DNA of 33,716 nt from Bacteriovoracaceae bacterium. Lineage in GTDB: Bacteria > Bdellovibrionota > Bacteriovoracia > Bacteriovoracales > Bacteriovoracaceae. The notes under the pieces are model-generated. The model was not told where the DNA came from. It saw only the letters and a program-made list of their open reading frames with translations, and searched no databases. The DNA is taken from the NCBI GenBank assembly GCA_019752535.1, contig JAIEMA010000027.1, positions 1 through 33,716 on the forward strand, in the 5' to 3' direction. This document shows positions 1 through 33,716 of this stretch, one piece after another; the stretch's first letter is position 1, and every line of letters begins with the position of its first letter. The translations under genes were made by a program, and so were the position numbers.

Positions 1-1716
1 AATCTTATACTTGCCCTTTGTGTGTTTACTTCCTTTTCAGCTTTCTCCCAAATCCATAAACCGATTTGGAAGAAGTTAAATTACACGCAAAAAATTAAAA
101 CTCTCGAAGCTCTCAAAACATTTTTGAAATCTGATGCGCGAGACACTGAATTGGAAGAGGTGAAGGCTTCTGCCTTTAAATTATTTTTTATCCACAAGGC
201 CTATGCGGCCGAGTTTGAAGGAAACTGTTTCTATGCCGGATGGCCTAGTAAGCTTGTGACTGTGGGTGAGCGCAAAGTTTGTACCTCTCCCCAAAATGTG
301 AATCCCATTTATAAAAAAGAAGCCGCTCGCTGTGGGCAGGGCGCTCTGCTTTGTAATCCTTTACTGTTTGGATCGGCGCTTTGTATTTCTAATAAAACCA
401 AAGAAGAGAGACAATCTTCATTCAGTAACTGCCAAAAAGCATTTGAGAGCGAGGGAAGATCTCTTGAGAAAGTGATTAAAGAAATTGATGCTGATCCTGA
501 GCTACAAAAGCGTTTGAGTGATCTCTTTGATTTGCTCGCCAATGCCTGCTCACCTACAGGTTATCAAGGCAAGAGTGGCATGTGTGCGCTTTTAAAAAGC
601 CGTCTTGAGAATTTAAAAAAGAATCAAGCGGGAGAATCGACCCAAGCCGATGTCTTAAAGCCGGATGCCACCGTGATTGGAGTCGTCAATCAACTTGATG
701 TTGTCACCAATACGGTCACAAAGCTGAATACTCCCAACACTAATCGACTCTGCTATGACTCAATCCCTATCCCCGATGCTGACAAAGTTCAAGGCCCATG
801 GGAAATGAGTGGCCCGATGGATCTTAGCGCTTCAACGCCAAAGGATTATTGTTTTGGTAACGAGAATGGCACGACAAAAGAAAAATATATGACGACGAAG
901 TACGCTGACTACGACAATGGAGCCGATCTGCAGGTGACATTTGTGAGAGAGAAGGGCAGTGAGGAGATGGGGCGAGTCGATGGATTTGAACTTTCGGCCA
1001 ATCGTTATGGTAAATCTCTGCCTTATATTGAAGAGGGAGAAACCTATCCTGAAGATGAGATGATCCCTCACCGTGATTATGGCTATGACATGGATGCACG
1101 AAATAAAGAAGCGATGTTCACTTTGCTTGATTGGCCAGTCAAAGAAATTTATGCCCCAAATGGAAAAGTCATAGAGCGCTATCGTTCAACTGATGTGCGG
1201 ATGACAAACTACATGTTCTTCCCAAGAAAAGTGATCCCGAGTGTGAGTCGCCGACAAGATAAAATCTTTATGACACTGGTCACGGGAGAGAAGGTTGTCT
1301 TTGATGCTAAGAGCGGAAAAGTTGTTGATGGGGCTTTCATTGAAAAGGAAAAGGTCAATGTCGAGACTCGCCCTAAAGAGAAGCGCTTCTATCCGAATGC
1401 GAGTTTTAATTATAGAGGCGAAGGGATGTGGCTAGAGGCTCCCATCACAAACGATAAAGACTATCGCAAACCAGGTTCATTGGTTCCGATTAAATCCATC
1501 GTGAATGGGGTGGAATCAAAATGCAACATGCCTTCAGAATCTTTATTTGAATACAATTGGGGCTATCGTCTGCCTCAAGGCAGTGAAGGGTGGCTTAATA
1601 GCGGTTGGAGTTGCTTTAAATTCAAATTTGAAGATGATGAAAGTTTTTACAAGGCAGTGAAAGCGAAATGCCCTGCCTTTAAAATGCCTCCACTTACTTC
1701 AAGCGCCAATCAATAG
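1..1716 (+). CDS. Secreted hypothetical protein, 5' end outside window
   Basis: The frame is open to the first base of the window. Residues read before the GTG at 22 (NLILALCVFTSFSAFSQ) look like the hydrophobic core and cleavage site of a signal peptide. I therefore take the gene as truncated on the left and do not accept GTG 22 as its start. About 571 residues are visible. The N-terminal third is cysteine-bearing, with C-rich segments around CGQGALLCNPLLFG, then CISN and an SNCQ motif, followed by a charged helical stretch. The C-terminal part is rich in aromatic and charged residues and has three more Cys. I recognise no catalytic domain. Its last 23 bases overlap the end of ung on the other strand. 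A cell-envelope or exported role is inferred from the signal peptide only. Confidence 0.75.
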   Translation, partial: NLILALCVFTSFSAFSQIHKPIWKKLNYTQKIKTLEALKTFLKSDARDTELEEVKASAFKLFFIHKAYAAEFEGNCFYAGWPSKLVTVGERKVCTSPQNVNPIYKKEAARCGQGALLCNPLLFGSALCISNKTKEERQSSFSNCQKAFESEGRSLEKVIKEIDADPELQKRLSDLFDLLANACSPTGYQGKSGMCALLKSRLENLKKNQAGESTQADVLKPDATVIGVVNQLDVVTNTVTKLNTPNTNRLCYDSIPIPDADKVQGPWEMSGPMDLSASTPKDYCFGNENGTTKEKYMTTKYADYDNGADLQVTFVREKGSEEMGRVDGFELSANRYGKSLPYIEEGETYPEDEMIPHRDYGYDMDARNKEAMFTLLDWPVKEIYAPNGKVIERYRSTDVRMTNYMFFPRKVIPSVSRRQDKIFMTLVTGEKVVFDAKSGKVVDGAFIEKEKVNVETRPKEKRFYPNASFNYRGEGMWLEAPITNDKDYRKPGSLVPIKSIVNGVESKCNMPSESLFEYNWGYRLPQGSEGWLNSGWSCFKFKFEDDESFYKAVKAKCPAFKMPPLTSSANQ

Positions 1717-2353
1717 GCTTAATTTTTTTTGATTCAAGATAGGCATTGGTTTTTGAAAAGGGCTTTGAGCCAAAAAAGCCACGATAAGAGGAGAGTGGTG
1801 AAGGGTGAACACATTTAAGCAGCAGGTGTTTGGATTCATCCACACTTGCTGCTTTTTTTTGCGCAGGCGCGCCCCAAAGAATAAACACCAGATTCTCTCT
1901 CTTCGCATTTAATTCTTTGATAATGAGATCCGTAAATTCTTCCCAACCCTTGCCGTGATGGCTGCCAGGTTTTCCATCCCTTACGGTGAGCACATTATTT
2001 AAAAGCAGTACCCCTTGTTGGGCCCACTTGGTGAGATCACCATTGAGTGGTGGAGAGATTGCGACGTCCTCTTGGAGTTCTTTAAAAATATTTTTAAGAC
2101 TTGGAGGAAGTTTTACGCCGGCCTTCACGGAGAAACTCAGTCCATGGGCTTGGCCCGCGCCGTGATAAGGGTCTTGCCCCAAGATCACGACTTTGACTTG
2201 ATCAAAGGGTGTCATGTTGAGTGCGTTGAAAATATCTTGAGTCTCAGGATAGATCGTTTGGCCCTCTTTAAGCTCAGAATGAATAAAAGCCTCCAGAGAC
2301 TTAAGCTCTGGGTGATGAAGGGCCTTTTTCCATGATGAGTCGAGGTTAAACAC
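1694..2353 (-). CDS. ung: Uracil-DNA glycosylase, family 1
   Basis: The 219-residue protein has the normal length of bacterial Ung. GQDPYHG is at 59-65, where Asp61 is the water-activating catalytic residue. The uracil-binding LLLNNVLTV segment is at 116-124, and HPSPLS (183-188), with the catalytic His, is followed by the DNA-intercalating region. It removes uracil from DNA, from cytosine deamination or dUMP incorporation, to start base-excision repair. The start ATG is divergent from the exonuclease gene, 50 bases away, so the two probably share a control region. Its 3' end overlaps the preceding plus-strand gene by 23 bases, and a plus-strand terminator is embedded in it. Confidence 0.97.
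   Translation of the reverse strand: MFNLDSSWKKALHHPELKSLEAFIHSELKEGQTIYPETQDIFNALNMTPFDQVKVVILGQDPYHGAGQAHGLSFSVKAGVKLPPSLKNIFKELQEDVAISPPLNGDLTKWAQQGVLLLNNVLTVRDGKPGSHHGKGWEEFTDLIIKELNAKRENLVFILWGAPAQKKAASVDESKHLLLKCVHPSPLSSYRGFFGSKPFSKTNAYLESKKIKPIDWRLK
1817..1860 (+). terminator. Rho-independent terminator inside antisense ung
   Basis: AAGCAGCAGGTGT (1817-1829) pairs with ACACTTGCTGCTT (1842-1854), with one G-T pair. The loop can close further through GGAT/ATCC, and eight T follow at 1853-1860. This is the classic form of an intrinsic terminator on the plus strand, about 100 bases after the stop of the secreted protein gene. It lies wholly within the ung coding region on the opposite strand, where the T-run encodes two Lys. 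It probably ends the transcript of the upstream plus-strand gene. Confidence 0.7.
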
Positions 2354-2403
2354 AGCCTAAAATACCTTGTCCCTCAATTGTGGGTCAATGTAGCATTGTG
2401 TGT

Positions 2404-3675
2404 ATGCGTTATGTCATTGCGGATATAGAAGCCACAGGTCTTGAAGAAAATCGCGAGATGATTGAGATCGCGCTGATCAGTTTTGAAGAGGGTGTGGTGA
2501 AAGATGTTTTTGAAACCATCATCAATCCGACAGTCCCAGTATCAAAAGACATTCTTGATTTGACCGGCATCACTCAGCGCGAACTAGATAATTCACCTAA
2601 ATTTTATGAAATCGCTGAGCGTGTGGCCTTGCGCCTTGAAGGCCATGTCTTTGTTTCTCACAATGTCGAGTTTGATTGGCAAATGCTCTCTAAGGCTTTT
2701 GAGAAAATGGGCCGCCCTTTAAAGTGTAAAACTCTTTGCACGCTTAAACTCTCGCAAGAGCTCATCCCGGGACTTCGAAGCTACACGCTTGATGAGATGT
2801 GCCGCTTCTTTAATATTAAGGCGATCAATCGTCATCGCGCGCTCCCGGATGCGAAAGCGGCCTTGAGTCTTTTTAAAGAATTGAAAGAGCTTGTAAGCAC
2901 GCCTCGTGCGGCCCTCACACCACGCTATCTTCCTCACCATCAGCCACTTTTAAAAAAGCTTCCTCGTCACGCGGGTGTTTTATATTTTAAAGATAAAGAG
3001 GGTGTGGCTTTCCAGATTGAAGCAGTAGAAGATTTACTGGCCGCTGCCGAGCGGGCCTTGGAAGTGAAACCTGAGTCGCGTGATCTTTTAGAGCGCTGTG
3101 AGGCCTTGCACTTTGAAGTCACGGGCTCTGCTCTCATCGCCCAGTTTAAACGCGCACGCTTTTCTCCCATGAAGTGGAAATGGATGATCACGCTTGAAGT
3201 GGATAAGCTTGGTGAGAAGTTTTTTCACCTGAAAGCTTTTAAAGCCAACAGTGGTGTTTGGTTTTTTGAAGAGCGTGATGAAGCGGAGAGCTTCCTTAAG
3301 AAATTAAAAAAGAAAATCCCTCAAGAGAAGATTGTTTGGCGAGAGGGAGGAAAGAGTAAAGAGCAGATCTTGGAGCATAACCGAGTGCTTGAAAATCTGA
3401 TGAGTGAAGCGCAATTCCCCTGCGAGAATCTTCTCCTTTGGGGGCCAGGGCGCTCGCCTCAGGAATTCTCCTATGTTCTAGTGAAAGAAGGCAGACTTTT
3501 TGGATGGGCCCATCATGAAGCGGCCCCGGAAGAGGTATTGAAGAATCCTGAGAGTGTCGTTTCAAAAAAGACGGACGCTCAAATGGAAGCCTTGGCGATT
3601 AGATACCTTCGTGAGCATCGTGAAAAACGCATCAAGCGCGATCAGTGGCGAGAGTTGAAGGAGAGTTCATGTTAA
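2404..3675 (+). CDS. DnaQ-type 3'-5' exonuclease with degenerate GIY-YIG-like domain
   Basis: I start at ATG 2404 because the first exonuclease motif follows at once; an upstream in-frame GTG at 2380 adds eight unconvincing residues. Residues 1-165 form a DEDDh exonuclease: D7-x-E9 in ADIEATG, D91 in SHNVEFD, and H144-x4-D149 in HRALPD. Residues about 187-255 resemble the UvrC/Cho-type GIY-YIG domain that follows a DnaQ domain in known fusions. LPRHAGVLYFKD matches the first strand, and FEVTGSALIAQFKRARF matches the region normally reading like VTGSELEALLLEARL. The YVGKAK segment, the catalytic Arg and the metal-binding Glu appear to be lost. The last 160 residues are charged and unrecognised. 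It probably trims DNA in repair. Its stop overlaps the next gene by 7 bases. Confidence 0.85.
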   Translation: MRYVIADIEATGLEENREMIEIALISFEEGVVKDVFETIINPTVPVSKDILDLTGITQRELDNSPKFYEIAERVALRLEGHVFVSHNVEFDWQMLSKAFEKMGRPLKCKTLCTLKLSQELIPGLRSYTLDEMCRFFNIKAINRHRALPDAKAALSLFKELKELVSTPRAALTPRYLPHHQPLLKKLPRHAGVLYFKDKEGVAFQIEAVEDLLAAAERALEVKPESRDLLERCEALHFEVTGSALIAQFKRARFSPMKWKWMITLEVDKLGEKFFHLKAFKANSGVWFFEERDEAESFLKKLKKKIPQEKIVWREGGKSKEQILEHNRVLENLMSEAQFPCENLLLWGPGRSPQEFSYVLVKEGRLFGWAHHEAAPEEVLKNPESVVSKKTDAQMEALAIRYLREHREKRIKRDQWRELKESSC

Positions 3676-4115
3676 TTTTTCTGCTCACAAGCTGGCTGAT
3701 GGCCCAAGATTGTCCTCATGGCAGTGATCGCTTCAATTGCGTGAAGTTTATAAAAAATTATGATGGGGACACCCTGACTGTCACAATCCCGGGCATTCAT
3801 CCCTTCTTTGGCACAAATCTTAAAGTGCGAGTCCTGGGAATTGATACTCCTGAGATGAAGGGGAAGACTGCGTGTGAGACGCAATGGGCGCGTGTGGCCA
3901 GAAATCTTGTGGAAGCGGAACTTAAGCATTCAAAGCGCATTGATCTTAAAGTGGATCATAAGCATAAATTAGATAAATACGGCCGCCTCTTGGCAGATGT
4001 GCTCTATGACGGTAAAAATCTTAAAGATGTGCTGATAAAAAATCGACTTGCCGTTGAGTATTATGGCAAAAAAAAGCAGAAGATCGATTGGTGCAAAATG
4101 AAGGATAAAATATGA
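3669..4115 (+). CDS. Exported thermonuclease-like (SNase-fold) nuclease
   Basis: The start is ATG 3669, preceded by an AAGGAGA ribosome site and overlapping the exonuclease stop by 7 bases; the longer frame from 3645 has no signal peptide at its front. Residues 1-13 (MLIFLLTSWLMAQ) form a short signal peptide. The staphylococcal-nuclease catalytic set is present: DGDT at 32-35, RVLGIDTPE at 54-62 (Arg54, Asp59, Glu62), and YGR at 104-106 (Arg106). The mature protein is about 135 residues, a typical minimal SNase domain, with four Cys that may form disulfides. It should cleave DNA and RNA in the periplasm or outside the cell using calcium. A role in digesting foreign or prey nucleic acid is possible but inferred. 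Confidence 0.9.
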   Translation: MLIFLLTSWLMAQDCPHGSDRFNCVKFIKNYDGDTLTVTIPGIHPFFGTNLKVRVLGIDTPEMKGKTACETQWARVARNLVEAELKHSKRIDLKVDHKHKLDKYGRLLADVLYDGKNLKDVLIKNRLAVEYYGKKKQKIDWCKMKDKI

Positions 4116-4558
4116 GCGATGTGAAACAATTTATTTCGACAAAAAGATTTACGGGTTTTCCCTGCACTCACCGCCAGTGGCTGGCCGAATCACACTGCCG
4201 TTTTGTTCATGGCTACTCGAGAGAGTTTTATTTTGAATTTGCCTGTAATGCGCGCACCCAAGAAGGCTGGGTGGTGGATTTTGGAGGCTTAAAAGAAGTG
4301 AAAGCCTTTTTAGAATATAATTTTGATCACACTTTCCTTGCGGCTCAAAATGATCCCGAGCTCTCGACTTGGAAAGATCTAGATAAGCGCGGAGTGATTC
4401 AGTTAAGAGTTCTTCCAAACCCCAGTATGGAAGGAACGGCCGAGTGGGTTTTTGAGAACGTCGATAAGATGGTGAGAGAGAAGACGAAGAATCGTGCCTG
4501 GGTGACTAAGGTTCAAGTCAGCGAGAATGAAAAGAACTCGGCTATTTTTCAAAAATAG
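4112..4558 (+). CDS. 6-carboxytetrahydropterin synthase-like (QueD/PTPS family)
   Basis: This is a 148-residue T-fold enzyme. The family pattern of zinc site and catalytic residues is visible: His20, Cys29 (catalytic Cys position), then C-x3-H-G with His33. The third zinc ligand position, usually His in HGH, is Tyr35 here (FVHGYS). VVDFGGLK (54-61), the Asp-His dyad D72-H73 and Glu111 in GTAEWVF match the rest of the active site. True QueD makes carboxytetrahydropterin for queuosine and other 7-deazaguanines. With the Tyr change and no other que genes in view, the exact reaction is uncertain. The ATG overlaps the thermonuclease stop (ATGA), so it is translationally coupled. Its end overlaps the opposing gene by 17 bases. 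Confidence 0.8.
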   Translation: MSDVKQFISTKRFTGFPCTHRQWLAESHCRFVHGYSREFYFEFACNARTQEGWVVDFGGLKEVKAFLEYNFDHTFLAAQNDPELSTWKDLDKRGVIQLRVLPNPSMEGTAEWVFENVDKMVREKTKNRAWVTKVQVSENEKNSAIFQK

Positions 4559-4560
4559 CC
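4540..4560. repeat. Perfect inverted repeat spanning two convergent stop codons
   Basis: Arms GGCTATTTTT (4540-4549) and AAAAATAGCC (4551-4560) flank a single C. The palindrome holds the stop codons of both convergent genes (plus TAG 4556-4558, minus TAG 4542-4544), so the two proteins end almost identically, AIFQK and AIFEK. It could fold in either transcript as a 3'-end hairpin. No T-run follows on either side, so it is not a canonical terminator. Confidence 0.8.
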
Positions 4561-5237
4561 TCTATTCGAAGATGACCACTGGTTTGTCCACCCTCGGTTA
4601 ACTCTTTAGGCTTTTCACCCACGATCTCTTTGAGATTGTAGCCGTATTTATCGATCATTGCATTTCCCAGTAGACGAGTGACTCGCTCTTCTGGGTCTTC
4701 AGTCTTAGGGTTTTCTGGTTCACTTGATTGTTGAATACTAAAATCACTAGCCAGCAATAGCAAAAGGCGTGTCGCTTGTTTTTTATCTAAATTTCCAAAG
4801 CGCACGGCCCAAGAGAGAGCAGCGTAGCGAGCATAGGGTGAAGAGAGTCTTTCGGGATAAAGCTGAAGTCCCACAAGAGCAAGCTCATCACTTGTGACTC
4901 GACTCCCTAACTGATTGGTCAGATCTCCGCTCCATTCTTCAACCGCCGCAATAAATTCCTCATCAGGTAGAGTTTCCCACATCCTGCCTTCGGGTGGATC
5001 TTGCTTAATTGCATTGATGAATGCGTGAGATAAAATATACTGACGATCTTTTGGAATCTGTATTCTTTTATCTTGGGGAAGTTTGTCAGGAATTCTTGAG
5101 TGAACAATCGGTCTTGAGTTCATCGGCGCAGGTTTAATCTCTAGTGGCAATTGATCAGATGAAGGGAGCGGACGTCTTGACCACCAAATGAGGGCGACAA
5201 AAGCGATGAGAATGATAGCGACCCAACTCTTCTTCAT
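4542..5237 (-). CDS. Membrane-anchored hypothetical protein
   Basis: This 231-residue protein has one hydrophobic segment at about 5-19 (SWVAIILIAFVALIWW), flanked by Lys on the inside and Arg-Arg outside. It is probably an inner-membrane anchor with the rest in the periplasm. A Pro-rich linker (about 23-60) leads to a helical domain with a Leu-rich stretch (RLLLLLASD) and a Glu/Pro-rich region near 170-185. I recognise no family. It lies 4 bases after the EEP phosphatase gene on the same strand with no clear ribosome site of its own, so it is likely translated from the same message. Confidence 0.7.
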   Translation of the reverse strand: MKKSWVAIILIAFVALIWWSRRPLPSSDQLPLEIKPAPMNSRPIVHSRIPDKLPQDKRIQIPKDRQYILSHAFINAIKQDPPEGRMWETLPDEEFIAAVEEWSGDLTNQLGSRVTSDELALVGLQLYPERLSSPYARYAALSWAVRFGNLDKKQATRLLLLLASDFSIQQSSEPENPKTEDPEERVTRLLGNAMIDKYGYNLKEIVGEKPKELTEGGQTSGHLRIEAIFEK

Positions 5238-5241
5238 GAAA

Positions 5242-5976
5242 CTATTTTAGCACAATTTCCGCTTCTACAAGGAAATGATCTGAGGCATCTGAATCAAAGT
5301 GTTTAAGTTTGTGGATTGTTGATCCAGTGATCTCTAAATCCTTGCTCACCCAAATATGGTCAATGGCACCGAGAGTTCTCGAATTAAAGCTATTGCTCTC
5401 ACAAAAAGTAGATCCCTCATATTTGGCCGCATGAAGGCCCGTCATCTCTTGATAAAATTTAAACTCTTCATGATTGGGAGTCATATTAAAATCTCCGGTC
5501 ATGATGATATGAGTTCCAGTAGGAATCTTCTTTAAGCGCTCTAGTATTTGATTGAGCTGAGTCAGTCGATCTCTCGTGGTTTCGCGCTTTGCAGGAGGAA
5601 GGAGGTGAGTGTTGAAAAAAATAAAATCTTCGCCTTCAAATTTGAAATGGAGTTCTCCCAACCCCTTTCCACTTAATCGATCAGTGATATTTGTTCCTTG
5701 GTGGCTGAAGCCTTCAAAATTAGACTCAATAATCGGGAATCTAGAAAGTTGGGTGTTTCCAGTACCGAATAGACCTTTGTGCTTATGTTTAATGACTTGA
5801 TAGCGCTCATCTCTCCAACGCAAATGGCGGCCCCAATAATAATCCTCTTGAAGTCCGATCAAATCCCAGTTGCCCTCTCGTATTTTATTTTCCACAGTCG
5901 CAAGCCTGGCCTTGGCATTGGGAGAATAGAAGGGGATTGCAAAAAGATTATAAGAGGCAATTTTGATTTTCTTCAT
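5242..5976 (-). CDS. Endonuclease/exonuclease/phosphatase (EEP) family hydrolase
   Basis: The 244-residue protein carries the full EEP active-site set: Asn10 (SYNLF), Glu44 (GLQED), His124 (FNTHLLP), Asp162/Asn164 (TGDFNMTP), Asp206-His207 (AIDHIWV) and Asp233-His234 (SDHFLVEAE). This metal-dependent fold is shared by DNases, AP endonucleases, sphingomyelinases and inositol or nucleotide phosphatases. The substrate cannot be read from the sequence. No signal peptide is visible, so it is probably cytoplasmic. It is the first gene of a two-gene unit with the anchored hypothetical, and starts just after the terminator of the repeat-protein gene. Confidence 0.88.
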   Translation of the reverse strand: MKKIKIASYNLFAIPFYSPNAKARLATVENKIREGNWDLIGLQEDYYWGRHLRWRDERYQVIKHKHKGLFGTGNTQLSRFPIIESNFEGFSHQGTNITDRLSGKGLGELHFKFEGEDFIFFNTHLLPPAKRETTRDRLTQLNQILERLKKIPTGTHIIMTGDFNMTPNHEEFKFYQEMTGLHAAKYEGSTFCESNSFNSRTLGAIDHIWVSKDLEITGSTIHKLKHFDSDASDHFLVEAEIVLK

Positions 5977-5980
5977 GGAT

Positions 5981-6014
5981 CTAAAAAAGAGGCGGGGAAG
6001 TGTGACTTCCCCGC
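5981..6014 (-). terminator. Rho-independent terminator of the secreted repeat-protein gene
   Basis: A 9-bp perfect stem, GCGGGGAAG (5992-6000) with CTTCCCCGC (6006-6014), has a 5-base loop. Read on the minus strand it is followed by a run of six T (5988-5983). It lies 10 bases past the stop of the repeat-protein gene and directly upstream of the EEP gene, so the EEP unit probably relies on read-through or its own promoter. Confidence 0.88.
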
Positions 6015-6023
6015 AAAATTGAA

Positions 6024-6626
6024 TTAACGATTTTGGCTTACGAAGCGACCTGTTTCAGGGTCACGGAAGACGATTTTGCCAGTTGAAGTCTTCTCACCAG
6101 CAATCCAAGCGAGAAGCTTGCCATTGTTTCCAGCATCCGCTGAATCTCTCACCACAAGAACTGGAGTTTTCACGTTTGACCAGCTCTCAAGCTTGGCCTT
6201 TGCCCAGTTCACAAATCTTCCTTGGTAGCGCATGACATAGACTGTCTCTTTCTTGCCATCGCCATTAAGATCCATCATCTCAAATCCAGAAGAGAAGAGT
6301 GAGTCTACGGCCTTCCAAGTCACCATCATGCCTTTGGCATTACGGATGACAAGACGAAGCTCTTCTTTTGGGCCTTTCACTTTAAATTTTTCTAATTTAC
6401 CTTTATAGCCAGTCACAAAAGTTCCGTCAGCACGACGAGCGACCCATTCAGAGACATCATCGCCATCATTCCAAGATTCATTTGTAAGCTCACCATAAGT
6501 CACAAAACGACCATCATCACTTCTCACGACAAACTTAATGCCTTCACCATTTTTCCAATCTTCAATTTTGCTGCCGGCAAAAGCAACGCTAGAGACCAAG
6601 AGTGCAAGTGCGAGTAAAAAACGCAT
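6024..6626 (-). CDS. Secreted protein built of six short beta-type repeats
   Basis: A clear signal peptide (MRFLLALALLVSSVAFA) is followed by about 183 residues made of a degenerate repeat of roughly 20-30 residues. The repeats begin near 33 (VVRSDDGRFVTYG), 62 (VARRADGTFVTGY), 93 (VIRNAKGMMVTWK), 131 (VMRYQGRFVNWAK), 158 (VVRDS...KLLAWI) and 186 (VFRDPETGRFV). The consensus is roughly VxR..dGrfVtw....LesW. Between repeats 3 and 4 sits DLNGDGKKE (119-127), a calcium-loop type motif. This suggests a small beta-propeller or beta-trefoil-like fold for binding, but I know no family. GGAGG lies a few bases before the ATG. It is a single gene with its own terminator, which suggests a strongly expressed exported protein. 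Confidence 0.85.
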   Translation of the reverse strand: MRFLLALALLVSSVAFAGSKIEDWKNGEGIKFVVRSDDGRFVTYGELTNESWNDGDDVSEWVARRADGTFVTGYKGKLEKFKVKGPKEELRLVIRNAKGMMVTWKAVDSLFSSGFEMMDLNGDGKKETVYVMRYQGRFVNWAKAKLESWSNVKTPVLVVRDSADAGNNGKLLAWIAGEKTSTGKIVFRDPETGRFVSQNR

Positions 6627-6704
6627 GTGAGTCCTCCAAAGTTATTGTGTTCAGTGAGGCCGTTCTATGCTTTGAGTTTGAGGTTGAAAAGAGGCCGGTA
6701 AAAT

Positions 6705-7649
6705 CTATAGACCCCAGTTTTCGCAAAACTGGGTAATGCTTACACCGTGCCTTTCAATTTGGAAGTCCTGGCCATTCATAAGCTTAAGAGAGAGGGATTC
6801 TTCTTTTGATAGTCTTAAAAAAGACGGAAGTGTTTCCTCAAACAGCGCAACCGTCTCAGGCGTTCGAGTCATGTGACAGATGGCCTTAAAACATTTCCAC
6901 AGATGAAGGGGATGAGAATTCATATCGGCCATGAGGTATTCAAGTCGATGAGGATAGTCTTCGAGTTTCATCCAATCATTTAAAAGACCTTCTTTATGAA
7001 TCGCTGCAATCTGGCGGTAAAATCCAATTTGTCCCAGCATCAATCCATTTTGATGAAAAAAATGATCAGCATGAATGAGGTCATGAAAGCCAAAACCCAA
7101 AGGATCTCTCTCGCCTAAAATATATTTTGAGAGTTGAGCTTCTTGATGAAAAAGTGTCACGCATCTTTTTCCTTTCGTTTGTTGCTCTAAAACTTCTGCA
7201 ACAGAAGGAATGCGATCCATCAGCACAAGAGGATAGCCCCCAGTGCTCCAACTCAAGAGTGCGCGATGAACGGATTCCGGTGTCGCCCTAAAAGCGCGAT
7301 GAGAGAGCAATTCTCCAAGAGTAGGATAGCGCTCGAGAATTTTTAACTCCTCTGGACTCCAATCAAAATACGGCAGCTCACTCCACTTCAAATCAAAGTT
7401 GTGGGGGCAGACGGCGTCTTTGCGATGAGCGCCCCACCAGCCGAAAGGGTGACGGATGCGCAGGTAGGTGATGGTCCACAACGCTGCATAGAGTGCGGGA
7501 GAAACAGATTGTGTTTCAAGCTTTGATTGAAGATTTCGAAGGGCTTGGGCGACTTTTGGTCCTTCAATTTTCAGCTCATCTTGCGAAACTAATCTTTTTT
7601 TGAATTTTCCCCGCCGCAAATCGCTAGTTCGGGGTAGAATTTTACTCAT
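6705..7649 (-). CDS. Hypothetical protein with clustered His/Asp metal-site-like motif
   Basis: I start at ATG 7649 (MSKILPRTSD). A longer frame to 7718 would run across the ribosome site and start of the divergent small gene. The 314-residue protein has no signal peptide. Its outstanding feature is FHDLIHADHFFH (188-199), followed by Glu237, Asp242 and His246 in EYLMADMNSHPLHL. This spacing could form a mono- or di-metal site. It faintly recalls the HDxxH motif of COQ4, but the following conserved Glu is not at the expected distance. Trp- and aromatic-rich segments surround it. The function is unknown; an enzyme is inferred from the motif only. Confidence 0.75.
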   Translation of the reverse strand: MSKILPRTSDLRRGKFKKRLVSQDELKIEGPKVAQALRNLQSKLETQSVSPALYAALWTITYLRIRHPFGWWGAHRKDAVCPHNFDLKWSELPYFDWSPEELKILERYPTLGELLSHRAFRATPESVHRALLSWSTGGYPLVLMDRIPSVAEVLEQQTKGKRCVTLFHQEAQLSKYILGERDPLGFGFHDLIHADHFFHQNGLMLGQIGFYRQIAAIHKEGLLNDWMKLEDYPHRLEYLMADMNSHPLHLWKCFKAICHMTRTPETVALFEETLPSFLRLSKEESLSLKLMNGQDFQIERHGVSITQFCENWGL

Positions 7650-7698
7650 AGGGCCACACCATACCAGGAAGGCCCCGAAACCTGCAAGGAGGCATGGT

Positions 7699-7935
7699 AT
7701 GCATTGGGACACACTCATCAGTATCTGGCACCGCGGCGGTCAAAAAAACGGATTAAAAGTTCGTTTTCTCGATTGGAACCACACCATCAAATATTTCATG
7801 ATCACTGGCGAATCTGAAGACGGCAAACGTCTTGTAGGTAAACTAGATAACGGTGAGAGCATGAGCTTTGCGAAATTCTCACGCGGCTGGGGTCTCTACG
7901 GCGAAGGTGCTGAACAAGCTGCTAAGGCCGTTTAG
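7699..7935 (+). CDS. Small hypothetical protein (78 residues)
   Basis: The start is ATG 7699, with a strong AAGGAGG ribosome site at 7686-7692, six bases before it. The open frame extends back to 7600, but that part is antisense to the divergent gene and has no ribosome site. The product is a soluble, Gly- and Trp-containing 78-residue protein (MHWDTLISIWHRGG at the front, FSRGWGLYGEG near the end) with no recognised domain. The middle looks like three or four beta strands (VRFLDWN, YFMITGE, KRLVGKL), as in a small barrel. It lies 8 bases before the methyltransferase gene and is likely co-transcribed with it. Confidence 0.8.
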   Translation: MHWDTLISIWHRGGQKNGLKVRFLDWNHTIKYFMITGESEDGKRLVGKLDNGESMSFAKFSRGWGLYGEGAEQAAKAV

Positions 7936-7943
7936 TTTTTTCA

Positions 7944-8597
7944 ATGATCCCAAAGTATGTCACTAAAATTGAGCAGAGAAAGCTTCAAGATAAAGTCTTT
8001 GTCCTAGAAGTGATCAATGACCTTGATGATGCCATAGAGCTTTTGTGTGAAAGCTTGGGCCCGCATCCTAATCCCTTCGCAGAAGATCTTTGCCCCTATT
8101 ATGGTGTGCTCTGGCCTTCGGCCGAAGCGCTGGCCGGCTATATCTCAAATAATCTAAATAAAATGAAAGGCAAGCGAGTCATTGAAGTGGGCTGTGGTCT
8201 GGGATTTCCAAGTCTGACGGCCGCGCATTTTGGCATAAATGTTTTGGCCACTGACTTTCATCCCGATGTCGTGAATTTTCTCGCGCGCAATCAAAAACAC
8301 AATTCAGTCGAAGTGGCCTTTGAGCGTTTGAACTGGCGCAATGATCAACATACTCTTGGGAAATTCGATATTGTGATGGGCTCTGATGTTCTCTATGAGC
8401 CGAAACATCCGGGTGATGTCGCCGCAGGATTTGAGAGGCTCTTGGCCCCAGGTGGAGAAGTGTGGGTTGTCGATCCAGGACGTGGTTATTTACAAAAATT
8501 TCTTGATGAGATGGAGAAGGCGGGGTTCAAACATTCGTTCGAACCCCAAACCATTAATAAGCAAGAACTATTCCTGTTCCGCTTCTTTAGAGATTAA
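7944..8597 (+). CDS. Class I SAM methyltransferase, METTL21/ETFBKMT-like
   Basis: The 217-residue Rossmann methyltransferase has motif I VIEVGCGLGFPSL (79-91), an acidic post-I loop ATDFHPD (102-108) and SDVLYE (147-152). The DxxY pattern and the LWPSAEALAGYI block (56-67) are hallmarks of methyltransferase family 16, which methylates protein lysines in eukaryotes and electron-transfer flavoprotein or ribosomal/elongation proteins in some bacteria. The protein substrate here is unknown. It lies 8 bases after the small gene. Its TAA and that of the opposing gene share the bases TTAA. Confidence 0.87.
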   Translation: MIPKYVTKIEQRKLQDKVFVLEVINDLDDAIELLCESLGPHPNPFAEDLCPYYGVLWPSAEALAGYISNNLNKMKGKRVIEVGCGLGFPSLTAAHFGINVLATDFHPDVVNFLARNQKHNSVEVAFERLNWRNDQHTLGKFDIVMGSDVLYEPKHPGDVAAGFERLLAPGGEVWVVDPGRGYLQKFLDEMEKAGFKHSFEPQTINKQELFLFRFFRD

Positions 8598-8914
8598 TTA
8601 AAAGGGACTTTGTAGAGAACGGCGCCATGGGATTCGTCTACATGGCAGAACTCGTTAAACTTGAAGACGATTGCCTGCTCAGAAACTTTGCGCCCATGTT
8701 TTTCAACTTCAACCACTGCATGAACGATGGTGACTTGCTCTTCAGAAGTGAATTCATTTTTTAAAATAGTGCCGAGTTTAAGCGTTCTGACTTTTTCAAT
8801 TTGATTGAAATCATTCGCGATAAATTCTTTAACGATTTTTTCAGCTTCAACTCTGTCACAAGAGAAGGCTTGAATAGAAATAAAGAAGGCGACAAAAGCG
8901 ATAAGAAGGCGCAT
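8594..8914 (-). CDS. Small exported hypothetical protein
   Basis: I start at ATG 8914, preceded by GGGAGAA; the frame extends to 8953 without support. The 106-residue product has a signal peptide (MRLLIAFVAFFISIQAFS) followed at once by Cys19. The AFSC context is a poor lipobox, so I favour a soluble periplasmic protein, though lipid attachment is possible. The mature part of about 87 residues has an alpha-beta look, like small cystatin/NTF2-like folds (KIVKEFIANDF, then strands TIVHAVVEVEKH and QAIVFKF), and a second Cys. Its end overlaps the methyltransferase gene by 4 bases. Confidence 0.75.
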   Translation of the reverse strand: MRLLIAFVAFFISIQAFSCDRVEAEKIVKEFIANDFNQIEKVRTLKLGTILKNEFTSEEQVTIVHAVVEVEKHGRKVSEQAIVFKFNEFCHVDESHGAVLYKVPFN

Positions 8915-8928
8915 GAAATTCTCCCAAG

Positions 8929-8954
8929 GGTGAGACGATTTACCACATCTCACC
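8929..8954. repeat. Intergenic inverted repeat
   Basis: GGTGAGA (8929-8935) and TCTCACC (8948-8954) form a 7-bp perfect inverted repeat with a 12-base spacer. It lies between the redoxin gene and the small exported gene, both on the minus strand. No T-run follows, so a protein operator or a processing hairpin is more likely than an intrinsic terminator. Confidence 0.4.
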
Positions 8955-8972
8955 TCAGGGAGAATAGAGGGA

Positions 8973-9560
8973 TTATTCGTATTTCACGCCACAACCATAG
9001 GCTTTGGTCTCAGGGAGCATGATCTTCTGACCGTTAACCAATGAATCTACTGCGTCGCGTACAAAGTTACGGGCACCCTTCACGTCACTTTGCTCAGTGC
9101 TGGGCTTGTCATCAATCGCTCCCTGATAGGCCAAACGCCCCTTGGCATCAATGACGAACATATGGGGCGTACTTTTTGCTCCATAAGCTTTGCCCACAGT
9201 TCCATCCTCATCAATTAAAACATCGGCCGCATTGGATCCATGAGTTTTCATGTCGGCTTTGGCGCCGGCCTGATCAACGTGACCCTGTTTGCCTTTGGCC
9301 GAGGAGATAATCGAGAGCCAAACAACACCTTTGCTTTTGGCTTCAGCTTGAAGAGTTTGCATGTTGTTTGAGCCGTAATGTTTTTTCACAAAGGGGCAGC
9401 CATGATTAAGCCATTCGAGAACGATGACTTTTCCTTTAAGACTTGTTAGAGAGACATTTTTTCCAGAAGCGCCCGGCAGCACGAAAGCGGGAGCAAGATT
9501 GCCAATTTCAACTGCGAAGGCAGAGGTAGAAATAAGTAATAAAAGCGCGAGTATTTTCAT
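8973..9560 (-). CDS. Exported thioredoxin-fold redoxin (AhpC/TSA-like)
   Basis: ATG 9560 is preceded by AAGGAG; the frame continues to 9584 without support. A signal peptide (MKILALLLLISTSAFA) leads to a redoxin domain with LAPAFVLPG (22-30), the nucleophile region NHGCPFVKKHY (52-62), and the cis-Pro loop STPH (130-133). The active site has a single Cys55 in place of CxxC. A second Cys190 lies in the C-terminal YGCGVKY, as in a known group of periplasmic redoxins. It may reduce peroxides or handle thiols in the periplasm, using Cys55 and perhaps Cys190 as the resolving partner. It is divergent from amt across a 70-base region. Confidence 0.88.
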   Translation of the reverse strand: MKILALLLLISTSAFAVEIGNLAPAFVLPGASGKNVSLTSLKGKVIVLEWLNHGCPFVKKHYGSNNMQTLQAEAKSKGVVWLSIISSAKGKQGHVDQAGAKADMKTHGSNAADVLIDEDGTVGKAYGAKSTPHMFVIDAKGRLAYQGAIDDKPSTEQSDVKGARNFVRDAVDSLVNGQKIMLPETKAYGCGVKYE

Positions 9561-9570
9561 TGAGGACTCC

Positions 9571-9598
9571 TTGTTTGAAAGCAAATATACCGTATAAT
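9571..9598 (+). promoter_or_regulatory. amt: Candidate sigma70 promoter for the amt operon
   Basis: A perfect -10 hexamer TATAAT (9593-9598) lies 16 bases after TTGTTT (9571-9576), which matches the -35 consensus only in its first half. It is about 33 bases before the amt start codon. A weak -35 with an ideal -10 would suit an activated promoter, for example under nitrogen control, but I see no specific operator. Confidence 0.5.
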
Positions 9599-9630
9599 AT
9601 TAGCAAAGACTCATTGCATGGAGGCAATTG

Positions 9631-10914
9631 ATGCGTTTGAAATATCTTGGACATCTGGGGGCCATCCTTTTTGGTGGACTCTTGGCCACCTTTCTTCCAG
9701 AAATCGCTCAGCCTAAAATGGGGGAGCCGCTCAATCCTGGGGATACCGCTTGGATGCTCACCGCTACTGCTTTGGTTCTTCTCATGACCCCAGGGCTCTC
9801 CTTTTTTTATGGCGGAATGGTTCGCAAAAAAAATGTCATCTCGACGATGCTTCAATCGATTGTGGCTTTAGGGGTGATCACTGTCGCCTGGATCGCTGTC
9901 GGCTTCTCACTTTGTTTTGGTGAATCGATTGGCGGAGTGATTGGAAATCCAATGACCTTTTTTATGTACCGTGGTGTGGGGATGGCGACTCATCCTGATT
10001 TTTCAGCGACAGTGCCGTTTGCTTTGTTTTCTTTATTCCAACTTAAATTTGCGATCATCACACCGACCCTGGTCTCAGGTGCGTTTGCTGAACGCGTGAA
10101 GTTTTCAAGTTATTTAGTCTTCATGGTGCTCTTCTGTTTATTTATCTACGCTCCACTCGCCCACATGACGTGGCACCCGGATGGTATTCTTCGCAATTGG
10201 GGTGTTCTGGATTTTGCGGGAGGAACGGTCGTTCATATCTCAGCAGGTATGGCCGCTCTCGCAGGTTCGATTTTTTTGGGACCTCGTAAAGAGCAACTCC
10301 ATGATGCCGCTCATGTGCCCTACGTGATTTTAGGAACGGGACTTTTGTGGTTTGGATGGTTCGGCTTTAATGCTGGATCATCTCTTGCGGCCAATGGCAC
10401 AGCTGTGCTCGCATTTTTAAATACCAACACCGCTTCGGCCGTAGCGATGATCACCTGGATGTTTTTTGATCGTTTGCGTGGCAAAAAATCTTCGGCCCTT
10501 GGGGCCTGTATCGGTGCGGTCGTGGGACTCGTGGCGATTACACCTGCGGCTGGATTTGTCTCTGTCGGTGCGGCGATTTTGATTGGCTTCATCGCGGCTC
10601 TCATTTCAAATATGGCCTTGAGTCTTAAAGCGCGCTCTGGTGTGGATGACACACTTGATGTGTTCCCTTGTCACGGTCTTGGCGGCATCGTGGGGATGAT
10701 TCTCACAGGTGTGTTTGCAAAAGATGTGGGTCTGATTTACGGCGAGACGCAAACGTTTCTTTATCATCTCTTAACTCTTGTGCTCGTCATGGTGTTTGCT
10801 TTCTGTGGCTCGTATGTCCTCTACATCGTCTCCAATGCCATTAAGCCGATGCGAGTGAATGAAGAAGAAGAGCGCCAAGGTTTAGATATCTCTCAGCACG
10901 GTGAAACCGTTTAA
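9631..10914 (+). CDS. amt: Ammonium transporter (Amt/MEP/Rh family)
   Basis: The start is ATG 9631, with GGAGG six bases upstream; a TTG at 9628 is the alternative. The 427-residue, multi-span inner-membrane channel has MTPGLSFFYGGMVRKKNV (52-69), the signature block DFAGGTVVHISAG with the first pore His at 202, and FPCHGLGG with the second pore His at 348. These twin histidines line the conduction path for ammonium/ammonia. The C-terminal tail ends in GLDISQHGE, the form that contacts PII proteins. No glnK/glnB gene is adjacent, unlike the common amt-glnK arrangement. It heads a tight run with the DUF3015-like and Lnb-like genes, which are not obviously nitrogen-related. Confidence 0.97.
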   Translation: MRLKYLGHLGAILFGGLLATFLPEIAQPKMGEPLNPGDTAWMLTATALVLLMTPGLSFFYGGMVRKKNVISTMLQSIVALGVITVAWIAVGFSLCFGESIGGVIGNPMTFFMYRGVGMATHPDFSATVPFALFSLFQLKFAIITPTLVSGAFAERVKFSSYLVFMVLFCLFIYAPLAHMTWHPDGILRNWGVLDFAGGTVVHISAGMAALAGSIFLGPRKEQLHDAAHVPYVILGTGLLWFGWFGFNAGSSLAANGTAVLAFLNTNTASAVAMITWMFFDRLRGKKSSALGACIGAVVGLVAITPAAGFVSVGAAILIGFIAALISNMALSLKARSGVDDTLDVFPCHGLGGIVGMILTGVFAKDVGLIYGETQTFLYHLLTLVLVMVFAFCGSYVLYIVSNAIKPMRVNEEEERQGLDISQHGETV

Positions 10915-10925
10915 AAGGATCAATA

Positions 10926-11384
10926 ATGAAATGGATTTTAATCGCTTTAGTTTTCTCACTTTCAGCTTTTGCTCAAGACCGCAGTAGTGGTTGTGGGATG
11001 GGCTGGCAGGTAACGCGTTCGATGACGACTTCTGGCTCATACACCAGAGCGCTCACGAATTTTACTTTCTCAAATACACTCGCCATGACTCTAGGGACTT
11101 CAGGTCGCTCAAAGCATGACCTCGTCATGAAAGAGCGTGAGAAGATCTATTATGTAGAAGCTAATCTGATTCCGCTCAAGCGCGAAGTCGCGATGGGACA
11201 GGGAGAGAGATTAAATGCGCTTGCCACTGTTTGGGGATGTGAATCACAAACACTTGGATCAGCTTTAAAGAGCAACTATCGTCAGTTGTTTAAAAATAAA
11301 TCGGCCGAGCAAGTGGTGAAGCAAATTGATTCTCTCATCCTGGTGATGCCAGAACTTAAGGCCCATTGTAATACTCAAGTGTGA
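10926..11384 (+). CDS. Exported DUF3015-like protein
   Basis: ATG 10926 follows AAAGGA and lies 11 bases after amt. The 152-residue protein has a signal peptide (MKWILIALVFSLSAFA). Next comes SSGCGMGWQV and a Ser/Thr-rich stretch ending in MTLGTSGRSKHD, which resembles the pattern of DUF3015 proteins (CGLG near the front and a TSGTSG-type motif). The second half is helical and includes two further Cys. The function of this family is unknown. Its TGA overlaps the GTG start of the next gene (GTGA), so the two are translationally coupled. Confidence 0.78.
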   Translation: MKWILIALVFSLSAFAQDRSSGCGMGWQVTRSMTTSGSYTRALTNFTFSNTLAMTLGTSGRSKHDLVMKEREKIYYVEANLIPLKREVAMGQGERLNALATVWGCESQTLGSALKSNYRQLFKNKSAEQVVKQIDSLILVMPELKAHCNTQV

Positions 11385-13150
11385 TTTTAGTTTTCTTTCT
11401 TCTCTCCTGGGCGCAAGCTTTAGCCCAGGAAGAAGTTTTCTGGCAGAGATGGTCCACGATTCTTCACCGAGACGCTCAATCGAACCCCCATTTCTGGTTT
11501 TCAAAATCCAAGGATAATAAACTTGAACTCGAGGCAACTCTTGAAGCCTTTCGCTCTAAAGTGAATTGGGGCACCAATGATCATGCTCAATGTCTTTATC
11601 CGGCCAGAAGAGAGTTGATAGAAGAATTCCAGATGGGTGAATTCGAACATTCAGTTTGTCCTGACTATGACGAGTGGATTGAGAGACTGAACCCGAGTGG
11701 CGTGACAATCGTTTTTGCCGGCAATTATCCCGATAATCCAGGGTCACTCTTTGGTCATACGTTTTTAAAATTTTCTGGCACCGAAAAGCATGGCGAAGAA
11801 ATCCTCGATTACGCTCTCAATTACTCAGCAGAAATTTCGGATGATATCGGTGTGCTTTATGCCTTTAAGGGATTACTTGGGGGCTACTATGGGGGCTTCA
11901 CTCTCACTCCATATTATTTGAAACTCAATGAATACAGTGAAGGCGAGGGGAGAGATCTTTGGGAATATAAATTAGCTTTGAGTGCTAAGGAGTCACGCTT
12001 TATTCTGGCCCATGTGTGGGAACTTAAAAATCGTGCGGCCTTTCGTTATTACTTTCTCACCAAAAATTGCTCACTTTTTATTTTAAGATTAATCGATGCC
12101 GCTCATCCTGAGTGGCAGTTAGAGAAAAAACTTCGCTGGTATGTGATTCCTCTTGAGACTGTGAGGGCCTTGCATCAAGTCAGTGGCAGTGTGACTGAGG
12201 TCAAATATCGCCCTTCAGTACGCCTGAGAGCAAAAAAGATTTATAGTGATTCAACGCTTGTTCAGAAACATAAGGTCAGAAAAATTCTTCAAAATAAGAT
12301 GGATCCAAAAAATATTTCTGACACAAAAGTTTTACAAACAAGTTTAATGAGTCTTGCTTCTAAACACAGCCGCCAAGAGGGAAGGCTCAATCTTGAGGAT
12401 TCAAAATTAGAAGAAGAAATCTTGGAGAGGCTCAGTGAGCTTCCCACCCAACCTCTTCCTGAAGCGCCCGTACTCGCTTCTCCTCATGAGAGTCATAAAG
12501 TGGGTCAAATCAGTGTGGGGTATCTAAATTCGCAAACCAATTCACTTCTCCTGGGTCATCGCTTAGGAGTTCATGATTTTGCAGATTCTCCTCGCGGTTA
12601 TCTTCCTTTCTCAGAACTCACGATTTTAGATGGGCAGCTGAGAATTGAAGAGAAAAAAATTGCTCTCGATGAAATCGATTTTATTAAAATTACACTTTTG
12701 CGTCCAAGAAGTTTAGATGAAAAAGATTGGTCATGGAAGGCGAGTGTAAGTGGAGAGGGAAGAGCGCAAGTTTTTAGTCAGGGTGCACAGAGGATGATGG
12801 GTCAAGGGATGATGGGGCCTTCTTATTATTTAAGTGAGAGTTGGGTTTTCAGTTTGCTCGCCGGGGTACACGCTAGGGCATCTGCCACTGACTCAGGATT
12901 TGTGGGAGGAAAGAGTGAACTTTCACTCATTCATCAAACAGAGAAATTTCAATTCATTCACACTCTAGAAATTGATCATCGCTTTGGAGTAAAAAAGGAT
13001 TTCAATTGGCAGCTCAGACCCCAGTTGGATTGGGTGTACCATCCCGATTTAAATTTTGATCTCCACTTAAAGCTAAGCGTTCCTCTCAAGATTAGTGGTC
13101 TATATGACAACTCTTTTCAGTCAGTTATCGCTCTTGAGAAGCACTACTAA
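11381..13150 (+). CDS. DUF4105/Lnb-type envelope protein with predicted C-terminal beta-barrel
   Basis: GTG 11381 overlaps the previous stop. Residues 1-16 are a signal peptide (MILVFFLLSWAQALAQ). The region from about 105 to 245 carries the DUF4105 pattern, with GSLFGHTFLKF (His126) and FLTKNCSLFILRLID (Cys230) as the probable catalytic His and Cys. In Bacteroidetes the Lnb family with this domain N-acylates lipoproteins; whether that holds here is inference. A charged helical linker (about 270-350) precedes alternating amphipathic strands up to the C-terminal aromatic residue, as expected for an outer-membrane barrel. The window shows many lipoproteins that could be substrates. No terminator of good quality follows. 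Confidence 0.82.
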   Translation: MILVFFLLSWAQALAQEEVFWQRWSTILHRDAQSNPHFWFSKSKDNKLELEATLEAFRSKVNWGTNDHAQCLYPARRELIEEFQMGEFEHSVCPDYDEWIERLNPSGVTIVFAGNYPDNPGSLFGHTFLKFSGTEKHGEEILDYALNYSAEISDDIGVLYAFKGLLGGYYGGFTLTPYYLKLNEYSEGEGRDLWEYKLALSAKESRFILAHVWELKNRAAFRYYFLTKNCSLFILRLIDAAHPEWQLEKKLRWYVIPLETVRALHQVSGSVTEVKYRPSVRLRAKKIYSDSTLVQKHKVRKILQNKMDPKNISDTKVLQTSLMSLASKHSRQEGRLNLEDSKLEEEILERLSELPTQPLPEAPVLASPHESHKVGQISVGYLNSQTNSLLLGHRLGVHDFADSPRGYLPFSELTILDGQLRIEEKKIALDEIDFIKITLLRPRSLDEKDWSWKASVSGEGRAQVFSQGAQRMMGQGMMGPSYYLSESWVFSLLAGVHARASATDSGFVGGKSELSLIHQTEKFQFIHTLEIDHRFGVKKDFNWQLRPQLDWVYHPDLNFDLHLKLSVPLKISGLYDNSFQSVIALEKHY

Positions 13151-13295
13151 GTCCCTAGAAAGTCATGGAGGCTGACCCAAAAAAACGGCAGTTTTCTCTC
13201 TTAGGATTTTATTTAATCCTCTCTAAGTCTTTGTTCATACTCCCTTGCGAAACTCCGAAGAGTCAGAGGCTTAAACTAATGAATCTCGAGGTTTT

Positions 13296-16200
13296 ATGCG
13301 TTTATTGGGACTCCTCTTTTTGATTATTTTCGCCACCGCTTGCGGGGGAAAAAATTCAAACACCAATATCAAAGTCACCACCTCTGCATTATTTGGTGGC
13401 TCTGCGGCCTTGCAAAATATCTCCGAAGGCGGCCTCATGCTTTGGGGTGTGAATGACAAAGGGAATCGCTTCGGACAAACACTCGAAGATGCTGACACCA
13501 TAAATCTTGATCTACCTAATGGGACTTGGACCTTCTATGCTGTTGCGTGGGACAACGCCACCAATGATCCATTGCTTGCAAGCACTGGTTTGAAGTGTGC
13601 AGAAAGCGTCCCCACGCAGCTTGCGGGCACGCAAGTGAACGTTGCTCTCGCTGTCTCTGCAACAACTTGTGCCAATGATATTTTTCGCGGCTACGCCTCC
13701 AGTGCCAACAGCGGCACGATCAATGCTCAATTGTGCGAAAATCTCTCCGGTGTGACGGCCTACAACCATGTTTGTAGTGATGATCGAATCACAGCAGGGG
13801 CTAACTGGAAAAGTGATAAAGTCCCAATGATGTCGGTGAAGGTGACCCTTCCCAATTATCTCAATAATATCGACGTCCCAGGTGGAATTTCGCGCTGTAT
13901 GGTGATGCCATCCAATCAAGATGGCTCTTGGACCAATGTCACCTCAATGAAATTGCCGATTGGCGATGTCGCTTATCCAGCGAAGTCTCCGTTTCGTTTG
14001 CGATTAGAATTTTTTCCTGGAAATAACACCTGTGATTTAACTGGGACTGCGAGAGGAAGTATTACTCGCATTTTGCCCAATGGACTTCTTTCACCCATTT
14101 CACCGATCAAGACATTCCATAACAGTGGCCAGCACTATACCTTTCTTTCGATTAGCGACAACGAAATTTGCAATGGTCGCACGGCGGTTTATACAGATGT
14201 CGCTGGGGCGAGAAACTTTGCTGGTGGTGCAGGAACAGTAGGACATCCCTATTTGATTTGCTCTCCTGAGCAGCTCCTTTCGATGCATGACTTAGTCAAT
14301 GCGACGACGTACTATTATCGCTTATCAGCGAATATCAATTTGAATCCTTACTCAAAAGGTGTCACGACCGCGACGTTACCTAGCGACAGTGATTGTTGGG
14401 AAGAGGGACAGAACTGGATGCCCATAGGCCATTCCTACGCTGCACCTAGCGCTTGTACGGCATCGGTCACGGGTTTCACAGGATCTTTTGACGGTAATGA
14501 TCATAGCATCTCCAATTTACGCATCAAAAAAGATAACTCTGACGAGGTCGGCTTTATAGCGCGTCTTTCAGCTCCAGCAGCAAGAGTGTTTCGAGATCTC
14601 ACATTTATTAACGCTGAAGTAGAGGGACAAGCAAAAGTTGGAGCTTTATTTGGAAGTTGCACGGCGACTGGAAACCAATTAATTGAAAATATAAGAATTA
14701 CAAACTCGAGGATAAGAGCTCGTGATAATGCTGGCAGCTCTTATGTGGGTGCTCTGTTCGGTGATGGGACTCTTGTTGATGTAAATAAAATTTTTATCAG
14801 TGGTGGCAGTGTAGAAGGTGATGGAAGTTATATTGGCGGTGCCTTTGGAAATCTTTCATCCTCAACTAAGCTAAGTAACGTTTTCGTCAATACTCAAGTC
14901 AGGGCGAATAATTATAATTCAGGCTCCACTCATACGGGAGGAATTGGAGCAAAGTTTGTCTCCACTTCACTTGCTGGTAACATAGACTCGCTTTCATATG
15001 AAGGGATTATTACTACCGGAAGTACAAAAGTGGGTGGTTTGTTTGGAGAATTAGGGGATACAAATGCTGGTAAAAATCTTTCAAACTTTTATTCAAAAGC
15101 AGCGATTACGACATTAAACACAACTTCTAGTAATATGGTTGGTGGTTTCGTTGGAAAAAACCTTTTCAATAAAGCGATGATCAACGGGTATTTTGCCGGT
15201 CATGTTTTGGATTTCTGTAGTGCTGGCTGCGACGTGGGTGCCTTAATTGGAGATTATTCTGGAGGCACACCGACAGGAAGTAGTGATATTTATTATCTCT
15301 CAGATAATCAGCCAACTGATGCAGGATGGGGGACGAGTGCATTTGCGACTTCTTCATTCAGCAACGCTGACAACGTAGGCTTATACCTTACTGGAACGTT
15401 GACAACTTTTGAATCTGGACCGTGGGTCCATCAAGCCGGAGATACTCCAAGGTTAACATTAGAGCAGCATCCTTGTGCATTGACTATAAACTCTGCAGGA
15501 TTGGCGGGACAAATTATAGCTGGGCGTGGAGGTGCGAGCAATCCACTAGTCATTTGTAAAAAAGAGCAACTCTCAACGATAGGTGCTCTTGGAAGTGGAA
15601 AATACGTCTCAATTGTTGGAGCCGTGAATCTTACCGGCAGCTTTACTTCACCCAATATCCCATCAGGTGTGACCCTCAGTGGAGAGAGAGGGTTAGTTTT
15701 TGGGTATACAAATAATTTAAGTGGAACAAGTTCTGGCAATCTTGCTCCTTTTGCTACGAACAGTGGAACAATAAAAAACCTCGATATGGCCAATATCAAA
15801 GTAAGCGTTTTAGCACCGTCATCTACTTCTTCTGTTTCAGGTGCAGTTTATATAAATAATGGAACGATAGATAACATGAGTGTGATCTCAGGAGAGATCA
15901 AGCATAGTGCTTCATCAACGGCCTATGCCTCAGGTATGGTCTACCAAAACAATGGCACAATTAAAAATTCTAAGATGTCTGCCGTCGTAGGTGGAATAAA
16001 TTATGTAGCGGGCATAGCTGCTTTTAACCTAGGTCATATCTTAGATTCTGAGGTCGAGGGAGCTCTCTTTCAATCAACTGCCTCATCTTCATCTGTTTTT
16101 GCGGGAATTGCCTTACAGAACGGATCCTCTGCCACCATCAAAAGATCAGTGGTGAGAAGTAAAATGAACACTTCTTACTCCCTTGATGATTCTTCAATGG

Positions 16201-17066
16201 TTGTGAGGCAAAATCTTGGTCTCATCCAGGATGTCGAAATCAGCAGAGAAGCCAATTGGCGAATTAATAGTTTTGGTGCAACAACGGGACTCGCAAGTGT
16301 GGCCGTCACTAATAGCGGAACTATTAATAGAGTTCTCATGAATGGATTTTTACTTGATACTCAGAATGCCACTTCTACGATTGGCGTGAATAACAGTGGC
16401 AAGCCTGTCTTAACTAACACAGGCACAGTGACGGGTGTCTCTTGGACGATTCCTTCGGGGCGTTTGATTCAAAATATGGTTGGCAACGGATCGAACTATA
16501 CCTGTTCCTCAGGTGTGCTCAGTGTCACAAATTATCCTTCTTCTCCATTCAATAACTCAGCCGCTTACTGGGATTCAACTACTGCTAATAATGATCTCAG
16601 TACGAATAATAAATATGTATGGGTTGTGGCCGAATCCAATGGATTTGTTTCTGTGGCTAGGGCCTTGGACAGTCAAACCAGTACTGCTCTAAAGTTGGAT
16701 GTGAATCCTTCTGATTGCTCAACCCTTGCGACAAATGGAATGAATGTTTACATCATTCAGGACTACTCCTCTTCAGATCCGACCGCGATTGCGGATTATA
16801 CGACAAGCCCATACAACGGCTACATCATTCCAGGATCCATTTTAGGTGCGGGCTCGCCGTCTTTTGGAAATGGAGTCACGTTGTTTCCAGTTGGCAGCCC
16901 ATGGAGAACTAGCGGAGTCGTGTTAGATGAAACGGTCACCGCAGATATGGATTTAATCATAGATTATTATGAAGCCATTTTAACTGGCCAGTCTCCTGCG
17001 AGTCCCGCGATATGGACCATAGAAGATGGTGGCAGCAAAATGGGTCTCTTCAGCATTAATAACTAA
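13296..17066 (+). CDS. Giant repeat lipoprotein, GLUG-like beta-helix repeats
   Basis: The 1256-residue protein begins with a lipoprotein signal (MRLLGLLFLIIFATAC, lipidated Cys16, next residue Gly), so it should reach the outer membrane. GAGG precedes the ATG. Residues 20-300 form a Cys-containing globular region. A domain then opens with GHPYLICSPEQL (316-327), followed by GLUG-type repeats marked by VGALFG (448, 484), IGGAFG (513), VGGLFG (579), VGGFVG (615) and VGALIG (647). A second unit opens with NPLVICKKEQL (749-759) and carries repeats of the NNGTIxN and NSGTIxx type to about 1045. Such proteins are surface-exposed adhesin-like right-handed beta-helices; adhesion is inferred. The stop overlaps the fumarase stop by 4 bases. 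Confidence 0.85.
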   Translation: MRLLGLLFLIIFATACGGKNSNTNIKVTTSALFGGSAALQNISEGGLMLWGVNDKGNRFGQTLEDADTINLDLPNGTWTFYAVAWDNATNDPLLASTGLKCAESVPTQLAGTQVNVALAVSATTCANDIFRGYASSANSGTINAQLCENLSGVTAYNHVCSDDRITAGANWKSDKVPMMSVKVTLPNYLNNIDVPGGISRCMVMPSNQDGSWTNVTSMKLPIGDVAYPAKSPFRLRLEFFPGNNTCDLTGTARGSITRILPNGLLSPISPIKTFHNSGQHYTFLSISDNEICNGRTAVYTDVAGARNFAGGAGTVGHPYLICSPEQLLSMHDLVNATTYYYRLSANINLNPYSKGVTTATLPSDSDCWEEGQNWMPIGHSYAAPSACTASVTGFTGSFDGNDHSISNLRIKKDNSDEVGFIARLSAPAARVFRDLTFINAEVEGQAKVGALFGSCTATGNQLIENIRITNSRIRARDNAGSSYVGALFGDGTLVDVNKIFISGGSVEGDGSYIGGAFGNLSSSTKLSNVFVNTQVRANNYNSGSTHTGGIGAKFVSTSLAGNIDSLSYEGIITTGSTKVGGLFGELGDTNAGKNLSNFYSKAAITTLNTTSSNMVGGFVGKNLFNKAMINGYFAGHVLDFCSAGCDVGALIGDYSGGTPTGSSDIYYLSDNQPTDAGWGTSAFATSSFSNADNVGLYLTGTLTTFESGPWVHQAGDTPRLTLEQHPCALTINSAGLAGQIIAGRGGASNPLVICKKEQLSTIGALGSGKYVSIVGAVNLTGSFTSPNIPSGVTLSGERGLVFGYTNNLSGTSSGNLAPFATNSGTIKNLDMANIKVSVLAPSSTSSVSGAVYINNGTIDNMSVISGEIKHSASSTAYASGMVYQNNGTIKNSKMSAVVGGINYVAGIAAFNLGHILDSEVEGALFQSTASSSSVFAGIALQNGSSATIKRSVVRSKMNTSYSLDDSSMVVRQNLGLIQDVEISREANWRINSFGATTGLASVAVTNSGTINRVLMNGFLLDTQNATSTIGVNNSGKPVLTNTGTVTGVSWTIPSGRLIQNMVGNGSNYTCSSGVLSVTNYPSSPFNNSAAYWDSTTANNDLSTNNKYVWVVAESNGFVSVARALDSQTSTALKLDVNPSDCSTLATNGMNVYIIQDYSSSDPTAIADYTTSPYNGYIIPGSILGAGSPSFGNGVTLFPVGSPWRTSGVVLDETVTADMDLIIDYYEAILTGQSPASPAIWTIEDGGSKMGLFSINN

Positions 17067-17629
17067 AGATAAGCTTTCAAGTTCTCTTTTGATTGCGCTT
17101 CCACATCTTTATGAAGTGAGTTGCCATGGCTATCCATGGTGACCACGACAGGGAATTTATCCACTGAGAGATCCCAAATGGCTTCAGGTGAGCCGAGCTC
17201 TTCAAGATAGACACCATTCACGTTCGTGATTCTCTCGGCCAGCACTTGAGCCGCGCCACCGACAGCATGAAAATACACGCAGCCATACTCTTTACAAGCA
17301 TCAAGGGTTTTCTGGCCCATTCCACCCTTACCAATCACGCCCACAATTCCGTGATCACGAATCACTTCCCACTGATAAGGCTCTTCACGAATGGACGTCG
17401 TGGGGCCAGCGGCCGTGACGGTGTAGTGACCTTTTTTATCTTTCATCACCACTGGGCCGCAGTGATAAATGATTTGGTTTTTAAGATCCACTGGGCTCTT
17501 ATTGCCTTCATGCAAATATTTATGAACAGCATCGCGTCCGGTAAAAAGTTTTCCGGTAATAAGAACCATATCTCCGACTTTAAGACGTCTCACGGCTTCT
17601 TTTGAGAAGGGGTAGTTAAGTTCAATCAT
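17063..17629 (-). CDS. Fumarate hydratase class I, beta subunit
   Basis: This 188-residue protein matches the C-terminal part of iron-sulfur fumarases, here encoded as a separate subunit. Diagnostic blocks are the front region with VGDMVLITGKLFTGRDAVH (18-36), AGPTTSIREE, IGKGGMG, and HAVGGAAQVLAERI. With the alpha subunit it interconverts fumarate and malate in the TCA cycle. Tartrate dehydratase is a related alternative, but the conserved blocks are typical of fumarase. AAGGAAG precedes the ATG, which is 9 bases after the alpha-subunit stop. Confidence 0.93.
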   Translation of the reverse strand: MIELNYPFSKEAVRRLKVGDMVLITGKLFTGRDAVHKYLHEGNKSPVDLKNQIIYHCGPVVMKDKKGHYTVTAAGPTTSIREEPYQWEVIRDHGIVGVIGKGGMGQKTLDACKEYGCVYFHAVGGAAQVLAERITNVNGVYLEELGSPEAIWDLSVDKFPVVVTMDSHGNSLHKDVEAQSKENLKAYL

Positions 17630-17638
17630 AAATCTTCC

Positions 17639-18580
17639 TTAGTAGAGCCATTTTTTTAAGGCAAAAGTTTTTGTATCAATCACTGCACCCTGACGTCTAA
17701 ACGCCCAGCACATGTAACTGATACTCACGATAAATGAGGCTGGCACACGGTTTCTGTGGTCAATCAAACATTCCATGATCGTGGTCTTACCCCCAAAGCC
17801 CATGGGTCCGATGCCAAGTTTATTGCAGGTTTCTACGATCTCTTTCTCCATCGCGGCGAGCTCTTTAATTTTTGAGCGCTCACCCATTTTTCTAAAGAGC
17901 TGCTTTTTAGCATGAGCACTTGAGTCCGCCCGGTCACCACCGATGCACACGCCAAGAACGCCAGGGCCGCAGCCTTTGCCTTGAGCTTTCATAACAGCAT
18001 CAAGAATGACTTTCCTTGCGCCATCAAGATCACGTCCGGCCGAAAGTGTAGTGTCAGGGAGAGTGTACTGAGCAGAGACATTCTCGCAGCCTCCACCCTT
18101 GAGCATGAGTTTTACTTCGAGAGTTTTTGAGGCGTGTTCGACAAAATGAATCGAAGGGTGACCCGCGCCGACGTTAGTGCCTTCATTCTCGCCTGTTAAG
18201 GAGTTGACGGAGTTTTGTCTTAAGTAGCCTTTCTTCGTCGAGGCGATCACTGCTTTATGAATGAGTTTAATAAACGGTGTTTGATGGAAGCCTGGTGGAT
18301 GATAAATATAAAAAATCACTGTGCCGGTATCTTGGCAGAGTGGCTGGCTTTTATTTTTGGCGAGCTCAATATTATCGCACATGATGTTCATGGCGTAGCT
18401 CGCGGTTGTGTTCTCCACTTCTTCGCCTTGGGCTTTGCGAATTGCACGGTCTACGTCATTGGGGATAATTGTGCTGGTCACACGAATGAGTTCAACAAGA
18501 GTTTCTACTGCCTGAAGATCAGGAGACAGTTTTTTCTTCACAGGTTTTTTGACAACTTTCTTTTTTGTTTTTTTCACCAC
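17639..18580 (-). CDS. Fumarate hydratase class I, alpha subunit
   Basis: This is the 313-residue iron-sulfur subunit. Likely 4Fe-4S ligands are Cys82 (PLCQDTG), Cys204 (GKGCGPGVLG) and Cys291 (YMCWAFRR). GPMGFGGKTT (258-267) is the conserved substrate-site block. The start is GTG 18580 with GAGGAG upstream. It begins with an unusual Lys-rich tail (residues 3-18, almost only Lys, Val and Pro) ahead of the normal fold. It is co-transcribed with the beta subunit. The region to the divergent hsp20 is about 110 bases and must hold promoters for both directions. Confidence 0.93.
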   Translation of the reverse strand: MVKKTKKKVVKKPVKKKLSPDLQAVETLVELIRVTSTIIPNDVDRAIRKAQGEEVENTTASYAMNIMCDNIELAKNKSQPLCQDTGTVIFYIYHPPGFHQTPFIKLIHKAVIASTKKGYLRQNSVNSLTGENEGTNVGAGHPSIHFVEHASKTLEVKLMLKGGGCENVSAQYTLPDTTLSAGRDLDGARKVILDAVMKAQGKGCGPGVLGVCIGGDRADSSAHAKKQLFRKMGERSKIKELAAMEKEIVETCNKLGIGPMGFGGKTTIMECLIDHRNRVPASFIVSISYMCWAFRRQGAVIDTKTFALKKWLY

Positions 18581-18640
18581 GGCAAACTCCTCATATTTTC
18601 AATGGTTAAAATAATCCCACGAATGAATGGTTTCTCCAAC

Positions 18641-18670
18641 CTTGACGTTTAAAAATTCAACCCCATCTTA
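18641..18670 (+). promoter_or_regulatory. Heat-shock (sigma32-type) promoter of hsp20
   Basis: CTTGACG (18641-18647) and CCCCATCTTA (18661-18670) are separated by 13 bases. These match the sigma32 consensus (CTTGAAA, 11-16 bases, CCCCATnT) almost fully, with the whole -10 part intact. They lie about 25 bases before the hsp20 start codon, a short leader. The match of both sequence and gene function makes this a good call. Confidence 0.75.
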
Positions 18671-18694
18671 GGGTTAAGACCACAAGGAGGTTCT

Positions 18695-19084
18695 ATGATG
18701 CAATTTGAATTAAAGCCCTCGACCTGGCCGCGCGAGTTAAATGACTTGCTGACTCACCGTGAACAAATTTTGCCAGCCTGCGAAATAGTGGACTCAGATA
18801 CTTCGTTTACTGTTTCTCTCGATGTGCCAGGACTAAAAAAAGAAGATCTCGAGTTAGAACTTAAAGATCATCACCTTTTCATCACTGGAACTCGTAAGGC
18901 GCCAGAGAGAAATGAAAAAGAAAAAGTATTGAGACAAGAGAGAAGATTTGGAAAGTTTAATAGAACATTTTCTCTACCCGATGGGATTGATGAGCAAAAT
19001 GTCACCGCCAATTTTAATGATGGCGTGCTTGAAATCAAGCTTCCAAAATTAGCAGTGGTAGGTCGCAAAATAGCCATCAATTGA
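18695..19084 (+). CDS. Small heat-shock protein (Hsp20/alpha-crystallin)
   Basis: The 129-residue protein has a short front (about 28 residues), an alpha-crystallin domain and almost no C-terminal tail. Visible family marks are SFTVSLDVPGLKKEDLELEL (37-56), the HHLFITGTR strand, RRFGKFNRTFSLP, and the closing NDGVLEIKLPK (108-118, the AxxxnGvL-type motif). Two start codons are adjacent (18695 and 18698); AAGGAGG at 18684-18690 suits the second slightly better. It is an ATP-independent holdase that keeps unfolded proteins from aggregating. The sigma32-type promoter directly upstream fits this role. OsmC follows on the same strand after a strong hairpin. Confidence 0.93.
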   Translation: MMQFELKPSTWPRELNDLLTHREQILPACEIVDSDTSFTVSLDVPGLKKEDLELELKDHHLFITGTRKAPERNEKEKVLRQERRFGKFNRTFSLPDGIDEQNVTANFNDGVLEIKLPKLAVVGRKIAIN

Positions 19085-19090
19085 CCTCTT

Positions 19091-19121
19091 CTTTGGGGAC
19101 AAGTTATGCTTGTCCCCAAAG
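19091..19121 (+). promoter_or_regulatory. Strong hairpin overlapping the osmC ribosome site
   Basis: CTTTGGGGACAAG (19091-19103) pairs perfectly over 13 bp with CTTGTCCCCAAAG (19109-19121) around a TTATG loop. The 3' arm includes most of the AAAGGA ribosome site used by the ATG at 19129. No T-run follows, so it is not an intrinsic terminator. In a hsp20-osmC transcript it would hide the osmC ribosome site, or it could act as a processing or stability element between the two cistrons. Confidence 0.7.
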
Positions 19122-19128
19122 GATCTTT

Positions 19129-19530
19129 ATGACCATTATGCATGTTGAATACCAGGGTAATCTTCGCACTCAAGCCACTCATCTTGATTCGGGCGCAAAA
19201 CTGATCACAGATGCTCCTAAAGATAATAATGGAGAAGGACAAGCCTTCTCTCCGACAGACCTCTTGGCCACATCCCTGGCGAGCTGCATGCTCACGATTA
19301 TGGGAATTAAGGCGCGCACTTTAAATGTCGATCTTAAAGGAGTGAAGGTGGAGGTGGAGAAGATCATGCAAGCCTCTCCACGAAAGGTTTCCGAAATAAA
19401 AGTTACTCTGAAACTTGCGGGCTTAGCGCTTGAGGCGTCTCAGATGAAGACTCTTCAAGAGGCGGCAATGACTTGCCCGGTGTTTTTATCTCTTGATCCG
19501 GCGATGAAGAAGACGGTGAGATGGGAGTGA
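19129..19530 (+). CDS. OsmC/Ohr-family protein
   Basis: I start at ATG 19129 with AAAGGA five bases ahead; the frame extends to 19081 across the hairpin without support. The 133-residue protein has the OsmC pattern: FSPTDLLATSLASCMLTIMG with Cys53, and AAMTCPVFLSL with Cys116. These are the two Cys that reduce organic hydroperoxides in active members. The fold is complete but short, as in YhfA-like OsmC relatives. It follows hsp20, so a stress-defence pair is plausible. Its last 42 codons lie antisense to the tail of the subtilase gene. Confidence 0.9.
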   Translation: MTIMHVEYQGNLRTQATHLDSGAKLITDAPKDNNGEGQAFSPTDLLATSLASCMLTIMGIKARTLNVDLKGVKVEVEKIMQASPRKVSEIKVTLKLAGLALEASQMKTLQEAAMTCPVFLSLDPAMKKTVRWE

Positions 19531-20878
19531 TATCAGTAGGATCATCACTCTCGATTGTTTGGGTGTGAGGAAGAACGTTTAAAATCGCTTTTGCAGGATC
19601 CTCTGGTTTCGGTCTTGAAGGAATTAATCCACTATTAGCAAATTTAATGGCCTCAGTGAGAGGAAGCTCTTTTGAGAGCTCACTTGCTCTTAAAGCTTTG
19701 GCCACATCAATCACTTTTCCTGTCGCCGTTTTATTGGCGAGATCTGGCACGGATTCACCTGTCGACTCTAATAAAAGTTTTAAATTCTTAGCCGTGAGTT
19801 TCTCATTGTTTTGCAGACAGCGAGCCGCAAGATTAGAAACAGTAGGAGCGGCCATACTTGTTCCACTGGCCGGAGTTTCAGACATACCCGATTCTTTGGC
19901 GTAAGCCGTAGGCACAAATGAAAGAATCGCCACTCCTGGTGCGGCCATATCCACATGCTTTTGTCCCCAATTTGAGAATTGGGCTAAGTAATTTCCATTC
20001 ATCGCCGCCACCGTGATGGCATGATCACTTAAGATGCGAGAAGGAAAATGATGGTGGAGGTCATTGTCTTGATGGGAATTGCCGGCCGAAAAAATAAAAA
20101 GGATATGGGGGTATCTCTCAATGATTTTTTTTCCCTGAGTGTAGAGAGAATCAAAATAAGAATCGACGATTTCATTTAATTTGATTTCCTCAAGATCAAG
20201 ACCCGTGATCTCTTTGTGCCATTCGGCAAATCGACTTTTAATATGTTTCTCTGTGACTCCATAAGAAGCGTTCACCACACGTATTTTATGGAGATCAATC
20301 CAGGAGAGCATCTTGCGCATTTTTCGCAAAATTCGATCGCGAGAAAGTTTCACTTGGCGCTCAAATTCTGCTTGAGAGTGTTTTAAAATAGGCGAGGTAG
20401 GCTCAGAGTTTGATTCAACGACCACAGTAGGAATTTCAATTCCAAGACCTCTCACCGGAAAAACATCAATATCAATGGTATCCTTAAGAAGGATGCCTGT
20501 GACTAAAGTTCCGTGGGCGAGTTTCTTGAAGAGTCTCAGTTTCTCCTTAAAGGAGGGATCACTGGCTTTTTTCTCCAACCAAATACGCTCTTCAGGGGAG
20601 AGACCTTGTTGATGAGATTTAGCTTTAAGTGAGCGATAGAGAAGAACATCTTGGAGTATTTCGCCTTGGATCAGTGGCGTTTTTAGATGGGTGTTGTCTG
20701 TGAAGTTCCAACCCGCAAAACCTGGAAGCGCAATCGCTCCTTCTTCATCTGTTTCACCAAGTTTAAGTCGGGGGCGCAAAATTTCATGGTCAATATCAAA
20801 GCCGGTATCAATGACGGCCACAGTCACGGCCTGCGTGTCGAAAGTCATGAATAAGAAAAATAAAATCACCCATTTCAT
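19403..20878 (-). CDS. Exported subtilisin-like serine protease (S8)
   Basis: I start at ATG 20878 (MKWVILFFLFMTFDTQA, signal peptide); an ATG at 20887 adds three residues. In the longer numbering the triad is Asp27 (AVIDTGFD), His125 (AHGTLVTG) and Ser344 (SGTSMAAP), with oxyanion Asn270 (FSAGNS). The catalytic Asp follows the signal peptide almost directly, so there is no room for the usual pro-domain. About 100 residues of charged sequence separate Asp and His, more than in typical subtilases, and a helical insert lies at about 165-260. The final 60 residues are Ser/Pro/Glu-rich and low in complexity, and most of them are read antisense to osmC. Confidence 0.92.
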   Translation of the reverse strand: MKWVILFFLFMTFDTQAVTVAVIDTGFDIDHEILRPRLKLGETDEEGAIALPGFAGWNFTDNTHLKTPLIQGEILQDVLLYRSLKAKSHQQGLSPEERIWLEKKASDPSFKEKLRLFKKLAHGTLVTGILLKDTIDIDVFPVRGLGIEIPTVVVESNSEPTSPILKHSQAEFERQVKLSRDRILRKMRKMLSWIDLHKIRVVNASYGVTEKHIKSRFAEWHKEITGLDLEEIKLNEIVDSYFDSLYTQGKKIIERYPHILFIFSAGNSHQDNDLHHHFPSRILSDHAITVAAMNGNYLAQFSNWGQKHVDMAAPGVAILSFVPTAYAKESGMSETPASGTSMAAPTVSNLAARCLQNNEKLTAKNLKLLLESTGESVPDLANKTATGKVIDVAKALRASELSKELPLTEAIKFANSGLIPSRPKPEDPAKAILNVLPHTQTIESDDPTDITPISPSSSSPDQEIKTPGKSLPPLEESSSETPQALSPQVSE

Positions 20879-20944
20879 AGGGCCCATTGTGCCATGAATG
20901 AATCGACCTCGACAAAGTCAAAGCTCAAATGAAAAACTCTCTTT

Positions 20945-23764
20945 ATGAAAAAATTATTTTGCTTGATCCTTCTATCTCTGACTTTTTCAGTCGGAGCTGT
21001 CATTGAAGCACCAATCGCTTTTCCTGATTCGAGGCAAAATCCTTCTGGGCTAGAGTGGAAGCAAGTCTCATCGGATCATTTCAACGTCATTTTTCCTGAG
21101 GGCACTGAAGCAGAAGCTCAAGAAGTTCTCTCGAGCCTTGAATCCCTCTACGCTCCCATTGCCGAAGGTCTTAAAGTCTCACCGGCCCCACTCACTGTTA
21201 TTCTTCAGGCGCACACTCTTCAGTCCAATGGCTTTGTGACTTTGGCCCCGAGACGATCAGAGTTTTTTATCATTCCATGGATGGGACCAGAGATCTCTCA
21301 GACAGATTGGCTCAAGGCCCTCTCCGTTCATGAGTTTCGCCATGTCGCTCAATTTGATAAGAGTCGAACTGGTTTTGCTAAAGCGCTAAGAATTGTTTTA
21401 GGTCAAACAGGTACGGCCTTAGCTATTGGCCTCACACTTCCTGCTTGGTACTTAGAAGGGGATGCAGTGGGAACGGAGACGGCCCTCTCTTCGGCCGGTC
21501 GAGGAAGGCAACCTTTCTTTGAGCGAGATTGGAGGGCCCTCATCCTGGATAATCAAGAGTGGAGCTATGATCAGTTATCTCTTGGCAGCTACACGCGATG
21601 GCGCCCCAATCACTATGTCTATGGCTATTTTCTCACGACTTATCTGAGACGTCATTTTGGAAGAGAGGTGTTAGAGAGAATTCATTTTGAAACCATGGAG
21701 CGTGCCTACAATCCACTGGCGTTTTATAATGCGATTGAGAGAGTCACCGGTCAGAGCATCGATACAGTCTATAAAAAAGCTGTTCGAGAATTAAAGGCCA
21801 AGTGGAGTGAGCAGCAAGAGAAGATCACTTCAGTTGCCCCTTCTCCTGTTTTTATGAATCAAAGTGAAGAATGGATCAACTATTCTTACCCGTCAGCTTT
21901 AAATGAGGGAGTGTTCTCGTATCGAGAGAGTCTTGGGCACATTGGGCAATTTGTAAAAATGACGAGCAAAGGGGAAGAGATTCTCTGGACGCCTTCTCCA
22001 CTGCTGCAGGATTTTCCTTTTAAAGTCAGGGCCGGGTTAGTCGCGACATCAGAAGTTGAAGTCGATCCGCGTTGGGGAATTCAGGACTATTCTCGAGTCC
22101 GTATACATGAGGCGTCGAGTGGAGAGGTCGTTTTTCAAAAAAATAAAACGAAATGGCTTCTTCCTGTTGTGAATCATGAGGGCAGTGAGCTTGCTGTTAT
22201 TGATTGGCAAACCAAAGGGGAGCCTCAATTTAAAATCATCGACATCAAGAGTGGAAAAATAAATTTTAAACTTCCCTGGCCCAGGGCCAATGCGGTTTTA
22301 GGGCTAGATTGGGTTCAAGGTGAAGAATCTCTTGTGGTGTTATACCGTGAAGGTGTTTATCAGCTGACTTTAGCCAAAATTGATTTGAAAACTGGCTCGC
22401 GCCAGATTCTGGGGCAAACGGAGAAGTGGAATTGGGCCTATCCCTCGGCCGATAAAGATTATGTTTATTTTCAATCACCCCAAAGTGGTATTGATAATAT
22501 TCACCGCATCTCATTTCGTGATCATGTAGAAGAGAGAGTCACGGATGAGAAAGTGGGCGCTTATCATCCACAAATTCACAATGGAGAGCTGTATTATTCT
22601 CGTTATACGGCCAGGGGACTAAAGCCAGTTAAAGTTCTGTCTTCTGAGCTTAAGTTTCCGCTCACAGGTTCTGGATCTATTGAGTATTATTCTCCTCTCG
22701 TCGAGCAAGAAGGGAAGGGAGATCTTCTCTCCAAAATTGTCACGACAGATTCAAAAGTAGAAGACTACTCTCTGACAAAATCGGCTTTCAATCCTCATAG
22801 CTGGGTTTTACTTGCACCCCCTTTCACTTCATCTGTCACGGCCCAACTGACAAGCACAGATGTTTTAAATACCACTCATTGGGTCAACGGAGTGCAATGG
22901 AATTTGAATGAAAGGGCCCTTCAAGGATTTACGAGTTTGCGTTGGAGTTATCTCTGGCCCATTTTTGATATCGGGGCTGCCTTTGGGTCTCGCAGAGAAA
23001 AACTCTCAGGAAAATCTGAAGACTCATGGCAAGAGGCTAGTACACAAGTGGGAATGACCCTCCCTTGGTCATCTTTTCATGGAGCGTGGCTTTTGAATTC
23101 GAGTCTTCGCGGTTCAGGGCAAATGCTTCATGCCAATGGAAGAGTGAATCCACCTCGAGGTGAGCTCTCGACCAATACGCTGGCCGCTGCTGGAGTTGAG
23201 GGGAGTTGGTCTTTTTTGAGAAGACAAAGTGCGAGAGATCTACTTCCTAGCTGGGGAGTGAGCACCAATGCTAAACTTTTAAGTGCTGCTGAAACTCAGA
23301 GGAGCGCAAAAGACTCCCATCAACTTTATGGCTCGCTCAAACTCTTTGCCCCAGGACTCTTTGAGCATCATCATCTTTATGGAGAGCTAGCGAGTGAAAC
23401 TCAAAGGGCTGCGGGGTATCACTTTTTATCACCCATCTTTTTTGCAAGAGGATTTCCTGGAAAATTCATGGAAGAGCAAACCAAGAATTCCCTTAATTAT
23501 ACCTTTCCACTTTTTTATCCTGAATGGGCTCCTGGAAAATATTTTTATCTTAAGCGTGTGGCCTTTAATGCTTTCTATGATCACAGCTTCGGCAGGCAAT
23601 ATGGCGATAAGAGAAGCTATGAGTCTCGCGGAGCCGAATTATGGTTTGATTCGAATTTTGTCCGCAATGCCTTTGGATTTCAGTGGGGCCTGCGTTGGAA
23701 TGCGCCAGTCTCGCGTGAACAAAATTTTGATATCTTCTTAAACACAGGAATTGCCAGTTGGTAG
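20945..23764 (+). CDS. Outer-membrane metalloprotease: HEXXH domain, propeller, predicted beta-barrel
   Basis: The 939-residue protein has a signal peptide (MKKLFCLILLSLTFSVGA). The N-terminal 300 residues form a gluzincin-type peptidase: VHEFRH gives His129, Glu130 and His133, and WYLEGDA supplies Glu171 as the third zinc ligand 38 residues later. About 300-600 carries repeated strands and WTPSP/DPRWG-type motifs, as in TolB-like propellers. The last 300 residues alternate like outer-membrane strands and end in the aromatic Trp expected of a barrel signal. I infer an outer-membrane barrel holding a protease-propeller head, with the substrate unknown. The next gene starts inside its final codons, so it leads a coupled operon. 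Confidence 0.85.
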   Translation: MKKLFCLILLSLTFSVGAVIEAPIAFPDSRQNPSGLEWKQVSSDHFNVIFPEGTEAEAQEVLSSLESLYAPIAEGLKVSPAPLTVILQAHTLQSNGFVTLAPRRSEFFIIPWMGPEISQTDWLKALSVHEFRHVAQFDKSRTGFAKALRIVLGQTGTALAIGLTLPAWYLEGDAVGTETALSSAGRGRQPFFERDWRALILDNQEWSYDQLSLGSYTRWRPNHYVYGYFLTTYLRRHFGREVLERIHFETMERAYNPLAFYNAIERVTGQSIDTVYKKAVRELKAKWSEQQEKITSVAPSPVFMNQSEEWINYSYPSALNEGVFSYRESLGHIGQFVKMTSKGEEILWTPSPLLQDFPFKVRAGLVATSEVEVDPRWGIQDYSRVRIHEASSGEVVFQKNKTKWLLPVVNHEGSELAVIDWQTKGEPQFKIIDIKSGKINFKLPWPRANAVLGLDWVQGEESLVVLYREGVYQLTLAKIDLKTGSRQILGQTEKWNWAYPSADKDYVYFQSPQSGIDNIHRISFRDHVEERVTDEKVGAYHPQIHNGELYYSRYTARGLKPVKVLSSELKFPLTGSGSIEYYSPLVEQEGKGDLLSKIVTTDSKVEDYSLTKSAFNPHSWVLLAPPFTSSVTAQLTSTDVLNTTHWVNGVQWNLNERALQGFTSLRWSYLWPIFDIGAAFGSRREKLSGKSEDSWQEASTQVGMTLPWSSFHGAWLLNSSLRGSGQMLHANGRVNPPRGELSTNTLAAAGVEGSWSFLRRQSARDLLPSWGVSTNAKLLSAAETQRSAKDSHQLYGSLKLFAPGLFEHHHLYGELASETQRAAGYHFLSPIFFARGFPGKFMEEQTKNSLNYTFPLFYPEWAPGKYFYLKRVAFNAFYDHSFGRQYGDKRSYESRGAELWFDSNFVRNAFGFQWGLRWNAPVSREQNFDIFLNTGIASW

Positions 23765-24843
23765 AGACTGAAAAAATTGATTTCATTAAAGGACAGTCAA
23801 CGGCACAGGTTGATTTGTTTTTTAATTTAAAACCTATCTCAGAAGTGGAGAGAGAGGGGCATGAGTCGCTTTATCTCTCTGGCGTCACAAGTGAAGCCCT
23901 TTACACCTCTTATCAAGATCTTTTAGAAGTGATGCCTTGGCTCTATAAGCAAGGGGCGAGAACTTGGTGTGATGTGGGTTGCGGAGTGGGTAGAAGCTGT
24001 TTGCTTTGGTCATGGCTCACTCAAGAGAGAGCGATAGGAATTGAATTAGTGCCAGAGAGAATTGAAGAGGCGAGAGCTGCTTGTCGCTCAAAAAATTTAT
24101 CTCAAATTCATTGGATAGAAGGTGATTTTTCCTCTCCTTCAAGAGCGCTACCGGAGAGTGATGTTTACTTTCTTTATTTGGCCACAGGGCCTCAACTCGA
24201 TGCTTTACTTGCAAAAATAAAAAAACGCTCGACCCCTTCATGGGTCGTTGTCATTGAATCTCACGGTGATTTGAAGCCTCGTCTGCAATGGGAGGCCTGG
24301 TGGCTTGCTCCAACGGCCAATCGCTTCTCACTCAAATCTTTTCGCCATGATCCCTGGGTTCAAGTTTATAAAACCAGGCCTGATCATCCGGTTTTTCATC
24401 TCGAAGATTCATGGGAGACAAAAAGTGGATTGCTGCCTCAGGACTTAGCTCTGCATCCCAACCCACTAGGTTATCTGTTAACTAAATCCTTTTTAAAGAA
24501 TTGGGAGATTGTGATTGATGAGCGAGGAGAAAAGTGGACCATGGAGACTATAGGCCTTGCTTGGCATGACATGAACACAGTTCAAGGTCATCTCCCTCCA
24601 AGGCAAGTCAGTTGGAGTCGAGAGAATATTGGTCTCAGAAGGATTCCCGAAGAAGGTCAATATGCCCAATGGTCAGCATGGAGAAGAGAAGAGCGACTTT
24701 TTTCCTACTTAACTCATCAAGGGATTAGTGGGCAGCGGGTCAAACTGAGAAAGATTATCATTTCTCCCTACGACGAGCTGGAGTTTTCAGACGGTGTGCG
24801 CGTAAAATGGGAAGATATTAAAAAATGGGAAGAATTGAAATGA
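23758..24843 (+). CDS. SAM methyltransferase (DOT1-like core) with extra C-terminal domain
   Basis: TTG 23758 overlaps the previous stop by 7 bases and has AGGA at a fair distance; no better start lies near. Motif I is WCDVGCGVGRS (70-80), the acidic residue after strand 2 is Glu96 (IGIELVPERIEEA), and the later blocks are EGDF (121-124) and VYFLYLAT (136-143). The GVGRS / ELVPE / YFLYL set resembles DOT1-like and related class I methyltransferases. Residues from about 190 to 361 form a Trp-rich second half with no family I recognise. No signal peptide is seen, so it is cytoplasmic. It may modify a product of this operon, but that is inference. Confidence 0.82.
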   Translation: MVETEKIDFIKGQSTAQVDLFFNLKPISEVEREGHESLYLSGVTSEALYTSYQDLLEVMPWLYKQGARTWCDVGCGVGRSCLLWSWLTQERAIGIELVPERIEEARAACRSKNLSQIHWIEGDFSSPSRALPESDVYFLYLATGPQLDALLAKIKKRSTPSWVVVIESHGDLKPRLQWEAWWLAPTANRFSLKSFRHDPWVQVYKTRPDHPVFHLEDSWETKSGLLPQDLALHPNPLGYLLTKSFLKNWEIVIDERGEKWTMETIGLAWHDMNTVQGHLPPRQVSWSRENIGLRRIPEEGQYAQWSAWRREERLFSYLTHQGISGQRVKLRKIIISPYDELEFSDGVRVKWEDIKKWEELK

Positions 24844-25883
24844 AGTTTTTTACTCTTTGCGCTCTTATGTTTTTTTATTCTTGTGCACACAAGATTATTG
24901 CAGATGGGGGACAAGCCCCATTTGAGAAAGAAAAGTATGAGCAACTCTCTCCCTCTGATTTGGCCACCTACGCTCAAACAGTAGTAAAAAAAGAGCAAAG
25001 AGACCCTGATTCAATGTCTCTCAAAGAATTCACGAAAACCAGTGAAGGTGAAATTAGAAAAATTGGACTTCTGATTGTGGAGAGTGAAATCCAACCCTCG
25101 CGCTCAGGACTCGCCACAGAGAGAAGTGTCTATCTCTCTCCTAGAGGAAAGCAGCTTTTAACAGAAGAGCTCTATCACTCTTTTTTTCAGCATCTAAAAG
25201 CTTTAAGCCCCAAGAAAACTCTGCATTTTCTAAAAAGCGCAGATTTATTTCTCTCCTCGAGTTATCGCAGCGCTGGAAGTCCAAGCAATGATTATATCCT
25301 TGCAACCAATGCTCATTTAACTGGCGAAGACGTTTTTTGGAGATTACCAGGAAAAAATATTCCAGAAGCGACGATCCTCACTCCAAGAGGCTTCCAAGAC
25401 ATGAGCATGATTATGATACCTGCTTATGATTTAATTGGTGGGGCCAAACCCAATCAGCACCAATTTCATTGGGTAAATGATGTCTGCAAAGAGATGGGCC
25501 TTGATGCCATAGTCGTTCTTCATATGGATGCCAGCTGGACGCGTGGCTCGATTGATAAAAGATCGAAAGAGGTCATTCCTGAAGAGATGAAGATGTCACT
25601 TAGGGGAAGTGTGATTTATCCCTGGGGTAAATTTCATCAAGCAGTGGAAGCGAAAGGGGAGAAGAGCTTATCGAAGTTAAATATTCCACTTGCCGCCTAT
25701 TCAATTGAAACGCGTTTTCCGATTACTTTGACTGTAGAAGAGAGCGCAGAGACGTTTGAATCAGCAGAAAACAATATCATTAATCCTCTTCGCGCTACAT
25801 TTACAAGTTTCGCTAGTCTTATGTCTTCTCGAATGATGACTGATATTTTGGCCACCCACTCTCAATCTGCTGGAGAGAAATAA
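24840..25883 (+). CDS. Putative lipoprotein of unknown function
   Basis: I start at ATG 24840, which overlaps the previous stop (ATGA); the open frame begins 15 bases earlier without a ribosome site. The front MKFFTLCALMFFYSCAHK looks like a lipoprotein signal, with Cys15 the likely lipid site although FYSC is a loose lipobox. The mature part of about 330 residues is mixed alpha-beta, with KIGLLIVESEIQPSRSG (early strand), LDAIVVLHMDASW (buried strand), and a long C-terminal helix. I do not recognise a family. It is the third gene of a coupled operon and ends exactly where the exporter gene begins. Confidence 0.78.
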   Translation: MKFFTLCALMFFYSCAHKIIADGGQAPFEKEKYEQLSPSDLATYAQTVVKKEQRDPDSMSLKEFTKTSEGEIRKIGLLIVESEIQPSRSGLATERSVYLSPRGKQLLTEELYHSFFQHLKALSPKKTLHFLKSADLFLSSSYRSAGSPSNDYILATNAHLTGEDVFWRLPGKNIPEATILTPRGFQDMSMIMIPAYDLIGGAKPNQHQFHWVNDVCKEMGLDAIVVLHMDASWTRGSIDKRSKEVIPEEMKMSLRGSVIYPWGKFHQAVEAKGEKSLSKLNIPLAAYSIETRFPITLTVEESAETFESAENNIINPLRATFTSFASLMSSRMMTDILATHSQSAGEK

Positions 25884-27095
25884 TTGTTAAAAGAAGAATA
25901 TCTCCAGAGAATTAAATTCATTGTTCAATATGGAAGAAGTCTTCACTCCGTGGGAGCCCCGGCCCATTCTCTTGAGGCCGCACTCAATGGCCTTTGTGAG
26001 CGCCTTGGACTTAAAGGCTCATTTGTCTCAATTCCAACCGCTATTTTTTATTCATTTAGATTTTTAGATGAAGAAGTCACTCGGATCGCTCGAGTGGAGC
26101 CAAGTGGTGTGAACCTTGGAAGGCTCACGAAAGTAGATCTCGTCGCCCAGGATGTTATTCGCCATAAACTCTCAGTGGATGAAGGGCATGCGAGGTTAGA
26201 AGAAATTTTTAATTCTGCTGATCCATACTCTCACTTGATTACTGTGTGCTGCTTCTCCATCACTTCGGCCGGAATGTTAACGCTTTTTGGAGGCACCTGG
26301 GGTGATCTTTTAACCGCCGCTCTCGTTGGAGCTTTAATTGGCATCCTCTCTCTTCCAAAACATTTTGGAGTCGTAGCTCAGCTCTACGAAGCCCTAATGG
26401 CTTTTGCGGCCACACTTCTTGCTTCATTATTTGGTAAAGTCTCTCCGGATATTAATCTCAGTGTGGTGATTCTCTCTTCACTTATCATGTTTATCCCTGG
26501 GCTCAATATCACGATTTCTATTGCTGAAATTGCCACTCAAAATCTCACTTCGGGCACTTCAAGACTAATGGGTGGATTCATGATTTTACTCAAACTCGCC
26601 TTTGGAGTTTTTGTGGGATCAAAACTCGCCTCACATATTCACATCAATGGATTGTCTTATACATTCGCCACAATCCCTTACTGGGTGACATTTATCAGTG
26701 TTCCCATTACTGCATTAATGTCGACAGTTATCTTTAAAGCCGAAGCCAGAGAAGCCAAGTGGATCACTCTGGCCGGTGTATTTGGTTATGCTCTCTCAAA
26801 AATTGGATCAAACTATTTTGGGCCAGAAATGGGTCTCTTTATTGGAGGGCTTGGAGTGGGTGCAGCGGCGAACCTTTTTGCACGCACGAGATTTCGTCCT
26901 AGCTCCATTTTCCAATTCCCCGGTCTCATTCTTCTTGTGCCAGGCTCGATTGCTTACAGGGGGCTAAATTATTTATTTGCTCGCGATGTGATCTTGGGCT
27001 TTGATACCGCTTTCACCATGATCACTTTAGCTTTCTCTCTAGTAGTTGGAGTTTTTGTCGGAAATATAGTGATTAAACCTCGTGTTAATTACTAA
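25884..27095 (+). CDS. ThrE-type threonine/serine exporter family protein
   Basis: TTG 25884 directly follows the preceding TAA, with GGAGAG upstream inside the previous gene. The 403-residue protein has a cytoplasmic N-terminal domain of about 115 residues, with the pattern YGRSLHSVGAPAHSLEAAL seen at the front of DUF1212/ThrE proteins. About ten membrane spans follow, including the paired C-terminal ThrE_2-like half (FQFPGLILLVPGSIAYRG). Both halves in one chain match the single-protein ThrE form. Amino-acid efflux is the family role; the substrate here is unproved. Close coupling to the lipoprotein suggests a joint export function. Confidence 0.85.
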   Translation: MLKEEYLQRIKFIVQYGRSLHSVGAPAHSLEAALNGLCERLGLKGSFVSIPTAIFYSFRFLDEEVTRIARVEPSGVNLGRLTKVDLVAQDVIRHKLSVDEGHARLEEIFNSADPYSHLITVCCFSITSAGMLTLFGGTWGDLLTAALVGALIGILSLPKHFGVVAQLYEALMAFAATLLASLFGKVSPDINLSVVILSSLIMFIPGLNITISIAEIATQNLTSGTSRLMGGFMILLKLAFGVFVGSKLASHIHINGLSYTFATIPYWVTFISVPITALMSTVIFKAEAREAKWITLAGVFGYALSKIGSNYFGPEMGLFIGGLGVGAAANLFARTRFRPSSIFQFPGLILLVPGSIAYRGLNYLFARDVILGFDTAFTMITLAFSLVVGVFVGNIVIKPRVNY

Positions 27096-27125
27096 GCAGC
27101 TTAAGAAATCTTCCGATAAGTTTTT

Positions 27126-27896
27126 ATGAGCAATAAATTATATGATATTTTACTCGTCGATGATGACGAAGATCTCTTAGAGATGCTTTGCGAGGTCTTT
27201 CCTAAAGATCGCTACCGGGTCTTTACGGCCAAAGACGGTCTTGAAGCCACGATGAAGTGCCAGAACCAAAGATTTCATGTGGTCGTGACAGACATCAGAA
27301 TGCCTAAGAAAGATGGAATTCGATTTATTAAAGACATGGTGGCCGGGATCTCAGCGCCGGGTGGGCATAAAGATAAAACAGTGGCGGAAACGCATATCTT
27401 TTTGATCTCCGCTTCCGTTGAAGATTATCGCGTAGAGATTGATCTTCTGCCAAAAGTGGAAGTCATTACAAAACCTTTTAGTGCGACAGAGATTCTCAAT
27501 AAAGTCGATTGCTCACTTTTTAAAAAATCACGCTCACCTGAGAAAATGGATAGTAAGAGCTTAAAGCCAGGTGAGATACTTATTGAAGAGGGCGAGGAAG
27601 ATCGCACTTTGTATCTCATTAAAGAGGGAACTCTCAAGATCATGAAAGGTCAAACTGTGGTGGCCACTCTTGGTGCAGGAGAGTTTATTGGAGAGATGTC
27701 GATTCTTAATAAAGGGGCGAGGACTGCTTCGGTGGTTGCTGTTTCAGATTCTGTTGTGATCCCTGTCCCTACCTCAAAATTAGAAGACACTCTTGATCAA
27801 CAACCGAAGTGGTTTAAGATACTGTTTCAGTCAGTTGTGAAACGTTTAGAAGTCACGACAAATTTATTAGCTGAAGCAGACAAAAAGAAGCGCTAG
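27126..27896 (+). CDS. Receiver domain fused to cyclic-nucleotide-binding domain
   Basis: The 256-residue protein starts with a response-regulator receiver: acidic pocket DDDED (12-16), phospho-acceptor Asp56 (VVTDIRMP), Ser95 and Lys116 (ITKPFS). A linker leads to a CRP-type ligand pocket at about 143-250, with GEILIEEGEEDRTLYLIKEG and a phosphate-binding cassette FIGEMSILNKGARTASV (Gly189-Glu190, Arg199). There is no DNA-binding helix-turn-helix, so it is a signalling adaptor instead of a transcription factor. No kinase is in its operon; the nearest is the sensor kinase at 29515-30747. Its stop overlaps the opposing gene by 4 bases (CTAG). Confidence 0.92.
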   Translation: MSNKLYDILLVDDDEDLLEMLCEVFPKDRYRVFTAKDGLEATMKCQNQRFHVVVTDIRMPKKDGIRFIKDMVAGISAPGGHKDKTVAETHIFLISASVEDYRVEIDLLPKVEVITKPFSATEILNKVDCSLFKKSRSPEKMDSKSLKPGEILIEEGEEDRTLYLIKEGTLKIMKGQTVVATLGAGEFIGEMSILNKGARTASVVAVSDSVVIPVPTSKLEDTLDQQPKWFKILFQSVVKRLEVTTNLLAEADKKKR

Positions 27897-28321
27897 TTCG
27901 TAAAACTTATTTTAGTCAGTCCATCGGGCAGCGTTGTCGGAAGATCTTTACTCCCAAAAATGACATAGAGACTTTGGTTATTTTCCTGAACAGAGCGGAT
28001 GCCTTGTTGAATGTTATCCACTTGCTTAAGCATCATGGCCCGACCTGTAAAAAATTTCACCCGCCAAAGATTTGTCAATTCACGAGAGGAGAGTTGCAGC
28101 ATATCCTCAAGATCCGTCTCACTGATCTTCGAGAAACGATCCAAGATTAAGGTATGCCCTTCAAGACTTCTCTTCGCTTTAATAATTGAAACTAACTCTT
28201 CAAGCTTCAAATCAATTTTTAATTGAGGATGATAGATAACAGTCATCTCTCCTGCACGAGCAAATGCTGGTGAAACGGTAAAAATGACAATTGTCAGTAA
28301 AAATAATAATAGTTTTCGCAT
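27893..28321 (-). CDS. Small PstS-like periplasmic binding protein
   Basis: The 142-residue protein has a signal peptide (MRKLLLFLLTIVIFTVSPAFA). The mature part resembles the short phosphate-binding-protein relatives found in many Proteobacteria. Those have a front half with a KLEELVSIIKAKR-like helix and a D-R segment (LILDRFS), then LSSRELTNLWRVKFFTGR and a final QSLYVIFGS strand, matching their typical pattern of a helix, a WxxxxFTG block and a closing strand. At this size it cannot be a full two-lobe transporter subunit, so it may act as a sensor partner. It is divergent from the porin and kinase genes, which suggests joint control. Confidence 0.65.
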   Translation of the reverse strand: MRKLLLFLLTIVIFTVSPAFARAGEMTVIYHPQLKIDLKLEELVSIIKAKRSLEGHTLILDRFSKISETDLEDMLQLSSRELTNLWRVKFFTGRAMMLKQVDNIQQGIRSVQENNQSLYVIFGSKDLPTTLPDGLTKISFTN

Positions 28322-28366
28322 TCGTATTTTTTCACTTTAAAATCTGTTTTCTTGTATATCATATGA

Positions 28367-28386
28367 CTGTTATTAAAATTTAACAG
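28367..28386. promoter_or_regulatory. Inverted repeat in the porin/PstS-like divergent region
   Basis: CTGTTA (28367-28372) and TAACAG (28381-28386) flank an AT-rich 8-base centre in the 74-base divergent region. The size and symmetry fit a dimeric repressor or activator site, which would sit just before the porin start at 28396. It does not match the direct-repeat form of a PhoB box. Confidence 0.4.
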
Positions 28387-28395
28387 CGAAATATT

Positions 28396-29505
28396 ATGAA
28401 ATCAAAAAATTCCCTTTTTCTTCTTTTGTTTTTCTTAAGTTCAAACGCTTTTGCTGTTGAAGTGGGGGCTTTTGGAAATATAAGAGCGGCGATGACGACC
28501 ATTGATAAGAATGTCACCTATAATGATATCTCCAATCGACCTACCGTTTCAGATGTCTCTCAAGTAGGTGTGAATTTCTCTCAGTCACTTTCTGATCAAT
28601 CTCATGGTTTGGTTCAGGTTCTTTACAATAATACATCTGGAGCGAATCTGGATTTATTTCAAATTAAACACCAACAAGAGGAATACACTTTTAGAATTGG
28701 AAAGCAGAGAATTCCTCTTCTTATGGTCTCAGAACATGTGCAGGTTGCGGCACTTCTTCCTTGGGTGAGTGCACCGACTGAAGTCTATGGAAAGCTGCCT
28801 TTTAATTCATTTAATGGTGCCAGTATTGAGAGAAGATTTGGACCGTTTAGTGCGCTCCTGTTTGCAGGAGATTCAACAGAAACTCTTGTGACTCCTGCAA
28901 CCGGCGCTTCGTATAATGTTAAGACTCGAGGTTTTCATGGGGCAAGGCTTGAACTCAATACAGATATCTCACGCCTCTATATGGGGTATGCTGGATTTGA
29001 TGGAATTGTTGATGTGGCAATTCAAACACCGATCTCCTCAGGCTCGTCTTCAAATGTTATTTATAAGTTCAGAGACAAACTAAATAATTATCAATTGATG
29101 ACAGTGGGGGGGAAACTCAACTGGGGCAAGTATTTCTTGATGTCTGAATACCTCGATGCAAAGAGTAATGGCTTTCTTGTGAAGAGAGAGAGATCTGGTT
29201 ATGTCAGCGTAGGAACAGTCATAAAGGATAAGTGACAACCCATCGCGACAGTGAGTCAAGATTTTGAAATCGAGTCTGAGATATTCCCAAGTCGCACGAC
29301 AAGCTATGATTTAGGGCTTCTCTACTTTTTAGATTCTTCAAGTGTTTTAAAAGCGGGCATCAAGCATGTCGATTATAATGAAAAAACGGCCACTGCTTCT
29401 GCTCTTCCATCGGCAGCAAATACCACGAATAATGGTCTGCCTTTTAGTGCCTCTCCTTCTCAGAATTTTGATGTCTACACGGTGGATTGGTCATTTATTT
29501 TTTAA
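28396..29505 (+). pseudogene. Porin-like outer-membrane protein with one in-frame TGA
   Basis: The reading frame runs 370 codons from a signal peptide (MKSKNSLFLLLFFLSSNAFA) to a C-terminal SFIF, the aromatic end of a barrel. It is broken by a single TGA at codon 280 (29233-29235). On both sides the frame is the same and the protein texture continues: GTVIKDK, stop, QPIATVSQDFEIESE, then DLGLLYFLD and AGIKHVDYN, all strand-like. TGG (Trp) to TGA is the simplest origin, since a Trp at this place suits the KDKWQP context. The protein resembles small substrate-specific porins such as OprO/P-type barrels, which pair with the PstS-like gene nearby. It may be a recent point-mutation pseudogene, a sequencing error, or subject to read-through. 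Confidence 0.75.
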
Positions 29506-29514
29506 AGATACGTT

Positions 29515-30747
29515 ATGAATGAATCACAGCTCTTTCCAAAAAAGTTAACCGTCTCCGCTCTGGTGGTGATGTTTTCTGTTCTCGTTTTTAGCTTTCTCGT
29601 GAATATTAAAAACATAAAGACCTTAACTGACTTCTCAGAAAAGGATGCTCCCTCCATTCAGCTCTCCTGTGCGGCTTCTCGTCTCATAGATGAACTTCAA
29701 TACAGTAATCCAAGTGATGCGATTCAAAAAAGAGAGATTTTACAGCAGACACTCCAGGAAATTGCCACTTTAACGAAAGATGCTCCACTCGTGTCAAAAA
29801 GCTTCCTTGCTGTAAATTCTAGCCATGAACTTCAAGAAAGCCTTGAAAACTATCTTTTAAAAAAGAATGAACAGCTTGAAGAGCAAAGAAAATCCTCAAT
29901 TGCCTCACTTGCTTTAACCATTTTTGGATCTGTCTTCTTTCTTGTCCTGGCCGTTTATATTTATTTTCGCTATCAGCTCAATCTCGCACAACTCAATGAG
30001 ATCTCGTCAAAACTTGAAAATGAAAAAGTGAAGTCAATTCATTCCGCCAAGCTTGCCTCCTTGGGTGAGATGGCCGCTGGAATGGCCCATGAAATTAATA
30101 ATCCACTCGCTGTGATTATTGGTCGAAGCGAAATCTCAATGGAGCAAGCCATTGCAGGTAATTTAACGGAAGCTGAAATTATTAAGACCCTTGGGAAAAT
30201 AAAAGAAGTCGCTTTACGCATTTCTGCGATTGTCACTTCCATGAGAAAAATTTCCCGTGGCACAAAAGAGACCACTCTTAGAAATATGTCTGTCGCTGAT
30301 GTCCTCACCGATGTTACCAATCTCATGAAAGAGAAATTAAAAATGCGAGAGATTGAAATTGATTTCTCCTCAATCCCACAAGAAGTCATGGTAAAGGCCG
30401 ATTTTTCTCTGTTATCTCAAATACTCATCAATTTAATTGGTAATGCTACGGATGCGCTGGCCGAATCGAGTCTTCCTGAAAAAAAGATCTGGATCGAAAC
30501 TCATGTTGCTGATGATAAAGTCGCTATTGCTGTGAATGATAGTGGAAAGGGCATTCCTGCTGATATCGCGACACGCTTATTTGAGCCATTCTACACGACG
30601 AAAGATGTGGGGAAGGGGACTGGTCTGGGGTTGAGTTTATCAAAAACTCTGGCCCATGATATGGGTGGAGATCTTATTTTAAATGCTACCGTTGCAAATA
30701 CTCGTTTTGACGTCATCTTAGAGAAATCTCATGACATTGAAGCCTGA
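29515..30747 (+). CDS. Sensor histidine kinase with short periplasmic domain
   Basis: The 410-residue protein has two membrane spans (about 13-31 and 129-151) enclosing a helical periplasmic sensor of about 100 residues. The kinase core has the H box MAAGMAHEINNPLAV with His192, N box LINLIGNATDA (306-316), G1 DSGKGIP (342-348), F box FEPFYTTK, and G2 GKGTGLGLSLSK (367-378). It has no receiver domain. It lies 10 bases after the porin frame, so it is co-transcribed with it. The separate receiver-cNMP protein at 27126-27896 is a likely partner. The PstS-like periplasmic protein could signal to it, as in other solute-bound sensor systems, but that link is inferred. Confidence 0.93.
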   Translation: MNESQLFPKKLTVSALVVMFSVLVFSFLVNIKNIKTLTDFSEKDAPSIQLSCAASRLIDELQYSNPSDAIQKREILQQTLQEIATLTKDAPLVSKSFLAVNSSHELQESLENYLLKKNEQLEEQRKSSIASLALTIFGSVFFLVLAVYIYFRYQLNLAQLNEISSKLENEKVKSIHSAKLASLGEMAAGMAHEINNPLAVIIGRSEISMEQAIAGNLTEAEIIKTLGKIKEVALRISAIVTSMRKISRGTKETTLRNMSVADVLTDVTNLMKEKLKMREIEIDFSSIPQEVMVKADFSLLSQILINLIGNATDALAESSLPEKKIWIETHVADDKVAIAVNDSGKGIPADIATRLFEPFYTTKDVGKGTGLGLSLSKTLAHDMGGDLILNATVANTRFDVILEKSHDIEA

Positions 30748-30816
30748 AATCTTTACCTCCTCTCACCTGTAAAATCTCATCGTCGGCTATAAGAGGGGAC
30801 TTATTAAGGAGTCTCT

Positions 30817-31476
30817 ATGTTGAAGCCAATCACTTTGTTTTTCGCACTCATTTTTTCTCTCTCCTCTTTTGCGATTGAATCACAAAAGATTCTTGTACCA
30901 AGTGATTTGAGTGAGAAAGAGGGAACTCTTCTCGTCGAAGAGCTTTTTCAATCGGGAAGAAATATTCTTCAATCTTCTACATTTGCTCTGGAGTCCTCTG
31001 AAAAGAGTGCTCAATATCCCTCTGGTGATTTCGTCCTTCTTTGGGGACTTGGTGAGGAGACTTCGAATCAGGATATGACTCAAAGTGAGTACAACAAGAT
31101 TTGGAGAATTATGAACTATCTTAAAAAGATGGGTTTTAGAGTCATCATGAACGTCCGTGCTGAGGGCGCAGATGTGAAAGAAGCTGTTGAAACTGAAGGC
31201 ACTTCTGTGGTGCTTTATTCTGGGCATGGAAACACTTCTGGCTTTTATGACTTCTTCTCTAGAAGAGTAACGTATGATCTTTTCAAAAACAAGGCCAAGT
31301 CAGTCTATCAATTCATTCTCTCGGCTTGTCATGGAACTGAATCTCGAGTGAATTATGCGCCACCAAAAGATATGATTATGTACACGTGGGAAGGACTCAC
31401 CAACACGGATGATCTCATGACATTTTTGATGGGATCATGGACAGGCATGGAAGGAAAAAACTTAGCGATCAGATAA
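30817..31476 (+). CDS. Exported caspase-like cysteine peptidase homologue
   Basis: AAGGAG lies five bases before the ATG. The 219-residue protein has a signal peptide (MLKPITLFFALIFSLSSFA). The core has the caspase-hemoglobinase fold pattern: a hydrophobic strand ending VVLYSGHGNTSG, with catalytic His137, and about 34 residues later a strand ending FILSACHGTES, with catalytic Cys171. The distance and order (His, then Cys) fit clan CD peptidases (caspases, gingipains, CHAT). The mature chain of about 200 residues is enough for one domain only, without pro- or sorting domains. Export of a clan CD protease suggests action on the envelope or another cell. A good bidirectional terminator follows. 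Confidence 0.78.
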   Translation: MLKPITLFFALIFSLSSFAIESQKILVPSDLSEKEGTLLVEELFQSGRNILQSSTFALESSEKSAQYPSGDFVLLWGLGEETSNQDMTQSEYNKIWRIMNYLKKMGFRVIMNVRAEGADVKEAVETEGTSVVLYSGHGNTSGFYDFFSRRVTYDLFKNKAKSVYQFILSACHGTESRVNYAPPKDMIMYTWEGLTNTDDLMTFLMGSWTGMEGKNLAIR

Positions 31477-31479
31477 TAA

Positions 31480-31505
31480 AAAAGGGCCCCATATGGGGCC
31501 CTTTT
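31480..31505. terminator. Bidirectional intrinsic terminator
   Basis: This is a 26-base perfect palindrome. Its core AAAAGGGCCCC is mirrored by GGGGCCCTTTT around an ATAT loop. It ends in TTTT on the plus side, and a run of T lies on the other side when read on the minus strand. It sits between the stop of the caspase-like gene (31476) and the stop of fadA (31509), so it can end both transcripts. Confidence 0.9.
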
Positions 31506-31508
31506 CAT

Positions 31509-33716
<2,208 letters not shown>

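Follow-up and report, generated by a model that had tools for sequence, protein, structure and literature searches.

An intact open reading frame of the plus strand (30817–31476), which begins with ATG and encodes 219 aa, raises the question of whether a Bacteriovoracaceae bacterium exports a minimal cysteine peptidase of clan CD. The window, i.e. the whole stretch of DNA analysed, is 33,716 nt in length. An earlier note had called attention to the YSGHG and LSACHG motifs of the predicted protein, and these are present with the numbering it gave: YSGHG comprises residues 134–138 and contains His137, and LSACHG comprises residues 168–173 and contains Cys171. Judged from sequence comparisons, the 219-aa protein is most likely a cysteine peptidase of clan CD type, minimal and exported; it is closest to C25, whose N-terminal half it lacks, and falls in no named family. 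The features of the locus are shown in Table 1.

Table 1. Features of the 219-aa gene and its flanks (coordinates are those of the window)
Feature	Position	Strand	Basis
Gene for exported caspase/gingipain-like protein (putative)	30817..31476	+	ORF; homologues in other Bdellovibrionota
Ribosome-binding site AAGGAG, 5 nt before ATG	30806..30811	+	Read from sequence
Putative Sec signal peptide, residues 1–19 (MLKPITLFFALIFSLSSFA)	30817..30873	+	Inspection and hydropathy scan
Conserved catalytic core (putative), residues 62–215, predicted beta1-alpha1-beta2-alpha2-beta3(His)-beta4(Cys)-beta5	31000..31461	+	Family alignments; weak models with the same element order
His137, presumed general base, in YSGHG	31225..31227	+	Invariant in 24 relatives; aligns with catalytic His of C25 and C14
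Asp145, invariant	31249..31251	+	Invariant in 24 relatives
Cys171, presumed nucleophile	31327..31329	+	Invariant in 24 relatives; single Cys; aligns with catalytic Cys of C14 and C25
Trp191, candidate clan CD S1-pocket aromatic	31387..31389	+	Invariant in 14 short-form relatives; not in long form
Perfect 13-bp inverted repeat, terminator-like, between convergent genes	31480..31505	.	Sequence

A histidine kinase gene (29515–30747; HisKA and HATPase_c) lies 69 nt upstream of the open reading frame. No sigma-70-like promoter was found on the ORF strand between the two genes, and therefore it is possible that they are co-transcribed. A link with the kinase was considered and rejected, as the arrangement is absent at the relatives' loci examined, beyond a general kinase similarity at one of them (L009). 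On the other side, the inverted repeat comes after the stop codon and before a convergent gene, which from a reading of its sequence we take to be thiolase-like. Elsewhere in the window, several proteins that are exported or large have no Pfam match; these are encoded at 24825–25883, at 28396–29505 (of which the scan omitted 29251–29505) and at 13296–17066, the last being a 1256-aa lipoprotein-like protein.

The 219-aa protein belongs to a family that is unnamed in Pfam and NCBIfam. Matches are found in four of 59 related genomes, all within two genera of its own bacterial family, and a scan of genome contigs returned Bacteriovoracaceae/Halobacteriovorax together with one metagenome-assembled genome labelled Proteobacteria, which is of the same genus as judged by genome G002. 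Searches with family profiles covered the Bdellovibrionota, and the distribution is stated within that phylum. The first such search gave a match in 15 of 369 genomes. Members of the size class of the 219-aa protein, termed here the short form, are present as 14 intact copies in 13 of the 369. A profile made from these 14 copies also retrieves larger proteins, about 360–890 aa in length, which make up the long form, and a profile made from the long form only returns short-form members in turn (G166, 1.2e-9; G355, 6.7e-8; G342, 8.9e-7). The two forms are homologous, because reciprocal profile searches find each other. G002 carries two forms, and some genomes have two or three long-form genes. 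The long-form relatives (L078–L118) constitute an unnamed exported family, several with conserved extra cysteines and often with HS or HA in place of HG. No relative of the 219-aa protein was found in phages, plasmids or viral contigs, and an anti-phage defence library gave no match.

In the alignment of 24 relatives, where identity drops to ~10–15%, His137, Asp145 and Cys171 are the only invariant residues, and Y180 is nearly invariant. A set of invariant residues limited to these three looks, in this alignment, like an active site. No cysteine other than Cys171 occurs in the 219-aa protein, and most short-form relatives likewise have only its equivalent; it is therefore not a disulfide cysteine, and an invariant thiol that stands alone in an exported protein suggests a catalytic role. 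The pattern HG-x(27,45)-C-x-G occurs in 0.065% of 200,000 shuffles of the protein, which alone matches it among the 51 window ORFs of >=100 aa. The Gly next to the catalytic His is conserved in clan CD (PMC4357240), and HG is found in the 219-aa protein and in all of its short-form relatives. Many long-form proteins have Ser, Ala or Asn instead of this Gly. Clan CD enzymes also have a conserved aromatic residue over the S1 pocket, on the loop after strand 5 (PMC4357240), and Trp191 could be this residue.

The protein appears to be exported. Inspection and a hydropathy scan of residues 1–19 reveal K3, a hydrophobic core and S-x-A before residue 20. Every relative checked has a hydrophobic export-type segment at the N-terminus, and some have a lipobox (L011, L012 and L021). 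The earlier note had described a minimal exported protein in which no sorting or adaptor domain is visible. No such domain is recognizable, and the export signal recurs family-wide, but the term ‘minimal’ applies to the short form only, as relatives of 360–890 aa exist. Its further view that a small exported caspase-like protein is unusual needs qualifying, since there is precedent: in a published survey, 46 of 398 single-domain bacterial caspase homologues have one N-terminal helix, which may be a signal peptide (PMC3501461).

Family models by themselves give little. The proposed search with models of C14, C25 and CHAT brought none over its cut-off, and no Pfam or NCBIfam model at all reaches threshold with the 219-aa protein, the NCBIfam output being noise. 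The sole clan CD hint in Pfam is a sub-threshold match to Peptidase_C25 (PF01364; 13.5 bits vs a cut-off of 23, E=0.044), which pairs residues 113–168 with model positions 215–267. Other members of the family also have sub-threshold Pfam matches, two to C25 and two to C14 (C14 E about 0.05). For the 219-aa protein itself, Pfam gives no match to C14 (PF00656) and CHAT (PF12770) gives none at E up to 10; CHAT is not found in this genome. Sequence and profile searches of the PDB yielded nothing significant. An ancestral effector caspase that came up at E=1.1 in the search of solved structures is at noise level and was discarded.

Comparisons between profiles go further. The C25 and C14 domain sets were drawn from the same phylum. 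With hhalign, the short-form core scores 31.6 against C25 and 29.4 against C14, and the maxima over 100 column shuffles each are 19.3 and 18.7. The whole 25-member core is weaker against C25, its score there being matched by 1 of 100 shuffles. As shuffles destroy natural alpha/beta patterns, real background ORFs were added. As a group, C25 and C14 domains outscore the 164 ORFs used (Mann–Whitney p=1.5e-7 and 6.5e-6, where independence is overstated in that domains of the same family are related). The top background ORF scores 27.7 and the best clan CD domain 31.9, and because these values are close, no single comparison is decisive. In the printed alignments His falls on His, and for two domains, L060 (C14) and L055 (C25), Cys falls on Cys as well.

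Clan CD enzymes have the caspase–haemoglobinase fold, in which strands in the order 2-1-3-4 are accompanied by helices, with His at the end of strand 3 and Cys at that of strand 4. AlphaFold models of the full protein and of a trimmed core, run with the sequences of eight relatives, both had a pLDDT of about 42. These low-confidence models have the succession strand-helix-strand-helix-strand(His)-strand(Cys), an order compatible with the clan CD core, and His137 and Cys171 are both located after predicted strands. A Foldseek search of the PDB with the weak core model, at pLDDT 42, returned nothing meaningful, a clan CD match included. The clan CD His–Cys pair of the earlier note thus stands with respect to invariance of the two residues and to profile similarity above chance with C25 and C14, but the caspase fold is not confirmed at a pLDDT of ~42. 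As to ‘caspase-like’, the similarity to C14 is above chance, but the best link is with C25 (gingipain) and not with the caspases proper.

It may be asked if the protein has another fold altogether, with an independent His/Asp/Cys site such as that of a thiol hydrolase or an acyltransferase, and if the likeness to clan CD represents convergence of short motifs. The low pLDDT is in keeping with this, as is the confinement of the profile similarity to about 30–90 columns around the motifs; in addition, the invariant Asp145 is not clan CD-defining. The similarity, however, includes a predicted strand and helix before His and, for each of two clan CD families, exceeds the null scores, and the His–Cys spacing matches that of C25. 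Another fold is considered improbable. A cysteine peptidase is the most likely activity, because there is a lone invariant Cys, an invariant His and a match to two clan CD families.

The closest of the known systems is C25. C25 proteins share with the 219-aa protein a hydrophobic strand followed by SGHG and a short motif around Cys. The spacing of His and Cys is 34 in the 219-aa protein, which fits the 31–36 found in C25 of the same phylum. However, the 219-aa protein could accommodate no more than roughly half of the C25 model (374 positions), with the N-terminal half missing, and C25 proteins of the phylum are mostly 500–3300 aa in length. C25 is abundant in the same bacterial family and occurs in 26 of 59 related genomes; the present genome itself encodes two C25 proteins, both larger (G000:C1:85550-86629 and G000:C23:47965-48963), with open frames of 2475 and 535 aa.

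The C14 group (metacaspases and orthocaspases; PF00656) shows SGHG and a Cys motif that align together with those of the 219-aa protein, and single-domain C14 forms with an N-terminal helix or a signal peptide are known (PMC3501461). Pfam matches of the family to C14 are sub-threshold only, however, and the His–Cys spacing in same-phylum C14 is 42–55. No C14 match was found in this genome. A third system is the sporulation protease YabG, which was proposed for clan CD via a His–Cys pair, without sequence similarity to other families (PMC12445089). As described, it is comparable as a cysteine protease put forward for clan CD on such a pair, but YabG is sporulation-specific and belongs to endospore formers.

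The short form has also decayed in places. Two genomes, G064 and G066, have decayed copies at a conserved site. The broken genes, at L026 in G064 and at L034:7280-7609 in G066, adjoin NUDIX-like and CarD-like genes, and an intact copy in G061 (L030) is situated beside the same two genes. Together with the patchy distribution, such decay suggests that the family is dispensable and that its role is tied to a niche.

Large exported proteins are found near some members. In two distant lineages (L010:8510-12282 and L032:8429-11353), two exported proteins of unknown function, one of ~800 aa and the other of ~440 aa, adjoin a family member, and in three genomes of a third lineage the ~800-aa one is within ~4 kb of long-form members. 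The ~800-aa neighbour was rejected as a conserved operon partner, because it is common where no family member is present (50 of 369 genomes) and this genome lacks it. The few lineages with such a neighbour within ~4 kb nevertheless bear on a different explanation, i.e. that the protein, while clan CD-like in fold, does not act as a general peptidase, and either cleaves only itself or one partner as a maturation enzyme, or in some lineages binds without cleaving. The small size, the presence in 15 of 369 genomes by the first profile and the decay at a conserved site would all agree with this, and long-form member L114 has Gly where His is expected. It is nonetheless an unlikely explanation: His and Cys are invariant in 24 of 24 aligned members, and the large neighbour is both common where the family is missing and absent here.

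The 219-aa protein is thus best explained, and with fair probability, as a small Sec-exported clan CD-type cysteine peptidase, periplasmic or extracellular, that resembles the catalytic half of C25. The peptidase would leave the cytoplasm by the Sec route and act in the periplasm or extracellularly. Its fold would be similar to the C25 catalytic half without the N-terminal half. His137, at the end of the third core strand, would activate Cys171, at the end of the fourth, and Cys171 would then attack a peptide bond in its substrate, which may be an envelope, prey or self protein. Asp145, on the loop after His, would be needed for the site, and may shape it or orient the substrate or the histidine. 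Specificity in clan CD depends on the P1 residue.

Perhaps the peptidase is a predation effector that is released into or onto prey, where it degrades prey proteins. This is a claim about role and is compatible with a small exported clan CD-type peptidase. The genome is in the Bacteriovoracaceae group, which includes known predators, and a putative export signal is present in the protein; on the other hand, most genomes of the phylum are without the family, and we regard a predatory role as rather doubtful. On a broader scale, exported clan CD-type peptidases with an invariant His–Asp–Cys site may make up a superfamily that is centred on the Bdellovibrionota, a phylum rich in predators; it would have radiated there and would serve to process proteins of the envelope or of prey. 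It would consist of a short form of about 210–380 aa and a long form of about 360–890 aa, both outside Pfam and NCBIfam. This is put forward tentatively, as an idea with less than an even chance.

The kind of enzyme is known, and small size and export alone are not new (PMC3501461). What appears to be new is a compact Bdellovibrionota His–Asp–Cys family with a long-form branch. Should the 219-aa protein prove to be a peptidase, few exported enzymes of clan CD would be smaller, and the clan would gain another family. To our knowledge, many secreted hydrolases of Bdellovibrio-like bacteria are uncharacterised. As a peptidase, the protein would represent a compact candidate for envelope or prey-protein processing in these bacteria.
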